64,000 nucleotides of DNA from Mucilaginibacter defluvii. Lineage in GTDB: Bacteria > Bacteroidota > Bacteroidia > Sphingobacteriales > Sphingobacteriaceae. Location of the stretch: the NCBI RefSeq assembly GCF_039543225.1, contig NZ_BAABJI010000001.1, forward strand, positions 151,193-215,192, written 5' to 3'. The notes beneath the pieces are model-generated. The model was not told the origin of the DNA. It ran no database searches and worked only from the letters and a program-made list of their open reading frames with translations. The translations under genes were made by a program, and so were the position numbers. Positions 1 through 64,000 of the stretch are shown one piece after another (within the stretch, counting starts at the first letter, position 1; every line of letters begins with the position of its first letter).

Positions 1-1
1 T

Positions 2-442
2 GATATTACCGTTGATTACTATGGCACGCCAACACCGCTGAGCCAGGTAGGTAACGTAAACACGCCTGACGCGCGAACCATTGTGGTACAACCATGGGAG
101 AAATCATTACTAAACGCTATTGAAAAAGCGATTAAGGATGCCAACCTGGGTGTAAACCCGACTAATGATGGTGTAATTATCCGTATCAACGTACCGCCGC
201 TTACTGAAGAGCGCCGTCGTGACCTGGTGAAGAAAGCTAAAGGCGAAGTGGAAAGCGGCAAGATCGCTATCCGTAACATCCGTAAAGATGCTAATGAGAA
301 GATCAAAAAGCTTAAATCTGAAGGTGTATCAGAAGATGAGATCAAAACCGGTGAAGCTGAGATCCAAAAGCTGACCGACAGCTACATAGCTAAATGCGAT
401 GTGTTATCAGAAGCTAAAGAAAAAGATATAATGACGGTTTAA
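2..442 (+). CDS. frr: Ribosome recycling factor (5' end cut by window)
   Basis: This is the C-terminal part of ribosome recycling factor, which works with EF-G to split the post-termination ribosome in the cytoplasm. The reading frame is open from base 2, so the N-terminal helix lies outside the window. The visible part starts in the conserved stretch around DYYGTPTPLSQ. It continues with the PPLTEERRRDL segment and the long lysine/glutamate-rich helix of the three-helix bundle, ending in KEKDIMTV. Length and motifs match the family's C-terminal three quarters, so the identification is firm although no start codon is visible. A strong terminator follows within 25 bp. Confidence 0.96.
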   Translation, partial: DITVDYYGTPTPLSQVGNVNTPDARTIVVQPWEKSLLNAIEKAIKDANLGVNPTNDGVIIRINVPPLTEERRRDLVKKAKGEVESGKIAIRNIRKDANEKIKKLKSEGVSEDEIKTGEAEIQKLTDSYIAKCDVLSEAKEKDIMTV

Positions 443-463
443 TAACCAACCTAATGTCAAATT

Positions 464-501
464 AAAGGGAGTGAGCGTTTTACGCCATTCCCTTTTTTTA
501 T
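464..501 (+). terminator. Intrinsic terminator after frr
   Basis: A hairpin with arms GGGAGTGAGCG and CGCCATTCCC (one bulged A, one G-T pair) and a TTTTA loop is followed by a run of seven T. The T run merges into the -7 element of the next gene. Confidence 0.85.
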
Positions 502-506
502 TTTTG
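499..506 (+). promoter_or_regulatory. Bacteroidota -7 element for the ABC exporter gene
   Basis: TATTTTTG matches the TAnnTTTG consensus exactly and lies 8 bp before the ATG at 515. No clear -33 TTG is present at the expected distance; the closest match is a TTT near 478. The element is built from the T tract of the frr terminator, so the transcript would be nearly leaderless. Confidence 0.5.
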
Positions 507-514
507 CGCCTTGT

Positions 515-2269
515 ATGAAATTGCTTTTATCTTATTTAACAAAACATAAATGGGTGGTAGCGCTTGCCCTGGCAATGGCTGCTATCAATATCGGCTTCTC
601 CCTGCTCGACCCTTATATTACCGGTCGTATTGTTGACGAGGTGATTGAAAAACGTGATCATCTGGAGTACAGCCAGTACCTCAATAACGTGATACGCTTA
701 ATTTGCTATGCCATTGGCGTAGCCATGGTATCGCGTATAGCTAAAAACTTTCAGGATTATTTTACCAGCATTATTGTGCAAAAAACCGGCGCGCAAATGT
801 ATGCCGATGGCTTAAAACATTCGCTGCAGTTGCCTTACCAGGTGTTTGAGGACCAGCGCAGCGGCGAAACACTTGGCATATTGCAAAAAGTACGTACCGA
901 TAGCGAGAAATTCATCACCTCGTTCATCAGTATTTTGTTTGTAAGCATAGTTGGTATGGTGTTCGTTATTGTATATTCGGCGGCGGTAAACTACCGGGTA
1001 ACGCTGGTGTATTTTGCCGCAATACCGGTTATCGCGTTGGTTAGTACGCTGATGAGCCGCCGTATAAAAAAGGTGCAAAAGGATATTGTTACGGAAACCA
1101 CCGCGCTGGCCGGCTCAACAACTGAATCATTACGTAACATCGAACTGGTAAAAAGTCTTGGCCTGGCTAATCAGGAGATTGAGCGCTTAAATAAAACCAC
1201 TTACAAAATACTCGACCTGGAACTGAAAAAAGTAAAGTTTGTGCGCAGCATGAGCTTTGTGCAGGGCACTACCGTTAACCTGGTGCGCAGCGCTATGGTG
1301 GTGGTTTTACTGATGCTGATATTCAGGCATACCATATCGCCGGGGCAGTATTTCAGCTTTTTGTTCTACTCATTCTTCCTGTTCAACCCTTTGCAGGAAT
1401 TGGGTAATGTTATCCTGTCATGGCGCGAGGCACAGGTATCCCTGGGTAATTTTAGCCGGATACTGTCAACTCCCATTGATGTTAAGCCCGATAAACCGGT
1501 ACTGCTTGAAAAGGTTAAGACGCTCTCGTTTGAAGATGTTAGCTTTAAGCATCTAACGGCTAATCGCAATGCGCTGAACCATATAAGTTTTGAAACAAAT
1601 ACCGGCGAAACCATTGCTTTTGTTGGTCCGTCCGGATCAGGTAAAACCACACTGGTTAAATTGCTGGTAGGTTTATATCCGCCTATTGAAGGAGATATTT
1701 TATATAATGGCGTACCAAGCAAGGCCATTGATCTGGATCAGCTGCGCGAACGTATAGGTTTTGTTACGCAGGACACGCAATTGTTTTCCGGCACTATTCG
1801 TGAGAATTTGCAATTCGTTCGTCCGGGCGCTACTGATGCCGAGTGTATGAATGTACTGCATCGTGCAGCCTGCCAGGGCTTACTGGCCCGTGCCGACAAA
1901 GGTTTGGATACGGTAATAGGTGAGGGTGGGGTAAAGGTATCTGGTGGTGAAAAACAACGCCTTTCTATAGCCCGTGCCTTATTGCGTAACCCCGATATCC
2001 TGGTATTTGACGAGGCAACCTCGGCTTTAGATTCGCTGACCGAGGAAGAGATCACCGAAACCATTCGCGACGTGTCTGTCAAGAATGATCACATCACCAT
2101 ACTGATCGCCCACCGCCTGTCAACCATTATGCATGCCGATAGGATTTATGTATTGGAGAAAGGTAATATCGTGGAATCAGGCAAGCACCTCGATCTGTTG
2201 CTACAAAAAGGCTTGTACTATGCTATGTGGAGGCAGCAGATAGGTGAGAAGGATGTAATTGACGCTTAA
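515..2269 (+). CDS. ABC exporter, fused membrane and ATPase domains
   Basis: A 584-residue half-transporter of the type IV ABC exporter class. The N-terminal part, about residues 1-320, has the usual set of six membrane helices. The C-terminal nucleotide-binding domain has a Walker A GPSGSGKTT near residue 371, the signature VSGGEKQRL, Walker B ILVFDEATSALD and the switch IAHRLSTI. Such proteins act as dimers in the inner membrane and export lipids, peptides or drugs; the substrate cannot be read from the sequence. The gene stands alone between the frr terminator and a repeat-filled gap, so it is probably monocistronic. The start is the ATG just after a -7 element. The ABC exporter class is certain; a multidrug or lipid role is only a guess. 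Confidence 0.92.
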   Translation: MKLLLSYLTKHKWVVALALAMAAINIGFSLLDPYITGRIVDEVIEKRDHLEYSQYLNNVIRLICYAIGVAMVSRIAKNFQDYFTSIIVQKTGAQMYADGLKHSLQLPYQVFEDQRSGETLGILQKVRTDSEKFITSFISILFVSIVGMVFVIVYSAAVNYRVTLVYFAAIPVIALVSTLMSRRIKKVQKDIVTETTALAGSTTESLRNIELVKSLGLANQEIERLNKTTYKILDLELKKVKFVRSMSFVQGTTVNLVRSAMVVVLLMLIFRHTISPGQYFSFLFYSFFLFNPLQELGNVILSWREAQVSLGNFSRILSTPIDVKPDKPVLLEKVKTLSFEDVSFKHLTANRNALNHISFETNTGETIAFVGPSGSGKTTLVKLLVGLYPPIEGDILYNGVPSKAIDLDQLRERIGFVTQDTQLFSGTIRENLQFVRPGATDAECMNVLHRAACQGLLARADKGLDTVIGEGGVKVSGGEKQRLSIARALLRNPDILVFDEATSALDSLTEEEITETIRDVSVKNDHITILIAHRLSTIMHADRIYVLEKGNIVESGKHLDLLLQKGLYYAMWRQQIGEKDVIDA

Positions 2270-2300
2270 TGTATTTTTTGTCTTACCGAAACCAGAAAAA

Positions 2301-2767
2301 AAGCGCGTCGGCCTGCCGGAAAACCGGGCCGGGGAGTATGGCCTGCGGGTGGAAGGTTTTTTCCGGCTTGACGTTATTCACATTATTATTTGTTTTTTAA
2401 GGTGTTCATGAGATCGCTACGCTAAGTTTGGTTACTTTGTGTCTAAGATAAAGTAACTGGGCCCTGCGCCCAAGAGCAGGCTGACGACATTTAATGCACA
2501 ATCGCTTAATAAAAGCATTGATACCGCTAATGAGCATAAGGATGTACTTTATTAACTTTAGTGGATGTCACTTTCTTTTGTGCAGACAAAAGAAAGTAAC
2601 CAAAGAAAAACTGCCGGCTGCGTCCTGCCCGGTGAAAGTTTGTGCTTTGGCAGGGCTTGTGCTACTCCGGGCATTCCTGATGCCGGAAGGATAGGGTATT
2701 TATAGGTTGTGCTTTTGATTTTATTGGTTATTATAAATCCTGTCATTTCGAGCGATAGCGAGAAATG
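2301..2767 (+). repeat. Interspersed non-coding repeat, family 1 copy A
   Basis: About 470 bp fills most of the gap between the ABC exporter and ndk. Several blocks recur in inverted orientation at 38986-39524: GCCTGCCGGAAAACCGGG (2311), GGTTTTTTCCGGCTTGAC (2355), GTGGATGTCACTTTCTTTT (2561), CTGCCGGCTGCGTCCTGCCC (2611) and CTCCGGGCATTCCTGATGCC (2665). Inside are hairpins at 2431-2457 (arms GTTACTTT/AAAGTAAC) and 2567-2600 (arms ACTTTCTTTTG/CAAAAGAAAGT). The right end carries TGTCATTTCGAGCGATAGCG, half of a palindrome that is complete in copy B. A 66-codon ORF inside it (2494-2694) is not believed to be a gene. Nothing else is seen in this gap. Confidence 0.85.
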
Positions 2768-2790
2768 AAAAGTAATATTATTAAAACCTC

Positions 2791-2837
2791 AAAAAAACAA
2801 AGGGCTTGCGGATTACCGTAAGCCCTTTGTTTTTTTG
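2791..2837. terminator. Bidirectional terminator between repeat and ndk
   Basis: Arms AAAGGGCTTGCGG and CCGTAAGCCCTTT are flanked by A and T runs on both sides, so the hairpin can end transcription in either direction. It mainly serves ndk on the minus strand. Confidence 0.85.
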
Positions 2838-2851
2838 CTTTAAGCCGATGC

Positions 2852-3271
2852 TTAAAATTTCTCGAAAGCAGAGAAAAAGAAGCTGCCTTCAATCTGTGCG
2901 TTCTCGTCAGAGTCTGAACCGTGAACCGCGTTGGCCTCAATTGATTTGGCGAATAACTGGCGGATAGTACCTTCTTCAGCTTTTGACGGATCAGTAGCGC
3001 CAATCAGTTTACGAAAGTCTTCAACCGCATTATCTTTTTCCAGTATAGCCGCTACTATCGGACCTGATGACATGAATTCAACCAGGGCGCTGTAAAAAGG
3101 ACGCTCTTTGTGAATCGCGTAAAATTCACCAGCTTTAGCAGCAGATAGAGCGGTATATTTAAGCGCTACAATTTTAAATCCGCTTTTAGTGATCTTATCC
3201 AATATTGCACCAATATGCCCGTTTGCAACAGCGTCAGGCTTAATCATGGTAAATGTTTTGTTAGTTTCCAT
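2852..3271 (-). CDS. ndk: Nucleoside diphosphate kinase
   Basis: A 139-residue nucleoside diphosphate kinase, which moves the gamma phosphate of ATP onto other NDPs through a phosphohistidine and balances NTP and dNTP pools in the cytoplasm. It begins [12 protein letters not shown], the conserved first strand of the family. The active-site histidine is in NAVHGSDS (His117). Length is normal. The gene is single, read leftward into a strong terminator, and lies divergently from the NrnA gene. The start is the ATG at 3271, about 20 bp after a -7 element on the minus strand. Confidence 0.97.
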
Positions 3272-3292
3272 CTTAAGTGTTTAAAGTTGCCG

Positions 3293-3300
3293 CAAAAATA
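3293..3300 (-). promoter_or_regulatory. -7 element for ndk
   Basis: TATTTTTG on the minus strand matches TAnnTTTG exactly and lies 21 bp before the ndk ATG. A clear -33 TTG is not visible. Confidence 0.5.
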
Positions 3301-3431
3301 GACTTTTGCCGCGTCATTTTTAAAAGTTTTTGGCATAAGGGCAAAGGCAGCAGCGTTTTATCTTTCATCAGCATAAAAATTGTGTAATTAAAAATGTTAC
3401 AGCTAAATATCAATGCGTTGGAAATTTATCT

Positions 3432-3439
3432 TAGCTTTG
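3432..3439 (+). promoter_or_regulatory. -7 element for the NrnA gene
   Basis: TAGCTTTG matches TAnnTTTG exactly and lies 20 bp before the ATG at 3460. The upstream -33 part is not convincing. Confidence 0.45.
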
Positions 3440-3459
3440 CAATCCTTTAAAAAAGTTTG

Positions 3460-4470
3460 ATGTTAGATATAGCCTCGGTTGCCCGGCTGTTAGAGCAGCC
3501 ACGAAAAATAGTAATTACCACGCATCATAAGCCCGATGGCGATGCGCTGGGCTCATCATTAGGCTTGTATAACTATCTGATACAGCAGGGGCATCATGCC
3601 AAAGTTGTAGTACCGTCAGACTATCCCGACTTTTTAAGCTGGATGCCGGGCAACGAAGAAGTGATCATTTACACAGAAAATGTTGCTATATCCGATACGC
3701 TGATAGCCGAGGCTGAAATGATCTTTTGCCTTGACTTTAATGCACTGTCACGTATCAATGCGATGACAGACAGCGTACGTGCCAGCCAGGCCGTTAAGCT
3801 GATGATCGACCATCACCTGGAGCCTGAGGATTTTGATGATTTCCGTTACTGGGATATCAACGCCTGTGCTACCGCGCAACTGGTATACACCTTTATTGCT
3901 GACGCACTTAATAATAAGGCTTTGATCAATAAAGATGTGGCTACCTGTTTGTATACGGGTATCATGACGGACTCAGCATCTTTCCGCTTGCCAAAAACTA
4001 CCGCCGAGGTACACCTGATAGCGGCAGAACTTATTAATGCAGGGGCGGTTAACTGGCGTATTCATGAGTTGGTTTACAATAGCTCTACCGAAAACCGCCT
4101 GCGCTTTTTAGGCCATTGCCTGAGCAGCAAACTGGAAGTGCTTTATGAATATAATACGGCCATCGTATCAGTAACCAAAGCAGAGCTGGAGCAATACGAT
4201 GTGCAAACCGGCGATACCGAAGGAATAGTAAATTTTGCGCTTTCAATTGTCAATATTAAACTTGCAGCATTTATTGTTGAGCGTACTGACGGTATTAAAC
4301 TGTCGCTGCGCTCAAAAGGCGAGTTTCCGGCTAACGAGATATGTAAAAAGTATTTTAGCGGCGGGGGGCACCGCAACGCGGCCGGCGGAAGATCGGACAA
4401 AGCGCTTGACGAGGTTGTACAAGAATTAAAAGATATATTACCCAACTACAAAAAGTTATTAATACAATAA
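3460..4470 (+). CDS. nrnA: DHH/DHHA1 phosphoesterase, NrnA type
   Basis: A 336-residue DHH-family phosphoesterase. Known NrnA proteins degrade very short RNA oligonucleotides and dephosphorylate pAp; some relatives hydrolyse linear dinucleotides made from cyclic dinucleotides. The metal-binding motifs are THHKPDGDALGSS near residue 21 and the signature DHH in LMIDHHLEPED. The C-terminal DHHA1 domain has GGGHRNAAGG, which binds the substrate phosphate. The ATG at 3460 is taken as start; an in-frame TTG one codon earlier is less likely. The next gene, an FKBP lipoprotein, begins 2 bp after the stop, so the two are probably co-transcribed although their functions are unrelated. Confidence 0.9.
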   Translation: MLDIASVARLLEQPRKIVITTHHKPDGDALGSSLGLYNYLIQQGHHAKVVVPSDYPDFLSWMPGNEEVIIYTENVAISDTLIAEAEMIFCLDFNALSRINAMTDSVRASQAVKLMIDHHLEPEDFDDFRYWDINACATAQLVYTFIADALNNKALINKDVATCLYTGIMTDSASFRLPKTTAEVHLIAAELINAGAVNWRIHELVYNSSTENRLRFLGHCLSSKLEVLYEYNTAIVSVTKAELEQYDVQTGDTEGIVNFALSIVNIKLAAFIVERTDGIKLSLRSKGEFPANEICKKYFSGGGHRNAAGGRSDKALDEVVQELKDILPNYKKLLIQ

Positions 4471-4472
4471 AA

Positions 4473-5429
4473 ATGAAAAAAGGCTTCATGTTTTTTACGC
4501 TTGCCGCATTAGCCTTGGCAAGCTGTAACGGTGGATTTAAGCAAGGTCCGGGTGGTTTGCTTTATAATATACATACCGATAAAGAAGGTACTACCATTAA
4601 AGAAGGCGACTTTTTAGCCGTTAACGTTATCGCTAAAAACGATGCGGATTCGGTATTGTCATCAACTTACGATGCTGGTAACTCTACACCGGTTTTGATG
4701 CAAAAACCACAATCAAAAGGCGACATCTACGCGGCAATGCAATTGTTAAGCGAGGGTGACAGCGCTACAATTAAAATGAATATCGATTCGGTATTCCCAA
4801 AAGGTCAGCGTCCGCCGCAGTTAAAAGGTAAATACCTGGTTTACGAAATGAAGGTTGAAAAAGTAATACCAAAAGGTAAACTGAGCGACCAGGTTTTCCA
4901 GGGCCGTATTTCTGAGTACTTCAAAAAACAAGGAGAAGAATTTAAAAAACGTGAGCCTGCATTAATCTCTAAATACATTGCCGAGAAAGATCTGAAAGTA
5001 ACTAAAACCCCTTCAGGCCTTAGCTATGTAATTACTAAACAAGGTAGCGGCCCGCAAATTGTTGAAGGTGATACCGCGGTAGTTAACTACACAGGTCGTT
5101 TACTTTCAGGTAAAGTGTTTGATACCAGCGTTAAGGACATCGCCGAGAAAGAAAAAATCGCTAACCCGATGCGTAAATATGAGCCTATCCGTGTTCCGGT
5201 TGGTTCGGCAGGCATTATTAAAGGTTGGGCTGATGCATTGGTATTGCTTAACAAAGGCGCCAAAGGTACATTCATCATCCCTTCAAGTTCAGCTTACGGC
5301 GAGCAGGGTTCACCAAACGTTATCCCGCCGTACTCACCATTGGCGTTTGATATTGAGGTGGTTGATATTGTGAAACCAAAAGCAGGTGTTGCACCGCAAG
5401 CTCCGGCTGCTGCCCCGGCAAAAAAATAA
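4473..5429 (+). CDS. FKBP-type peptidyl-prolyl isomerase lipoprotein
   Basis: A 318-residue lipoprotein with the signal MKKGFMFFTLAALALASC; the lipobox cysteine is residue 17. The C-terminal FKBP domain, about residues 185-300, has the hallmark stretches GDTAVVNYTGRL, GKVFDTS, GIIKGWADAL and YGEQGSPNVIPP. It should catalyse cis-trans isomerisation at proline bonds and assist folding of envelope proteins. The preceding part (about 35-130) has a similar layout (KEGDFLAVNV, GDSATIKM) and may be a decayed second FKBP fold. The protein ends in an Ala/Pro/Lys tail. It starts 2 bp after nrnA and is followed by a terminator and a paralogue. Confidence 0.9.
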   Translation: MKKGFMFFTLAALALASCNGGFKQGPGGLLYNIHTDKEGTTIKEGDFLAVNVIAKNDADSVLSSTYDAGNSTPVLMQKPQSKGDIYAAMQLLSEGDSATIKMNIDSVFPKGQRPPQLKGKYLVYEMKVEKVIPKGKLSDQVFQGRISEYFKKQGEEFKKREPALISKYIAEKDLKVTKTPSGLSYVITKQGSGPQIVEGDTAVVNYTGRLLSGKVFDTSVKDIAEKEKIANPMRKYEPIRVPVGSAGIIKGWADALVLLNKGAKGTFIIPSSSAYGEQGSPNVIPPYSPLAFDIEVVDIVKPKAGVAPQAPAAAPAKK

Positions 5430-5449
5430 TTTGAAATTTTAAAAATACC

Positions 5450-5485
5450 GGCCTTTCTGATACCCATCAGGAAGGCCTTTTTATT
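5450..5485 (+). terminator. Intrinsic terminator between the two FKBP genes
   Basis: Arms GGCCTTTCTGAT and ATCAGGAAGGCC with a 4-nt loop are followed by TTTTTATT. The next ATG is only 5 bp downstream. Confidence 0.85.
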
Positions 5486-5489
5486 ACTT

Positions 5490-6479
5490 ATGAAAAAAGC
5501 TTGTTTATCATTTGTGCTGGCCGCCCTGGCGTTGCCGGTATTGGCACAAACGCAGCGTACGGCTAAAGGCGCCGAGTATACCATCGTTACAAAAAACAAT
5601 GCACCCCGCATTAAAGAGGGCGATATCATCACTTTCCAGGTTGAGCAGTTAACTGATAAGGATTCAGTATTGTTCAGCACTTACAAAGCCGGTCGTCCGG
5701 TACAAACGCAGGTGCGCGCTTCGCAAAGCATGATGGATTTGATGGATGTATTTACCCTGTTAGGTGCTAAGGACAGCGCGATTGTAAAACTTCCGGTCGA
5801 CTCGATATTTAAAGGCCATGAGGATGCTATGCCGCCGTTCCTGAAAAAGGGTACAAACATTATTACACGGTTAAAGATCGAAAAAGTACAATCAATGGCT
5901 GAAGCGATGGCCGAAAAAGAAGCCGAAATGGCCAAGCTTAAGGATGCGGAAACTTCCGCGGCAAATAAGTATATCGCCGATAATAAACTGGCAGTTACTA
6001 CTACACCGTCGGGCTTAAAATATATTATTAAAACACCCTCAGCCAAGTTAAAACCTAAAGCGGGCGATACCATGCTGGTAAACTATGTTGGCCGCACGCT
6101 TGATGGCCAAGTATTTGACTCAAGCATTGAAGCCGAGGCAAAGAAAGCTAACCTGCAGCAACCCGGCCGTACTTACGAGCCGATAGAGGTAGTACAAGGC
6201 GAAGGCCGTGTAATCAAAGGCTGGGAGGAAGGCCTGGCGCTATTGGGCGAAGGCTCAAAAGCTACGCTGATCATCCCATCGGCCTTAGGTTATGGCGAGC
6301 GTGGTTCGCCGCCGGTAATTATGCCGTACAGCACCCTGCTGTTTGATGTGGAATTGGTAAAGGTGAAGCCCGGCAAAAAAGTAATACCACCGCCGGTTAA
6401 AAAAGCGCCTGCTAAAAAAGCGCCGGTACGTAAAAAGACCACCGCTAAAAAGGCAGCCACAAGTAAAAAAGCTAATTAA
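5490..6479 (+). CDS. Secreted FKBP-type peptidyl-prolyl isomerase with lysine-rich tail
   Basis: A 329-residue paralogue of the preceding lipoprotein. The signal peptide MKKACLSFVLAALALPVLAQ ends in a signal peptidase I site rather than a lipobox, so the product should be soluble in the periplasm. The FKBP domain (about 185-295) carries GDTMLVNYVGRTLDGQVFDSS, VIKGWEEGLALL and YGERGSPPVIMP. The last 39 residues, from about 291, form a basic Pro/Ala/Lys tail with repeated KKAPAKK-like units resembling histone H1 tails. Its role is unknown; it could bind lipopolysaccharide or peptidoglycan. The gene follows a terminator and is itself followed by one, so it may be transcribed alone. Confidence 0.9.
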   Translation: MKKACLSFVLAALALPVLAQTQRTAKGAEYTIVTKNNAPRIKEGDIITFQVEQLTDKDSVLFSTYKAGRPVQTQVRASQSMMDLMDVFTLLGAKDSAIVKLPVDSIFKGHEDAMPPFLKKGTNIITRLKIEKVQSMAEAMAEKEAEMAKLKDAETSAANKYIADNKLAVTTTPSGLKYIIKTPSAKLKPKAGDTMLVNYVGRTLDGQVFDSSIEAEAKKANLQQPGRTYEPIEVVQGEGRVIKGWEEGLALLGEGSKATLIIPSALGYGERGSPPVIMPYSTLLFDVELVKVKPGKKVIPPPVKKAPAKKAPVRKKTTAKKAATSKKAN

Positions 6480-6483
6480 TTTG

Positions 6484-6519
6484 AAGCCTTCTGATATTAA
6501 TCAGAGGGCTTTTTTATTT
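6484..6519 (+). terminator. Intrinsic terminator after second FKBP gene
   Basis: Arms GCCTTCTGAT and ATCAGAGGGC with an ATTA loop are followed by TTTTTTATTTTT. The T tract includes the -7 element of tatD. Confidence 0.85.
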
Positions 6520-6522
6520 TTG
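6515..6522 (+). promoter_or_regulatory. -7 element for tatD overlapping a terminator T tract
   Basis: TATTTTTG matches TAnnTTTG exactly and its last base is 4 bp before the tatD ATG. Transcription would begin at or next to the start codon. No good -33 element is visible. Confidence 0.45.
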
Positions 6523-6526
6523 CCGC

Positions 6527-7297
6527 ATGGTATTAACTGACACGCATACCCATCTATACTACGAAACCGACCTGGAGAAGCGCCGCGGATTGATAGACCG
6601 CTGCATTCAAAACGATGTAAAGCGGTTGTTTTTGCCCAATGTTGATGCTGATTCGGTAGCTAAAGTTTATGCCCTTACTGATGCTTACCCCGAAATGTGT
6701 TTCCCGATGCTTGGCCTGCACCCATGCGATGTAAAACCAGGTTGGGAAGAACATCTGGAAAGGATCAAAGCCTGCCATCAGCCCGAACATAAGATATATG
6801 CTATCGGCGAAATCGGTATCGACCTGTATTGGGATAAAACTTATCTTGAAGGGCAGATAGCCGCCTTTAAGGCCCAGATTAATTGGGCTAAACAACTCCA
6901 TCTGCCAATCGTGATTCATTGCCGCGATGCTTTTGACGAAGTTTACGAGGTGCTGGCCAGCGAAGCTGATGATAAACTTCGCGGCATATTCCATTGCTTT
7001 ACAGGTACGGCCGAGTATGGTAAAAAGGTGATCGACCTGGGGTTTTACCTGGGTATTGGCGGTGTGGTTACGTATAAAAACAGCGGGCTGGATAAAGTGG
7101 TTGAGCAAATCGACTTAGAGCATATCGTTTTAGAAACGGATTCTCCGTATCTTACCCCCACTCCGTACCGTGGTAAACCTAACGAAAGTTCGTACCTGAT
7201 ATACATCGCGCAAAAGCTTGCCGATATATACAATACAGATGTTGAAACGGTGGCAGATGTAACTACCCTTAATTCAAAAAAGATATTCGGGGTATAA
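6527..7297 (+). CDS. tatD: TatD family metal-dependent hydrolase
   Basis: A 256-residue TatD-type TIM-barrel hydrolase. The family acts as a 3'-5' DNA exonuclease or as a D-aminoacyl-tRNA/peptide hydrolase; the exact substrate here is not known. Metal ligands are visible in order: TDTHTHLY at the N-terminus, GEIGIDLYW, IHCRDAFDEV, HCFTG and LETDSPYLTP. Length is normal. It is followed after 31 bp by the asparaginase gene on the same strand, which may share its transcript. Confidence 0.92.
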   Translation: MVLTDTHTHLYYETDLEKRRGLIDRCIQNDVKRLFLPNVDADSVAKVYALTDAYPEMCFPMLGLHPCDVKPGWEEHLERIKACHQPEHKIYAIGEIGIDLYWDKTYLEGQIAAFKAQINWAKQLHLPIVIHCRDAFDEVYEVLASEADDKLRGIFHCFTGTAEYGKKVIDLGFYLGIGGVVTYKNSGLDKVVEQIDLEHIVLETDSPYLTPTPYRGKPNESSYLIYIAQKLADIYNTDVETVADVTTLNSKKIFGV

Positions 7298-7328
7298 TAA
7301 TTTATTAAACAACACACGACAAATATTA

Positions 7329-8348
7329 ATGAACCAGATACTGATCATCTATACCGGGGGGACAATAGGTATGATGAGCGACCCTGTTACCAAAGCGCTT
7401 GTACCCATTAACTTTGAACAGATAATGGACAATGTGCCCGAACTGGAGCGCCTTAATTGCAAAATAAAAGTACACTCGTTTGATACCGTTATTGATTCAT
7501 CCAACATGAATCCGGAAATATGGAACGAGCTGGCGCGGCTTATTAAAAAGAATTATGATTCGGTTGATGGGTTTGTGGTGCTGCATGGTTCAGACACCAT
7601 GGCGTTCAGTGCATCGGCACTGAGCTTTATGCTCGAGAACCTGGATAAACCGGTAATATTTACCGGCTCGCAGCTACCCATAAGCGCGGTACGTACCGAT
7701 GCCAAGGAAAACTTAATGACGGCCATTGAGCTGGCAAAAGCCAAAAAGAATGATCGTGCGCGTGTGCCCGAAGTTTGTATCTATTTTGATTACAAGCTCT
7801 TTCGTGGTAACCGCGCGTTTAAATACAATTCATCCAAGTTTGAGGCCTTCCGTTCGCCCAATTATCCGATACTGGCTGAGTCAGGGGTGCATCTTCGCTT
7901 TAGCGTGAATGATATCCGTCAGCCCGGAACAGAGCCTATTATTGTACACAACATGGCTGCTAATGATGTTGCGGTGCTGAAGCTATACCCGGGTATTAGT
8001 CCGAAGGTGGTTGAAAGCATATTGGCCTCAGAGGTTCGGGGGGTTATAATGGAAACCTACGGTTCGGGAAATACAACTACTGATGATTGGTTTATTGATC
8101 TGCTTAAAAAGGCTATTGACAGCGGTAAGGTGATACTGGATATATCGCAATGTAAAGTGGGTACCGTTGAACTTGGCCGGTACGAAACCAGCAAGCAGCT
8201 GAAGGATATTGGTGTAACCAATGGTTACGACATGACCTTTGAGGCTGCCGTAACCAAAATGATGTATCTGCTGGGCCAGTCGAACGATCCGCTGCAGGTA
8301 AAAGCGTGGCTTGAAACCGATCTGCGCGGCGAGCTGACTATCTCCTGA
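7329..8348 (+). CDS. ansA: Type I (cytoplasmic) L-asparaginase
   Basis: A 339-residue asparaginase that hydrolyses L-asparagine to aspartate and ammonia. The nucleophile threonine lies in the N-terminal motif YTGGTIGMM, and the second conserved threonine in VVLHGSDTMAFSASAL. The loop FTGSQLP is also present. There is no signal peptide, which fits the low-affinity cytoplasmic type I enzyme rather than the periplasmic type II. The gene faces the GT2 gene on the minus strand with only 4 bp between the ends. No hairpin separates them. Confidence 0.93.
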   Translation: MNQILIIYTGGTIGMMSDPVTKALVPINFEQIMDNVPELERLNCKIKVHSFDTVIDSSNMNPEIWNELARLIKKNYDSVDGFVVLHGSDTMAFSASALSFMLENLDKPVIFTGSQLPISAVRTDAKENLMTAIELAKAKKNDRARVPEVCIYFDYKLFRGNRAFKYNSSKFEAFRSPNYPILAESGVHLRFSVNDIRQPGTEPIIVHNMAANDVAVLKLYPGISPKVVESILASEVRGVIMETYGSGNTTTDDWFIDLLKKAIDSGKVILDISQCKVGTVELGRYETSKQLKDIGVTNGYDMTFEAAVTKMMYLLGQSNDPLQVKAWLETDLRGELTIS

Positions 8349-8352
8349 CCGG

Positions 8353-9078
8353 TTACTTAACGCCGAGCATACCGTATTTCAGAATGCAATAGATAGCGCG
8401 GAAGCCATCTTTCCAACCTATCTTTTTGCCTTCTTCGTAAGTGCGGCCATAGTAGGATATTCCTACTTCATAAATGCGGATTTTTGGTACGCGTGATATT
8501 TTAGCGGTCACCTCCGGCTCAAAACCGAAGCGCTTTTCGCGCAGGGTAAGCGCCTGTATCATTTTGGTATCAAACAGCTTATAACACGTCTCCATATCCG
8601 TAAGGTTAAGGTTGGTAAACATGTTTGATAAGGTGGTTAAAAACTTATTACCTATAGTGTGCCAAAAGAACAAAATACGGTGTGCGTTACCGCCCATAAA
8701 CCTTGAACCGAAAACCACATCGGCAAAGCCCTCAACAACAGGTTTAAGTAAGTCGTTAAACTCTTCTGGGTCATATTCCAAGTCGGCATCCTGAATTACC
8801 AGGTACTCGCCGGTGGCTTTGCTGATACCAGTATGCAACGCGGCGCCTTTGCCTTTATTAAGCTCATGCGCGTAATACTTAATATCCATATCGGTATTGG
8901 CATCCATGTAGCTTTTTATGGCTTCTTCTGTATTATCAGTCGAGCGGTCGTTAACTATAATTATCTCCTTAGAAATGTTATTGCGCAGGCTTACGCTTTT
9001 TACTTTGTTAAGGATGAAGTGAATGGTACGGCCTTCATTATAAGCAGGTATAACAATAGAAAGTTTAGTAATCGGCAT
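8353..9078 (-). CDS. Family 2 glycosyltransferase, dolichyl/polyprenyl-phosphate sugar type
   Basis: A 241-residue GT-A fold transferase. The nucleotide-sugar site is marked by IPAYNEGRTI, IIVNDRSTDNTEEAI and the DXD-like QDADLEYDPEEF. The middle region GSRFMGG and the late motif RFGFEPEVTAKI are typical of enzymes that put mannose or glucose on a polyprenyl phosphate. There is no C-terminal membrane pair as in GtrB or ArnC, so it should be a soluble or peripheral DPM1-like enzyme at the inner membrane. It is read alone, divergent from pdxJ, with palindromic sites upstream. Confidence 0.88.
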   Translation of the reverse strand: MPITKLSIVIPAYNEGRTIHFILNKVKSVSLRNNISKEIIIVNDRSTDNTEEAIKSYMDANTDMDIKYYAHELNKGKGAALHTGISKATGEYLVIQDADLEYDPEEFNDLLKPVVEGFADVVFGSRFMGGNAHRILFFWHTIGNKFLTTLSNMFTNLNLTDMETCYKLFDTKMIQALTLREKRFGFEPEVTAKISRVPKIRIYEVGISYYGRTYEEGKKIGWKDGFRAIYCILKYGMLGVK

Positions 9079-9131
9079 GATCGATAGTTTGCGGTTAAAT
9101 TAAGTAACAACCTCTGAGTGCTATAATTATG

Positions 9132-9203
9132 CCTACAACACCGCGTTGTAGGGGTATATCACGGAAAAGGCGAATATCCACTTTAAAAGTGTATGAAATA
9201 CAC
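9132..9203. promoter_or_regulatory. Two perfect inverted repeats in the divergent GT2-pdxJ gap
   Basis: CCTACAAC/GTTGTAGG with a 5-nt centre (9132-9152) and GTGTAT/ATACAC with a 3-nt centre (9189-9203) lie 54-125 bp upstream of the GT2 start. They could be operators or hairpins in the GT2 leader. The 337-bp gap (9079-9415) holds no ORF. The only other signal is a near-consensus GATATTTG at 9383-9390 with TTG at 9363, a weak candidate promoter for pdxJ. Confidence 0.35.
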
Positions 9204-9415
9204 CTTTATGGAATGCTTTTTAATTCCTTTATGATTAAAAAGTTGAAAAGCCAAAAAATATAAGTGAAGCTAATGCAACAATGTGGGGAATTAAATGCGC
9301 AATGCGGGATGGGTGCGTTTCGTTGATTTAGTTTAATGGAAGCAATCTAAAAATACATTTTATTGTTTAAGCCTTAATTAATGATATTTGCCCACGCATA
9401 AATAGAAATAAGCTT

Positions 9416-10138
9416 ATGGTACGTTTGTCAGTAAACATCAATAAAATAGCAACGCTGCGCAACTCACGCGGGGGCAACAACCCAGATGTGATAAAGGCGG
9501 CTATGAATTGCGAACGTTTTGGCGCGGAGGGGATCACCGTACACCCGCGGCCCGATGAACGACATATACGCTATGATGATGTGCGTGCGTTAAAGAATGT
9601 TATAACCAGCGAGTTCAACATTGAAGGCAACAGTCGCGAACAAAAGTTTGTTGACCTTGTGCTGGAAACCAAACCGGCGCAGGTTACCCTGGTACCTGAT
9701 GAACTGGGACAGATAACCTCAAACCACGGCTGGGATACTATTGCCAACCAAGAGTATTTGAAGGATACCATTGCTATGTTTCAACAGGCGGGCATCCGGG
9801 TATCTATTTTTGTTGACCCGGTACCCCAGATGGTTGAGGCTGCCGCTACTACGGGTACTGATAGAATAGAACTTTATACTGAAGGTTATGCAAACCACTT
9901 TTCGCATGGGCGGGAGCTGGCCATCGCACCTTATATTGCCGCGGCAAAGGTAGCCAATGAGGCAGGTTTAGGCATCAATGCCGGGCATGATCTTGACCTG
10001 CAAAATCTTAAATTTTTTACGGATAATATTCCGGGTTTACTGGAAGTAAGTATTGGCCACGCGCTTATTTGTGATGCTTTATATATGGGATTGGAAAGTA
10101 CCATAAAGCAATATTTGCAGCAATTAAAGGCTGATTGA
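9416..10138 (+). CDS. pdxJ: Pyridoxine 5'-phosphate synthase
   Basis: A 240-residue PdxJ, the TIM-barrel enzyme that condenses 1-deoxy-D-xylulose 5-phosphate with 3-amino-2-oxopropyl phosphate to make pyridoxine 5'-phosphate. Conserved features are LSVNINKIATLRNSRG at the N-terminus, GITVHPRPDERHIR, the phosphate-binding EGNSREQKF region, FVDPVPQM and the C-terminal GHDLDLQNL and SIGHALICDAL. Length is as expected. It sits just upstream of gcvP, a PLP enzyme, but a separate gcvP promoter argues against an obligate operon. Confidence 0.96.
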   Translation: MVRLSVNINKIATLRNSRGGNNPDVIKAAMNCERFGAEGITVHPRPDERHIRYDDVRALKNVITSEFNIEGNSREQKFVDLVLETKPAQVTLVPDELGQITSNHGWDTIANQEYLKDTIAMFQQAGIRVSIFVDPVPQMVEAAATTGTDRIELYTEGYANHFSHGRELAIAPYIAAAKVANEAGLGINAGHDLDLQNLKFFTDNIPGLLEVSIGHALICDALYMGLESTIKQYLQQLKAD

Positions 10139-10223
10139 TATAACGTTTTATCAATTTTGTCTTAGTATGTGTTCGTAGCCGTTCAATATGGTGTAAACAC
10201 AATGTCAATAAGATGTTAGGTGG

Positions 10224-10253
10224 TTGATAATCGGCGTAATAATTGTACCTTTG
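10224..10253 (+). promoter_or_regulatory. Bacteroidota promoter for gcvP
   Basis: A -33 TTG (10224-10226), a 19-bp spacer and a perfect -7 TACCTTTG (10246-10253) are followed 28 bp later by the gcvP ATG. This is the best complete promoter seen in the window. Confidence 0.7.
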
Positions 10254-10281
10254 CGGCATATATTAACAGGGCCACATTTTC

Positions 10282-13173
10282 ATGCAATTGAACACTGATT
10301 ACCAGGAGAAATTCCAGTCGCGCCACATCGCACCCAACGAAGCCGACACCGCCGAAATGTTAAAAACAGTAGGCGCAAATTCATTAGATGAGCTTATTGA
10401 ACAAACCGTTCCGACGCAGATACGCCTGAAGAACCCGTTAAATTTGCCGCCTGCCAAAAGCGAATTTGATTACCTGAACACGCTTAAGCAAACCGCGTCA
10501 AAAAACAAGGTATTTAAAAGCTACATCGGCCAGGGCTATTATGATGTTATCGTTCCGGGCGTAATACAGCGTAACATCCTCGAAAATCCGGGATGGTATA
10601 CACAGTACACCCCTTACCAGGCTGAGATAGCGCAGGGCCGTTTACAAGCATTGCTTAACTTTCAAACCATGGTGATTGATTTGACCGGGATGGAAATAGC
10701 CAATGCATCACTGCTTGACGAAGGCACCGCCGCTGCCGAGGCGATGTTTATGCAGTACAGCCTGCGTAAAAATCAAAAGGCCAATAAATTTTTTGTTTCT
10801 GAGGAGCTTTTCGCTCAAACCATTGATATTTTAAAAACCCGCTCTGAGCCTTATGGCATCGAGTTGGTAATGGGCAGCCATGAGTCGGTTGAGTTGACTG
10901 ACGATATGTTTGGCGCCATTGTACAGTACCCTGCCAAAAATGGTGAGGTGTATAACTACAGCGATTTTGCTGCTAAAGCACACGAAAAAGGCATTAAACT
11001 AACCGTTGTTGCCGACCTGATGAGCCTGGTACTGCTAACGCCTCCGGGCGAGTGGGGCGCCGATATTGTAGTAGGCAGCAGCCAGCGCTTCGGTATCCCG
11101 ATGGGCTTTGGCGGGCCGCACGCGGCGTTCTTCGCAACCAAAGAAGAATACAAGCGTTCCATGCCGGGCCGTATCATTGGTGTAACTATTGATAGCGCCA
11201 ACAACTACGCCCTGCGTATGGCATTGCAAACCCGCGAGCAGCATATCCGCAGAGATAAAGCAACATCAAATATTTGTACCGCACAGGCGTTGCTGGCTAT
11301 TATGGCAGGTATGTATGCCGCGTATCATGGTCCGCAAGGCTTAAAGCTGATTGCCGAGCGTATACATGGTTTAAGCGTATTGCTTTCAAACTCGTTAGAG
11401 GAGTTGGGCTACAAACAATTGAACAAAGCTTACTTTGATACCCTGCAGTTTAATCTGGGTGACCTCGTTGGCCCGCTGCACGGCGAGGCTTTGAATAACG
11501 AAATAAACCTGAACTACAACGGTTCAATAGTTACCATCACGCTCGACGAAACTACTTCTGTAGAAGATGTAAAAACCATTGTTCGCTTTTTTACCAAGGT
11601 AAAAGGCAAAACCCTTAATGATGTAAATATTGAGGAGCTGAAAGGCAATCTGCAAACTACAATACCGGCTGAGTTGCAGCGTACATCAGCTTACCTTACC
11701 CACCCGGTATTTAATTCGCACCACTCAGAGCATGAGATGCTGCGTTACATTAAATCACTGGAAAATAAGGATCTTTCGCTTTGCCACTCCATGATCGCTT
11801 TGGGCTCATGTACCATGAAGCTGAATGCTACTACGGAGATGGTGCCTGTTACCTGGGCAGAGTTTAGCAAGATGCACCCGTTCGCCCCGGTTGACCAAAC
11901 CGGCGGTTACATGCAGCTGTTTGATGAGCTGGATAAATGGCTGAGCGAGATCACCGGCTTTGCGGCCATGAGCTTGCAGCCCAACGCCGGCGCTCAGGGC
12001 GAGTATGCGGGCCTGATGGTTATCCGCGCTTATCACCTGGATAGGGGCGATACGCAGCGTAACATCGCGCTGATCCCGTCATCCGCGCACGGCACCAACC
12101 CGGCATCAGCAGCGATGGCCGGCATGAAGATCATCGTAGTAAAATGCGATGAGAACGGTAACATTGACGTTGCCGACCTGAAAGCCAAAGCTGAGCAATA
12201 TAAAAATGAACTTTCGTGCCTGATGGTAACTTACCCATCAACACACGGTGTGTTTGAGGAAAGCATTATCGAGGTATGTAATATCATTCATGAAAACGGC
12301 GGCCAGGTGTATATGGATGGCGCCAATATGAACGCGCAGGTTGGTTTAACCAGCCCGGCCAACATAGGTGCCGACGTTTGCCACCTTAACCTGCACAAAA
12401 CTTTTTGTATTCCGCACGGCGGTGGTGGTCCCGGTATGGGTCCGATAGGCGTAGCTAAACACCTGGTACCGTACCTGCCGGGCCATGCGGTAGTTGATAT
12501 TGATAAGGGTAAATCTATCCCGGCTGTTTCGGCAGCGCCATGGGGTTCTGCTTCTATCCTGATCATTTCACACGCTTACATAGCCATGATGGGCGGCGAG
12601 GGTTTAACCAACGCTACTAAATACGCCATACTGAATGCCAACTACATCAAAACAAGGTTAAAAGAACATTACCCTGTATTGTATACCGGCAGCAAAGGCC
12701 GTTGCGCGCATGAGATGATATTGGATTGCCGCTCGTTTAAAGCGCAAGGAATTGAGGTTACCGATATCGCCAAACGTTTAATGGACTATGGTTTCCATGC
12801 GCCGACGGTATCGTTCCCGGTTGCGGGTACGGTAATGATCGAGCCGACGGAATCAGAGCCTAAACATGAGCTTGACCGTTTCTGCGATGCGATGATCGCT
12901 ATCCGTAATGAAATTAAGGATGTGGAGAACGGTATTTTGGATAAAATTGATAATCCATTAAAGAACGCGCCGCATACTGCTGCCGTAGTTACCGGTAACC
13001 AATGGGAGCATCCGTATACCCGTCAAAAAGCAGCATTTCCGCTGCCTTATGTTGCGGCCTACAAATTCTGGCCATCAGTAGGCAGGGTGAACGATACGTA
13101 TGGCGACCGTACGCTGATTTGCTCTTGTCCTCCGCTCGAAGATTATGCTTTTGAGGAAAGTATAATTGAATAA
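10282..13173 (+). CDS. gcvP: Glycine dehydrogenase (decarboxylating), P protein
   Basis: A 963-residue single-chain P protein of the glycine cleavage system. It decarboxylates glycine with PLP and passes the aminomethyl group to the lipoyl arm of the H protein. Both halves found as separate subunits in some bacteria are fused here. The N-terminal half starts with [17 protein letters not shown], and the C-terminal half holds the PLP lysine in [17 protein letters not shown] (Lys706). Length is normal. The gene has its own promoter and terminator; gcvT and gcvH are not in the window. LipB, encoded at 59.8 kb, would help supply the lipoyl group for the H protein. Confidence 0.98.
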
Positions 13174-13188
13174 TTAAGCACAAAATTT

Positions 13189-13238
13189 AACGCATAAACA
13201 ATATGGCTCATAGTCATGTTGTTTATGCGTTTTTTTAT
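13189..13238 (+). terminator. Intrinsic terminator after gcvP
   Basis: Arms AACGCATAAACA and TGTTTATGCGTT enclose a loop of about 17 nt and are followed by a run of T. Confidence 0.8.
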
Positions 13239-13507
13239 TAAAAAAAACGTCATTTTATTGCCTATTTAAGTAACAACTGAATAACAATTTGCGTATTTGC
13301 CTGTATAATATTTTTGATAACACAAAACCGATAATATTATATATAATTTTGAGCAGTGTTTTGTAAAGGCGCATTTCGCAACGGCTAACGCGATAAAAAA
13401 TTACATGGAGATTTTTAAGAGAAGATAATTGTGAGACGTATTTTTTATAGCTTTACAACCTTTGCGAATAGAACCTTTTATTTGAACACACGTATAATAC
13501 CCCTGAT
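13239..13507 (+). other. AT-rich leader region upstream of the receiver protein gene
   Basis: About 270 bp with no ORF. It contains two exact TAnnTTTG elements (13309-13316 and 13344-13351) and a near match AACCTTTG close to 13455. Any of these could drive the response-regulator gene; none has a -33 TTG at the ideal distance. Confidence 0.35.
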
Positions 13508-13924
13508 ATGAGCATTCTTAGCAAAACAATAAATGTTTTACTTGTTGACGATGATGAGATAAACAATTTTATATCCATCAAGCTGATTAAAAAAGCGCTG
13601 CTGAACACAAGTATAACTGCATGCCTTAACGGAAAGTTTGCTATAGATCAGCTTGTAGAGTTGCAGCAAAAAGACCCTGAAAGTTTACCCGATTACATAC
13701 TGCTTGATATCAACATGCCGATAATGAACGGCTGGGATTTTTTAGACGAATATAACAGGCTGGGTATTGATCCGCTTAAAAAGACCAAGATCTACATCAT
13801 CTCTTCATCAGTTTTCAGCAACGATATCAGCAAAGCCAAATCGTACCCGCTGGTGAACGATTTTATTTCGAAACCGCTGAACGTTGATCGTATCAAAGAA
13901 ATTTTTGGCGTAAACGAAAATTAA
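13508..13924 (+). CDS. Single-domain response regulator (CheY-like)
   Basis: A 138-residue protein made only of a receiver domain. The acidic pocket is VLLVDDDEINN near residue 10, the phosphoacceptor is Asp67 in ILLDINMPIMNGW, and the conserved Ser/Thr and Lys are in IISSS and FISKPL. There is no output domain, so it must act by protein contact or as a phosphate relay. No kinase gene is adjacent. Its stop codon overlaps that of the convergent MBL-fold gene. Confidence 0.92.
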   Translation: MSILSKTINVLLVDDDEINNFISIKLIKKALLNTSITACLNGKFAIDQLVELQQKDPESLPDYILLDINMPIMNGWDFLDEYNRLGIDPLKKTKIYIISSSVFSNDISKAKSYPLVNDFISKPLNVDRIKEIFGVNEN

Positions 13925-14688
13925 ATCGATTGTATAGCGAAGTGCTCGCCATCAAAAGTAACCGTGCCAACCGTTGTGCCTTTTGAGTGATAGAACAAAC
14001 AACGCCATCCATCAGCGGCGGCTTGTTTACCATATTCCTCACGCAGTTCCATCGCTTTTCGGCCATCGTAGTCATACTTAGCAATAAAGCGGCGCAGCAA
14101 CTGCTCGGGTTCCGGTAGTTCATCACCACCGAAAAACACCTTTTGGCCATCCTCCTCAATTAAAAACACCTGATGGTATTGGCAATGCCCGCCCGATAGC
14201 TGATAGGTGATGCCTGGTTTTAATGTGCCGTCGCCCTCGGTAAGGGTAAGCTTTACGCTATGCTGCAAGGTTTCAAATATCTCGATGTGGTATGATGATG
14301 ATTTACCGGCCAGGGCATATTCCCATTCGCCGCGCTGCACCACATGTTCCGCTTGCGGAAAGCTGGGTTGCAGGCCGCCGCGCTCAACTACCAGGCCGCC
14401 CGAATGATCGTAATGCAGGTGCGACATCAATACCAATGTAACATCATCAGGCTCAAAACCTGCGTTGCGTATGTGCTGGTGCAGGTATAGCTCGTCGCGT
14501 GTGTCTTTATAACCCAGGCCGCTGTCCAATAAAATAAGGTCGGTAGCCGTTTTGATCAAAAAAGGGTTTACATGAATAAATAAAGAACCAGGGCGGCTTT
14601 TACGGTCGTCAGTTTCGGGGTTAAAAGGAATGAACTTTTTTGTCGCGTCTACTGAATAAGAGCCTTCGCCAAGTGTAAATATTTCCAT
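13921..14688 (-). CDS. MBL-fold metallo-hydrolase
   Basis: A 255-residue metallo-beta-lactamase fold protein with the zinc motif LMSHLHYDHSGG and the later ligands in LSGGHCQYHQ and FFGGDELPEP. The family includes lactonases, sulfur-metabolism enzymes and RNases; this short single-domain form resembles quorum-quenching lactonase-like and general hydrolases, and the substrate cannot be told. There is no signal peptide, so it is cytoplasmic. It converges on the receiver gene with a 4-bp overlap of the two stop codons. The start at 14688 gives the expected N-terminus. Confidence 0.85.
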   Translation of the reverse strand: MEIFTLGEGSYSVDATKKFIPFNPETDDRKSRPGSLFIHVNPFLIKTATDLILLDSGLGYKDTRDELYLHQHIRNAGFEPDDVTLVLMSHLHYDHSGGLVVERGGLQPSFPQAEHVVQRGEWEYALAGKSSSYHIEIFETLQHSVKLTLTEGDGTLKPGITYQLSGGHCQYHQVFLIEEDGQKVFFGGDELPEPEQLLRRFIAKYDYDGRKAMELREEYGKQAAADGWRCLFYHSKGTTVGTVTFDGEHFAIQSI

Positions 14689-14819
14689 GATCTGTATATC
14701 TGCTGATGTTTGAGCAAATCAAAATATCAGCCTGGTGTTATTTTGTTAACAATAATTTAATTGGCTTTTATGTTTATAAGCCAATGTTATATATTTAGGG
14801 TTTTATCCCCTGCAAAGAT

Positions 14820-16520
14820 ATGAATAAACGGTGGGCCATCAGGCAAAAAGCGGATCATGATGAAGTAAAAAGGCTTTCAGAAGCGTTGAACATCAATCCT
14901 GTTTTGAGCCATTTGCTGATCAGTAGGGGCATTAATGATTACGAAGAAGCCCGATATTTTTTTCGCCCTGATATACGACATCTGCATGATCCTTTCCTGA
15001 TGGCGGGTATGGAACAAGCTGTTGAACGCATTGAACAGGCCATTGCCCGTAACGAGAAAGTGTTGATTTACGGTGATTACGATGTGGATGGCACCACGGC
15101 TGTATCATTAGTATACGGCTTTTTTAAGGAGCGTTATGATAACCTGGAGTATTACATTCCCGACCGTTACACCGAAGGCTACGGTATATCTACCCAAGGT
15201 ATTGATTATGCCGCAGCCAATGGTTTCTCATTAATTATAGCGCTCGATTGCGGTATCAAATCCATTGATAAGGTTGATTATGCCAACACGCTGAATATTG
15301 ATTTTATTATTTGCGATCACCACACCTGCGGCGATACCATACCCGCGGCCGTTGCCGTGCTTGATCCTAAGCGCCCGGATTGCCAATACCCATATAAGGA
15401 ACTTTCCGGCTGTGGGGTAGGTTTTAAGCTGGTACAGGCTTATGCCGAAAAAAATGGTATTCCGTTTGAAGATTTATTCCGGTTTGTTGATTTGGTTGCC
15501 ATAAGTATAGCCTGCGATATTGTACAAATTACCGGCGAAAACCGTGTGCTGGCTTACTTTGGTCTGCAAAAACTAAATAATGAGCCTTGTACTGGTATCA
15601 AAATATTGATGGAAGTTGCAGGCCGTACCGCTAATTATTCTATTGCAGATATTGTGTTTCTGTTGGGGCCGCGTATTAATGCCGCCGGGCGTATTGATGA
15701 TGCCAAGCACGCTGTTCGACTCTTAATCTCATGCGATGAAGTAGATGCTCGCGAAAAAGGTGCACTCATCAACGTTAAAAATACCGAACGCAAAGGCCAC
15801 GACCTGCAAATAACCGACGAAGCGTTAAGCATGATCGGCGCAAGCGAGGTAATGGTTAACCGCAAATCAACCGTGGTGTTTAACGAGAACTGGCATAAGG
15901 GCGTTATCGGTATCGTGGCCTCGCGCCTTACCGAAAAATATTACCGCCCAACGGTAGTGCTTACCCGCTCAAACGGGCATGTGGCCGGTTCGGCACGCTC
16001 TGTTTTGGGGTATGATTTGTATGAGGCTCTGTGCGGCTGCAGTGACTTGCTATTGCAATTTGGCGGGCACAAATATGCCGCAGGCCTTACTATGAAGCCC
16101 GAGAATGTAGACGCCTTTGTTGAGAAGTTTGAAGAAGTAGTAAGCGCCTCCATTACCGCCGAACAATTGATCCAGCAAATAGAAATTGACGCTGAACTCG
16201 ACCTGAAGGATATTGATGGCAAATTCTTTCGGGTGCTGAACCAGTTTGCGCCGTTTGGGCCGGGCAATATGTCGCCGGTATTTTTGTCGAAAAACGTTTA
16301 TGTGAACGGTACGCCGGGACTGGTGGGCAGTAATCACATCAAGATGAGCATTAGTCAGCCCGGCTCGGCCTGGTTTGATTGTATCGCCTTTAACCACGGC
16401 GAATGCCTGCACCAGATACGCCCGGGTGTGCCGTTTGATGTATGCTACAGTATTGAAGAAAATGTATGGCGCGACAAGCGCTCGATGCAATTAAATATAA
16501 AGGGGATAAGGTGTTATTAG
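14820..16520 (+). CDS. recJ: Single-stranded-DNA-specific exonuclease RecJ
   Basis: A 566-residue RecJ, a 5'-3' single-strand DNA exonuclease of recombination and mismatch repair. The DHH catalytic core shows GDYDVDGTTA (Asp86 region) and CDHHTCGD (Asp166-His168). The DHHA1 part carries RINAAGRIDDA and GGHKYAAGLTM, and a C-terminal OB-type domain follows. Length is standard for the bacterial core enzyme. It is transcribed divergently from the MBL gene and ends next to a family 2 repeat. Confidence 0.96.
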   Translation: MNKRWAIRQKADHDEVKRLSEALNINPVLSHLLISRGINDYEEARYFFRPDIRHLHDPFLMAGMEQAVERIEQAIARNEKVLIYGDYDVDGTTAVSLVYGFFKERYDNLEYYIPDRYTEGYGISTQGIDYAAANGFSLIIALDCGIKSIDKVDYANTLNIDFIICDHHTCGDTIPAAVAVLDPKRPDCQYPYKELSGCGVGFKLVQAYAEKNGIPFEDLFRFVDLVAISIACDIVQITGENRVLAYFGLQKLNNEPCTGIKILMEVAGRTANYSIADIVFLLGPRINAAGRIDDAKHAVRLLISCDEVDAREKGALINVKNTERKGHDLQITDEALSMIGASEVMVNRKSTVVFNENWHKGVIGIVASRLTEKYYRPTVVLTRSNGHVAGSARSVLGYDLYEALCGCSDLLLQFGGHKYAAGLTMKPENVDAFVEKFEEVVSASITAEQLIQQIEIDAELDLKDIDGKFFRVLNQFAPFGPGNMSPVFLSKNVYVNGTPGLVGSNHIKMSISQPGSAWFDCIAFNHGECLHQIRPGVPFDVCYSIEENVWRDKRSMQLNIKGIRCY

Positions 16521-16523
16521 CTT

Positions 16524-16638
16524 GACTCATCTTGTCATCGCTATTGCTCGACTTCCCTCTCTGCTTAGCGTAGAAAGGGATTCTTATTTTACGGGTTGAT
16601 TGAGTGATTCACCTCTCTCTGTTACGGCGGGGGTGAGT
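16524..16638 (+). repeat. Short interspersed repeat, family 2 copy 1
   Basis: The element starts GACTCATCTTGTCATCGCT and ends GGGGGTGAGTA. The left 60 bp match those of the longer copy at 33450-33625 (TGTCATYGCT, CGACTTCCCTCTCT, CGTAGA-AGGGA). It lies directly after recJ and contains a small CCCTCTCT/AGAAAGGGA hairpin that may serve as the recJ terminator. Confidence 0.65.
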
Positions 16639-16693
16639 AAAACAAACCGCCGCTTGTTCATGTTAACGCTTAAACCTTTTAAATCAGCATAAC

Positions 16694-17542
16694 ATGAAAT
16701 GGCTTGGCAGGCGCGAAAGTAGTAATACCGAACAGGGCAGCGGCGGTGGTCGTGGTTTGGCATTGGGTGGGGGCGTGGTTGGCATTATTGCCGCCGCTAT
16801 CTACTTCTTTACCGGGATTGACCCATCAGCACTGCTTGGCGGAATGCAGCAACAACAAGGCGAGCAGACTAATACCCAGCCGGGCATCGATCCGAACAAC
16901 CAGCAACAAAAGTTTGTAAGTGTGGTGCTTGCCGATACCGAAGACATATGGGGGCAACTGTTTAAGCAAATGGGCAAAACCTACGAAGAGCCAACCCTGC
17001 ATTTTTTTGAAGATGGTGTACAAACCGAAGGTTGCGGCTTTGCCCAATCTGCAACCGGCCCTTTTTATTGTCCCGGCGACCGTAAGGTATATATTGATGT
17101 TACCTTTTTTGACGAACTGGAGCAACGCTTTGCCGCCGCCGGTGATTTTGCCCGCGCTTATGTAGTAGCGCACGAGGTTGGCCACCATGTACAGCAACTG
17201 CTGGGTACCAGCGCCAAACTGGAGCGTGCCCGTGGTAATGTGAGCGAAGCAGAATACAACAAGCTATCGGTAGCGTTGGAGTTGCAGGCCGATTTTTACG
17301 CGGGTGTGTTTGCCCACTATGAAGAAAGTACCAAGAACGTATTAGAACCCGGCGATATTGACGAAGCCCTGAACGCCGCCAACCAAATAGGCGACGACCG
17401 CCTGCAAAAAGAAAGCACCGGCCGCGTAGAACCAGACAGCTTTACCCACGGCACCAGCGCCCAACGCCAATACTGGTTCAAAAAGGGCTACGAAACAGGT
17501 GATGTTAAGCAGGGTGATACTTTTGCGGAGATGGGGTTGTAG
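16694..17542 (+). CDS. Neutral zinc metallopeptidase, YpfJ family
   Basis: A 282-residue protein of the YpfJ/KPN_02809 family. One membrane helix (about residues 25-45, rich in Gly/Ala/Ile) is followed by a Gln/Asn linker and a putative metallopeptidase domain. That domain has the zincin motif VAHEVGHHVQQLLG and a downstream LELQADFYAGVFAH that would give the third ligand. The domain should face the periplasm. The substrate is unknown for the whole family. It follows recJ after a repeat and is probably its own unit. Confidence 0.88.
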   Translation: MKWLGRRESSNTEQGSGGGRGLALGGGVVGIIAAAIYFFTGIDPSALLGGMQQQQGEQTNTQPGIDPNNQQQKFVSVVLADTEDIWGQLFKQMGKTYEEPTLHFFEDGVQTEGCGFAQSATGPFYCPGDRKVYIDVTFFDELEQRFAAAGDFARAYVVAHEVGHHVQQLLGTSAKLERARGNVSEAEYNKLSVALELQADFYAGVFAHYEESTKNVLEPGDIDEALNAANQIGDDRLQKESTGRVEPDSFTHGTSAQRQYWFKKGYETGDVKQGDTFAEMGL

Positions 17543-17582
17543 GGGGGAAGTAAATTTGGCTACTTTTATATAAATTACATTT

Positions 17583-18356
17583 ATGAAAGCTGGTCAATCT
17601 TTATGGACCAAAGATGAGTCTATTTTAGCTGTTAACCTTTATTGTAAAATACCATTCGGTCAGATGCATTCTGGAAATGCATCTGTTATTGAGTTAGCTA
17701 AAATTATCGGGCGTACTCCAAGTGCAGTAGCAAGAAAGTTAGGGAATTTTGCAAGCTTTGATCCTAAACTGCAAGCGCGTGGTGTGAAGGGATTAGAAAA
17801 TGCCAGCAAATTAGATAAGGAAGTTTGGCAAGAGTACATGAATAATTGGGATGAATTGTTCATGGAAAGTGAAAGGTTATTAGCGGTAAAAAAGGGCACA
17901 ACAATCGAAAAGCTAAATAATATTGATTTGGATAATTTAAAAGCAGTTGACGGGTTAGAAAAACAACGACTAATAAATACACGTGTCAATCAAAGCCTTT
18001 TCAGACGAATTGTACTGACTAACTTTAATAATAAATGCTGTATAACAGGTATTAACGTTCCTCAGTTATTAGTAGCCAGCCATATTTTACCATGGAGCAA
18101 GGATAAGGAGAATAGACTTAATCCTAAAAACGGATTAGCTTTTAACGCACTTCATGACAAAGCTTTTGATACAGGATTGATCACTATTACAGAAGATTTA
18201 AAAATTAAAGTATCATCCAATTTTCTAAAGCACAAAGAGATATACAGTATTAAGCAGAATTTTATTGATTATGATGGTAAATCCATGCTTACTCCTCAAA
18301 AGTTTCTTCCAGATGCCGATTTTTTAAAAAAGCACAACGACTTTTTTAAAATCTAA
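17583..18356 (+). CDS. HNH endonuclease, orphan restriction-type
   Basis: A 257-residue protein. The N-terminal 130 residues (WTKDESILAVNLYCKIPFG, IGRTPSAVARKLGNFASFDP) form a helical region often found in front of HNH domains of putative restriction enzymes. The C-terminal part carries the nuclease: KCCITGINVPQLLVASHI, HILPWSKDKENRLNPKNGLAF and HDKAFDTGLI, matching the HNH_2 type. It should cut DNA in the cytoplasm. No methyltransferase is adjacent, so a classical restriction pair is not apparent. Base composition is clearly lower in G+C than the flanking genes, suggesting recent acquisition. Confidence 0.85.
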   Translation: MKAGQSLWTKDESILAVNLYCKIPFGQMHSGNASVIELAKIIGRTPSAVARKLGNFASFDPKLQARGVKGLENASKLDKEVWQEYMNNWDELFMESERLLAVKKGTTIEKLNNIDLDNLKAVDGLEKQRLINTRVNQSLFRRIVLTNFNNKCCITGINVPQLLVASHILPWSKDKENRLNPKNGLAFNALHDKAFDTGLITITEDLKIKVSSNFLKHKEIYSIKQNFIDYDGKSMLTPQKFLPDADFLKKHNDFFKI

Positions 18357-18406
18357 CTTCACTTATAGTCGAACAGTAATTTAAATGACTATCCCTTAAT
18401 TTGAGG

Positions 18407-18711
18407 ATGCCAAACATCCAATTCTTATATTTATATCGAGATAACAGTAATTATAAAAATTATGGTTTTGTAGTGTTTAATAACAGAAGCAGCATTGCAT
18501 TAATTGATATTGAGTCTGCGATTAGAAATGCATGATAGATGAAACATGGTTTTATCCAATAAAGTGGAAGCTACCTTGTTTATACTTTGATGAGTGGAAG
18601 GATGAGACAGATAATTTATTTCATGAATTTAGTGGTGTTTTGTTTACCCATGAGGCTCCGACAGAGAATGCCGATATATTCGAATTTATAAATCGAGTAA
18701 AAACATCATGA
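18407..18711 (+). pseudogene. Small unknown gene split by a frameshift, or two overlapping mini-genes
   Basis: A 42-codon ORF (18407-18535, starts MPNIQFLYLYRDNSN, ends ESAIRNA) stops at a TGA that overlaps the ATG of a 59-codon ORF in the -1 frame (18532-18711, starts MIDETWFYPIKWKL, ends FINRVKTS). Joined across the ATGA the product reads as one protein of about 100 residues with no seam. It resembles small hypothetical proteins starting LYLYRD-NYK that I recall from other phyla, though I cannot name a family. It is either one gene broken by an indel (or a sequencing error) or a translationally coupled pair. The AT-rich composition matches the neighbouring HNH gene. This is the only content seen in the 400-bp gap after it. 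Confidence 0.55.
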
Positions 18712-18756
18712 ACTTTGCATGGTTAGGTATTAACTTCGGCACTCTGAATATATGAT

Positions 18757-19584
18757 ATGAAACACTCCCACCTCTACATAATCCTCGCTATATTTCTCCT
18801 CACCACCGCCTGCTCACCTAAAAAAGGACCATACGCGGTAACCAATAAGGTGTACAGCGAGCAGGCTGACGCGTTCGCGCAAACGTTGCTGCAAACTGAG
18901 CCGGTTGTGTTGACGGATAGCCTGGGGCGTAAGCTGGCCAGCGAGTGGGTGGGTACGGTAAATTTTAATCTGCGCAAGCCTAATTACGTGGTGATCCATT
19001 ATACCGCGCAGGATTCGGCGGCGCAAACGCTTAAAACGTTTACCATTGCCAAAACGCAGGTTAGCGCCCACTATGTTATTGGTGGTGATGGGCGCATTTA
19101 CCACATGCTGAACGATTACCTGCGCGCCTGGCATGGTGGGTCGGGCAAGTGGGGTAACGGCACGGATGTTAACAGTTCTTCAATCGGTATCGAGCTGGAC
19201 AACAATGGCCGGTCGCCGTTCAGTGACGCGCAGATCAACAGCTTGATAATTCTGCTGGCGCATCTTAAAAAAACATACAATATCCCAACCGCCAACTTCA
19301 TCGGGCACCAAGATCTGGCGCCTACCCGCAAGGTTGATCCCGGCAAATACTTCCCCTGGAAAAAGCTAGCCGAAAAAGGTTTTGGCTACTGGAGTAATGA
19401 TGTGCTCGAACTCGCGCCAGAAGGCTTTGATGTAGCTACCGCCCTGCGATTGATCGGTTATGACACCAGCAACCTTAACGCCGCTATATCAGCATTCAAA
19501 AACCATTTTATTCAGGCCGATAGCTCACCCGTGCTGTCACAGCTCGATTTGAATGTGCTGTATAATGTTTACCAAAAATACTGA
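18757..19584 (+). CDS. N-acetylmuramoyl-L-alanine amidase lipoprotein (Amidase_2)
   Basis: A 275-residue lipoprotein; the signal MKHSHLYIILAIFLLTTAC ends at the lipobox cysteine. The AmpD-like amidase domain has zinc ligands in VIHYTAQDSA, RAWHGGSGKWGNGTDVNSSS and FIGHQDLAPTRKVDPGKYFPW. It should split the bond between MurNAc and L-Ala of peptidoglycan in the periplasm, for turnover or recycling. A C-terminal part (about 205-275) with ALRLIGYDTSNLNAAISAFK resembles a peptidoglycan-binding helix set. It converges on the small lipoprotein gene with a 1-bp gap. Confidence 0.92.
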   Translation: MKHSHLYIILAIFLLTTACSPKKGPYAVTNKVYSEQADAFAQTLLQTEPVVLTDSLGRKLASEWVGTVNFNLRKPNYVVIHYTAQDSAAQTLKTFTIAKTQVSAHYVIGGDGRIYHMLNDYLRAWHGGSGKWGNGTDVNSSSIGIELDNNGRSPFSDAQINSLIILLAHLKKTYNIPTANFIGHQDLAPTRKVDPGKYFPWKKLAEKGFGYWSNDVLELAPEGFDVATALRLIGYDTSNLNAAISAFKNHFIQADSSPVLSQLDLNVLYNVYQKY

Positions 19585-19585
19585 C

Positions 19586-19867
19586 CTATAAGGGCGTCGG
19601 TACCGGGGCTTTTGCGCCACGCGGATAAAATCCTTCATCCATCAGTATGAGTTTACCTTCGGTGAAGTAGTAAAATTTAGTAGTGGTATCTTTCATATTA
19701 AATGGCTTGTCTTTATAAACAGTACGATAAGCTGACATTTCAACAACCAGGCTTTGAGGGTGCTCGTTAACAAATTGCTTTTCGGGCATGCCAACGGTAA
19801 CCGGTTTTAATACGGTGCAGCCTACGATAAATAATATCAAGGCGGCTATTGTAAGTACTTTCTTCAT
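19586..19867 (-). CDS. Small BamE/SmpA-like lipoprotein
   Basis: A 93-residue lipoprotein starting MKKVLTIAALILFIVGC. A longer frame upstream lacks signal-peptide character, so the ATG at 19867 is the true start. The mature part has VGMPEKQFVNEHP and a later YYFTEGKLILMDEG, the layout of SmpA/BamE-like domains (a helix after VGM-E, then a strand with the F-xGKL pattern). A role in envelope assembly is possible but unproven. It faces the amidase gene tail to tail. A terminator for glnS lies upstream. Confidence 0.7.
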   Translation of the reverse strand: MKKVLTIAALILFIVGCTVLKPVTVGMPEKQFVNEHPQSLVVEMSAYRTVYKDKPFNMKDTTTKFYYFTEGKLILMDEGFYPRGAKAPVPTPL

Positions 19868-19960
19868 TTGTGATATGTTTTGCAGGTATGATGAAAGATG
19901 CAGACATAGGTTTAACAGGCTAACAATAACAATATTGATACCCTGCTGACAACCAGCCAC

Positions 19961-19996
19961 AAAAAAAAAGCGGACTATTACAAAATAGCCCGCTTA
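19961..19996 (-). terminator. Intrinsic terminator after glnS
   Basis: On the minus strand, AAGCGGGCTATT and AATAGTCCGCTT form the stem and are followed by a run of T. Confidence 0.85.
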
Positions 19997-20017
19997 GTAT
20001 CTGATAAAACAGAATAA

Positions 20018-21673
20018 TTATTTCTTTACCCAGCCATCCTTCAAGGTAACGGTGCGGTTAAACACCAGCTTGTCGGCGGTTGAGTATTTATCAAGCGTAA
20101 AGTAACCCTTGCGGATGAATTGGTAACCCTTGCCAGGTACGGCGTTGGTCAAATCCTGCTCAATAAAGCCCGTGATAACTTTGAGGCTGTCCGGGTTAAT
20201 GTATTCTTTAAAGTCACCGTCTTCGTTCGACGGATCTTCCACGCGGAAAAGACGGTCGTACAACCTTATCTCAGCAGTTTGCGCATGCGGAACGCTTACC
20301 CAGTGTATTGTACCCTTTACGTTGATACCACTGGTATCGCTGCCCGATTTTGATTCGGGGATGTAAGTGCAATGTATTTCGATAATATTGCCGTCGGCAT
20401 CCTTAACCACGCTTTCGCCGGTTATGATGTAGGCATTCTTCAGCCTTACGCTTAGTCCGACACCCAGGCGGAAGAATTTCTTAGGCGGAACTTCCATAAA
20501 GTCCTCGCGCTCTATCCACAGCTCACGGCTAAATGGTATATCGCGGCCACCTTCACCGCCTTCAACCTCAGGGTTGTTTTCGCCGTGCAGGGTTTCGGTT
20601 TGCCCTTCCGGATAGTTGGTGATCACCAGTTTTACCGGATCAAGCACGGCCATACGGCGCCATGCGGTTTTATTTAAGTCCTCGCGGATGCAGAATTCCA
20701 GCAAGCTAACATCAATCATGTTCTCACGTTTGGCCACGCCAATGCGCTCACAAAACTCCCGAACACTGGCCGGGGTGTAGCCACGGCGACGTAAGCCGCT
20801 GATGGTAGGCATACGTGGGTCGTCCCATCCCTCAACAAACCCTTCGTTAACCAGTTGCAGCAGTTTGCGCTTGCTCATAACGGTATAGTTCAGGTTAAGG
20901 CGTGCAAACTCGTACTGGCGCGATGGAAACAGCTCCAGCTTATCAATAAACCACTCATATAATGGGCGGTGCGGTACAAATTCAAGCGTACAAATGGAGT
21001 GGGTGATCTCCTCAATAGCATCCGACTGGCCATGGGCGAAATCATACATCGGGTAAATGCACCATTTGTCGCCCGTACGGTGATGCTTAGCATGTTTAAT
21101 TCGGTACATGATCGGGTCGCGCATGTGCATGTTTGGTGAAGCCAGGTCAACCTTGGCACGCAAAACTTTAGCGCCGTCCGGGTATTTACCGGCCTTCATG
21201 TCCTCAAACAACTGTACGTTTTCCTCAATGCTGCGGCGACGGTATTGGTTAGGTGTGCCCGGTTCAGTTGGTGTACCTTTTTGGGTGGCTATCTCCTCGG
21301 GTGTGCTGTCGTCAACATAAGCCAGGCCCTGGCGCACCAGGTTAAGGGCAAAAGCGTACAGCAGGTCAAAGTAGTCGGATGCATAAAGCTCGTTGGCCCA
21401 TTCAAAGCCCAGCCAGCGTACATCTTCCTTAATGCTTTCTACGTATTCGGTGTCTTCGGTTACGGGGTTGGTGTCATCAAAACGCAGGTTGGTTTTGCCG
21501 CCGTATTTTTTGGCGAGGCCAAAATTTAAGCAAATTGATTTTGCGTGGCCGATGTGCAGGTAGCCGTTTGGCTCGGGCGGAAAACGGGTGTGTACCCTGC
21601 CGCCGTGCTTGCCGGCAGTTATATCATCCTCAACTATTTCCTCTATAAAATTTAACGATCTTTCTTCGCTCAT
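20018..21673 (-). CDS. glnS: Glutaminyl-tRNA synthetase
   Basis: A 551-residue class I aminoacyl-tRNA synthetase that charges tRNA-Gln directly. The HIGH motif is in [15 protein letters not shown] and the KMSKS motif appears as [11 protein letters not shown]. The catalytic domain is followed by the two beta-barrel anticodon-binding domains, ending SFxVT-like with [12 protein letters not shown]. Its presence implies that glutamine is not made only by transamidation in this organism. The ATG at 21673 (MSEERSLNF) is preferred over a TTG two codons upstream. A -7 element lies 20 bp upstream. Confidence 0.97.
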
Positions 21674-21693
21674 GGTCAAGTATTAACAAAGCG

Positions 21694-21701
21694 CAAAGGT
21701 A
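21694..21701 (-). promoter_or_regulatory. -7 element for glnS
   Basis: TACCTTTG on the minus strand is an exact TAnnTTTG match 20 bp before the glnS start. The -33 element is not clear. Confidence 0.5.
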
Positions 21702-21819
21702 GGTAAAAAAACGCGGGCATGCTTGGCTAAAACCGGGTTTGTTTAACACCACCTAACGGGAATAGTTTTTATTGGCTATGTTATTGCTTTATTAACTATA
21801 TAACTGTTAAATTAGCATC

Positions 21820-22596
21820 ATGTCCTTTCAAAACCTGAATATTCAGCATCAAAAAGGTATTTGTCATATCACCATTAACCGGGAGAGCAAGCTCAACGCG
21901 CTTAATCAGCTCACCCTCACTGAAATTGGCACTGCCGTAAAAGCGGCTTTGGCTAATAGCGAGGTAAGCGGCATTATAATAACCGGTGCAGGCGCAAAAG
22001 CTTTTGCGGCGGGTGCTGATATTGCTGAGTTTGCTCAGCTTGATGCCGAAGGTGGCAGGTTGATGGCGCAAAACGCGCAGCACAACGTTTTTAATGCGAT
22101 AGAGCAGGCAAATAAGCCTATTATTGCAGCTATAAACGGTTTTGCACTGGGCGGGGGGCTTGAACTGGCGCTGGCCTGCCATATACGTATAGCATCAGCC
22201 AATGCCAGGCTGGGTTTACCAGAGGTTACCCTGGGGCTGATACCGGGCTACGGTGGTACTCAACGGCTAACCCGACTTATTGGCCGCGGGCGGGCGCTGG
22301 AGATGATCTTAACGGCGGATATGATAACTGCCGCACAGGCGCTCGAATTGGGGCTAGTTAACCATGTAACAGCGCCTGACGTACTGTTGACGAAGGCGGA
22401 AGAAATACTGGAGAAGATAATGAGCCGTGCGCCGCTTGCAGTTGCGGCCGCAATAAGGGCTGTAAACGCCGCGGGTACGGGCAATGGTTTTGATACCGAG
22501 ATCAGCGAGTTTGCGGCATGTTTTAACACTGCAGATACACGCGAAGGTATAAGCGCATTTATAGATAAAAGAAACCCCGATTTTAAGGGCGAATAA
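21820..22596 (+). CDS. Enoyl-CoA hydratase/isomerase family protein
   Basis: A 258-residue crotonase-fold enzyme. The oxyanion hole is formed by AFAAGADIAEF and NGFALGGGLELALAC. The catalytic glutamates of true hydratases are present in GGGLELA and LPEVTLGLIPGYGGTQRL. It should hydrate trans-2-enoyl-CoA, possibly crotonyl-CoA, in fatty acid oxidation or related degradation. No other beta-oxidation gene is adjacent, so the chain length is undetermined. It is divergent from glnS and read alone. Confidence 0.9.
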   Translation: MSFQNLNIQHQKGICHITINRESKLNALNQLTLTEIGTAVKAALANSEVSGIIITGAGAKAFAAGADIAEFAQLDAEGGRLMAQNAQHNVFNAIEQANKPIIAAINGFALGGGLELALACHIRIASANARLGLPEVTLGLIPGYGGTQRLTRLIGRGRALEMILTADMITAAQALELGLVNHVTAPDVLLTKAEEILEKIMSRAPLAVAAAIRAVNAAGTGNGFDTEISEFAACFNTADTREGISAFIDKRNPDFKGE

Positions 22597-22719
22597 CCGC
22601 AATTACCCTGTGGTTAATATTTTTTTGTAACCTAAATTAAATATTTGAAGTATAAAAATAAAACTTGCGAATTGCAGAAGCGGCTTGCATTTTTTATCGT
22701 TTAAACACTATTTTGCTGT

Positions 22720-24165
22720 ATGAAAAGAATTCTCATCATTGATGATGAAGTGAATGTTGCCTTGTTGTTGTCAAAATTTCTAACACGAAATGGCTTTGAT
22801 GTGGTTACCGCTTCAAACGGGGCCAACGGCCTCGAGAGTTTAAAGAACGGAGAATTTAACCTCGTACTGTGCGATTACAGGTTAGACGATACCGACGGCC
22901 GCGAAATGCTCCGTCATATTAAAACCAACTACCCTAAAACCGGTGTAATTATAATAACCGGTTATTCTGATATAAAAATGGCTGTTGAGCTCATAAAAAT
23001 GGGCGCTTACGATTATATCACCAAGCCATTGTACCCTGATGAGATATTAAACACCATCAACAAGGCTATTGAAACGCAGTATGCGCTTGCTGAGGCTGAA
23101 GAGGAACAACTACCGGTTGCTGCGCCCGAAAAATCTGCAGCGCAAAAAAACGGTAAAAAACATTTAATGGGTGGCGAGTTTGTGGTGGGCACCAGCCGCG
23201 CTTCAAAAGAGCTTGCCCGGCAGATTGACCTGGTTGCCCCAACCGGTTACAGCGTTATTATATTGGGCGAAAGCGGTACCGGTAAAGAAGCCGTTGCCAA
23301 AAGCATACACGCGGCCAGCCCGAGGGCTAACAAACCGTTTATTGCCATGGATTGCGGCTCGCTTACTAAGGAGTTGGCCGCAAGTGAATTCTTCGGTCAC
23401 GAAAAAGGATCATTTACCGGGGCTTTGTATACCAAGATAGGTCACTTCGAGATGGCCAATGGCGGTACGCTGTTTTTGGATGAAGTGGGTAACCTCTCTT
23501 ATGATATACAGGCTGCCTTATTACGTACGGTGCAGGAACGTAAGGTAAAACGTATTGGCAGCACCAAAGAAATTGACCTGGATGTACGTATTATAGTAGC
23601 TACCAACGAAAACCTGCAGGAAGGCATTAACAAAGGCCGTTTCCGTGAGGATTTATACCATCGCTTTAACGAGTTTGCCATCTACATGCCGCCGCTGCGC
23701 GATCGCGGGCAGGATATTATAGCCCTCGCTGAGCATTTTTTGCATATGGCTAATGATGAGTTAGGGCGCAACGTTACCGCTTTCTCTGAGGAAGTGGTGG
23801 AATGTTTTATGAATTACCGCTGGCCCGGCAATATCCGCGAGCTGAAAAATATTGTACGCCGTGCTACCCTGCTTACCGAAGGTGGTGAGGTGCCGCTGAA
23901 GGCGCTGCCGCTGGAATTGTCCAATTATAAAATGCCTGTGCTCGATACCGTGCCTCTTGCAAACGGAGCAACACAGCAAACCCCTGCACCGGAAGTTAAA
24001 GAGGTTAAACATAACCTGAAAAATGCCGCACTTGAAGCGGAATACGAAACCATTTTGCGTGTACTGCGCGAAGTGAACTTTAATAAAACCCGCGCGGCCG
24101 AGATACTTAAGATTGACAGGAAGACGCTTTACAACAAAATGAAGGCGATTAACGCCGGTAAATAA
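22720..24165 (+). CDS. Sigma-54-dependent response regulator, NtrC type
   Basis: A 481-residue transcription activator. The receiver domain (1-120) has IIDDEVN, the phosphoacceptor Asp52 in LVLCDYRLDD and the conserved lysine in YITKPLYP. The AAA+ domain (about 150-385) carries Walker A GESGTGKEAVAKSIH, the sigma-54 contact loop as GSFTGAL (GAFTGA in most relatives) and FREDLYHRFNEF, RWPGNIRELKN. A Fis-type helix-turn-helix (about 440-480, NFNKTRAAEILKIDRKTLYNKM) ends it. It should activate RpoN promoters when phosphorylated. No full kinase is adjacent; the next gene, 2 bp downstream, is a DHp-like mini-protein. Confidence 0.95.
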   Translation: MKRILIIDDEVNVALLLSKFLTRNGFDVVTASNGANGLESLKNGEFNLVLCDYRLDDTDGREMLRHIKTNYPKTGVIIITGYSDIKMAVELIKMGAYDYITKPLYPDEILNTINKAIETQYALAEAEEEQLPVAAPEKSAAQKNGKKHLMGGEFVVGTSRASKELARQIDLVAPTGYSVIILGESGTGKEAVAKSIHAASPRANKPFIAMDCGSLTKELAASEFFGHEKGSFTGALYTKIGHFEMANGGTLFLDEVGNLSYDIQAALLRTVQERKVKRIGSTKEIDLDVRIIVATNENLQEGINKGRFREDLYHRFNEFAIYMPPLRDRGQDIIALAEHFLHMANDELGRNVTAFSEEVVECFMNYRWPGNIRELKNIVRRATLLTEGGEVPLKALPLELSNYKMPVLDTVPLANGATQQTPAPEVKEVKHNLKNAALEAEYETILRVLREVNFNKTRAAEILKIDRKTLYNKMKAINAGK

Positions 24166-24167
24166 CA

Positions 24168-24368
24168 ATGGCCGAAGGTACAGAACAGCCTGATGAAGCC
24201 CTGAGCTTGCTTAGGCACGATGTAAACAATCAACTCTCAAACATAAATCTCTGCCTTGAGCAATTGAAGTACGAGGTAACTGACCCTACCGAAGACTATC
24301 GTTTTTACCTTGAAGCGATAGCCATAAGCTGCAAAAAAATACAGGAGTTGATGGCCGTAAAGCAGTAA
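24168..24368 (+). CDS. Small DHp-like protein, lone histidine phosphotransfer candidate
   Basis: A 66-residue protein not known to me by name. It has the plan of a histidine-kinase dimerisation/phosphoacceptor hairpin. Helix 1 carries SLLRHDVNNQLSNINLCLEQ, with His17 in the H-box position and Asp18/Asn21 in the D/ExxN phosphatase pattern. A short TDPTED turn follows, then helix 2 YRFYLEAIAISCKKIQELM. No ATPase domain follows, so it cannot be a kinase alone. The ATG is 2 bp after the NtrC stop, so the two are almost certainly co-translated. It could act as a phosphotransfer protein or phosphatase for the regulator, or as a dimerising brake. The function is inferred only. Confidence 0.7.
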   Translation: MAEGTEQPDEALSLLRHDVNNQLSNINLCLEQLKYEVTDPTEDYRFYLEAIAISCKKIQELMAVKQ

Positions 24369-24447
24369 TCAATAAACTTAGAGAATTTGTAAAACATTTT
24401 GCCCTTTTTGCTTATTAGGATAGCGTTCGCTTTCACCTTTTTTTCGC

Positions 24448-25491
24448 ATGTCCGTTTTTAGTTATAAGCAGCGTAACAATATCATATTGGTCAGCATTAT
24501 TGTGCTTGGCTGCTTTTTGTTATATGCTTTAAGCGGATTGTTCAGCTCCATACTGGGCGCGGTGGTACTTTATACCATATTTAGATCGACATACATTTAC
24601 CTGGTTGAAAAACGCGGACTCAACGGCCCTATTGTGGCGGTGGGCGTTATCGTGGTATCGCTTATTGTAATCGTTATACCTTTCCTGCTGCTCAGTTTTA
24701 TGGTGATCAATAAAATTGCTGAGCTTAGTTCTGATACACTGTTGCTGCAACGGTGGTTCAGGAAGATAGATGCTTTCACCGATGCCAATTTAAACAAGCC
24801 GAATTTCGCTGAAGAAGCGGTACAAAAATTAAGTAATTACGCCACTGAGCTGTTTCCGTCGCTTATAATCGTCCCTGCAAACATCATCATAACACTGCTG
24901 TTCATGTACTTCATTTTATATTTTATGTTTGTACAGATGCGAAGCTTTGAGGCTGGCCTTTTGCGATACGCGCCCGTGCGCGAGCAGCACGCTTTAAAAT
25001 TCGCGCAGGAGCTGCGCAACTCCACTTATTCCAACGTTTTGGGGCAGGGCATTATATCAATAGTGCAAGGTGTATTGCTGGCAAATGGTTTTTGGATATT
25101 TGGTATACCCGACCCGATTTTCTGGGGCGTTATAGGTACTTTTATCTCGTTTTTACCTGTTGTAGGTGCGCCGACCCTCACCATACCTGCCGGACTTTTA
25201 TTAATGGCCGACGGGCATGCCATAAAGGGTGTGGTGCTGATTGCGTACGGCGTGCTGTTTATCGGCAATGTTGATAACGTTTTGCGTATGGCCATCAACA
25301 AACGCATTGCCAATACGCATCCGCTGATATCGTTAGTAGGTGTGTTCATCGGTCTGCCCCTATTTGGTATTCTGGGTTTGGTATTTGGCCCTTTGCTGTT
25401 ATCGTATTTTCTGCTGCTGGTTGAAATTTACCAAACCAACCGTATGGCTGCCGAGCGCCTGGAGCGCATACGCACCGGGCCGGATCTTTAA
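24448..25491 (+). CDS. AI-2E family membrane transporter
   Basis: A 347-residue polytopic inner-membrane protein with about eight hydrophobic segments. It shows the family's arrangement of paired N-terminal helices (LVSIIVLGCFLLYALSGL onward), a longer soluble loop (about 90-140) and a C-terminal helix group with the conserved GIPDPIFWGVIGTFISFLP and GLPLFGILGLVFGPLL. Members include the AI-2 exporter TqsA and Na+/H+ antiporters, so the substrate cannot be assigned. It begins 79 bp after the DHp-like gene and could be part of the same transcript. Confidence 0.88.
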   Translation: MSVFSYKQRNNIILVSIIVLGCFLLYALSGLFSSILGAVVLYTIFRSTYIYLVEKRGLNGPIVAVGVIVVSLIVIVIPFLLLSFMVINKIAELSSDTLLLQRWFRKIDAFTDANLNKPNFAEEAVQKLSNYATELFPSLIIVPANIIITLLFMYFILYFMFVQMRSFEAGLLRYAPVREQHALKFAQELRNSTYSNVLGQGIISIVQGVLLANGFWIFGIPDPIFWGVIGTFISFLPVVGAPTLTIPAGLLLMADGHAIKGVVLIAYGVLFIGNVDNVLRMAINKRIANTHPLISLVGVFIGLPLFGILGLVFGPLLLSYFLLLVEIYQTNRMAAERLERIRTGPDL

Positions 25492-25636
25492 ATTATTTTC
25501 AAGTGCTGTAAACTATATAGGGCAAAAAACGGTTAAATAATTACATATTTAGTCGTCAAAAATGATGTATTGCCTTATTGGCAAAGTATTTAATTAATTT
25601 TTAAAACAAAATAGTCAACTTGAAAATTTATAGGAT

Positions 25637-25903
25637 ATGAACGACAACACAAAAACAGTAGTTGCCTTGCTGGCAGGATTAGCGGCAGGCGCGGCATTAG
25701 GGTTATTATTTGCCCCTGATAAAGGCTCTGAAACCCGTGACAAACTCAGCGATTCATTAAAAAACCTTGGCGATTCAATTAAAGACACAGCTGCTGCCGA
25801 AATTGATAACCTGGTAGGTTTTAAAGACAGGGTTGTTCAAAATATCAAAACAAAAATTAAAGGTGCTGAAGAAGAGTACCAGGACGACCTGGAGCACGCA
25901 TAA
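25637..25903 (+). CDS. YtxH domain protein
   Basis: An 88-residue protein. A glycine/alanine-rich membrane helix near the N-terminus (VVALLAGLAAGAALGLLFAPDKG) is followed by a charged amphipathic helix (SETRDKLSDSLKNLGDSIKD), the hallmark of YtxH proteins. The family is linked to envelope and general stress in several phyla, but its biochemical role is unknown. A terminator separates it from the holin-like gene, yet spacing and theme suggest they work together. Confidence 0.85.
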   Translation: MNDNTKTVVALLAGLAAGAALGLLFAPDKGSETRDKLSDSLKNLGDSIKDTAAAEIDNLVGFKDRVVQNIKTKIKGAEEEYQDDLEHA

Positions 25904-25916
25904 ATACAAGTTTACC

Positions 25917-25940
25917 GGCCCCGTTTAGCGGGGCCTTTAA
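25917..25940 (+). terminator. Hairpin terminator after the YtxH gene
   Basis: Arms GGCCCCG and CGGGGCC with a TTTAG loop are followed by a short TTTAAAT tract. The weak T run suggests partial read-through. Confidence 0.6.
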
Positions 25941-25963
25941 ATACTACCTACTACCGCTAACCT

Positions 25964-26308
25964 ATGGAAGAAAAAAAAGATACTGCGACAGCCCAGCCGA
26001 TTATTGATCAGCTGAAGGAATATGCCGAAACCCGCTTTACCCTGGCCAAGTACAAGGCTATTGAAAAGGGAACGTCAATCATTGCCAGCATTATAATTGA
26101 TCTGATTGTTGTTGTAATCGCAGCAGTAACCTTCTTATTCGCGAGTTTTACACTGGCATTATTCCTGGCGGACGTATTTGCTTCCTACTGGAAAGGCTTT
26201 GGTGCCGTGGCGGGTTTCTATCTGATTATAGTCATCATCATTCTGGCAGCAAAGGGTAGCTTTGAAAAGCCGATAATTAATGGTTTCATCAAAAAAATCT
26301 TCAAATAA
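25964..26308 (+). CDS. Holin superfamily III-like membrane protein (DUF1469 type)
   Basis: A 114-residue protein with a soluble N-terminal helix (IIDQLKEYAETRFTLAKYKAIEKG) and two strong membrane segments (SIIIDLIVVVIAAVTFLFAS and AGFYLIIVIIILAAK). This is the layout of the phage holin family/DUF1469 proteins that are common on Bacteroidota chromosomes. No other phage gene is near, so it is probably a cellular membrane protein rather than a lysis protein. It lies between the YtxH gene and an overlapping gene of unknown function. Confidence 0.8.
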   Translation: MEEKKDTATAQPIIDQLKEYAETRFTLAKYKAIEKGTSIIASIIIDLIVVVIAAVTFLFASFTLALFLADVFASYWKGFGAVAGFYLIIVIIILAAKGSFEKPIINGFIKKIFK

Positions 26309-26777
26309 AGCAATGGCTGGCATTCCAATTAAAAATATCGACGACTTGAGAAGTGAAATTGCAAGGCTTACAATTGCTGAAGATGTTCAATCATCGGCAT
26401 TAAAACTGCGCTTTAGCAGCCCTTCTGCTTTATTTGCTACCGCGCTGTCCATCTTCCCGAAATCAGCAACGCTTGACGGTGTTAAGGGGGCGGGTTTTTT
26501 TAAGCAGGATTTTTTAGGCCTTATCTCACGTTTCCTGTTACCGTTAACGCTTAACAAAACCCTGTTTAAAAGCTCAAACTTTTTGGTTAAGGCACTGGTA
26601 AGCGTTATCTCGCAAAAGGCATCAACCTATATCAGCGAAGATTCTGTTACAGGTGTTTGGGGTAAAGTGAAAGGCTTGTTCAATAACATCGTTAAAAAGA
26701 AGCAGCCTGGAGTTGTTGCCGAAACGGTTGTTGTACCGCCAAACCCTACAGCCCCGCCATATACCGAAACTTACTAA
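26280..26777 (+). CDS. Unknown protein linked to the YtxH/holin-like genes
   Basis: A protein of 165 residues if read from the ATG at 26280, which overlaps the holin-like gene by 29 bp, or 154 from the ATG at 26313. The second start (MAGIPIKNIDDLRSEI) lies 4 bp after the upstream stop and looks more natural. I recognise no family. The sequence has a hydrophobic middle (FLGLISRFLLPLTLNKTLF, LVKALVSVIS) and a Pro-rich end. Together with its neighbours it suggests a small envelope-stress module. It ends about 70 bp before trmB. Confidence 0.7.
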   Translation: MVSSKKSSNKAMAGIPIKNIDDLRSEIARLTIAEDVQSSALKLRFSSPSALFATALSIFPKSATLDGVKGAGFFKQDFLGLISRFLLPLTLNKTLFKSSNFLVKALVSVISQKASTYISEDSVTGVWGKVKGLFNNIVKKKQPGVVAETVVVPPNPTAPPYTETY

Positions 26778-26824
26778 TCAGTATTATAGCATGAGCCACA
26801 TTTGCTAATGGCAACAGCGAAAGT

Positions 26825-26832
26825 TATTTTTG
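26825..26832 (+). promoter_or_regulatory. -7 element for trmB
   Basis: TATTTTTG is an exact TAnnTTTG match about 18 bp before the GTG start of trmB. A TTTG lies about 21 bp further upstream, close to the preferred spacing. Coordinates may be off by one base. Confidence 0.5.
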
Positions 26833-26849
26833 TACCTTAATATTTTTAA

Positions 26850-27497
26850 GTGGGTAAAGATAAATTACGCAGGTTTGCCGAGGTGGCAACCTTTAGCAAT
26901 GTTTTGCAATTAGACGAAGGTAAGGTAATGCAAGGCCAATGGACTGCAGCCTTTTTCAAGAACGAAAACCCGGTGGTGCTTGAACTGGCCTGTGGCAAAG
27001 GAGAGTACACCGTGAACCTGGCCACCATGTTTCCGGATAAGAATTTTATCGGCATTGATTATAAGGGTAACCGCATTTGGCGTGGCGCTAAAACAGCCAT
27101 TGAAGAGGGCGTGGCCAACGTAGGTTTTCTGCGCATACAAATTGAAACCATTTTGGATTATTTTGCACCCGGCGAGGTTGACGAGATCTGGATCACTTTC
27201 CCGGATCCGCAACCACAGCTAAGCCGCGAAAAAAAGCGTTTAACCTCACCTCGTTTTCTCGAGAAATATAAGCAGATACTTAAGCCGGGCGGATTCATCA
27301 ACCTAAAAACGGATAATGACGATTTACACGCTTACACTGTCGAAAAGATTGCAGAACTGAGTTTAAAGCTGCACGTTCGTACCGAGGACTTATATAAGTC
27401 GGAATATGCCGATGAAGTGCTTTCTATCAAAACCTATTACGAGCGTAAGTACTTGCAGGACAACAAAAACATCAATTACCTGAAATTCTCCTTTTAA
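26850..27497 (+). CDS. trmB: tRNA (guanine-N7-)-methyltransferase
   Basis: A 215-residue SAM-dependent methyltransferase that makes m7G46 in the variable loop of tRNAs. The SAM site is LELACGKGEYTVNLA, followed by FIGIDYKGNRIWRGA and the family motif WITFPDPQPQLSREKKRLTSPRF with a substrate-binding acidic pair. The start is a GTG giving MGKDKLRRFAE, the usual N-terminus; no ATG exists upstream. It is followed 6 bp later by the alkyltransferase-like gene, so the two form an operon of nucleic-acid modification functions. Confidence 0.95.
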   Translation: MGKDKLRRFAEVATFSNVLQLDEGKVMQGQWTAAFFKNENPVVLELACGKGEYTVNLATMFPDKNFIGIDYKGNRIWRGAKTAIEEGVANVGFLRIQIETILDYFAPGEVDEIWITFPDPQPQLSREKKRLTSPRFLEKYKQILKPGGFINLKTDNDDLHAYTVEKIAELSLKLHVRTEDLYKSEYADEVLSIKTYYERKYLQDNKNINYLKFSF

Positions 27498-27503
27498 CAA
27501 TAC

Positions 27504-27842
27504 ATGGCCGAAGAGAACTTTTTTGACCGGGTGTATGAGGTAGTGCGGCAAATACCGGCCGGGCGGGTAACCTCATACGGCGCTATCGCCAATTACTTAG
27601 GTACAAAACGTTCGGCCAGGGTAGTAGGTTATGCCATGGGTGCCTCGGGCGCGGCTTATTCGCCGGTTCCCGCGCACCGGGTAGTAAATAGTCAGGGCCT
27701 GCTTACGGGTAAATTCCATTTCGCTTCTTTCGACCTGATGGAGCAAATGCTGGCCAGTGAAGGCATCATGGTTGAAGACAACAAGATCCTGAATTTTAAA
27801 GAAGTTTTCTGGGATCCAACTGTCGAGCTCGGGTTTGACTAA
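27504..27842 (+). CDS. Alkyltransferase-like (ATL) protein, MGMT family without active-site Cys
   Basis: A 112-residue protein of the O6-methylguanine-DNA methyltransferase fold, DNA-binding domain only. The helix-turn-helix region RVTSYGAIANYLGTKRSARVVG is intact. The active-site motif PCHRVV reads PAHRVV, with Ala57 in place of the acceptor cysteine. It therefore cannot accept alkyl groups. Known ATL proteins bind O6-alkylguanine and hand the lesion to nucleotide excision repair, and that role is likely here. It is coupled to trmB. Confidence 0.92.
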   Translation: MAEENFFDRVYEVVRQIPAGRVTSYGAIANYLGTKRSARVVGYAMGASGAAYSPVPAHRVVNSQGLLTGKFHFASFDLMEQMLASEGIMVEDNKILNFKEVFWDPTVELGFD

Positions 27843-27907
27843 TTTATATAATTAGAAATTATTTAAACTATTGGTAAATAGTTGTGTTTTTAAATAAACA
27901 TCTATTT

Positions 27908-28141
27908 ATGAAAAAGTTGATAACAATAGTTTGCATAGGCGTTGCTTTATCCGCAGCCTCATGCGGGGGTACCAATACTAATGAGGCGGGTGGTGATACA
28001 TCTGTTTCAGATACCTTACAAAATGATTCCGTAATACGTGGCGGTATGGATACAAGCAGTACCGGCATTGATAACTCAGGCAACGGCGGCGTTGACCACT
28101 TACCAAGTACTAATGCCGATTCGGCTACAACACAACAATAA
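27908..28141 (+). CDS. Small Thr/Ser/Asp/Gly-rich lipoprotein 1
   Basis: A 77-residue lipoprotein. The signal MKKLITIVCIGVALSAASC ends in the lipobox cysteine; a longer frame that starts 8 codons earlier is unlikely. The mature part is low-complexity and acidic (NTNEAGGDTSVSDTLQNDSV, TSSTGIDNSGNGG) and looks disordered. I know no family. It shares composition and arrangement with the next gene, 4 bp downstream, and the pair probably arose by duplication. Confidence 0.7.
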   Translation: MKKLITIVCIGVALSAASCGGTNTNEAGGDTSVSDTLQNDSVIRGGMDTSSTGIDNSGNGGVDHLPSTNADSATTQQ

Positions 28142-28145
28142 GTTT

Positions 28146-28421
28146 ATGAAAAAATATATTTTGATTGCCGGGTTTGCTATGAGCATAGCATTCTCGGCCT
28201 GCGGTGGCGGCGAACAGAAAGAAGAGGTTGCAACAGATACTACGGCGGTAAGCGAAGCTGATTCAACCGGAATACCTGATGACACATTAACAGACAAGGG
28301 AGCAGGAACTGACCCGGAAGTAGGCCGAAGTAGCCCGGATGCTGTGAAACCGGACGGAGGCGAGCCCGGCGGTAACGGCGATGGCGAGAAAACCGGGACT
28401 GACGGTGGCGACAAGCAATAA
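28146..28421 (+). CDS. Small Asp/Gly/Pro-rich lipoprotein 2
   Basis: A 91-residue lipoprotein starting MKKYILIAGFAMSIAFSAC. The mature chain is acidic and low-complexity, with Thr/Asp stretches and a C-terminal Gly/Asp/Lys-rich tail (GGNGDGEKTGTDGGDKQ). No domain is recognisable. The chosen ATG follows the upstream lipoprotein gene by 4 bp and gives a clean signal peptide; a longer frame starting at 28038 overlaps that gene and is rejected. Confidence 0.7.
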   Translation: MKKYILIAGFAMSIAFSACGGGEQKEEVATDTTAVSEADSTGIPDDTLTDKGAGTDPEVGRSSPDAVKPDGGEPGGNGDGEKTGTDGGDKQ

Positions 28422-28429
28422 GAATTAAA

Positions 28430-28460
28430 AAGCCCTTTGCAGCATGCAAGGGGCCTTTTA
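28430..28460 (+). terminator. Intrinsic terminator after the lipoprotein pair
   Basis: Arms AAAGCCCTTTGCA and TGCAAGGGGCCTTTT enclose a 3-nt loop and end in TTTT. Confidence 0.75.
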
Positions 28461-28607
28461 CATTGATTTATTGAACTGTATCTTGTTGATAATCATGTTA
28501 ATGTTAACAAATAAATAACCGCTTATTCATATAAATATGAAATGTTATGGCTTATTTTTATTGACCTAACAAAGGGTCACTATAAATTATACCTAAAAAC
28601 ATTTTAT

Positions 28608-29081
28608 ATGACCTGGAGAAAATTTAGCGGCGAAGTGATCCAAACGCCCATCCTCGAAGAAGTTGAACACGCCATTGAACGTGAAACTGAATTAGGCAAC
28701 AAACTTAAAGTATGCATTGGTACCGATTCGCAGGTAAAAGGCGCGGTTACTGATTTTGCTACCGTAATCGTTTTCATCCGTGAGCAACGCGGCGGGTTTA
28801 TGTTCATTCACCAGGAACGTACATCACAAAAAATGAGTATTAAAGAGCGTATGCTTACCGAGGTGCAAAAATCAATTGATACAGCGTACCGGCTTTGCGA
28901 CTTGCTCGACCTGTACGATGTTGAACTTGAAGTGCATGCCGACATTAATACTAACCCGATGTTTAAAAGTAACCAGGCGCTGCACGAGGCTATGGGCTAC
29001 ATTTTAAGCATGGGCTTTGTATTTAAGGCAAAACCGGAGGCTTTCGCGAGTTCGTATTGTGCAAATAAAATGGTGCAATAA
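28608..29081 (+). CDS. YkuK/DUF458 family, ribonuclease H-like protein
   Basis: A 157-residue protein related to Bacillus YkuK. Conserved acidic residues of an RNase H-like fold are seen in KVCIGTDSQVKGAVTDFATV and VELEVHADINTNPMFKSN. The later part, LHEAMGYILSMGFVFKAKPEAFASSYCANK, is a family signature. The activity is not established in the literature I know. The ATG at 28608 (MTWRKFSGEVIQTP) is preferred to one 22 codons upstream, whose extra residues are not family-like. It converges on the permease gene with a 9-bp gap. Confidence 0.82.
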   Translation: MTWRKFSGEVIQTPILEEVEHAIERETELGNKLKVCIGTDSQVKGAVTDFATVIVFIREQRGGFMFIHQERTSQKMSIKERMLTEVQKSIDTAYRLCDLLDLYDVELEVHADINTNPMFKSNQALHEAMGYILSMGFVFKAKPEAFASSYCANKMVQ

Positions 29082-29090
29082 TTCAGCCGT

Positions 29091-31475
29091 TTATACCTTA
29101 AGCTTTGAAGCCGGGTTAAACCGGATTGCCCGGGCAATTTGAAGGCAAACGGTTATGGCCACAATCGCTATCGAAATAAACAACGCCATGGCAAACGGTG
29201 TGAAGGAAACATGAATGCGATAAGCAAATGTTTCCAGCCAGCGGTTAGTTATAAGCAATGATACCGGCCAGGCAATGAGGTTAGCTGTTATCACTACATA
29301 AACAAAAGGCTTGCTTAGTGTAAAAAGCAACTGGGCGCTGTTTGCACCCAGCACTTTGCGGATAGTGATCTCCTTCATCCGTAAACGGATAGCCTGCGCT
29401 GCCGAAGCAAAGAAACCCAATGATGCTATAAATACAGCCAGCGCCGAAAAATAAATGAGCACAGAACGTAACTGTTCCTGTTTGGTAAACAGTTTGCCGT
29501 ATGTTTCATCCAGGAAATGATAATTGAAGTTGTCGCCATCCAGTTTGTTAATGTCGCTCCATTGCCGGTTTAGCGTAGCCAGCATGGCCGGTATAGCTTT
29601 GCTTTCCGCGCTGATCATGATTTGCGTTTTCAGCAAATTGCAACCGGCGTTCATCAGGTATATGGTGGGCTGTATGCCGCTTTCAAACCCATTGGCTTTA
29701 ACATCCTTTACTACGCCTATAACTTTGTAATTACCCCCGCATCCTTCTACTATAGCGCCAAGCGGGTTGTTAAGTGCCATAGCTTTTGCTGCTGTTTCAT
29801 TGATTACCGCGTTGGCAGAGTCGGCCTTAAAAGTCGACGAGAAGAACTGCCCCGCTTTTAACCCGATATTTAAGGTTTCAAAATAGTTATATCCTACACC
29901 AATGGTTTGCAGGGAGTACGCTTTGTTTTTTACATTGTATTCATATGATGCGGGCACGTAACCTCCCGGCACATTTGAAGCTACGCTCACGTTTTTTACA
30001 CCCGTTATCGCTTTAATGCGGTTACTCACAGATGTAAACTTATCCGGATGATTATAGATGCCGAGGTTTTCGATATATACCACCTGTTTAGCGGTAAAGC
30101 CCGTGTCTTCAGTTTTCATATAATTTACCTGCTGATTGATAACGATCAGCGTGATCACGAAACCTATAGCAAAGGTAAACTGCAAGGCGGTAATGCCATT
30201 TCTCACCCACAAAAAGGCATCTTTACCAACAAATTGGTTTCCTCTTAACACTTCTATCGGTTTAAAACCAGCCATTATGATTGCGGGGTAAACGCCTGCC
30301 AACAGTGTGAGTCCCAATAGAGCCGCTACCAGTTGGATGATGACATTCAGGCTGATATTAGTAATAAGCAGATTTATACTCAATACCTGATTAAAGTCAG
30401 GCAGGCCCACCGCAACAATCACAAAAGCAAGGGTTAAAGCCGACAGGCACTGCAAAAATATCTCCGTTAAAAACTGTACGATAATTTGATGCTTTACTAT
30501 GCCGTTCACCTTTTTTATGCCAACTTCTTTTGAGCGCTTATTGGCTTGCGAAACATATAGATTAGTGAAGTTAACGCCCGTTACAATCAGTATTATAAGC
30601 GCCAATATTACCAGGCTTTTCACAATCTGTGCATTAACCTGTGAGCCATAATGTGGCTTTAGGTGCAGGTTTTTTAAAGGATCTAAATAGATTGCCGGTT
30701 TGGTTGATGACAAGGTGATTGATTGTTTTGCCACCTGGCTGGTATCGGCTTGTACAGCCTCTTTATACACCTTGTCGATTTTTTCGGAAAGCTGTTCAAC
30801 GTTTGCACCTGGCCGTACCAGAATATAAGTTTGATATATCTGGTTGGCGTAGCTTTGATCTTTACCTTGGGTAATATCCTTATCAAAGCCGATACAGTCG
30901 AAGTTGAGATTAGTATTTCCTGGTGCTTCTTCTGCCACGCCCGCTACGATCATCGGCATGCCATTTTTCGACATCATGTTTACCGTTTTGTTCTGCACCA
31001 AACTATCATGCGGAAAAAGCGTTGCAGCCGTTTGTTCAGAAAGTAAAACCGTAGTGGTCGGACTCGCTGAATTCAGGTTAAAACCTTTGGGTTTTATACC
31101 TAATATTTTAGCGATGGAGTAATCGGCGCCTATCCATTTTCTGATCATAAAGCGCCCGTTAGGTGTGTGGAAAGGCAGTTGATATAAAGCTGTGTTCATT
31201 CGCCCGGTTTCCTCTACTTCGGGGCATTGAGCTTTTATTTCTGCCGCCAGTTTGCCGGGCGTATAGGCCGATGGGCCGTTGGGCATTTCACGCTCTACCA
31301 AAAATATGCGGTCAATGTTTTTGTTCCAGGTATCGTAGCTGGTTTCGTTATCAACATACAGGGTAACGGCGATAAAGGCTGCCAGCCCTAACGCAAGTCC
31401 GGCAATATTTAAAAGGTTATACCATTTGCCTTTTAAAAAAGTGCGCAGTGCTATTTTAATGTCGATACCGGTCAT
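29091..31475 (-). CDS. ABC transporter permease, FtsX/MacB type
   Basis: A 794-residue membrane protein with two MacB/FtsX units, the usual Bacteroidota form. An N-terminal helix (NLLNIAGLALGLAAFIAVTL) precedes a periplasmic MacB_PCD domain, and three helices with an FtsX domain follow (about 280-420). The second periplasmic domain runs from about 440 to 660, and the last FtsX block includes RMKEITIRKVLGANSAQLL. Such permeases couple inner-membrane ATP use to periplasmic or lipoprotein processes. No ATPase gene is adjacent, so its partner is elsewhere. Confidence 0.88.
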   Translation of the reverse strand: MTGIDIKIALRTFLKGKWYNLLNIAGLALGLAAFIAVTLYVDNETSYDTWNKNIDRIFLVEREMPNGPSAYTPGKLAAEIKAQCPEVEETGRMNTALYQLPFHTPNGRFMIRKWIGADYSIAKILGIKPKGFNLNSASPTTTVLLSEQTAATLFPHDSLVQNKTVNMMSKNGMPMIVAGVAEEAPGNTNLNFDCIGFDKDITQGKDQSYANQIYQTYILVRPGANVEQLSEKIDKVYKEAVQADTSQVAKQSITLSSTKPAIYLDPLKNLHLKPHYGSQVNAQIVKSLVILALIILIVTGVNFTNLYVSQANKRSKEVGIKKVNGIVKHQIIVQFLTEIFLQCLSALTLAFVIVAVGLPDFNQVLSINLLITNISLNVIIQLVAALLGLTLLAGVYPAIIMAGFKPIEVLRGNQFVGKDAFLWVRNGITALQFTFAIGFVITLIVINQQVNYMKTEDTGFTAKQVVYIENLGIYNHPDKFTSVSNRIKAITGVKNVSVASNVPGGYVPASYEYNVKNKAYSLQTIGVGYNYFETLNIGLKAGQFFSSTFKADSANAVINETAAKAMALNNPLGAIVEGCGGNYKVIGVVKDVKANGFESGIQPTIYLMNAGCNLLKTQIMISAESKAIPAMLATLNRQWSDINKLDGDNFNYHFLDETYGKLFTKQEQLRSVLIYFSALAVFIASLGFFASAAQAIRLRMKEITIRKVLGANSAQLLFTLSKPFVYVVITANLIAWPVSLLITNRWLETFAYRIHVSFTPFAMALFISIAIVAITVCLQIARAIRFNPASKLKV

Positions 31476-31660
31476 GCGGAAAAATAAAGGTTAGTTAATG
31501 CTTAATCGGCACATAATTTAAGCCAATATATAATTTATTATTAATCAGCAAGATTTAGTTGAGTTAAGTGTTCGATAACGAACGGTGCGTTCGCTTTTGT
31601 GGTACAGGTTGTTTTATTTGCCGGGCGCAACCATTCTTAAATTTGCTTGTTATTAGCATT

Positions 31661-32131
31661 GTGAAAACATATACCTTAATATGGGAGCAAGCCATCCCGA
31701 TTTCGCATGCTGAGGCATGGGACTTTTTTTCTTCGCCACTTAATTTAGCTAAAATCGCCCCGCCGGGCATGGGCTTCGTCATCACGTCCGACTTTACGGA
31801 GCGTACCAAAATGTACGAGGGTATGCTGATTTCTTATAACATATCGCCTTTATTCGGCATAAAAATGCGCTGGACGACAGAGATCACCCACATCGCCCAT
31901 GATAAAAGCTATTTTATTGATGAACAACGTTTCGGGCCGTACGCCATGTGGCACCATGAGCACCATTTCAGGGAGATTGATGGCGGCATCCACATGACCG
32001 ACAGGCTCACCTATGCTATACCTTACGGCGCGGCAGGTACCATAGCCAACAAAGTATTGGTACGCAAAAAGGTGAACGATATTTTCAGCTATCGCGAAAA
32101 GGCCATCGAAAAACTATTCGGTAAACTCTGA
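31661..32131 (+). CDS. SRPBCC family protein
   Basis: A 156-residue START-like/SRPBCC fold protein that should bind a hydrophobic ligand. The opening MKTYTLIWEQAIPISHAEAW, the segment FSSPLNLAKIAPPGMGF and the late DRLTYAIPYGAAG match the polyketide-cyclase-like subgroup. The start is taken as the GTG at 31661; upstream codons in the same open frame are unlike the family. The ligand and role are unknown. It converges on the acyltransferase gene with a 1-bp gap. Confidence 0.8.
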   Translation: MKTYTLIWEQAIPISHAEAWDFFSSPLNLAKIAPPGMGFVITSDFTERTKMYEGMLISYNISPLFGIKMRWTTEITHIAHDKSYFIDEQRFGPYAMWHHEHHFREIDGGIHMTDRLTYAIPYGAAGTIANKVLVRKKVNDIFSYREKAIEKLFGKL

Positions 32132-32132
32132 C

Positions 32133-33362
32133 CTATTGAATGAGCACCGACTTGTTCTCAGGGTTCTTCTTCGGGTTTTTGATCAGGAAGTCTGACTTGC
32201 GGATGTAATGGTTCAGCGGCTCCTCAACCAGTTTGTACAGGATGATGGAGATGATGTTTAATATCACAAAAGCGTACAGCAGGTTGATCGGATCGTTCTC
32301 AAAGGGCGAGTACCAATCCTTACCCCATTTGTCATACAGTTCAAAGGCATAATCATTGGCATGGTTAAACCAGCCGTGCAGCAGGTTATACATCCAGCCC
32401 AGGTGTACAAGGTAAAATATGTACGAGCTTTTGCCCAATAGCTCAACAAATTTATTGGCTAATATTTTTTTGAGAATGGTGGTTTCAGTAAGTAAGCCGT
32501 AAAAAAACAAGGCTATGCAAACAGGCAGCAGGTAGTTGTTAGTAAAAATACCTACCGGGCTTTGCAAGCCGGTAGGCCAGCCCTTTGCCGGCGTTTGCAG
32601 GGCCATTAAATAAACACAGGCAAACATTAACAAGAAGCCCAGGTAAGAGTATTTTACTTTGTTAGTGCGCACAAAACCTTTACCTAAAACATAAAGGGCC
32701 AATTGCATACCTACAAAAAATTCAAAGCATCGCCCTAAAAAGGTGAACAGCATCATAAAGGTGAAGTTGCCAAAAAAGCCATACCAATCTACCCGGCTGA
32801 ATACTACCACCAGCAGCACCCCCAAGCCGGTTATAATGGCCGGTTGCAGCCAGAACTTACGGTAACGCTGCATAATAAAAAACGCGAAAGGGGCCGAAAA
32901 GTAAAAGCACTCCTCAACCGTGAGCGACCAGCCCTGGGCTATGCCTGTATCCCAAAAGTTATAAAAAAAGCCGCGTATAAAGGTGATGTTCATGGCCAGC
33001 ATGGCGTATGGGTTGTAGCCCTTTGTAATGCTTTGATCGCCTGTGGCAAAAAAATATACAAACGCGCCGATAGTAAGTAAGGCATACATGGGGTATATGC
33101 GCGCCACACGATTTTTAAGGTATTGCTTAAACCAATCCTTAGTTAAATGAAAATTATTATAGTACCGGTAAGTGATCAAAAAACCTGATAAAACAAAAAA
33201 TATGGTTACCCCGATGTGGAATTCCCCAAAGAAGCGTTGCCCAATTTGGGAAAAATTTTCACCAAAAACGTAGAAATAATGGGATACAAACACGAGGTAG
33301 GCAGCAAGCGCGCGTACGCCGGTTAACGCCGGAAAATAGTTTTGCAAGCGGTTTTGTGACAA
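32133..33362 (-). CDS. Acyltransferase 3 family membrane protein
   Basis: A 409-residue integral membrane protein of the acyltransferase 3 (OafA/NodX) family with about ten membrane helices. The N-terminal motif TGVRALAAYLVFVSHY holds the catalytic histidine, and FFVLSGFLITYRYY and an Arg-containing loop (NRVARIYPMY) follow. These enzymes add acetyl or other acyl groups to surface sugars such as O-antigen. It stands outside the glycan cluster that begins 9 kb away but could act on its products. Confidence 0.9.
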   Translation of the reverse strand: MSQNRLQNYFPALTGVRALAAYLVFVSHYFYVFGENFSQIGQRFFGEFHIGVTIFFVLSGFLITYRYYNNFHLTKDWFKQYLKNRVARIYPMYALLTIGAFVYFFATGDQSITKGYNPYAMLAMNITFIRGFFYNFWDTGIAQGWSLTVEECFYFSAPFAFFIMQRYRKFWLQPAIITGLGVLLVVVFSRVDWYGFFGNFTFMMLFTFLGRCFEFFVGMQLALYVLGKGFVRTNKVKYSYLGFLLMFACVYLMALQTPAKGWPTGLQSPVGIFTNNYLLPVCIALFFYGLLTETTILKKILANKFVELLGKSSYIFYLVHLGWMYNLLHGWFNHANDYAFELYDKWGKDWYSPFENDPINLLYAFVILNIISIILYKLVEEPLNHYIRKSDFLIKNPKKNPENKSVLIQ

Positions 33363-33449
33363 AGCAGTACTTTATTTAGGGTTACGTCAATAGTTTAAAC
33401 AACTATTGCTGCAAACGGAATACCATAGATAACCCGGCATGGCGCTTAT

Positions 33450-33625
33450 GACTCACACTGTCATTGCTGCGCTGGACTTCCCTCTCTACTCAACGTAGAG
33501 AGGGAGTTTAAAGACCATCATAATAAAACAAATAAATAGCCCCTCTCTGTTTGCAGAGAGGGGGCAGGGGGAGAGTGAATCTTTTCGCAGCAGACAGGGA
33601 TGTCCAGCGCAGGCAGGGGTGAGTC
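33450..33625 (+). repeat. Short interspersed repeat with inverted ends, family 2 copy 2
   Basis: The element runs from TGACTCACACTGTCATTGCT to CAGGCAGGGGTGAGTCA; the ends are inverted repeats over about 38 bp (TGACTCAC, GCGCTGGAC and matching GTCCAGCGC, GTGAGTCA). Two internal hairpins have arms CCCTCTCT/AGAGAGGG (33480) and CCCCTCTCT/AGAGAGGGG (33540). There is no ORF. A shorter relative is at 16524. The build is that of a MITE or REP-type element. It fills most of the gap between the acyltransferase and radical SAM genes. Confidence 0.75.
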
Positions 33626-33627
33626 AC

Positions 33628-34572
33628 TTACAAGGCCGAACCCTGTATTATACCTCTATCCAAAATCTTTTTATCAATATAATACTGTATTTCTGATTTT
33701 TTGAGTTGCCAGTTAGGGGCTATCAGTAGTTCACGGTCACTTAGGCCAAACAGGCGCTGCACTACCACATCCGGGCGAACGATTGGTAACAGCTCGCATA
33801 AAAACTCGGCATAATCATCAAGGGTAAACAGCTTGAACGGGTCGCGTTTATATTTAACACCCATTACCGAGCCTTCAACTATATGCAGATGATGGAACTT
33901 GACGAACTTAATTTGCGGGTGACGGTTTATCTCGTCGGCATAGCGCAGCATCATCTCGCGTGTTTCCCAGGGGAAGCCGAAAATGGTGTGCACACAAATA
34001 TCCAGCTTGCTGTTTTCCACCAGTTTCAGGGCATTCAGCAGGTCCTCATGTGTACAACCACGATTGATCTGGTTCAGGGTATCATTGTAAATAGATTCCA
34101 TACCCATTTCCAGGTCAACATCAAATCGGTCGGTATAGCTTTCAAGTAAGGCTATCTTTTCAGCGTCAATACAATCGGGCCGGGTACCAACTGAGAGGCC
34201 AACAATATTTTCGGTGTTGATGCTTAGCGCCTCATCATACATCATTTTTAAATAATGCGTAGGGGCGTAGGTATTGGTGTTGGGCTGAAAGTAAATAATA
34301 AACTTATCGGCCTTATTACCCTTGATGGCGCGTTCCATACCTTGCTCAACCTGCTCGCGTAAATTAGGCGTACTGCGTGATACTGATGGCGTAAACGAAT
34401 CAACATTGCAATAGGTGCAGCCGCCGTAGCCTTTTGAGCCATCGCGGTTGGGGCAGGTAAAACCACCGTCAACAATTACCTTGAACACGCGCTGCCCGGC
34501 ATATTTTTCGCGCAACCATGCACCATAGTTGTTGTAACCCTTAAATCCCTGTTTTACTTCTGCTGTTTCCAC
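33628..34572 (-). CDS. Radical SAM protein, YhcC/TIGR01212 type
   Basis: A 314-residue radical SAM enzyme. The [4Fe-4S] cluster cysteines are in FTCPNRDGSKGYGGCTYCNV, spaced C-x(11)-C-x(2)-C as in the TIGR01212 family rather than the classical CxxxCxxC. Further motifs are FIIYFQPNTNTYAP, GLSVGTRPDCI and KFHHLHIVEGS. The family is widespread; its reaction is not established to my knowledge. It is cytoplasmic. A -7 element TATCTTTG on the minus strand (34608-34615) precedes the start by 35 bp. Confidence 0.9.
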   Translation of the reverse strand: METAEVKQGFKGYNNYGAWLREKYAGQRVFKVIVDGGFTCPNRDGSKGYGGCTYCNVDSFTPSVSRSTPNLREQVEQGMERAIKGNKADKFIIYFQPNTNTYAPTHYLKMMYDEALSINTENIVGLSVGTRPDCIDAEKIALLESYTDRFDVDLEMGMESIYNDTLNQINRGCTHEDLLNALKLVENSKLDICVHTIFGFPWETREMMLRYADEINRHPQIKFVKFHHLHIVEGSVMGVKYKRDPFKLFTLDDYAEFLCELLPIVRPDVVVQRLFGLSDRELLIAPNWQLKKSEIQYYIDKKILDRGIIQGSAL

Positions 34573-34607
34573 TTATCTATTATTGCAACGTAAACTAATG
34601 TGAACAA

Positions 34608-34615
34608 CAAAGATA
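34608..34615 (-). promoter_or_regulatory. -7 element for the radical SAM gene
   Basis: TATCTTTG on the minus strand matches TAnnTTTG exactly, 35 bp before the start. No -33 TTG is seen at the right distance. Confidence 0.4.
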
Positions 34616-34691
34616 CGAATAATGCATTGATGATGCAGCCGGGTAAAATAATGGCAATGTCTGTAAAAGAAAAAATAATTAATTTTCCACC

Positions 34692-35261
34692 ATGCTTAAC
34701 CACATCGAAGAGGATAAAACTTTTACTGCCCTGGCAAGCCTTGCCGGCACGGTGCAAACGTTTGATAACTGTATGTTTATTGATTGCGAACTGCCCGGTG
34801 CCGATCTGTCAAGCATTACTTTTATCAACTGCCGGTTTGAGCGGTGCAACCTTGAAAGGGCGGTCATTTTTAAAACCGGCTTTCAGGATGCCTTTTTTAA
34901 GGATTGTAATGTTAATGGTGTGGATTTTAGCAAGGCGCTCGATTTTTTATTCGGAGCGGGTTTTGAGGGATGCACCCTTAATAACGCTATTTTCTACAAA
35001 AAGAAAAATAAGGGCGCGCGGTTTACCGATTGCTCCTTAAAGGAAGCTGACCTTACCGAGTGCGACCTTACTGATGCCCTATTTGCCAACTGCGATCTGC
35101 ACCGTGCTGTATTTAGTTATACTATCCTTAAAAATGCTGATCTGCGTACCTCCTATAATTACATTATCGATCCGGATGAGAACACGCTGAAAAAGACCCG
35201 CTTTACGGTGCATGGTTTGCCGGGTTTATTAGCTAAATATGATCTTAGGATTGAGGGATAA
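34692..35261 (+). CDS. Pentapeptide repeat protein
   Basis: A 189-residue protein built from A(D/N)Lxx-type pentapeptide repeats that form a right-handed beta-helix. Examples are DLSSITFINCRFERCNLERA, NGVDFSKAL, TLNNAIF and LKEADLTECDLTDALFANCD. There is no signal peptide. The closest described relatives are Qnr and McbG types that mimic DNA and protect gyrase, but most such proteins have no known role and nothing here proves gyrase protection. It is divergent from the radical SAM gene. Confidence 0.88.
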   Translation: MLNHIEEDKTFTALASLAGTVQTFDNCMFIDCELPGADLSSITFINCRFERCNLERAVIFKTGFQDAFFKDCNVNGVDFSKALDFLFGAGFEGCTLNNAIFYKKKNKGARFTDCSLKEADLTECDLTDALFANCDLHRAVFSYTILKNADLRTSYNYIIDPDENTLKKTRFTVHGLPGLLAKYDLRIEG

Positions 35262-35327
35262 TTTTTTTCTCTATCCCTGCACAACTAACCCATTAGTTTG
35301 AGCGTTAATGTGGCATATATAAACCTT

Positions 35328-36032
35328 ATGCTTAAAACGCTGCTACTTGTATTGGCCCTTACCCTTGGTTTTCCACAAACAGATAGGCAAAGTGTCTGCA
35401 ACAAAATAAACGCGCTTAATACCAGGGTGCTTAACGGTACAATTGATCGTAAGGCAGCGGTAGCCCAATTTGGTGTATGGATAAAACAACTGAATGCTGT
35501 TACTGCAGCCGGTAAACATGCGCAATGGGTGTTTCCGCTAAAGGGCTATCGCGCTAATGCCATAGGAGGGGTAAATGGCAACGGTTACATTTTTAAAGGG
35601 TATAGTTACCTGGATGGTAATAAACATAAGGCACATCCGGCGCATGATGTTTTTATAACAGATCGTGATCAGAATGATCTGGACGACCGCACTAATAAGC
35701 CTGTTGATGTGCTGAGCGTTGATGATGGCGTAGTAATAGCTTGTAGCAATATTTGGGATGCGGGCAGCACCCTGCGTGGCGGAAAGTACATTTGGGTATA
35801 TCATCCGCAATATAACTATGTTACCTACTATGCGCACAACAGGGAGTTGTTTGTAAAGCCGGGCGACGAAGTAAAGCAAGGCCAAAAAATAGCCGAGGTC
35901 GGTCGTACCGGTTTCAGCGCTTATAGAAAGCGTTCGCCTACGCATTTGCATTTTTCGGCATTCTCATTAGCTGATAATGTTCCGGTACCATTTAATCCAT
36001 ATAGTAAACTGGTAAACGCTGCACGTTTATGA
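35328..36032 (+). CDS. M23 family peptidoglycan endopeptidase (LytM type)
   Basis: A 234-residue secreted protein; signal peptide MLKTLLLVLALTLGFPQ. The LytM domain has the first zinc motif AHPAHDVFITD, the beta-sheet core (GVVIACSNIW, GGKYIWVYHP, YVTYYAHN), GDEVKQGQKIAEVGRTG and the HLHF motif that completes the site. It should cut peptide cross-bridges of peptidoglycan in the periplasm. The ATG at 35328 gives the signal peptide; a TTG ten codons upstream is rejected. Its stop overlaps the ATG of the DUF4846 gene (ATGA), so they are translationally coupled. Confidence 0.92.
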   Translation: MLKTLLLVLALTLGFPQTDRQSVCNKINALNTRVLNGTIDRKAAVAQFGVWIKQLNAVTAAGKHAQWVFPLKGYRANAIGGVNGNGYIFKGYSYLDGNKHKAHPAHDVFITDRDQNDLDDRTNKPVDVLSVDDGVVIACSNIWDAGSTLRGGKYIWVYHPQYNYVTYYAHNRELFVKPGDEVKQGQKIAEVGRTGFSAYRKRSPTHLHFSAFSLADNVPVPFNPYSKLVNAARL

Positions 36033-36787
36033 AACACCTTATCACTACTGCACTGATCGTTACTTCAGCATTTGCATTTAATGCCGGAATTACGGAACGC
36101 TTTAAACCGAACGATGGCTTTAAACGGGTGCAACCAGCCGCCGGTACGTTTGGTGCCTGGTTGCAAAAACTACCGTTAAAGCCAGCGGGTACACATGCAA
36201 TAACCTATCAGGGCAATATAGCCCGAACTGATGCATACACCGCCGCTGTGGTTGATATGAGCATTGGCAAGCAGGATCTGCAACAATGCGCCGATGCGGT
36301 TATGCGATTGCGCGGCGAGTACCTGCATCAACAGAAAAAGTATAATGATATCAGCTTTAACTTTACCAGCGGTTTTAAGTGCGATTATATTCACTTTGCC
36401 AATGGTTATCGGTATAGCGATGGTAAGTGGGTGAAGAAGGCTGCTAAGGATTACAGCTACGCCGGGTTTATAAAGTACATGAACCTGGTGTTCTCGTATG
36501 CGGGTACGCTGTCGTTAGACAAGGAGTTAAAACCTGTAACCAAAGCTGCCGATATTAAAGCGGGTGATGTGTTTATAAAGGGTGGTTCGCCGGGGCATTG
36601 TTTTATAGTGATGGATGTAGCTGCCGGCGCATCCGGCAAAAAGCAGTTTATGCTGGCACAGAGCTTTATGCCTGCCCAAAGCATACAGATACTGCGGGAT
36701 GCTGACGGGCCCTGGTTTAGTTTAGACCAGGCTGCCGCCATCCCATACGGTGAACTGATCAACAGAATATATTTGAAACGATTTTAA
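36029..36787 (+). CDS. DUF4846 family protein, secreted
   Basis: A 252-residue protein with signal peptide MKHLITTALIVTSAFAFNAG, recognised as DUF4846 from its layout: FGAWLQKLPL, the middle FNFTSGFKCDYIHFANGYRY and the late AGDVFIKGGSPGHCFIVMDVA. A conserved-looking cysteine (Cys118) followed by a glycine-histidine strand (His190) recalls papain-like NlpC/P60 or amidase folds, but this is only inference. Coupling to an M23 peptidoglycan peptidase points to work on the cell wall. No function is established to my knowledge. Confidence 0.82.
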   Translation: MKHLITTALIVTSAFAFNAGITERFKPNDGFKRVQPAAGTFGAWLQKLPLKPAGTHAITYQGNIARTDAYTAAVVDMSIGKQDLQQCADAVMRLRGEYLHQQKKYNDISFNFTSGFKCDYIHFANGYRYSDGKWVKKAAKDYSYAGFIKYMNLVFSYAGTLSLDKELKPVTKAADIKAGDVFIKGGSPGHCFIVMDVAAGASGKKQFMLAQSFMPAQSIQILRDADGPWFSLDQAAAIPYGELINRIYLKRF

Positions 36788-36859
36788 TGCGCGCATGGTA
36801 ACATATTGCAAAATATTGCGTCAATTAGTAATATATTAAATAACTGAACCTATTTTATT

Positions 36860-38902
36860 ATGAAGTTAACCCATTGGGCAATGCTTGCCTCGGTTGCTGT
36901 TTCGGCGGCGGCCTGTAACTCAAACAAAAAAGACGCTACCAGCGAACCACCCGCGCGTACCGTTTTTTTTGACAAAACCGCCATGGATACCACCGTTAAA
37001 CCAGGCGACGACTTTTTCTCGTACGCCAGCGGTAGCTGGATGAAGAAAACCAAAATTCCACCATCTGAAACTGGTTGGGGTTCATTTTACACCCTGTATG
37101 ATGATAACCAGAAAAACCTGCACCAGATATTGGAAGCCATTGCCAAACAAGGTAATGAGCAAGGTAGCACCGAGCAAAAGGTGGGCGATTTGTACACCAG
37201 CGGTATGGATACCGTAGCGATGGAAAAACTGGGTTACGATCCGATAAAACCGTTGCTTGCCAAAGTAAAGGCAGTTAAAGATCATAAAGAACTTATAGCC
37301 CTGGCTGCTGATGGTTACAAGGATGGCGACGGCTTTTTGTTAGGTTTTTATGTATCACCAGATGATAAAGAAAGCAGCAAAAACGTAGCGCATTTTGACC
37401 AGGCCGGTTTAAACCTGCCCAACCGCGATTATTATTTTGATAAGGATAAGGAAGCTATACGCAAGGCTTATGTAAAATACATAGCCAAATTGTTTGAATA
37501 CACCGGCGAAACCCCGGCCAATGCCGCTAAAAAAGCTGAAGGCATATTGGCACTTGAAACGGCCATAGCTAAATCTCACCGCACCCCGGTTCAGCTGCGC
37601 GATCCTAATGCCAATTACAACAAGCTTGCCGTAGCTGATCTGCAAAAATCAGTACCTGATATTGATCTGAAAGATGTGTTTACCCGTATGCAGCTGAGTA
37701 CAGATACAGTATTGGTTGGTCAGCCCGATTATTATAAGGCGCTGAACGGTTTACTTAAATCGCAGCCAATTGATGTATGGAAAGACAAGCTTGCCTTTAA
37801 CGTGCTTAACGGAGCCGCTGGCGATCTGAGCAAGAAGTTCAGGGATGCAAGGTTTGATTTTTTCGGACGCACGTTATATGGCCAAAAGGAACAAAAAGAG
37901 CGTTGGAAAAATATGGCATCGCAGGTTGATGGCGGGCTGGGCGAGCTACTGGGCCAACTTTATGTAGAAAAATATTTTACACCCGAAGCCAAAGAGCGTA
38001 TGCTTAAGCTGGTAAACAACCTGCAAGCTGTTTACAAAGATCGTATTGAAAAACTGGACTGGATGAGTCCGGAAACCAAGAAAAAGGCACTCGAAAAACT
38101 TAATTCGTTTGTAAAAAAGATTGGTTATCCCGACAAATGGAAGAACTACGATGATGTAGAGATCAGCAAGGATGCTTATTACAAAAACCTGCAGTCGATA
38201 GCTAAGCACGATTATAAGGAAATGATTGCCAAAGTGAACAAACCAGTTGATAAAACTGAGTGGGGCATGACACCGCCAACCGTAAATGCTTATTACAATC
38301 CGTCTTTCAACGAGATCGTTTTCCCGGCAGGTATCCTGCAGTTCCCTTTCTTTGATAAGAATGCTGATGATGCCATTAACTACGGCGCTATCGGCGCGGT
38401 TATCGGCCATGAAATGACCCATGGTTTTGATGATCAAGGTCGCCAGTATGATGCACAGGGTAACCTGAAGGATTGGTGGACTGCTGCCGACGCTGCCAAA
38501 TTTAAAACCAAGGCGCAGGTGATGATCGATCAGTATAATAGCTTTACCGTGCTTGATGGCTTACATGTAAACGGTAGCCTTACGCAAGGCGAAAACCTGG
38601 CCGATATAGGCGGTGTAGCCATTGCTTACCAGGCATTTAAAAATACAGAGCAAGGTAAGGGAGATAAAAAGATTGACGGCTTTACGCCCGATCAGCGTTT
38701 CTTCCTGTCATATGCCCAGGTATGGCGCATAAAAAGCAGCGATGAAACCATGCGCGTGCGCATCAGTTCTGACCCGCACTCGCCTGAAATGTTCCGTGTA
38801 AACGGTGTGCTGGCAAATACTCCGGCATTTTACAAAGCCTTTAACGTGAAACCCGGCGACAAAATGTATCGCGCCGAAAAGGATCAGGTTAAAGTTTGGT
38901 AA
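36860..38902 (+). CDS. M13 family metallopeptidase lipoprotein (neprilysin-like)
   Basis: A 680-residue lipoprotein with signal MKLTHWAMLASVAVSAAAC. The zinc site is GHEMTHGFDDQGRQYD (His517, Glu518, His521), and the third ligand is in ENLADIGGVAIAY. Other family marks are NAYYNPSFNEIVFPAGILQ and the C-terminal RVNGVLANTPAFYKAFNV. M13 enzymes cut short peptides, so it probably degrades oligopeptides outside the inner membrane. It is monocistronic, closed by a strong terminator. Confidence 0.96.
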   Translation: MKLTHWAMLASVAVSAAACNSNKKDATSEPPARTVFFDKTAMDTTVKPGDDFFSYASGSWMKKTKIPPSETGWGSFYTLYDDNQKNLHQILEAIAKQGNEQGSTEQKVGDLYTSGMDTVAMEKLGYDPIKPLLAKVKAVKDHKELIALAADGYKDGDGFLLGFYVSPDDKESSKNVAHFDQAGLNLPNRDYYFDKDKEAIRKAYVKYIAKLFEYTGETPANAAKKAEGILALETAIAKSHRTPVQLRDPNANYNKLAVADLQKSVPDIDLKDVFTRMQLSTDTVLVGQPDYYKALNGLLKSQPIDVWKDKLAFNVLNGAAGDLSKKFRDARFDFFGRTLYGQKEQKERWKNMASQVDGGLGELLGQLYVEKYFTPEAKERMLKLVNNLQAVYKDRIEKLDWMSPETKKKALEKLNSFVKKIGYPDKWKNYDDVEISKDAYYKNLQSIAKHDYKEMIAKVNKPVDKTEWGMTPPTVNAYYNPSFNEIVFPAGILQFPFFDKNADDAINYGAIGAVIGHEMTHGFDDQGRQYDAQGNLKDWWTAADAAKFKTKAQVMIDQYNSFTVLDGLHVNGSLTQGENLADIGGVAIAYQAFKNTEQGKGDKKIDGFTPDQRFFLSYAQVWRIKSSDETMRVRISSDPHSPEMFRVNGVLANTPAFYKAFNVKPGDKMYRAEKDQVKVW

Positions 38903-38926
38903 TGTGTTGATTGATAGTATTAACCA

Positions 38927-38962
38927 ACTAAAAATGCCGCTTATTTAAGCGGCATTTTTAGT
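38927..38962. terminator. Perfect bidirectional terminator after the M13 gene
   Basis: Arms ACTAAAAATGCCGCTTA and TAAGCGGCATTTTTAGT form a perfect palindromic stem with a very short loop, with A and T runs built into the arms, so it can work from both sides. Confidence 0.9.
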
Positions 38963-38985
38963 TTAGTAGGGAAATCATAAAAGCT

Positions 38986-39524
38986 TGTCATGTCGAACGA
39001 GGTACGAGGGGAAATCTGTTGCTCCACTATGGACGCAGACCGATTTCTCGCTGGCGCATCGAAACGACAAAGATGATAACCAAACATATTAAAGTACAAA
39101 CTGTAAATAACCAATTCTACCGGCATCAGGAATGCCCGGAGTAGCGCAAACTCTGCCAAGGCACAAACTTTCACCGGGCAGGACGCAGCCGGCAGTTTAT
39201 TCGCTATTGTATGTTTTTAGTTGTGCTCATGAGATCGCTAACGCTAAGTTTTCTTTGGTTACTTTCTTTTTTCTGCAAAAAAGAAAGTGACATCCACTAA
39301 CGATTAGTAAAGCACATCCCAATAATCATTAGCAATGACAGTGCGTTAATCAAATATTTGTACTTAGTTCAAATATCTGTATTTTAATTATCGTCAGTCT
39401 GCTCTCGGCCGCAGAGGCCAGTTACTTTGTCTTAGCCACAAAGTAACCAAAAGTCAAGCCGGAAAAAACCTTCAGCCGCACGGGCCATACTCCCTGACCC
39501 GGTTTTCCGGCAGGCTTGCGCTCG
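38986..39524 (-). repeat. Interspersed non-coding repeat, family 1 copy B
   Basis: About 540 bp in opposite orientation to copy A at 2301-2767, sharing the blocks listed there. It carries hairpins GTTACTTTGTC/ACAAAGTAAC (39420) and ACTTTCTTTTTT/AAAAAAGAAAGT (39258). The left end is an 85-bp palindrome (38986-39070) with arms starting TTGTCATGTCGAACGAGG and ending CGCATCGAAACGACAA, of which copy A has half. A block CATGAGATCGCT-ACGCTAAG sits at 39228 in the orientation opposite to its place in copy A. A 77-codon ORF on the minus strand (38941-39174) is a by-product. The gap 39525-39604 also has a GTCCTCC/GGAGGA hairpin. Nothing else is seen in the 700-bp gap. Confidence 0.85.
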
Positions 39525-39604
39525 TTTTTCTTTTACTTATTTATTGAAAGTCCTCCGTTGGGGAGGATTTAGGAGGGGTTTTCTAATAAAAACTACTCCA
39601 ATTA

Positions 39605-41332
39605 TTACGGTAGCAACACTCCCGTTCCCGTTGGGAAAAAGCTATTAACACTTACTGGCAATTTACCCACAGGTTTGGTTTGCCCGGTAATAATTTTAAC
39701 GGCAGAGCGTTGTAGCTCCTCGGTATTTTGATAGCAAACCATTAAGGCTCCGCTGCGCTCAATACCTGGTAAACCGGCAAGGGTGTAGGCGTTGGCAAAA
39801 ACGGTGGTTACCACGCGTGGCTGTGCTGCCAGTTGCGCTATCAGGAATTTAATATCGCTGTTATAATCCAGTTTGCTTTGCGGTCGGCTACGTGTATCAT
39901 ATATCGATATAATTATCTGATCGTATTTTTTGAGGTTGACCAGCATGGCATTTAAATCGCGTACGGCAGTAGTTTTTCCAACTACAAATAACATGCTGTT
40001 TGGGTACCAGCGTGATAATTCCTGCTGAAAGGTGGTCATACGATCGATACCGATATTTACAATCGCTGTTTTGGCCAGCGGATTTAATCGTAAAGATGAA
40101 TTATTGCCCTTCAACAAGGTAACTGCTGCATCGCTAAGTTGTTGAATAAGTGCTTTTGATTCAGCACGGTTAATATAAGGCACAACATCACGTGTAGGCA
40201 CAGCTTTATAATTGCTTAAACCGGCCCAATATTTTGCGGCTAACACCTTTTTTACTTTAGTTTCAAACTCTTCTTCACTAATTAGCTTTTTACGAAGCGC
40301 TTTTTTGATCAGCTTGATGGCGCGGTCAGAATTTTCAGATAACTCAAGGATATCGTTTCCAGCCAAAAATGCTTGTACATCAGCATCACCGTTCGGAAAA
40401 AACTTGGTAACACCCTTCATTTCCATTGCGTCCGATACTATCAGGCCTTTAAATTTCAGTGAGTCCTTGAGCACACCGGTTATGATAGGGCGGGAGAGGG
40501 TTGACGGACGATTTTTTGCCGAGTCGAGTGCAGGAATATTCATGTGGGCAACCATCACGCCTGACAGGCCTGCATTTATCGCTTCTCGGAAAGGATACAT
40601 CTCCAGTGAATCCAACCGCTGGCGGGTAAATGGCAGCACCGGCAAATCGGCATGAGAGTCTACATTGGTATCACCATGACCCGGAAAGTGTTTGGCCGTA
40701 GTTAAAATGCCTTCGTTTTGCATACCCTGAAAATAGGCTATACCTTTGCGGGCCACATTAAAGCGGTTATCGCCAAATGAGCGATAGTTGATTACCGGAT
40801 TGTTCGGGTTATTGTTAATATCCATCACCGGTGCAAAATTCATTTGCAGGCCAAGTCGCTTAAAATCGCGACCTATCATTTGCCCCATTTTGTATATCAG
40901 CGTATTGTCCTGTATGGCGCCAAGTGTCATCTGGTAAGGGTAATTGATCACAGAGTCCAGCCGCATACCCACGCCCCACTCGCCATCCATTGATACCAGC
41001 AATGGGACTTCAGATGCGCGCTGATACCTGTTAGTTAACGCAGCCTGCCTGCCGGGCCCGCCCTGGAAAAATACCAGGCCGCCTACTTTTTGTTCCTTGA
41101 TCAGGTTTTCAACCGAATCCTCATAAGCACGGCCCTTATTGGTGTGGGCGCGCACAAAAAATAGTTGCGCTATGCGTTCTTTAGTGCTCAAGTCGTCATA
41201 AACCGAATCAACCCAGCGGTTTTGCTGCGCTAATGACTGTACAAAGCCTGTTTTTTGAGCAAACGTAAAATGATATATAAAAAATGATAATGTTAGCAGT
41301 AAGTATTTTATCCGCGGATTATATCCTTTCAT
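39605..41332 (-). CDS. Glycoside hydrolase family 3 protein (beta-N-acetylhexosaminidase type)
   Basis: A 575-residue secreted GH3 enzyme with an N-terminal signal (YLLLTLSFFIYHFTFAQ). The NagZ-type motif KHFPGHGDTNVDSHADLPVL gives the general acid His/Asp pair, and the nucleophile is in LIVSDAMEMKGV. It should release N-acetylglucosamine from muropeptides or chitin-like glycans in the periplasm. Many Bacteroidota relatives are about 1,000 residues and carry a C-terminal beta-lactamase-like domain; this one ends after the GH3 C-domain (KLPVSVNSFFPTGTGVLLP). There is no sign of a frameshift at the end. Confidence 0.92.
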   Translation of the reverse strand: MKGYNPRIKYLLLTLSFFIYHFTFAQKTGFVQSLAQQNRWVDSVYDDLSTKERIAQLFFVRAHTNKGRAYEDSVENLIKEQKVGGLVFFQGGPGRQAALTNRYQRASEVPLLVSMDGEWGVGMRLDSVINYPYQMTLGAIQDNTLIYKMGQMIGRDFKRLGLQMNFAPVMDINNNPNNPVINYRSFGDNRFNVARKGIAYFQGMQNEGILTTAKHFPGHGDTNVDSHADLPVLPFTRQRLDSLEMYPFREAINAGLSGVMVAHMNIPALDSAKNRPSTLSRPIITGVLKDSLKFKGLIVSDAMEMKGVTKFFPNGDADVQAFLAGNDILELSENSDRAIKLIKKALRKKLISEEEFETKVKKVLAAKYWAGLSNYKAVPTRDVVPYINRAESKALIQQLSDAAVTLLKGNNSSLRLNPLAKTAIVNIGIDRMTTFQQELSRWYPNSMLFVVGKTTAVRDLNAMLVNLKKYDQIIISIYDTRSRPQSKLDYNSDIKFLIAQLAAQPRVVTTVFANAYTLAGLPGIERSGALMVCYQNTEELQRSAVKIITGQTKPVGKLPVSVNSFFPTGTGVLLP

Positions 41333-41453
41333 AGTTCAAATGTAATTAATCTGCTAATGCTATCAATTGTTTTGCCAGCCTTCATTTTTTAGTTACGAAT
41401 AAACCTTCGCGCCCGGTTTCAATCTATGGTAATAAAACCAACAAGTTTTAAAG

Positions 41454-42134
41454 ATGAAAAAAATTCTATTTATTGCCATATGCCTGCTGGTAGCAGGTGA
41501 TGTTAGCGCCCAATATTACCGTCGTAAGCCGGTTCGCCGTCCGCCACCGGGATATTATCATAACAATAACCAACGCCGCCATAACGATTTTTACCAGGTA
41601 ACCGCGGGTTTTAAGGGAGGGATTAATATTGCCAATACCGTTGATTCGTACAACTCCGACTGGACAACCAATACCATTGCGGGGGCCAACCTGGGTTTGA
41701 CACTTGATGTGCCGATTGCTTACCCGCTATCATTCGCGCCCGAGGTGCTGTGGTCGCAAAAGGGGTTCAGCGCGCAAACTATTGACGGCGACTTTAAACA
41801 GCGCAATAATTTTATTGATGTACCCTTGCTGGCCAAGCTGAAGCTTACGCCCGGGCTTAATTTTGTAATCGGTCCGCAACTTTCTTTTTTGGTATCATCA
41901 AAAAATATTTACCGTAATGATTTTGCTACCGTTGTTGAAGAGCGCTATGATTACGAGGGTAACAAAACGCTTGTAGGCGGGGTAGTAGGTTTAAGCATTG
42001 ACCTTAACCGTACGGTTGACCTGCATGCCCGTTACACTATTGACCTGCAGGACAGCAATACCGAACGATATTCAAACATCCCTGACTACCGTAACCAGGT
42101 TTGGCAGATTGGCCTAGGCTTTAAGTTTAGGTAA
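41454..42134 (+). CDS. Outer-membrane beta-barrel protein (porin-like)
   Basis: A 226-residue protein with signal MKKILFIAICLLVAGDVSAQ. A basic, Pro/Tyr/His-rich linker (YYRRKPVRRPPPGYYHNNNQ) follows, then alternating strands of an eight-stranded barrel such as GFKGGINIANTV, LGLTLDVPIAYPLSFAPEVLW and QVWQIGLGFKFR with the terminal aromatic residue. It resembles the PorT/outer-membrane beta-barrel group of Bacteroidota. The role is unknown. It is closed by a terminator directly in front of the glycan cluster. Confidence 0.85.
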   Translation: MKKILFIAICLLVAGDVSAQYYRRKPVRRPPPGYYHNNNQRRHNDFYQVTAGFKGGINIANTVDSYNSDWTTNTIAGANLGLTLDVPIAYPLSFAPEVLWSQKGFSAQTIDGDFKQRNNFIDVPLLAKLKLTPGLNFVIGPQLSFLVSSKNIYRNDFATVVEERYDYEGNKTLVGGVVGLSIDLNRTVDLHARYTIDLQDSNTERYSNIPDYRNQVWQIGLGFKFR

Positions 42135-42148
42135 AAAGGTGTACTTTT

Positions 42149-42193
42149 GATTTATAAGCATGGCGGTATAACCCCTGCTTATAAATCCTTTTT
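42149..42193 (+). terminator. Intrinsic terminator before the glycan cluster
   Basis: Arms GATTTATAAGCA and TGCTTATAAATC pair perfectly around a 15-nt loop and are followed by CTTTTT. The next ATG is 3 bp after the T run. Confidence 0.85.
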
Positions 42194-42195
42194 GC

Positions 42196-43368
42196 ATGGA
42201 AAATAACATTTCGCTGCTTGTCGGTTTAAAAAATAATCTTGATTACAGTAAGAATTTTTATCACACAACACGAGCCATTTATCCTGAAGTTGAAATCGTT
42301 TTTGTAAGTTATGGAAGTACTGATGGTACGCATGAGTGGCTTGATAGTTTAAACGATCCTTATCTAATTTATTATTATTCAGGAGAGCAGAAAACATTTT
42401 CAGACACATTTAATAAGTGTGCTGAATTAGCAACTAAGGACTATGTTGCTTATGCCCATAATGATATGATTCTGGCTCCAGGGTTTGTTGAAAGTCTTGA
42501 GCAATTAATTGCAGAAGATACAGTCATAACATATACTACAATTGAGCCACCTATTTTTGCCGGGCATGAGCGTCCTGGAAAAATAATTAAAGATTTTGGC
42601 GACGATATTGAAAGCCAGGATATTCCAGGTTTGTACAGCTTTGCTAATGAACTACAACAAACAAACAAATTAAATGGAGAATCATCTGATTTGACATTTT
42701 TTTTATGTGCATTCCGCAAAGTGCTGTTAGAAATCGGCGGACTGGATCCTCTATACAACCCGATGTTTTGTGAGGATGACGATCTTATATTAAGACTAAA
42801 ATTGCGTGGTCTAAAAACGATAGTGTCACACAATGCAGTTTGCTACCATTTTGTAAGTAAAACATCCAGATCATCTGAAGAATATAAGGATCGTACGAAG
42901 CTTATCGAGGAAAACTCTAATAGAAATTTCACAAGGAAATGGAGTTTTTTAAACTCATCATCTGTTAAAAAGAAATATGATTTTGGGTTCATATTAAAAA
43001 ATGGAACTGACGATTTGCTGCGTAAGATAGAGCCCTTTTGCACAAATGTTTATACCGATCATGATGCTGTTAATTATATACTAGGTGAGCAGCCTAATAC
43101 GGCGTTCGACCTGAAAACCCGTATCAGGCCTTCACATGCTGAAAAAAGCAACGACATATTGATATATGTTGACGGCAACCGCTTTACAGACGATGCGTAT
43201 AATGCGTTTCGTTATTTAAATGAAATTATTACACGACGTGCCAACAAAAAGCTTAGCTTTTTCGAAAAACTTATCGGAAAAAGTAATTTTAAATTTAAAC
43301 GGGCTAATTTAACAATCGAAATAAAACAACTCCGAAGTTTAGAACATACGCTTATAAACCGCCTCTAA
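42196..43368 (+). CDS. Family 2 glycosyltransferase 1 of surface-glycan cluster
   Basis: A 390-residue transferase. The GT-A fold region (1-240) shows SLLVGLKNNLDYSKNF, VSYGSTDGTHEWLDSL, the metal site AYAHNDMILAPGF and the acidic MFCEDDDLILRLKLRG. The last 130 residues match nothing I know. The enzyme probably adds one sugar to a lipid-linked glycan at the cytoplasmic face. Base composition is very AT-rich (some stretches near 30% G+C), unlike the flanking genes. Its stop overlaps the next ATG (TAATG), so the two GT genes are coupled. Confidence 0.85.
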   Translation: MENNISLLVGLKNNLDYSKNFYHTTRAIYPEVEIVFVSYGSTDGTHEWLDSLNDPYLIYYYSGEQKTFSDTFNKCAELATKDYVAYAHNDMILAPGFVESLEQLIAEDTVITYTTIEPPIFAGHERPGKIIKDFGDDIESQDIPGLYSFANELQQTNKLNGESSDLTFFLCAFRKVLLEIGGLDPLYNPMFCEDDDLILRLKLRGLKTIVSHNAVCYHFVSKTSRSSEEYKDRTKLIEENSNRNFTRKWSFLNSSSVKKKYDFGFILKNGTDDLLRKIEPFCTNVYTDHDAVNYILGEQPNTAFDLKTRIRPSHAEKSNDILIYVDGNRFTDDAYNAFRYLNEIITRRANKKLSFFEKLIGKSNFKFKRANLTIEIKQLRSLEHTLINRL

Positions 43369-44024
43369 TGCTATTCAATATCCATAAACTTTTGGTAAGC
43401 GTCAGTTACGGCATAACTGTGCATAACGAGTACCAAGAGCTCGAAAAACTGCTTGAGTTTTTGCTGTCAAACATTGATAATAATGACGAGATAATGGTAT
43501 TGCAGGATGTGAGTCAAAAAGATGAGGCCACTACAAAGGTTATAAATCGATACAAAGATCGTATAAAGCATATCGAGGCTAAATTAAATAACGATTTTGG
43601 CACTTTTAAAAACTACTTGATACAAAATGCAAGCTGCAAATACCTGTTTCAGATAGATGCAGACGAGTTGCCGCAGCAACACTTGGTTAAATCAATAAAA
43701 AAAATAATTTTCAAAAAACGTAAGTACGATTGCTATCTGGTACCCAGGATAAATGTAGTGAACGGTTTAACACCCGAACATACAAAAAAGTGGGGCTGGA
43801 ATGTAAATGAAAAGGGTTTTATCAATTTTCCAGATTATCAATTAAGGATATTAAAGTTGAATGGCCAAATACGATGGAAAAATAAGGTTCATGAAGAACT
43901 TCATGGCTTTAAAAAACCATATTATTTACCAGATAGTGAGTTGAACTGTTTGTTGCATGTTAAAGAAATTGAGCGGCAAGAATTACAGAACGCATTGTAT
44001 GATAAAATACAAACAACTGATTAA
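43368..44024 (+). CDS. Family 2 glycosyltransferase 2 of surface-glycan cluster
   Basis: A 218-residue transferase, short for GT2. The nucleotide-sugar region VSYGITVHNEYQELEKLLEF and the DXD-like FQIDADELPQQHL are present, followed by a region rich in basic residues and a C-terminal RWKNKVHEELHG. The last motif is known from small GT2 proteins of lipopolysaccharide clusters. It is coupled to the gene before it by a TAATG overlap and followed 3 bp later by a GT4 gene. Composition is AT-rich. Confidence 0.8.
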   Translation: MLFNIHKLLVSVSYGITVHNEYQELEKLLEFLLSNIDNNDEIMVLQDVSQKDEATTKVINRYKDRIKHIEAKLNNDFGTFKNYLIQNASCKYLFQIDADELPQQHLVKSIKKIIFKKRKYDCYLVPRINVVNGLTPEHTKKWGWNVNEKGFINFPDYQLRILKLNGQIRWKNKVHEELHGFKKPYYLPDSELNCLLHVKEIERQELQNALYDKIQTTD

Positions 44025-44027
44025 GCA

Positions 44028-45266
44028 GTGAAGAAGCGTATAGCATTTATTGTACAGCGCTATGGCGAGGAGGTTAATGGCGGAGCTGAATACCATTGCC
44101 GTATTTTGGCTGAAAAGTTAACTGATGATTTTGATGTGCAGGTGCTCACATCATGTGCTAAAGATTATATGAGCTGGGCTAACGAGTATCCGGCTGGAGA
44201 AAGTTATTTAAACAACGTTAAAATAATACGTTTTCCGGTTAAGCAAATGCGGGATTTTGTAAGGTTTGGCTTGTTAAATAAAAAGCTTAATAAACGGAAT
44301 AAGCGAAAAAAATGGCTTTCAGCAATCAAGATGCTGCCTGCTTATGATAGGTTTTTTCATTCTTTTTATGAGCGCAAATGGATTGATGAGCAGGGGCCAT
44401 TTATGCCTGAACTGTTAGGATATTTAAAAAGTAGGTATGATAACTTTGACGCTTTTATTTTTTTTACTTATCTGTATTACCCTACAGCCAAAGGGCTTGA
44501 ACTTGTGAAAGATAAGGCTATATTTATCCCCACCGCGCATGATGAACCGCCGATTTACATGCATTTATTCAGGCGCTTATTTAAACAACCCAAAGCCATT
44601 CTATATAATACGCCAAGTGAGCAAAAGTTTGTTAATAATTTATTTAAAAACACCGATATATACGCTGATATTGTTGGTGTCGGTATTACTGAAAAACAGG
44701 TGCCATTCGTAGCAAACGAACATCATCATCTCGTTAACAGCGGTTACCTTATTTATATTGGGCGGATTGAAACCTCAAAGCAATGTGATGTACTTGCTCA
44801 ACACTTTGTAAATTATAAAATTCAAAATCAGAATAATTTAAAACTGGTATTTGTTGGCCGTGCCTTTATGGAGCTTGTTCAACATCCGGACATCATTTAC
44901 ACCGGGTTCGTAAGTGAGGAGTTAAAGCTGAGCCTGCTATGCAATGCCCGAGCGCTTATCATACCATCAATTTACGAAAGTCTCTCGCTGGTAACGCTTG
45001 AGAGTATGGCGCAGGGGATTCCTGTAATAGCTAATGAGCGTAGTGAAGTGTTAAAGGACCATATAAACAATAGCCAGGCCGGATTTTTATACCACGATCA
45101 GCAAAGCTTTAACAAAGCTCTTGATGTGGCAATTAATCCGGCTTTAGATAGAAAACAACTCTCGTTAAATGCAAAACAATACGTTGCTGAAAATTATACA
45201 TGGCCTGTTGTGATCAACAAGTTTATTAAGGCTGTTGATTATGTAGTAAAATCTAATCGGCATTAA
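44028..45266 (+). CDS. Family 4 glycosyltransferase, plus-strand end of cluster
   Basis: A 412-residue GT-B enzyme starting at a GTG (MKKRIAFIVQRYGEEVNGGAE). The N-terminal acceptor half contains NGGAEYHCRILAEKL. The C-terminal donor half has YIGRIETSKQCDVLAQHF, LVFVGRAF and the EX7E motif PSIYESLSLVTLESMAQG. It likely extends the same glycan as the two GT2 enzymes upstream. Its 3' end overlaps the convergent exporter gene by 14 bp. Confidence 0.9.
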   Translation: MKKRIAFIVQRYGEEVNGGAEYHCRILAEKLTDDFDVQVLTSCAKDYMSWANEYPAGESYLNNVKIIRFPVKQMRDFVRFGLLNKKLNKRNKRKKWLSAIKMLPAYDRFFHSFYERKWIDEQGPFMPELLGYLKSRYDNFDAFIFFTYLYYPTAKGLELVKDKAIFIPTAHDEPPIYMHLFRRLFKQPKAILYNTPSEQKFVNNLFKNTDIYADIVGVGITEKQVPFVANEHHHLVNSGYLIYIGRIETSKQCDVLAQHFVNYKIQNQNNLKLVFVGRAFMELVQHPDIIYTGFVSEELKLSLLCNARALIIPSIYESLSLVTLESMAQGIPVIANERSEVLKDHINNSQAGFLYHDQQSFNKALDVAINPALDRKQLSLNAKQYVAENYTWPVVINKFIKAVDYVVKSNRH

Positions 45267-47088
45267 ACGTTTGCATATCAATTAGTTTGCGATAAAGCCC
45301 GTTATGCTCCATAAGCTCGGTATGGCTGCCTTGTTCAACTATGCGGCCTTCTTCAAGCACTACTATTATATCTGCATTTTGTATGGTGCTTAAGCGGTGA
45401 GCAATAATGAGTGATGTGCGGTTTTTCATCAGGTTGTTCAAGGCATCCTGCACCAGTTTTTCTGATTCGGTATCCAATGCTGAGGTAGCTTCGTCAAGCA
45501 GCATGATCGGCGGATTGTTGAGTACCGCGCGGGCAATGCTAATACGCTGCCTTTGCCCACCTGAAAGCTTTACACCCCTGTCGCCAATATTGGTTTGATA
45601 ACCATTCTCGGTATCCATAATAAAGTTGTGCGCATTGGCAATACGTGCTGCTGCTTCAACCTCGGCCTGTGTTACACCAGTTTTGCCAAAGGCGATATTA
45701 TTAAATATAGTATCATTAAACAATATCGACTCCTGGTTTACTATCCCCATCAACGCGCGAAGCGAGGTTGCAGTAATATCTTTAATATTTTTGTCGTCAA
45801 CCAAAATCTCACCTTCCTTTGGCTCAATAAACCTTGGCAGCAAATCCATCATGGTTGATTTACCCCCGCCTGAAGGGCCAACCAGCGCCACCGTTTTTCC
45901 TTTAGGCACCGTAAGGTTGATGTTTTTTAATACTACACGCTCATTATAGGCAAAGCTAACGTTGTTAAGATGGATGCCTTCGTTAAACTCGGTTACCGCA
46001 ACCGCATTGGGGGCATCGGTTATTTGAGATTTCTCATCAATAAGTTCCAGTACACGTTCGCCGGCTACTAACCCTGTATGTATATTACTAAACGCATCAC
46101 CCAATGCTTTCGCCGGTCGCATCAGTTGCGAAAAAAGCGCTATGTAAGCAATAAACTGTCCGGGGGTTAGTTCCGAGTCGTTGTTAAACAGCAAATAACC
46201 GCCGTACAAAACGATAAATGAGATCATGATGATAGACAAAGCCTCTGAAACCGGCGAAGCCAGCTGTTGCCTGCGCGACATGGCCTTGCCTATTTTTGAG
46301 TAACGCACATTCTCATCATCAAAGCGTTTAATAATAAAATCCGTAGCGTTAAATGCTTTTATGATTTTAATACCCGATAAGGCCTCGTCAAGGTAACTAA
46401 CCATATTTGCATAAGAGTTTTGCGCCTCAACCGCTTGTGAGCGTAGTTTTTTTACGATGCGCGAAATAATGAGGCCCGCAACAGGTATTACCAGTAACGA
46501 TATCAACGTTAGTTTTACCGATGTTGAAAAGAGTACGACCAGATAGGCGATAAGCAGCAAAGGTTCTTTAAAAATAACCTGCAAGGTGCCGGTTACTGTA
46601 AATTGTACGGTTTGTACTTCTGATGCTATTTTGGATATGATGTCGCCTTTGCGCTCATTGCTGAAGTAGCCCAGATGCAAATTCATCACGTTATCAAACA
46701 CGGCTTTACGTATTCGCAACAGTGTGTGGATGCGCATATTTTCCATAGTGCGCTGCGAGAGGTAACGAAATAAGTTGCCCAATATAACAGCAAACATAAT
46801 TACCGCACATACGTAGATCAAAGCGCCAAACTGGCCATGCTTTAAAATAAAATCATTAAGGTAATATTTAAACCAGCCGGATATATCAAATGTGGAAATT
46901 TGGTTACTTACCTTGGCAGGTTTTTCAGGGCCGCAATCATTAACGTTAAATAATGTATTTAACAGGGGCCCAAGCAGTGCCAGTACCGAGGTGCTGAATA
47001 TTACATATAATAGTGTATAAAATATATATGGAATAGCAAACTTCTCGATAGGTTTGGCAAACGATAGCAGCCTGAAATATGTTTTCAT
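45253..47088 (-). CDS. MsbA-type lipid/glycolipid ABC exporter
   Basis: A 611-residue fused ABC exporter. Six membrane segments occupy about the first 330 residues, and the ATPase follows with GPSGGGKSTMMD, NQESILFNDTIFNNI, LSGGQRQRIS, MLLDEATSALD and IAHRLSTI. Close relatives flip lipid A or other glycolipids across the inner membrane, which fits its place inside a glycosyltransferase cluster. A minus-strand -7 element TAATTTTG (47106-47113) lies 17 bp before the start. It converges on the GT4 gene. Confidence 0.9.
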   Translation of the reverse strand: MKTYFRLLSFAKPIEKFAIPYIFYTLLYVIFSTSVLALLGPLLNTLFNVNDCGPEKPAKVSNQISTFDISGWFKYYLNDFILKHGQFGALIYVCAVIMFAVILGNLFRYLSQRTMENMRIHTLLRIRKAVFDNVMNLHLGYFSNERKGDIISKIASEVQTVQFTVTGTLQVIFKEPLLLIAYLVVLFSTSVKLTLISLLVIPVAGLIISRIVKKLRSQAVEAQNSYANMVSYLDEALSGIKIIKAFNATDFIIKRFDDENVRYSKIGKAMSRRQQLASPVSEALSIIMISFIVLYGGYLLFNNDSELTPGQFIAYIALFSQLMRPAKALGDAFSNIHTGLVAGERVLELIDEKSQITDAPNAVAVTEFNEGIHLNNVSFAYNERVVLKNINLTVPKGKTVALVGPSGGGKSTMMDLLPRFIEPKEGEILVDDKNIKDITATSLRALMGIVNQESILFNDTIFNNIAFGKTGVTQAEVEAAARIANAHNFIMDTENGYQTNIGDRGVKLSGGQRQRISIARAVLNNPPIMLLDEATSALDTESEKLVQDALNNLMKNRTSLIIAHRLSTIQNADIIVVLEEGRIVEQGSHTELMEHNGLYRKLIDMQTFNAD

Positions 47089-47105
47089 TAAAAAATATAA
47101 GGGTG

Positions 47106-47113
47106 CAAAATTA
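47106..47113 (-). promoter_or_regulatory. -7 element for the MsbA-type exporter
   Basis: TAATTTTG on the minus strand is an exact TAnnTTTG match 17 bp before the start codon. No -33 TTG is evident. Confidence 0.45.
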
Positions 47114-47158
47114 ACAGTATTTAATTAATACTGTCAGCTTAATAAACTAAGCCCGGTA

Positions 47159-48226
47159 TTATTTATTGTTAAGGCAGTTATGATATAGTTGAAGATACTG
47201 CTGGGCGGTATCATCCCAGTTATAACGGGCGGCATGTTGCATGGCTTTTTGCGCCATGTTATATTGGGTAAAGTGTTGCATTCCGCTCTCGAAGGTTCGC
47301 AGCATATCTTCAGCATCAAAAGTATTAAAATAGTAGGCGGCGTCGCCGGCAACCTCGGGTAACGATGTGCTGGTTGAAACAAATACAGGTTTACCAAAAT
47401 GCATGGCCTCGATAACCGGCAAGCCAAAACCCTCGGCTATTGAGGGGAATACAAAGGCCTCGCAATGCTGGTAATACCAGGAACGGTCATCATCATTTAT
47501 TGTACCGATGATTTTAACACGGTCAGCGCAGCCAAATTTTTTGGCCTGCTCCATTACCGTATCCTTGTAAGGGGTTTCAATGCCGGCAATAACAAGCTCC
47601 ATTTCATTATTTTGCAGCAGGGCTGGTAGTACGTGGGCGTTTTTTTTGGCCGAAACAATACCTATGGTGAACAAAAAAGGCTTTTGCGGTTGATAGGCCG
47701 GCTGATGTCCGGGTTTAACCTGCAGCTTGTCGGCTCCGTTATATATAACACTAAGCTTATCTTTTACGTGAGGGTAGAACCTCAATACATCGTTAGCGGC
47801 AAATTGCGATATGGTAACTATCCGGTCGCATGAGTCAATACGCTCGCCCAGTTTGCTAATATATAGCTTTAGTTTTTCGGGGCTCATGTCTTTTTCATGT
47901 ACCTGATTAATATCATGTATAGTTAATATCTTTTTACGGGTTACCCGTTTAGGCTTTACCCGCGAAAACTGATCGGTAAAATGAAAGAGATCAATATTGC
48001 GATAGTTGAAAAATATAGCTTTATGATACTTTCTGAGATACATGGTGTTCACGTCCGCATCAGTATTATTAAAAACCGTGGTGTTGCGGTCAACAAAATA
48101 GGTTAATTTAAACTGATTGTTATTTTGCCTGAGTAATGCTTCGCCCAGGCTTTTACCAAAATAGTATAAACCTGTATTAGGGTATCGCATGGAATCAAGC
48201 GTTACTAAAATTTTTGATGTGCTCAT
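47159..48226 (-). CDS. Family 4 glycosyltransferase, minus-strand cluster
   Basis: A 355-residue GT-B enzyme. The N-terminus ILVTLDSMRYPNTGLYYFGK binds the acceptor side. The donor half shows FLFTIGIVSAKKNAHVLPAL, VKIIGTINDDDRSWYYQHCEAF and the EX7E motif PSIAEGFGLPVIEAMHFG, as in mannosyltransferase-like enzymes. Its start overlaps the stop of the GT9 gene (ATGA), so it is translated with it. The product is probably a lipopolysaccharide core or O-glycan step. Confidence 0.9.
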   Translation of the reverse strand: MSTSKILVTLDSMRYPNTGLYYFGKSLGEALLRQNNNQFKLTYFVDRNTTVFNNTDADVNTMYLRKYHKAIFFNYRNIDLFHFTDQFSRVKPKRVTRKKILTIHDINQVHEKDMSPEKLKLYISKLGERIDSCDRIVTISQFAANDVLRFYPHVKDKLSVIYNGADKLQVKPGHQPAYQPQKPFLFTIGIVSAKKNAHVLPALLQNNEMELVIAGIETPYKDTVMEQAKKFGCADRVKIIGTINDDDRSWYYQHCEAFVFPSIAEGFGLPVIEAMHFGKPVFVSTSTSLPEVAGDAAYYFNTFDAEDMLRTFESGMQHFTQYNMAQKAMQHAARYNWDDTAQQYLQLYHNCLNNK

Positions 48227-49206
48227 TTTTGCCAGTTAATAATAATGCTTGCCACAGCCTGCGGGCTAATGCTGTCAAGTTTTTCCGAATCGCTTTCCAG
48301 ATAACTTGCCCTTTTACCCAAAGGTGCCCATCGTCCAGGATGTATAGGCCTAACGCAAGGGAATAGCCCTAAGGTATTGATGCCTGATGCAGCCGCAATA
48401 TGCAGCGGCCCTGTGCCCGAAGCTATCAGCCCATCAACATTACGTATAAAACTTGCAAACTGATACAGGTTCATTTTCCCGGTAATATTATTTACTGATT
48501 TTGGCAGTTTTTTTATCCATTCGGCAAGTACAGCCTGCTCTTTTTCGGAGCCGCTGATGAAGACGTTAAATTTATCCGCGGGGAGCAGGTTTATCAATTG
48601 CTCAAATTTGTCCAGCGGCCACTCTACGCCGCTGCCGTGTGATTTGGGGTGTAATATCAGGTTAAACTTGTCGGCAGATAATAAGGCCAGTACATCATCA
48701 GGCACGCATTGTTTTGGTTCAAACGCATAGTAATCCTGTATTTTATCCAGCGGCGGTACGCTTAGGCCGATTGGCTTTAACAGTACCGTATTCAATTGTG
48801 CCTCGTGCAAATCGGATTTTTTGCGGCTCAGTTTAACCAACTTGTTGCAGGTAAACCAGTGATATATGCGGTTAGTGGTGCCAATGCGCGCCGCAATGCC
48901 GGCAGCTTTAAAAAGTTTTGCTACTTGTTTGTTAGGAAAAACATGAACAGCGCAGTCAATATTGTAGCCTTTAAGCTTTTTAACCTGATCCTCAAAAGGT
49001 AGTTTTGATAGCTCATCATAATTAATAAAATGATCAACTGCTTTGCAGGCGTCAATAACAGGTTGCGTATAGGTACGCCCGAGAAAAGATATTTTAACGT
49101 TGGGATAGGCTAAGCGTATATAACCGCACATGGGCAGCGTAAGCACAACATCGCCAATGGCATCGGTGCGGCTTATCAGTATATGTTTGTACGCGTTATT
49201 ATTCAA
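48223..49206 (-). CDS. Family 9 glycosyltransferase (heptosyltransferase-like)
   Basis: A 327-residue GT9 enzyme. It opens with ILISRTDAIGDVVLTLPM, the typical ADP-heptose acceptor-side motif, and has LILHPKSHGSGVEWPLDKF, FISGSEKE and the C-terminal GLIASGTGPLHIAAASGI with the donor-binding pattern. It probably adds heptose or a related sugar to the lipopolysaccharide core on the cytoplasmic face. It lies between GT90 (upstream, 2-bp gap) and GT4 (4-bp overlap), forming a tight operon. Confidence 0.92.
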   Translation of the reverse strand: MNNNAYKHILISRTDAIGDVVLTLPMCGYIRLAYPNVKISFLGRTYTQPVIDACKAVDHFINYDELSKLPFEDQVKKLKGYNIDCAVHVFPNKQVAKLFKAAGIAARIGTTNRIYHWFTCNKLVKLSRKKSDLHEAQLNTVLLKPIGLSVPPLDKIQDYYAFEPKQCVPDDVLALLSADKFNLILHPKSHGSGVEWPLDKFEQLINLLPADKFNVFISGSEKEQAVLAEWIKKLPKSVNNITGKMNLYQFASFIRNVDGLIASGTGPLHIAAASGINTLGLFPCVRPIHPGRWAPLGKRASYLESDSEKLDSISPQAVASIIINWQK

Positions 49207-49208
49207 TA

Positions 49209-50180
49209 CTATTTATTAAAGTGTTCAGCCGGACTAATTTGACCCGTGCATTCAAAATACTTCTGCAAAACTAATAACGAAATCATATCTTCTTTCGCTT
49301 TATCAAAAAACTGTTTTACATAGTTATTTGCGTTAAGGGCAATTTCCCGGGCTTCTGCAGGATGAGTAATATAATATTGCAAACGCTCTTCAAGATCACT
49401 AAAATCATCCTTAATGTGGATATAATGAACATTAGGAATCAGCCGCCCTTCCATAAACCATGTTTCATATCTGGGCCCGGGCATCACCGCTACTGAATTT
49501 GATGACATGATCCACTTGAGGTTGGTTGCCACATCGTTACCTTCAAGGCTTAATACGAATTTATACTGCAGATGCTCGTCAATGCCGATTTTGGGTTTAA
49601 GCCAGGCAATATTGCCGCCATTACTATTAACCTGGCCTAAATTGCATAACGCACTGTCGAAATACATCTCCATAAATTTTATGCGATGCGGTTGGGTTAC
49701 AACGCCGCGGCCTATCAGGATGTCTTTTTTTTGCTCAAACGGCACCTTATCATCAACAAAAACAAAATGCCGGTATTTATCAAGCTTAAGCAATACCGCA
49801 TTGGCATTGTCACTTGCAATCGGCCTGCTTTTTTGTATGGTGGGCGTATCAGGCGTATGTATTACATCGCCAAACAAAAATGTCGCTTTGAGTTCCGGAT
49901 CAAAATAACGCGTGTATTCAAAAGTATCAAAGTTGTAAGCCTTCGGGCTTTTAAATATTGCCATGTTCTGAAGCTGTATGGCATCTGCACCTAAAGCTAC
50001 GTTCGCCTGTAATTTATTATAGTAGTTTACACGGTCGGTTATTTCAACCTTATTATAGTGTTTTAGCTTCGAGAGTTTTGTTTCCAGGCGTTGCCGGTAT
50101 ATAAAGCCGGGCAACGCCTGTCGTAAAATATTTCTTAAGTAATAAAAAAGTTTCGGCTTTTTAACCGGACGGGCTTTCAT
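49209..50180 (-). CDS. GT90-type (CAP10-like) glycosyltransferase
   Basis: A 323-residue protein of the CAP10/LPS-modifying GT90 family. The signature block is YKFVLSLEGNDVATNLKWIM followed by SNSVAVMPGPRYETWF. Upstream, a basic region binds the nucleotide sugar (FVFVDDKVPFEQKKDILIGR, GVVTQPHRIKFMEMY). Family members transfer xylose or glucose; the sugar here is not predictable. It begins the minus-strand glycan operon, 31 bp downstream of the peptidase gene. Confidence 0.8.
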   Translation of the reverse strand: MKARPVKKPKLFYYLRNILRQALPGFIYRQRLETKLSKLKHYNKVEITDRVNYYNKLQANVALGADAIQLQNMAIFKSPKAYNFDTFEYTRYFDPELKATFLFGDVIHTPDTPTIQKSRPIASDNANAVLLKLDKYRHFVFVDDKVPFEQKKDILIGRGVVTQPHRIKFMEMYFDSALCNLGQVNSNGGNIAWLKPKIGIDEHLQYKFVLSLEGNDVATNLKWIMSSNSVAVMPGPRYETWFMEGRLIPNVHYIHIKDDFSDLEERLQYYITHPAEAREIALNANNYVKQFFDKAKEDMISLLVLQKYFECTGQISPAEHFNK

Positions 50181-50211
50181 AGTAGTATAGTTGAATATGC
50201 AGGCATCCGAT

Positions 50212-51504
50212 TTACTTACTATTCATAATCTCCTCAATATGTTCCGCCTCAACCGGAATATCAGCCATCAGGTCAACATTACCGTCAGCGGTTATCAGTA
50301 TATCGTTCTCTATACGGATGCCTAAGCCTTCTTCAGGTATGTAGATGCCGGGCTCACAGGTCAGGATATTGCCTGCTTCAAATGGTTTGTAACGGCTGGC
50401 GTAGTCGTGCACATCAATACCCAGGTGGTGCGATGTGCCGTGCATAAAGTACTTTTTATATAAAGGCATTTTAGGGTCTTGTTTTTCTACTTCATGTTTC
50501 CGCAACAATCCAAGGCCTATAAGTTCGCCGGTCATGATCCTGCCAACTTCCTCATGGTATTCAGGCGAAACAGTGTCGGCAACAATTAGCTTGGTTGCCT
50601 CGCGCATTACGCGCAGTACGGCATTGTAAACATCACGCTGGCGGGTTGTAAAACGCCCGTTAACCGGTATCGAGCGGCTGAGGTCGGCGTTGTAATTTGC
50701 ATACTCGGCGCCAAAATCAAAAAGGATTACATCGCCGTCATTACATACCTGGTTATTATCATTATAATGCAGTACTATGGCGTTTTTACCTGAGGCGATA
50801 ATAGGGTTATAGCCGTGCCCGGTAGCGCGCTGGCGTAAAAACTCGTGGGTAACCTCAGCTTCAATCTCGTATTCTGTAACGCCGGGTTTTACAAATTTTA
50901 GTACGCGTACAAACGCATCGCGGGTAATTTCACAGGCCTTTTTGGTGAGTTGCACCTCCACATCTGATTTCACCGGGCGCAGGTCGCGCAGGATAGGGGC
51001 CGAACGCTGATACTGGTGCAAGGGGTACTTCGCTTTAAGCTCGTTGATCATACGCAGATCGCGGTAGGGTACCGTGTGCAGGTAGCGGTCGTTCTCGTTT
51101 GTATTAAGGTATATATCGTCGGCATAGTTTATAATGCTATGCAATATGCTGTCATAATCATGCAGCCAGTAGATGTTTTGTATACCTGATGCAGCGCGTG
51201 CCTCTTCAATAGTATACTTATGCCCCTCCCATATCGAGATGAGCTCACTGGTTTGTCTTAAAAAAAGTACTTCTCTGTATAGGATATTAGGACAGTCGGG
51301 AAACAGAATCAATATACTTTGCTCCTGATCAATGCCTGATAAGTAAAAAAAATCAGGATTTTGCTTAAAAATGAACGTTTGATCACCATTTCGCGGATAT
51401 TCGTCATTGGAGTGAAAAATAGCTATCGATGAAGGTTTTAATCGCGAAACGAAATTTTTTCTATTATTTATAAATAGTTCATTATCAATGGGTAGATATT
51501 TCAT
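50212..51504 (-). CDS. Xaa-Pro aminopeptidase (aminopeptidase P)
   Basis: A 430-residue M24 peptidase that removes N-terminal residues before proline. The N-terminal aminopeptidase P domain (1-170) precedes the pita-bread catalytic domain. Metal ligands are in ILFDFGAEYANYNADLSR, GTSHHLGIDVHD and EPGIYIPEEGLGIRIEND. There is no signal peptide, so it is cytoplasmic. The gene is upstream of the minus-strand glycan operon by 31 bp and may be transcribed with it, but a functional link is unlikely. Confidence 0.95.
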   Translation of the reverse strand: MKYLPIDNELFINNRKNFVSRLKPSSIAIFHSNDEYPRNGDQTFIFKQNPDFFYLSGIDQEQSILILFPDCPNILYREVLFLRQTSELISIWEGHKYTIEEARAASGIQNIYWLHDYDSILHSIINYADDIYLNTNENDRYLHTVPYRDLRMINELKAKYPLHQYQRSAPILRDLRPVKSDVEVQLTKKACEITRDAFVRVLKFVKPGVTEYEIEAEVTHEFLRQRATGHGYNPIIASGKNAIVLHYNDNNQVCNDGDVILFDFGAEYANYNADLSRSIPVNGRFTTRQRDVYNAVLRVMREATKLIVADTVSPEYHEEVGRIMTGELIGLGLLRKHEVEKQDPKMPLYKKYFMHGTSHHLGIDVHDYASRYKPFEAGNILTCEPGIYIPEEGLGIRIENDILITADGNVDLMADIPVEAEHIEEIMNSK

Positions 51505-51609
51505 AAAGGGATTGATAAAATTTAAAAATCCAAAAACAATTACAGTGCGGGCAATGTTATAGCTTTAATTTTTGGAACAAAATTTGGTATTGATTTCAAA
51601 CATAATTAG

Positions 51610-51617
51610 TATTTTTG
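51610..51617 (+). promoter_or_regulatory. -7 element for the OmpA gene
   Basis: TATTTTTG is an exact TAnnTTTG match 37 bp before the ATG. A TTG lies 17 bp upstream and a TTTG 23 bp upstream; neither spacing is ideal. The 150-bp AT-rich gap is the leader of a probably highly expressed gene. Confidence 0.5.
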
Positions 51618-51654
51618 AAAAAAATCACAATTAAAATCGTTTAATCTTAAAACT

Positions 51655-52998
51655 ATGAATTATTCTACATTGAAGAAAACAGTCGCGTTATCGTTCGCTT
51701 CTTTGATGGCTGTGAGTGTGGCTTTCGCACAAACAGATTCAACCTCAACAGCAACAACTTCTACGTCGACAGAACCTACTACTGCCAAGGTATTTGGTGG
51801 CTTAGGTCAGTACAGAACTTTTAGCATCGGTATCAACGGTGGTGTAACTTCACCATTCAGCGCTTTAGGCGGTACCAACGACTATCTGAACGCAGACATT
51901 AACTTAGGTTACGGTCTGTCATTCCGTCAGCAACTTTCACACAGCTTCGGTTTAATTTTAGACTTGCATGGTGGTAAAGTTGGCGGTAACAATAACGACG
52001 TTGAAAACGTTGATCCGGCATCTTACACCGAGAAAGAATTCGAAACCCGTTTCTGGTCTGCTACTTTAGGTGGTCAGTGGAACTTCGGTAGCATTGATTT
52101 CTTACACCGCAAAAATTCAGTTAACTTCTTCCTGAATGCTGGTGCAGGTTTAGCAATGTACAAACCAAAAACTACTCAAACTGCTGGTGGCGAATTGCAA
52201 CCATACACTTCTGACGATAGCTACATCAAAGAATTAGTTATCCCGGTAGGTGCAGGTGTTAAATTCCGTTTAAGCGATGGTGTTGCCCTGAACTTAGGTT
52301 ACACTGTAAACTTTGTTGATGGTGATAACTTTGACGGTTACAAAAGAGGATTCCCAACTCGCGACAAATGGTCTTACGGTTATGCAGGTTTAGAGTTTAC
52401 CCTGGGTTCAAGCTCAAAACCAAACCTGGATTGGGTAAACCCTGTAGCTATGATGTATGATGAGCTTTATGACGAAACTTTACGTCAGGAAGTTGAAGCC
52501 CTTAAAGGCCGTGTATCATCAGTTGAAACTGCAGTTAGCGACCTGAAAAAAGATTCAGACGGTGACGGTGTATCTGATCAGTTCGACAAATGCCCTAACA
52601 CTCCTGCTGGTACAGTGGTTGACGGTGCTGGTTGCGCTATCGTATTCCCTACTGCTGCTGCTGATTCAGCTGGTACTGCTTACTCAAACATCCAGTTTGA
52701 ATTTGATAGCTCAGTGTTAAGAACCTCTGCTTACCCAGCTCTTGATGCTACTTCAGCCGATCTGCGTTCATCAGGTGCAACTGTAACTGTTAAAGGTTAC
52801 GCTTCATCAGAAGGTACTGCTGCACACAACATGCAACTTTCTAAAGACCGCGCTAACTCAGTAAAAACTTACTTAGTTAACTCAGGTGTTGAAGCTAAGA
52901 AAGTTAAAGTAAAAGGTTACGGTGAAACTAACCCTGTTGCTGACAACTCAACTGAAGAAGGACGTGTATTAAACCGTCGTGTTGAATTCAGCAAATAA
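51655..52998 (+). CDS. OmpA family outer-membrane protein
   Basis: A 447-residue protein. The signal peptide is followed by a Thr/Ser-rich linker and an N-terminal beta-barrel (about 40-265). A coiled segment leads to a thrombospondin type 3 calcium-binding repeat, DSDGDGVSDQFDKCPNTPAG, and the C-terminal OmpA domain (about 340-447) has FEFDSSVLRTSAYPAL, VKGYASSEGT and EEGRVLNRRVEF. That domain binds peptidoglycan, so the protein anchors the outer membrane. Codon use is biased (frequent GGT, GCT, AAC), as in strongly expressed genes. It ends at a strong terminator. Confidence 0.95.
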   Translation: MNYSTLKKTVALSFASLMAVSVAFAQTDSTSTATTSTSTEPTTAKVFGGLGQYRTFSIGINGGVTSPFSALGGTNDYLNADINLGYGLSFRQQLSHSFGLILDLHGGKVGGNNNDVENVDPASYTEKEFETRFWSATLGGQWNFGSIDFLHRKNSVNFFLNAGAGLAMYKPKTTQTAGGELQPYTSDDSYIKELVIPVGAGVKFRLSDGVALNLGYTVNFVDGDNFDGYKRGFPTRDKWSYGYAGLEFTLGSSSKPNLDWVNPVAMMYDELYDETLRQEVEALKGRVSSVETAVSDLKKDSDGDGVSDQFDKCPNTPAGTVVDGAGCAIVFPTAAADSAGTAYSNIQFEFDSSVLRTSAYPALDATSADLRSSGATVTVKGYASSEGTAAHNMQLSKDRANSVKTYLVNSGVEAKKVKVKGYGETNPVADNSTEEGRVLNRRVEFSK

Positions 52999-53028
52999 TT
53001 TTGATCGATTCTTTTTAAAGATCATATC

Positions 53029-53063
53029 GAAGGCTCCGGATAACCCGGAGCCTTCTTTTTTTT
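53029..53063 (+). terminator. Intrinsic terminator after the OmpA gene
   Basis: Arms GAAGGCTCCGG and CCGGAGCCTTC pair perfectly around a short loop and are followed by eight T. Confidence 0.9.
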
Positions 53064-53065
53064 AT

Positions 53066-53073
53066 TAAATTTG
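53066..53073 (+). promoter_or_regulatory. -7 element of the small membrane protein-ridA unit
   Basis: TAAATTTG is an exact TAnnTTTG match beginning 3 bp after the OmpA terminator and ending 4 bp before the ATG at 53078. The -33 part would fall inside the terminator stem and is not conserved. Confidence 0.45.
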
Positions 53074-53077
53074 TACT

Positions 53078-53221
53078 ATGTACTTTTTCCGGAAGAAAGA
53101 CCCGAACAGGCCGACAAATTTTAATTTAAAGGTGATGCATACCATCAATGCCATAGCCATAATTATGTTTTTGGCAGGGATCATCTGGAAGCTTATCGAC
53201 TTGTTTATTCTAAAAAAATGA
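53078..53221 (+). CDS. Small membrane protein coupled to ridA
   Basis: A 47-residue protein: a basic N-terminus MYFFRKKDPNRPTNFNLKV, then one membrane segment (NAIAIIMFLAGIIWKLIDLF) and a short LKK end. It resembles the DUF6728-type small proteins I recall from Bacteroidota, though I cannot confirm the family. Its stop overlaps the ridA start (ATGA), so both are translated together, and a -7 element sits right before its ATG. It should be in the inner membrane with the N-terminus inside. Confidence 0.75.
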   Translation: MYFFRKKDPNRPTNFNLKVMHTINAIAIIMFLAGIIWKLIDLFILKK

Positions 53222-53598
53222 AAACTATTATAAATACAACCAATGCCCCGGCGCCGATCGGTCCATACAGTCAGGCCGTAAAAGCTAACGGCTTTTTATT
53301 TGTTTCAGGCCAGATAGCGCTTAACCCCGCCAACGGCGAGTTAGTGCTGGACGATGTTAAAACCGAAACAACACAGGTAATGGAAAACCTGAAAGCGATA
53401 TTAACCGAAGCGGGTGCTGATTTTAGCAGTGTAATAAAAACAGGTATCTTTTTAAAGGATATGAACGATTTTGCCGCGGTTAACGAAGTTTATGGTTCTT
53501 ACTTCTCCGACAACTTTCCGGCCCGTGAAACGGTACAAGTAGCCGCCTTGCCGAGAAATGTGAACGTAGAAATTTCGGTAGTTGCATTGGTTGATTAA
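53218..53598 (+). CDS. ridA: RidA family reactive-imine deaminase
   Basis: A 126-residue RidA/YjgF protein, a trimer that hydrolyses reactive enamines and imines made by PLP enzymes such as threonine dehydratase. Family marks are NAPAPIGPYSQAVKANGFLF, SGQIALNP, the late arginine in FPARETVQVAALPRNVNVEI and the EISV end. Length is exact. It is translationally coupled to the small membrane protein before it and followed by a secreted protein gene. Confidence 0.95.
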   Translation: MKTIINTTNAPAPIGPYSQAVKANGFLFVSGQIALNPANGELVLDDVKTETTQVMENLKAILTEAGADFSSVIKTGIFLKDMNDFAAVNEVYGSYFSDNFPARETVQVAALPRNVNVEISVVALVD

Positions 53599-53611
53599 TT
53601 GCATAAATAGT

Positions 53612-54214
53612 ATGAAATACCTTACAAAATTTTGCTGCCTGGTTTTGCTGGGGCTTATTCTAAGTTTTAATTGTCATGCTCAGGTTGAGCAAAATATTAG
53701 TAAGGATTTTTTGGCTTATAATAATTTAATAGCAAACAAGGATTTTACCTCATCAGCAGAATATATACCCGAGGAATTGTTTGCTGTTATCTCCAAAGAG
53801 CAGATGATAACTGCTATGAAAACGGCAATGAATAACCCTGCTATTGAGTATGAGATCAATGGAACAAATATTTCAAGCATCGGCCTTGTAAAAAAGATCA
53901 ACAACAAACACTACAGCATAATAAAGTATGTTAGCAATTTGCGCATGCGTTTTAAGGATATATCGGCTACGGCTGATACAGCCGATGCCAGTGCAAAACT
54001 TGGTTTAGTTATGCTGTCGTTAAAAAATAATTTCGGTGCTGATAATGTAAAGCTTGATGATGCAACCGGTTGGTTTGATATTGCCGCGAATAAAAAAGTT
54101 TGTGCTATATCCGCAAATGGGCAAAGTAATTGGAAATTTATAGTACTTGAGCCGAAACAACGTTTGTTAATTGATAAGGTACTGCCAAAAGAGATAACAG
54201 CAACTCTTAATTAA
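53612..54214 (+). CDS. Unknown secreted protein
   Basis: A 200-residue protein. The signal peptide (MKYLTKFCCLVLLGLILSFNCHAQ) supports the ATG at 53612 over an upstream one at 53582 that overlaps ridA. The mature part is a mixed alpha/beta chain with FLAYNNLIANKDFTSSAEYI and a late NGQSNWKFIVLEPKQRLLID. It recalls small periplasmic proteins with an NTF2-like or DUF-type fold, but I recognise no family. The recG gene follows after 15 bp, so they may share a transcript. Confidence 0.75.
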   Translation: MKYLTKFCCLVLLGLILSFNCHAQVEQNISKDFLAYNNLIANKDFTSSAEYIPEELFAVISKEQMITAMKTAMNNPAIEYEINGTNISSIGLVKKINNKHYSIIKYVSNLRMRFKDISATADTADASAKLGLVMLSLKNNFGADNVKLDDATGWFDIAANKKVCAISANGQSNWKFIVLEPKQRLLIDKVLPKEITATLN

Positions 54215-54229
54215 ACACAGCAGAATAAA

Positions 54230-56338
54230 TTGAGCGCATCTCCTTTTGAAACGCCTATTGAATATTTAAAGGGTGTAGGCCCGGCTCGTGCCGAAGTGCT
54301 AAAAAAGGAGCTCGCTATTTTTACTTATGCCGACCTGCTTCGGCATTTCCCGTATAAGTATATTGACCGTACCCGTTTTTATAAGGTAAAGGATATTCAT
54401 CCCGAGATGCCTTATGTGCAGGTGATCGTACGGCTCACCCGTAAGGAGATCATCGGCGAAAAGCGCACCAAGCGCCTGGTAGTACAGGCGCAGGATGATA
54501 CCGGACAGATTGAGCTGGTATGGTTTCAGGGCGTTACTTGGGTTGATAAAAGCCTGCGAGTAGGCAAGGCGTACATTATTTTTGGTAAGCCCGGCGTGTT
54601 CAACGGGCGGCCCCAAATGTCGCACCCGGAGATGGAGCAGTACTCGCCGCAGGCCATCAAACGCCAAGGCAATCTGACGCTGCAGCCTGCTTATAATTCC
54701 ACCGAAAAGCTTAAACAGTTTAGCTTGGATAGTAAAGGCATCCAAAAGCTCACCACCGTTTTGATTGAGGAGTATGCCCGCTATCTCCAGGAAAATTTGC
54801 CCTTGTACGTCTTAAATAAATACCGCCTGATGGAAAGGCGCGAGGCCTATCGGCAAATACATTTTCCGGATGATGCCAATAAGCTGAATGAAGCACAACA
54901 TAGGCTGAAGTTTGAGGAGCTGTTTTTTCTGCAATACAAACTGTTAAAAAACAAATTGCACCGTACACAGAAGTTCAAGGGGAATATATTTGATAAGGTA
55001 GGCGAATACTTTAACGGTTTTTACAATAACCACTTGCCCTTTGCGCTCACCAGTGCCCAAAAGCGGGTATTGAAAGAGATCAGAACCGATACCCAGCGCG
55101 GCGTGCAAATGAACCGCCTGCTACAGGGCGATGTAGGCAGCGGTAAAACCGTAGTGGCGTTAATGAGCATGCTCATCGCTATTGATAACGGTTTTCAGGC
55201 TTGTATGATGGCCCCGACTGAAATACTGGCCAATCAGCATTATCAAACCATACAAGGCTTGGTAGGCAATGATTATGTTGAAGTTGCATTGCTTACCGGC
55301 TCGACGCCCAAAAAGCAACGCAGGGTTTTGCGTGAGCGCCTTTTGAACGGTGAACTTAAAATATTGATAGGCACACATGCTTTAATAGAGGATGCGGTAC
55401 AATACCAAAACCTGGGCTTTGTGGTAATTGATGAGCAGCACCGTTTTGGGGTAGAGCAACGCTCAAAACTATGGCGTAAAAACGTAGTTCCGCCGCATGT
55501 GCTGGTGATGACGGCAACACCCATACCACGTACCCTGGCCATGACCATGTATGGCGATCTGGATGTATCGGTAATTGATGAACTGCCCGCCGGGCGTAAG
55601 CCTATTGAAACGGTACATTTTTACGAGAGCCAGCGACTGCGCATGTTCGGCATGATGCGTGAAGAGATAGCCAAGGGCAGGCAGGTTTATGTAGTATATC
55701 CGCTGATAAAGGAAAGCGAAAAGCTCGATTTAAAAAACCTCGAGGAAGGTATTGAAACCATGCGCCGCGAGTTCCCGCTGCCCAAATACCAGATCAGTAT
55801 TGTACACGGCAAGATTCCGGCGGCGGTAAAAGAAGAAGAAATGCAGCGCTTTATCAACGCTCAAACGCAGATAATGGTAGCCACTACGGTGATAGAAGTG
55901 GGCGTCAACGTACCTAACGCCTCAGTGATGATCATCGAAAATGCCGAGCGTTTCGGCTTGTCGCAACTGCACCAGTTGCGGGGCAGGGTAGGGCGCGGTG
56001 CCGAGCAATCATACTGTATACTGATGAGCAGCAATAAGCTGAGCAATGATGGCCGTATCCGCCTGGATACCATGGTGAAGACCAATAACGGCTTTGAAAT
56101 ATCAGAGATTGATCTGCAACTACGCGGCCCCGGTAATATTGAAGGTACCCAGCAAAGCGGTGTGCTCGATTTAAAGGTAGCTAACCTGGCCACCGACCAG
56201 GAGTTGCTGATGCAGGTACGCAAATGTGTTGAAGAAATTTTTGAAAAGGACCCGCAACTCATCCATCCCGAAAACCAGATACTGCACCAGGTGAGCCAGT
56301 CAAAAAACGCGGGTTTATCATGGAATAAAATATCGTAA
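54230..56338 (+). CDS. recG: ATP-dependent DNA helicase RecG
   Basis: A 702-residue RecG, which reverses stalled forks and branch-migrates Holliday junctions. The N-terminal wedge domain opens FETPIEYLKGVGPARAEVL. The helicase core has Walker A LLQGDVGSGKTVVAL, the DEQHRFG variant of the DExH box, VMTATPIPRTLAM and the C-terminal QLHQLRGRVGRG. The start is a TTG at 54230; no ATG precedes the wedge motif. Length is normal. Confidence 0.97.
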   Translation: MSASPFETPIEYLKGVGPARAEVLKKELAIFTYADLLRHFPYKYIDRTRFYKVKDIHPEMPYVQVIVRLTRKEIIGEKRTKRLVVQAQDDTGQIELVWFQGVTWVDKSLRVGKAYIIFGKPGVFNGRPQMSHPEMEQYSPQAIKRQGNLTLQPAYNSTEKLKQFSLDSKGIQKLTTVLIEEYARYLQENLPLYVLNKYRLMERREAYRQIHFPDDANKLNEAQHRLKFEELFFLQYKLLKNKLHRTQKFKGNIFDKVGEYFNGFYNNHLPFALTSAQKRVLKEIRTDTQRGVQMNRLLQGDVGSGKTVVALMSMLIAIDNGFQACMMAPTEILANQHYQTIQGLVGNDYVEVALLTGSTPKKQRRVLRERLLNGELKILIGTHALIEDAVQYQNLGFVVIDEQHRFGVEQRSKLWRKNVVPPHVLVMTATPIPRTLAMTMYGDLDVSVIDELPAGRKPIETVHFYESQRLRMFGMMREEIAKGRQVYVVYPLIKESEKLDLKNLEEGIETMRREFPLPKYQISIVHGKIPAAVKEEEMQRFINAQTQIMVATTVIEVGVNVPNASVMIIENAERFGLSQLHQLRGRVGRGAEQSYCILMSSNKLSNDGRIRLDTMVKTNNGFEISEIDLQLRGPGNIEGTQQSGVLDLKVANLATDQELLMQVRKCVEEIFEKDPQLIHPENQILHQVSQSKNAGLSWNKIS

Positions 56339-56564
56339 GGTCCATCCCGAATTTTTTATAAGAATGTGTAGCTAACGAGATTGGCATTATCACCAAGATA
56401 AAAAAGCTGCGAAGTGCCTAACCAGGCCGGTATCAACTCAAATTGTTAACAACCTTGCAATGTGGAGAAAATAAATCAAAAGCAGGGTTTAACTTTTTTG
56501 CTTTAATGCAGTCTTAATAATCAGATAACATTGATTTGCTGATATTTGTAAAAATTTATACACC

Positions 56565-56675
56565 ATGAATTTTGAATTTGCTTACCTGATTGTGATAGCG
56601 TTACTAGGGCTTACCGGTATTTATTATCTCAGTCCGTATGAGTTAAATGTTACTGAAGAAGAGGATAACGAATAG
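56565..56675 (+). CDS. Tiny single-span membrane protein
   Basis: A 36-residue ORF beginning MNFEFAYLIVIALLGLTGIYY, a single hydrophobic span, followed by an acidic end (LNVTEEEDNE). No family is known to me. It lies in the 414-bp gap between recG and the phosphoesterase gene; a near-consensus GATATTTG lies about 20 bp before it. The rest of that gap (56339-56540) shows no further structure. Confidence 0.5.
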   Translation: MNFEFAYLIVIALLGLTGIYYLSPYELNVTEEEDNE

Positions 56676-56752
56676 TAAATCCTCAAAATATTTTACTGCC
56701 CGGGCAAGGTGTTTACCCGGTATAACACTGTTTTCTCTGCTGAGTTTAATTA

Positions 56753-57607
56753 ATGGCAAAACGCGAAGTTGATATAGCTGTAATATCTGATGTGCATTTG
56801 GGCACCTATGGCTGCCACGCCAAAGAACTTTTGAAGTACCTTAAAAGTATAAAACCCAAAGCGCTGGTGCTTAACGGCGATATTATTGATATATGGCAGT
56901 TCAGTAAATCATACTGGCCCGAGGCGCACATGAAGGTGGTGCGCCGTATACTAAAGTTTGTTACTGAAGGCGTACCGGTTTATTACCTTACCGGTAACCA
57001 CGACGAAATGCTGCGCAAGTTTGCCGATTTTAACCTGGGCGCTTTCCAGCTACTTAATAAAATGGTGTTGGATGTTGACGGCAAAAAAGCCTGGATATTT
57101 CACGGTGATGTTTTTGATGTTACCATGCAGCACTCCAAATGGCTGGCCAAGCTGGGTGCGATAGGATATGATTCGCTTATACTGCTCAATAGTTTTACCA
57201 ACTGGTGCCTTAAGCTTATGGGGCGGCCTAAAATGAGCTTCTCGCAAAAGGTAAAGGCTAAGTTTAAGGATGCAGTAAAATTCATCAATCATTTTGAGCA
57301 GACCGCGGCCGATCTGGCGGTAGATAAACAATACGATTACGTAATTTGCGGGCACATTCACCATGCTGAGATCAGGCGTGTAAATTCAACTGAAGGCACA
57401 GGCTCCGTGTTGTACCTTAACTCGGGCGATTGGGTGGAAAGCCTTACCGCGCTGGAGTATCATAACGGCGAATGGAAAATATTCAGGTATAAAGCCGAAG
57501 ATTTTACAGAAGAGCCGACAGCTGATGATGACACTGATAACGAGGATCTTTCAGAGAGGTTGAACGTCAATGTACTGTTAGAAAAATTCAGGCAGGAGCA
57601 ACACTAA
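56753..57607 (+). CDS. LpxH-like metallophosphoesterase (UDP-2,3-diacylglucosamine diphosphatase type)
   Basis: A 284-residue calcineurin-like phosphoesterase. Metal motifs are VISDVHLGT, LNGDIIDIWQF, LTGNHDEML, FHGDVFD and VICGHIHHAEIRRV. The pattern fits the LpxH-like group that removes UMP from UDP-2,3-diacylglucosamine in lipid A synthesis, or close paralogues of it. It is cytoplasmic or peripheral. A MurG-like transferase gene follows by 43 bp, and a glycolipid role for both is plausible. Confidence 0.82.
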   Translation: MAKREVDIAVISDVHLGTYGCHAKELLKYLKSIKPKALVLNGDIIDIWQFSKSYWPEAHMKVVRRILKFVTEGVPVYYLTGNHDEMLRKFADFNLGAFQLLNKMVLDVDGKKAWIFHGDVFDVTMQHSKWLAKLGAIGYDSLILLNSFTNWCLKLMGRPKMSFSQKVKAKFKDAVKFINHFEQTAADLAVDKQYDYVICGHIHHAEIRRVNSTEGTGSVLYLNSGDWVESLTALEYHNGEWKIFRYKAEDFTEEPTADDDTDNEDLSERLNVNVLLEKFRQEQH

Positions 57608-57650
57608 TTGCTAAGCACCAATTTGTTTGTTACCTTAACCCCGCATTACT

Positions 57651-58637
57651 ATGAAAATACTTTATGCAATACAGGGAACAGGTAACGGGCATATCAGCCG
57701 GGCGCGCGAAATTGTTCCGCTTTTGCAGCAACACGGTGAGGTTGACCTGCTGGTAAGTGGCACCGAGGCCGAAGTAAGCTTGTCGCAGCCGTTAAAGTAT
57801 CGTTATCACGGCTTTAGCTTCATATTCGGCAAAAAAGGCGGGGTTGATAAATGGGCTACCTTTAAAACCATGAACCTGAAACAGCTGTGGAAAGATATCC
57901 ATCAGCTGCCGCTTAATGATTACAACCTGATTGTAAATGATTTTGAGCCGGTGAGCGCCTGGGCCTGTAAGGTGCAAAAACTGCCGTCGGTATCACTGAG
58001 CCATCAATGCTCTTTCCTGTCAAAAAATACGCCACGGCCACCAAAGTGGAACTATGCCGAGTGGCTATTCAAATATTACTCGCCAACTACACATCATATC
58101 GGTTTTCATTTTGAGCGGTACGCCGATTTTATTCACACCCCTGTAATTCGTAGCGAGATAAGGGCTTTGCAAACCAGCAACCTCGGGCATTACGCTGTGT
58201 ATTTACCCGCTTATCAGGATAAAACGCTTGTAAAATACCTAAGCCAGGTAAAAGAGGTGGAGTGGCAGGTGTTTTCTAAACGCCAAAAAACGCCTGTACG
58301 CGAAGGTAACGTGCAGATATTCCCGGTAAATAACGAAACGTTTAATACGAGTTTGGCCTCGTGCGAGGGATTGCTTACGGGTGGTGGTTTTGAAGGTCCT
58401 GCTGAGGCTTTGTTTTTGCAAAAAAAGGTAATGATGATACCCATGCGCGGGCAGTTTGAGCAACAGTGCAATGCCCTGGCAGCTTCCAAAATGGGGGTGC
58501 CGGTGGTAAATGCAATTGGTCCGCAATTTAGCGGCGCGCTTAGTGAATGGGTTAACCACGGTAAAGTAGTACCGGTTAATTTCCCCGACGAAACGGCGCA
58601 GATTGTAGCCGATATGGTTAAGCAGTACGGCCGTTAA
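57651..58637 (+). CDS. GT28/MurG-like glycosyltransferase
   Basis: A 328-residue GT-B protein. The N-terminal AIQGTGNGHISRAREIVPLL matches the GT28-type acceptor-side glycine motif. The C-terminal half has LLTGGGFEGPAEALFLQKKVMMIPMRGQFEQQCNALAASKMG, the donor-binding pattern of MurG and glycolipid synthases. It is shorter than MurG and not MurG itself. The acceptor is unknown, possibly a diacylglycerol- or isoprenoid-type lipid. It lies after the LpxH-like gene and converges on a response-regulator gene with a 2-bp gap. Confidence 0.82.
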   Translation: MKILYAIQGTGNGHISRAREIVPLLQQHGEVDLLVSGTEAEVSLSQPLKYRYHGFSFIFGKKGGVDKWATFKTMNLKQLWKDIHQLPLNDYNLIVNDFEPVSAWACKVQKLPSVSLSHQCSFLSKNTPRPPKWNYAEWLFKYYSPTTHHIGFHFERYADFIHTPVIRSEIRALQTSNLGHYAVYLPAYQDKTLVKYLSQVKEVEWQVFSKRQKTPVREGNVQIFPVNNETFNTSLASCEGLLTGGGFEGPAEALFLQKKVMMIPMRGQFEQQCNALAASKMGVPVVNAIGPQFSGALSEWVNHGKVVPVNFPDETAQIVADMVKQYGR

Positions 58638-58639
58638 TT

Positions 58640-59017
58640 TTAGGCAGATATATGCGTAACATTACCTAATAGGCTACCAACAATAAATGTTACTTGGTCA
58701 ATATCAAATGGTTTTTTGATATAAGCATCGGCCCCACAGCTTTGCGCGATGCTTTCGATGTTGGTTGCGGCGGACATCAGCACAACGGGAATATGTCTCA
58801 ATGCGATGGTTGATTTCAGGGTTGTGCAGCAATAGCTGCCTTTATCAGCGCCCAGCCATTCGTCAATCAATATGATGTTCGGATCAAGCTGATCAATATA
58901 AGCCAAAACCGAACTGTCATTAGCTGTTATAACTTCGTAACCCGCCTCTTCTAAAACATATTTCAATATGTCCAGAATGTCTTTGTCATCTTCGATGACC
59001 ACTACTTTTGCTACCAT
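58640..59017 (-). CDS. Single-domain response regulator
   Basis: A 125-residue receiver-only protein. The acidic pocket is VVVIEDDKDILDIL, the phosphoacceptor Asp52 is in IILIDEWLGADKG, and VVLMSA and YIKKPFDIDQV close the fold. The ATG at 59017 is preferred to a TTG five codons upstream. No kinase or output gene is adjacent. It is one of three receiver proteins in the window. Confidence 0.9.
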   Translation of the reverse strand: MVAKVVVIEDDKDILDILKYVLEEAGYEVITANDSSVLAYIDQLDPNIILIDEWLGADKGSYCCTTLKSTIALRHIPVVLMSAATNIESIAQSCGADAYIKKPFDIDQVTFIVGSLLGNVTHISA

Positions 59018-59094
59018 AATTAGGGACTGCAAAAGTAGTGTTATTTATCTATAATTAAAAATATATTTTATAAAGAAATAAAATAAACAATTTA

Positions 59095-59811
59095 TTATTT
59101 TAAGCCATTAACAATGGCCGGAGCAAGTAGGCCTACCCACTCACCATACATTTTGGCAGAAGGATGCAGCCCATCATTAGCGATAAGTTCAGCATCATTG
59201 GCGGCTTTGCGCGATATAGGTGTGATTTCGATATATTTTACACCCGATTTTTCGGCTTCCTGCTTATTGATAACATTATAAGCGTCAATTTCCCGGGCTA
59301 TTTTTTCCTCGTCTGAATTTTGTGCATAAGGGGTAACGCCGTAATCAGGTATCGAGAGTACAAATACGTGCGCTTTGTTATTGTTGGCGTAGCTTATGGC
59401 TGTATTTAACAGCGCTTTAAATTCGGTACGGTAAGTATCAATATAATAACCACGGTATTGATTATTGACGCCGATAAGCAGGGTAACAATGTCAAACTTT
59501 CCGGCAGGAGCTTGTTGTTTAATAGCGCTGATCAACTCATCGGTCGTCCAGCCGGTACGGGCAATAATCTGCGGTTCTTTCAGCGTTATACCATAATTTT
59601 TTAGCGAGGTTACCAGTTGGTGCGGAAAGTTTTTATCCGCGTCAACCGCTTCGCCTATGGTGTACGAGTCGCCAAGGGCCAGGTAGCTCAGGGTTTTACC
59701 TGAGGTATCAGTCGGTATGTTCTTCACAGGATTGGTCACTTCTTTATCAGGCTGGCTCTTGCCACATGCGGCAATGCTTAGCAGTGTTAAAATAATTGCA
59801 AATATCTTCAT
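59095..59811 (-). CDS. SGNH/GDSL hydrolase lipoprotein
   Basis: A 238-residue lipoprotein (signal ending LSIAAC). The SGNH blocks are YLALGDSYTIGEAV with the nucleophile serine, the glycine block near IARTGWT, IGVNNQYRG and DGLHPSAKMY with the Asp/His pair. It should be an esterase, perhaps a thioesterase or lysophospholipase, in the periplasm. Its start overlaps the lipB stop by 4 bp, making it the third gene of the operon. Confidence 0.88.
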   Translation of the reverse strand: MKIFAIILTLLSIAACGKSQPDKEVTNPVKNIPTDTSGKTLSYLALGDSYTIGEAVDADKNFPHQLVTSLKNYGITLKEPQIIARTGWTTDELISAIKQQAPAGKFDIVTLLIGVNNQYRGYYIDTYRTEFKALLNTAISYANNNKAHVFVLSIPDYGVTPYAQNSDEEKIAREIDAYNVINKQEAEKSGVKYIEITPISRKAANDAELIANDGLHPSAKMYGEWVGLLAPAIVNGLK

Positions 59812-60530
59812 ATTATCTCCATACCAAAAAGTACGGAAATATGCTTTTGAAGGATTTGTTTCACCTGATTTAAATCAACTTGTTCGCCCAGTTCCTGCTG
59901 CATACTGGTGACGGCCTTGTCATCAATACCGCAGGGTACAATGTTTTTAAAGTAATCAAGTTGCGCGTTAACGTTAAAGGCCAGGCCATGCATGGTTACC
60001 CAGCGGCTGCAACGCACGCCCATAGCGCATATCTTGCGGGCTTTATCATTGTCGGCATCAAGCCAAACACCGGTGTAGCCGGGGTAGCGATCTCCCTTAA
60101 GGCCAAACTCGGCCATGGTGAGTATAACCGCTTCCTCAAGGGTGCGCAGGTAAAGGTGTATGTCGGTAAAAAAGTTATCCAGGTCAAGTATCGGGTAACA
60201 TACTATCTGGCCGGGGCCATGGTAGGTAATATCTCCGCCACGGTTGATGGGGTAGTATGATGCCTGTTTTTCTTTAAGCTGTTGTTCGTTCAACAACAAA
60301 TGCTCCGGCTTGCCGCTTTTACCCAGCGTGTAAACATGTGGATGTTCGCAAAAAACAAGGTAGTTGTTGGTTAATTTTTCTTCCTGATAGCCATCGCCTG
60401 CCGCCGCCATACGGTTGCGTAGTTCCATTTTAAGGTTTACGGTTTCGGCAAAAAGTGTTTCCTGTCTGTCCCAGGCTTTCTTGTAATCAATCAAGCCCCA
60501 ATCCTGTAAAATAACTTTTTTATTCTTCAT
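59808..60530 (-). CDS. lipB: Octanoyl-ACP:protein octanoyltransferase
   Basis: A 240-residue LipB. It moves octanoate from acyl carrier protein to lipoyl-accepting lysines of proteins such as the glycine cleavage H protein and 2-oxoacid dehydrogenases. The family motifs are RGGDITYHGPGQIVCYP and GVRCSRWVTMHGLAFNVN, and PCGIDDKAVTSMQ carries the catalytic cysteine. The Lys is in the ARKICAMG block. It overlaps the PPTase gene upstream and the SGNH gene downstream, both as ATGA-type junctions. Confidence 0.95.
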   Translation of the reverse strand: MKNKKVILQDWGLIDYKKAWDRQETLFAETVNLKMELRNRMAAAGDGYQEEKLTNNYLVFCEHPHVYTLGKSGKPEHLLLNEQQLKEKQASYYPINRGGDITYHGPGQIVCYPILDLDNFFTDIHLYLRTLEEAVILTMAEFGLKGDRYPGYTGVWLDADNDKARKICAMGVRCSRWVTMHGLAFNVNAQLDYFKNIVPCGIDDKAVTSMQQELGEQVDLNQVKQILQKHISVLFGMEII

Positions 60531-61174
60531 TGCCTGTCCTGTATAACATAACCTACCATGTAATCCTCATATTGCTGATAGCCTACCTGGTAATCAATAT
60601 TTACGTCGCCTTTGTTTAGTTGCGCGTTAACCACGCCGTGCCCCTCAAAACTGAACGGCTCCAACAAAATATTATCTAAAAACGAAACGGTTTTTTGTCC
60701 GTAACATTTATATACGGCCTCTTTAGCGCACCAGCAAACATACAACTCCTCAATTTTGCGGGCTTCGCTGATAAAATCCAGTTCTTCGGGCCGCATAAAC
60801 TTGTGGGCAATACGCTCAACCTTTTGCTTTACCTGTTCAATATCAATACCCACCTGGTATTTGCGGCTTATCATTACGGCGGCATAATCAAACGAGTGGC
60901 TGAACGATATGTAGTAAGGGTGATTTACCAGGTAAGGTTTTCCGTGCACATCAACCTTACAGTCTATATACTCATCAGTACTGAGCATGGTGCGCAGCAG
61001 TACACGCGTACCCAGCCAGTGCAGGTGCCGCTTACTGTTGCCAAGGCTATCAAAAACTGCCTTTTCATCATCTTTTAATTGCAGCTTAACGTACAGTTCA
61101 TCTGCCGCTTCCTCTATTTTCCAGAGGGCGAATTCAGTGTCATCATCAATACGTTGCCGGTAAGCTATGGCCAT
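60527..61174 (-). CDS. 4'-phosphopantetheinyl transferase superfamily protein
   Basis: A 215-residue Sfp-like PPTase. The motif VGIDIEQVKQKVERIAHKF holds the metal aspartates, and WCAKEAVYKCYG the conserved Lys-Glu. It attaches the phosphopantetheine arm of CoA to carrier proteins. As a two-lobed Sfp type it could serve acyl carrier protein or secondary-metabolism carriers. It is the first gene of the operon with lipB, whose octanoyl-ACP donor depends on a PPTase. A minus-strand -7 element TAATTTTG (61200-61207) lies 25 bp upstream. Confidence 0.9.
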   Translation of the reverse strand: MAIAYRQRIDDDTEFALWKIEEAADELYVKLQLKDDEKAVFDSLGNSKRHLHWLGTRVLLRTMLSTDEYIDCKVDVHGKPYLVNHPYYISFSHSFDYAAVMISRKYQVGIDIEQVKQKVERIAHKFMRPEELDFISEARKIEELYVCWCAKEAVYKCYGQKTVSFLDNILLEPFSFEGHGVVNAQLNKGDVNIDYQVGYQQYEDYMVGYVIQDRQ

Positions 61175-61199
61175 AAATGTAAAGGTGCAATTTGCAAGG

Positions 61200-61207
61200 C
61201 AAAATTA
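61200..61207 (-). promoter_or_regulatory. -7 element for the PPTase-lipB-SGNH operon
   Basis: TAATTTTG on the minus strand matches TAnnTTTG exactly, 25 bp before the PPTase start. No -33 TTG is clear. Confidence 0.45.
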
Positions 61208-61320
61208 TATCAAATAATTATCATTTAACAGCCTAAAAACTTTCGCAAAAAATGGCTATAGGTGTAACATTCTCGTTCAGGATTCCGTCATAGCTTACAA
61301 ACACTATCACAATTTATACA

Positions 61321-61473
61321 ATGAAAAAGTTATACACAGCCGTATCGTGCCTGCTGTTACTTGCCGCAACCGAGGCCTGCTGCAAACAACAATTGGGCGA
61401 TAAGGTAGCTATCGGTAAAAAAGCAATACACCAATCGCCACGTGCGAACGCGCACATCAGCAAACCGCGATAA
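61321..61473 (+). CDS. Small secreted peptide, possibly lipidated
   Basis: A 50-residue ORF starting MKKLYTAVSCLLLLAATEAC, a signal-like stretch ending in Cys-Cys. The residue before the last small position is Glu, which is unusual for a lipobox. The rest is basic (GDKVAIGKKAIHQSPRANAH). No family is recognised. It lies divergent from the PPTase gene and 61 bp before dcd. The good signal-like N-terminus is the only support. Confidence 0.45.
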   Translation: MKKLYTAVSCLLLLAATEACCKQQLGDKVAIGKKAIHQSPRANAHISKPR

Positions 61474-61534
61474 TTTTTTGATATTATGCCGTTTGGCTAA
61501 TTAATTTTATTTTAGCCGGGTAACACACCCTGTC

Positions 61535-62071
61535 ATGATATTATCAGATAAACGCATTCTCGAAGAAATTGATAATGGTAACATTATTATTGAACCCTTT
61601 AAACGCGAATGCCTGGGTACCAACTCGTACGATGTACATCTGGGTAAGCATTTAGCTACTTATAAGGACAGGGTACTTGATGCGAAAGTGCATAACGAAA
61701 TTGTGCATTTTGAAATCCCAAAAGAAGGCTTTGTGCTGCAGCCCAACACGCTCTACCTGGGCGTAACAATGGAGTATACCGAAACGCATCGCCATGTGCC
61801 TTTCCTCGAAGGTAAATCAAGCACCGGCCGTTTGGGTATTGATATACATGCCACTGCCGGTAAGGGTGATGTAGGTTTTTGCAACACCTGGACGCTTGAG
61901 ATATCTTGCGCGCAGCCGGTGCGTATATACGCCGGAATGCCGATAGGCCAGTTGATCTATTTTGTGGTTGAAGGTGAAATTGAAACCCTATACAACTCAA
62001 AAGGCAATGCCAAATATAACAACCCAACTACCCGCCCGGTTGAAAGCATGATGTGGAAGAATAAGTTCTAA
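61535..62071 (+). CDS. dcd: dCTP deaminase
   Basis: A 178-residue dCTP deaminase that turns dCTP into dUTP for thymidylate supply. Conserved motifs are KRECLGTNSYDVHLG, EGKSSTGRLGIDIHATAGKGD and GFCNTWTLEISCAQPVRIYAGMPIGQLIYF, which line the trimer's active site, and the C-terminal YNNPTTRPVES. Length fits the family, and no second activity is suggested. It is followed by the start of the large surface protein gene 92 bp on. Confidence 0.94.
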   Translation: MILSDKRILEEIDNGNIIIEPFKRECLGTNSYDVHLGKHLATYKDRVLDAKVHNEIVHFEIPKEGFVLQPNTLYLGVTMEYTETHRHVPFLEGKSSTGRLGIDIHATAGKGDVGFCNTWTLEISCAQPVRIYAGMPIGQLIYFVVEGEIETLYNSKGNAKYNNPTTRPVESMMWKNKF

Positions 62072-62163
62072 ATTCATCTGCGCAAACACCTCTGCTGCAA
62101 CATTTTTAATGTAACTGGTACTTCATATTGTTTTTGTGTATTTTAACCGCACAATTTAAACCT

Positions 62164-64000
62164 ATGAAAATTAAACCGGTTATCCTTTCACTCCTTGTTA
62201 CGTGTTCACTTTGTTTTGGATTTGCTCTGGATGATGATCCGATTGCGAAAATTATACAAAACTTGGAAGAGTGGCTGGAAAAACGTCCGCAGGAAAAAGT
62301 ATATCTCCATTTAGATAAACCTTATTATGCCGTAGGCGATACCTTGTGGTACAAAGCCTATGTAACGGTTGGAGAGGAGCACCGTTTATCGGCACTTAGC
62401 GGCATACTAAATGTGGAGCTCATCAACGATAAGGACAGTGTGCGCCGCCGCGAAAGAATATCATTGAATAGTGGCCTGGGCTGGGGCGAATTTGTATTGT
62501 CAGACAGTTTGCTGGAAAGCGGCAGCTACCGTATACGCGCCTATACCAACTGGATGCGTAATGCCGGCGAATCGTATTTCTTTGATAAAACGATAACCAT
62601 TGGCAACGCTATGTCAAATAAGGTTTTCACCAATACAACCTATTCATATAGCACAACCAGCGGGCAGCAGCGCGTAAATGCTGTTATCAACTATAGGGAA
62701 TTTGATGGCAGTCCTTTTGCCAACCGCGAAGTGGCTTACCGCGCAGAAGCGGGCGGGCGCGTACTGGCCAAAGGCAAAGGTACTACTGATGGCGAGGGTA
62801 ACTTAAAAATAAGTTTTGAACCCAAACTTACCGGTCCTTTAAAAGCGGGTAACCTCGTGACTACTATTACTATCGATAATAAGGAAAAGATCACGAAAAG
62901 TATCCCGCTCAAAGCTGTTTCTGATGCGGTTGACGTGCAGTTTTTTCCGGAAAGCGGTTACCTGGTTAGCAGCCTTACTTCGAAGGTTGCTTTCAAAGCT
63001 ACCGGAGCCGATGGATTGGGCAAGGATGTTAAAGGCGTTGTTAAGGATGCACAAGGAAACACCGTAGCTAACTTTGCAGCGGAGCGTTTGGGCATGGGCG
63101 CCTTTACATTTACACCCGCTGCCGGCAAAACGTATAAAGCAACGATTACCTTTGCTGATGGATCAACCAAAGATGTACCGCTGCCTGATGCGCGACCATC
63201 GGGTTATGTACTGAGCATTAACAATAGTAACCCGGCGGTGCTGGTGTTCAAAATAACATCGGCGCGCGTTACGGAACAAAACCTGATATTTATTGTACAA
63301 TCGGGCGGTAAGGTGCGTTATGCTGCCAAGCCTAAAGGTGCTGATACCGCCTTTACAGCGGTGATACCCAAAACCCGCCTTACATCAGGCATTACGCAAT
63401 TTACACTGTTTTCAGGAACCGGGGAGCCGCTTAACGAGCGTTTGGCATTTATCCAAAAGGCAGATGATCTCAAAATAAAAGTCACCTCGTCAAAAGAGGC
63501 TTACGCTACCCGCGAGAAAATAACTTTAAATATCGACGGGCGCTTTTCAGCAGACAGCGCCGGGGTGAGCAACCTGTCTATGTCTGTGATCGATGAATCA
63601 AAGGTGAAAGTTGACGAGGATGAAGAGAACTCCATTTTTGCCAATATGTTACTTACAAGCGATTTAAAAGGTTATGTAGAAAAGCCTAATTACTATTTTC
63701 ATGACGTGAGCGATAAAACCCGTGCAGACCTTGACCTGCTGATGCTTACCCAGGGATACAGCCGCTTTGAGTGGAAGCAGATTTTAGCGGGTAACTATGG
63801 GCCGATGATTTACAAGCCCGAGCAAACCATAGATGTTGCCGGAACGGTTACGCAAAGTAAAAAGCCGGTTGCAGGCGCAAAGGTAATGTTGTTCAATAAC
63901 ACCGGCGGGCGCTTATTTATGATAGATACCGTGGCGGATGCTAACGGCCGGTTTATGTTTAAAGGATTGGTGTTCACCGATAGCCTGAAATTTATGGTGC
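62164..64000 (+). CDS. MG2-like/carboxypeptidase-regulatory-like surface protein (3' end outside window)
   Basis: An open frame of at least 612 codons that runs off the right edge. A signal peptide (MKIKPVILSLLVTCSLCFGFA) is followed by EKVYLHLDKPYYAVGDTLWYKAYV, the typical opening of the macroglobulin-like (MG2) domain in large Bacteroidota envelope proteins. A second beta-rich region and a late segment (DVAGTVTQSKKPVAGAKVMLFNN) resemble a carboxypeptidase-regulatory-like or TonB-plug-preceding domain. Family members often end in a TonB-plug-like domain, which would lie beyond the window. It should be periplasmic or on the outer membrane. Confidence 0.85.
   Translation, partial: MKIKPVILSLLVTCSLCFGFALDDDPIAKIIQNLEEWLEKRPQEKVYLHLDKPYYAVGDTLWYKAYVTVGEEHRLSALSGILNVELINDKDSVRRRERISLNSGLGWGEFVLSDSLLESGSYRIRAYTNWMRNAGESYFFDKTITIGNAMSNKVFTNTTYSYSTTSGQQRVNAVINYREFDGSPFANREVAYRAEAGGRVLAKGKGTTDGEGNLKISFEPKLTGPLKAGNLVTTITIDNKEKITKSIPLKAVSDAVDVQFFPESGYLVSSLTSKVAFKATGADGLGKDVKGVVKDAQGNTVANFAAERLGMGAFTFTPAAGKTYKATITFADGSTKDVPLPDARPSGYVLSINNSNPAVLVFKITSARVTEQNLIFIVQSGGKVRYAAKPKGADTAFTAVIPKTRLTSGITQFTLFSGTGEPLNERLAFIQKADDLKIKVTSSKEAYATREKITLNIDGRFSADSAGVSNLSMSVIDESKVKVDEDEENSIFANMLLTSDLKGYVEKPNYYFHDVSDKTRADLDLLMLTQGYSRFEWKQILAGNYGPMIYKPEQTIDVAGTVTQSKKPVAGAKVMLFNNTGGRLFMIDTVADANGRFMFKGLVFTDSLKFMV

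Follow-up and report, generated by a model that had tools for sequence, protein, structure and literature searches.

A stand-alone DHp mini-protein encoded downstream of an NtrC-type regulator gene in Mucilaginibacter, a remnant of a full histidine kinase

Background

Spo0B, the phosphotransferase of Bacillus sporulation, uses a kinase-derived DHp hairpin to serve response regulators without consuming ATP. It carries an extra C-terminal domain (its chains in the PDB are 182-196 aa long) and acts in a known relay from Spo0F to Spo0A. The alphaproteobacterial phosphotransferases ChpT and PhyT are former kinases that have kept the DHp domain and lost kinase activity. Both retain a degenerate ATPase-like domain, PhyT has a membrane anchor as well (PMC3433190, PMC5898713), and the PhyT gene lies beside that of its regulator.

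The isolated DHp domains obtained from EnvZ and HK853 in the laboratory are artificial truncations of about 60-70 residues, comprising a HisKA hairpin with the phospho-acceptor His and a T or N four residues after it (H+4). Such fragments are active phosphatases in vitro. EnvZ acts as a phosphatase when its catalytic domain is removed, according to Zhu et al. 2000, as cited in PMC5727384, and the isolated HK853 DHp domain dephosphorylates its regulator, an activity that is diminished by the H260A substitution (PMC5727384). In split kinases such as CheA3/CheA4, the phospho-acceptor and the ATPase are found on separate polypeptides, and CheA3 in its free form acts as the main phosphatase (PMC3591291).

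The HisKA kinases NtrB and CrdS are partners of the NtrC-type sigma-54 activators NtrC and CrdA, and have the HExxN phosphatase residue. In CrdS, the Asn at H+4 is needed exclusively for phosphatase activity, for which the His is not required but which it enhances. The acidic residue at H+1 is needed only for kinase activity, and changing the Pro at H+5 to Ala strongly reduces phosphatase but not kinase activity (PMC3510030). HisKA proteins without an HATPase domain constitute 3.66% of the HisKA proteins in SMART, so an ATPase-less HisKA class exists in databases (PMC3591291). In the literature searched, no description of DHp-only proteins or of a DHp-only partner of NtrC was found. Thus, the preliminary description of this DNA, which knew of no described system with such an arrangement, holds for a DHp-only partner of NtrC, but Spo0B, ChpT, PhyT and the split kinases are known relatives in a wider sense.

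The window analyzed here is a stretch of 64,000 nucleotides from Mucilaginibacter defluvii. The features that concern us are as follows.

22720-24165, plus strand: NtrC-type response regulator gene (ntrC), the presumed partner, with REC, sigma-54 AAA+ and Fis-type HTH domains by Pfam
22873-22875, plus strand: Asp52 of NtrC, the predicted phosphorylation site, conserved in 94/94 orthologues
24168-24368, plus strand: gene for a stand-alone DHp (HisKA) mini-protein, 66 aa plus stop
24216-24230, plus strand: H-box core H17-D18-V19-N20-N21 of the mini-protein, with the phospho-acceptor His, the acidic residue at H+1 and the Asn at H+4
24448-25491, plus strand: AI-2E family transporter gene, the right-hand border of the conserved slot; this is context and lies outside the proposed mechanism

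By analogy, the mini-protein resembles a natural EnvZ or HK853 DHp fragment, or a minimal Spo0B. Its H-box (RHDVNNQL) is comparable to that of Spo0B (RHDWMNKL; PDB 1F51), and neither has a Pro at H+5. However, the mini-protein consists of the DHp domain only: it lacks the C-terminal domain of the Spo0B/ChpT/PhyT architecture, and both the ATPase-like domain and the membrane anchor are gone. The EnvZ and HK853 fragments were made artificially, whereas the mini-protein is a natural free-standing product maintained across a genus. It appears to be nature's counterpart of the EnvZ/HK853 domain dissection: a kinase has been cut down to the DHp hairpin, and what is left is conserved throughout Mucilaginibacter. 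In contrast to CheA3/CheA4, which have a CheA-class P1 domain and for which the ATPase partner is known, the mini-protein belongs to the HisKA type. NtrB and CrdS are full kinases with an ATPase, whereas kinase activity in cis is impossible for the mini-protein.

Results and discussion

The mini-protein gene and its conservation

The mini-protein gene begins 2 bp past the ntrC stop codon (24163-24165), and its position, spacing and 66-residue length are as the preliminary description gave them. No HATPase or other CA domain occurs in cis in the 66 aa or follows them, because the next ORF is that of the transporter. The gene is found in 143/150 Mucilaginibacter genomes, far beyond chance expectation, and in 116 of the 118 high-quality ones. 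It is always a short open frame and is essentially single-copy. Six of the seven genomes without it also have no ntrC match (five of these six are 58-83% complete), and in the seventh, ntrC is truncated, apparently by the end of a contig.

The coupling to ntrC that was first noticed in a single genome is general. In two overlapping sets of loci, ntrC always lies directly upstream: in 88/88 aligned loci, with a gap of -11 to +7 bp, and in 80/80 named loci, with a gap of -11 to +18 bp. Of the 80 named loci, 77 have the AI-2E transporter gene on the downstream side. In window positions 24448-26777, the order of genes beside ntrC (AI-2E transporter, YtxH-like, holin-like, small protein, trmB) is strongly conserved family-wide. 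A scan of the window for sigma-54 promoters gave fewer matches than expected by chance.

Among the 88 aligned mini-proteins, H17, D/E18 and N21 are each present in 88, so the H/DxxN pattern that drew attention to this frame is retained throughout. L23 is also invariant. The residue that follows the H-box core, at H+5, is Gln22 (Gln in 86/88), where related full kinases have Pro. The per-column conservation of these loci is far higher in helix 1 than in helix 2. Values of dN/dS, calculated for close pairs with estimable dS, are 0.013-0.31, far below 1. The ORF is a real gene under strong purifying selection. None of the conditions that the preliminary description named as refuting its reading (a variable His17, a fold unlike a DHp hairpin, an untranslated ORF) was borne out. 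A pseudogene or a chance ORF is rejected on the strength of the genus-wide conservation and dN/dS.

Domain identity and fold

The Pfam HisKA profile (PF00512) matches 65 of 76 members of the mini-protein family, with a best E-value of 2.4e-8. The window copy alone falls below the threshold (E 8.5e-4; 19.8 bits versus a cut-off of 26.9). A scan of the whole genome with the same profile did not list the mini-protein, which the first-pass filter had probably discarded, and routine annotation may miss DHp-only genes.

A single-chain AlphaFold2 model predicts a confident hairpin with helices at residues 8-36 and 42-63 (mean pLDDT 89.8). The best PDB matches of this model by Foldseek are mostly DHp domains of kinases, with weak E-values (0.18 and above). 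They include the P248A variant of the EnvZ DHp domain (5b1o), and the top match is the RetS/GacS DHp co-complex (E 0.18). On a second structural alignment, unrelated helical hairpins match equally well (Z 7-8), so the fold supports a DHp assignment without being decisive alone. A profile search of PDB sequences gave nothing convincing. An Hpt or other helical fold was also considered; the sequence profile and the structural matches to DHp domains favor HisKA instead. Profile, predicted fold and motif together place the mini-protein in the HisKA domain family, which bears out its initial recognition as a DHp domain. A protein without an ATPase cannot phosphorylate itself, and the mini-protein, having none, is not a histidine kinase.

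Origin from a full kinase

Related genera have full kinases in the slot bounded by ntrC on one side and by the AI-2E/YtxH/holin/trmB genes on the other. Numbering genera of the family so that g1 is Mucilaginibacter and g3 is one sister genus, the slot holds two kinases, HK1 and HK2, in g15, g10, g7, part of g11, and g8. HK2 has the architecture REC-PAS-HisKA-HATPase. A 927-aa MASE3-PAS-HisKA-HATPase kinase is present in g5, a REC-PAS-DHp protein without an ATPase in g2 and g20, and a 259-aa HK2-like REC-PAS fragment with no DHp match in g17. The slot is empty in g18 and in another g11 species. Only in g1 and g3 does the slot hold a DHp domain alone.

The pattern N-x-L-[ST]-N-[IV]-x-L-A-L-E-Q-L below the His is common to the mini-protein and the full kinases found at this locus, and DHp similarity shows descent from the HK2 lineage. 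The mini-protein is a reduced remnant of a full histidine kinase. The preliminary description missed this reduction, which is visible in synteny, as well as the different course of degeneration of the same kinase in sister lineages.

In a tree of NtrC proteins, the DHp-only loci cluster together with moderate support (86/76), which makes a single reduction likely, although not certain. The reduction to a stand-alone DHp domain appears to have happened once, in an ancestor shared by Mucilaginibacter and g3. Outside these two genera, 396 genomes at class level and 392 at phylum level gave matches in longer frames, almost all of more than 220 aa, and none of them looked like a stand-alone DHp domain. 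The genome of the window has 66 HATPase_c matches, none of them linked to the mini-protein locus. No recognizable orthologue of the ancestral kinases HK1 and HK2 was found in this genome or in the other g1 and g3 genomes tested. Relocation of these kinases within Mucilaginibacter was considered and rejected, because the best matches are merely generic kinases (21-43% identical). Tested genomes that have no HK1 at the locus also have no close HK1 relative elsewhere.

The sister clade has altered HK2 differently. Its phospho-acceptor His is replaced in 19/19 genomes read, by Asn in all 12 g15 genomes and by Asp, Glu or Leu elsewhere; the Asn at H+4 is retained in 15/19. Most His-less HK2 proteins retain the HATPase domain; in g2, g20 and one g15 genome (L097), the protein stops after the DHp domain. 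More distant relatives across the class retain HE[VI][RK]N. Autokinase activity was thus dispensable in this clade, and the phosphatase residue was mostly kept. Mucilaginibacter shows the reverse loss, in which the ATPase is gone and the His is retained, so self-phosphorylation has been abolished in both branches by different routes. A division of labor, in which HK1 (SHDLQEPL, with Glu at H+4) would be only a kinase and HK2 only a phosphatase, is weakened by DrBphP, in which a Glu at H+4 supports phosphatase activity (PMC8292422).

One syntenic slot beside one conserved regulator has several endpoints of decay: a full kinase, a His-less kinase, an ATPase-less receiver-PAS-DHp protein, a DHp domain alone, or nothing. 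The slot makes it possible to test which kinase activity selection retains during the degeneration of a two-component pair, and what the minimum size is for a functional phosphatase or phosphotransferase of a response regulator.

Possible functions

The preliminary description suggested phosphotransfer, phosphatase activity or a role as dimer partner; these are not separable here, and the evidence somewhat favors the phosphatase. We tentatively propose, at a probability just short of even, that the mini-protein is a dedicated phosphatase acting on Asp52 of NtrC. It would be co-produced with NtrC through the tightly coupled gene order, and a mini-protein dimer, docked via its helix 1 on the receiver domain of NtrC, would strip the phosphate from Asp52. 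Asn21 (H+4) would position the attacking water, with assistance from His17. NtrC itself would be charged by a kinase encoded elsewhere or by some other phosphate donor, and the mini-protein would set the threshold and reset the NtrC switch. The gene and its conservation, its DHp identity and kinase ancestry, its pairing with ntrC and the lack of recognizable ancestral-kinase orthologues in the genomes tested are observed; that the protein dimerizes, docks on NtrC and removes phosphate supplied from outside is what we infer here.

The invariant Asn at H+4, the activity of isolated DHp fragments, the conservation of helix 1, as expected for a receiver-docking face, and the phosphorylation-related residues of NtrC favor the phosphatase. 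The last of these (Asp52, Thr80 and Lys102) are kept in 94/94 orthologues, which suggests that NtrC is still regulated by phosphorylation. Also counted in favor are the invariant acidic residue at H+1 (88/88), the stretch below the His common to the full kinases of the locus, the lack of an ATPase partner at the locus and of any ancestral-kinase orthologue, the sister-clade pattern, and the co-occurrence of the mini-protein with ntrC. Against the phosphatase, His17 is invariant although the sister pseudokinases do without their His, which points to a His-dependent step. In addition, Gln occupies H+5, where Pro-to-Ala lowers the phosphatase activity of CrdS, and the H-box, RHDxxN[Q/K]L, is Spo0B-like. 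PhyP/PhyT is a warning that such proteins can be misread: this kinase with a degenerate ATPase domain, encoded beside its regulator, was first taken for a phosphatase but proved to be a phosphotransferase and binding inhibitor (PMC5898713).

The same observations make phosphotransfer a real, if doubtful, candidate. His17 might take phosphate from the receiver of an unlinked (hybrid) kinase or from an ATPase in trans, and pass it to NtrC Asp52, much as Spo0B, ChpT or PhyT do, pared down to the DHp hairpin. The His and acidic H+1 residue are invariant in 88/88, while the His is lost in the sister pseudokinases, and the acidic residue is needed only for kinase activity in CrdS (PMC3510030). The H-box without Pro at H+5, the PhyT precedent (PMC5898713) and the 66 HATPase_c matches of the genome, which could feed the mini-protein, also fit. 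However, neither a linked donor kinase nor an intermediate receiver is present, the ancestral kinases of the locus are gone, and by the CrdS data, pure transfer would not need the Asn at H+4, which is also invariant. It is rather unlikely, but conceivable, that the 66 residues form a relay in which kinases elsewhere charge the His and the phosphate passes to NtrC, a free adaptor that opens one regulator to many kinases. If so, a DHp domain stripped of sensor and ATPase became an adaptor, and sister lineages made a His-less, ATPase-bearing pseudokinase from the same kinase.

Perhaps the hairpin merely occupies the NtrC receiver and blocks phosphorylation or dimerization without chemistry, as PhyT inhibits PhyR through complex formation (PMC5898713). 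Tight gene coupling would supply matched amounts, but an invariant His, acidic H+1 residue and Asn are not expected of a pure clamp, and we regard this explanation as improbable. Mixed four-helix bundles with the DHp domain of another kinase, which would be titrated or redirected in the manner of RetS on GacS, seem very improbable. The RetS/GacS co-complex is the top structural match, and one partner kinase could provide ATP in trans; however, that match reflects the DHp fold, and the gene is linked to ntrC and not to a kinase in every aligned and named locus. The thought of a decaying, non-functional pseudogene, which draws on the mini-protein being a clear leftover of a larger kinase and on the total loss of the kinase in other genera (loci L195 and L196), retains almost no probability, as it is contradicted by dN/dS of about 0.01-0.3, a single copy in 143/150 genomes and active-site residues invariant genus-wide.

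Additional observations

In two genera, receiver-PAS-DHp proteins directly behind ntrC (L098:2915-3916 and L192:6456-7397) have neither an ATPase nor the phospho-acceptor His; these are possibly independent intermediates of kinase decay. The 727-aa HK1 of g8 (L197:5699-7882) stops inside its ATPase domain and is perhaps another decayed kinase. The 927-aa kinase of g5 (L088, L089, L090) looks chimeric: the N-terminal MASE3/PAS portion is similar to the HK1 of g8 (38% over about 550 aa), and the PAS-HisKA-HATPase portion to HK2. A conserved pseudokinase with Asn in place of the His occurs beside an active-looking HK1 in g15 (L094, L095, L326-L334). In NtrC, GSFTGA replaces the usual GAFTGA in 93 of the 94 orthologues.
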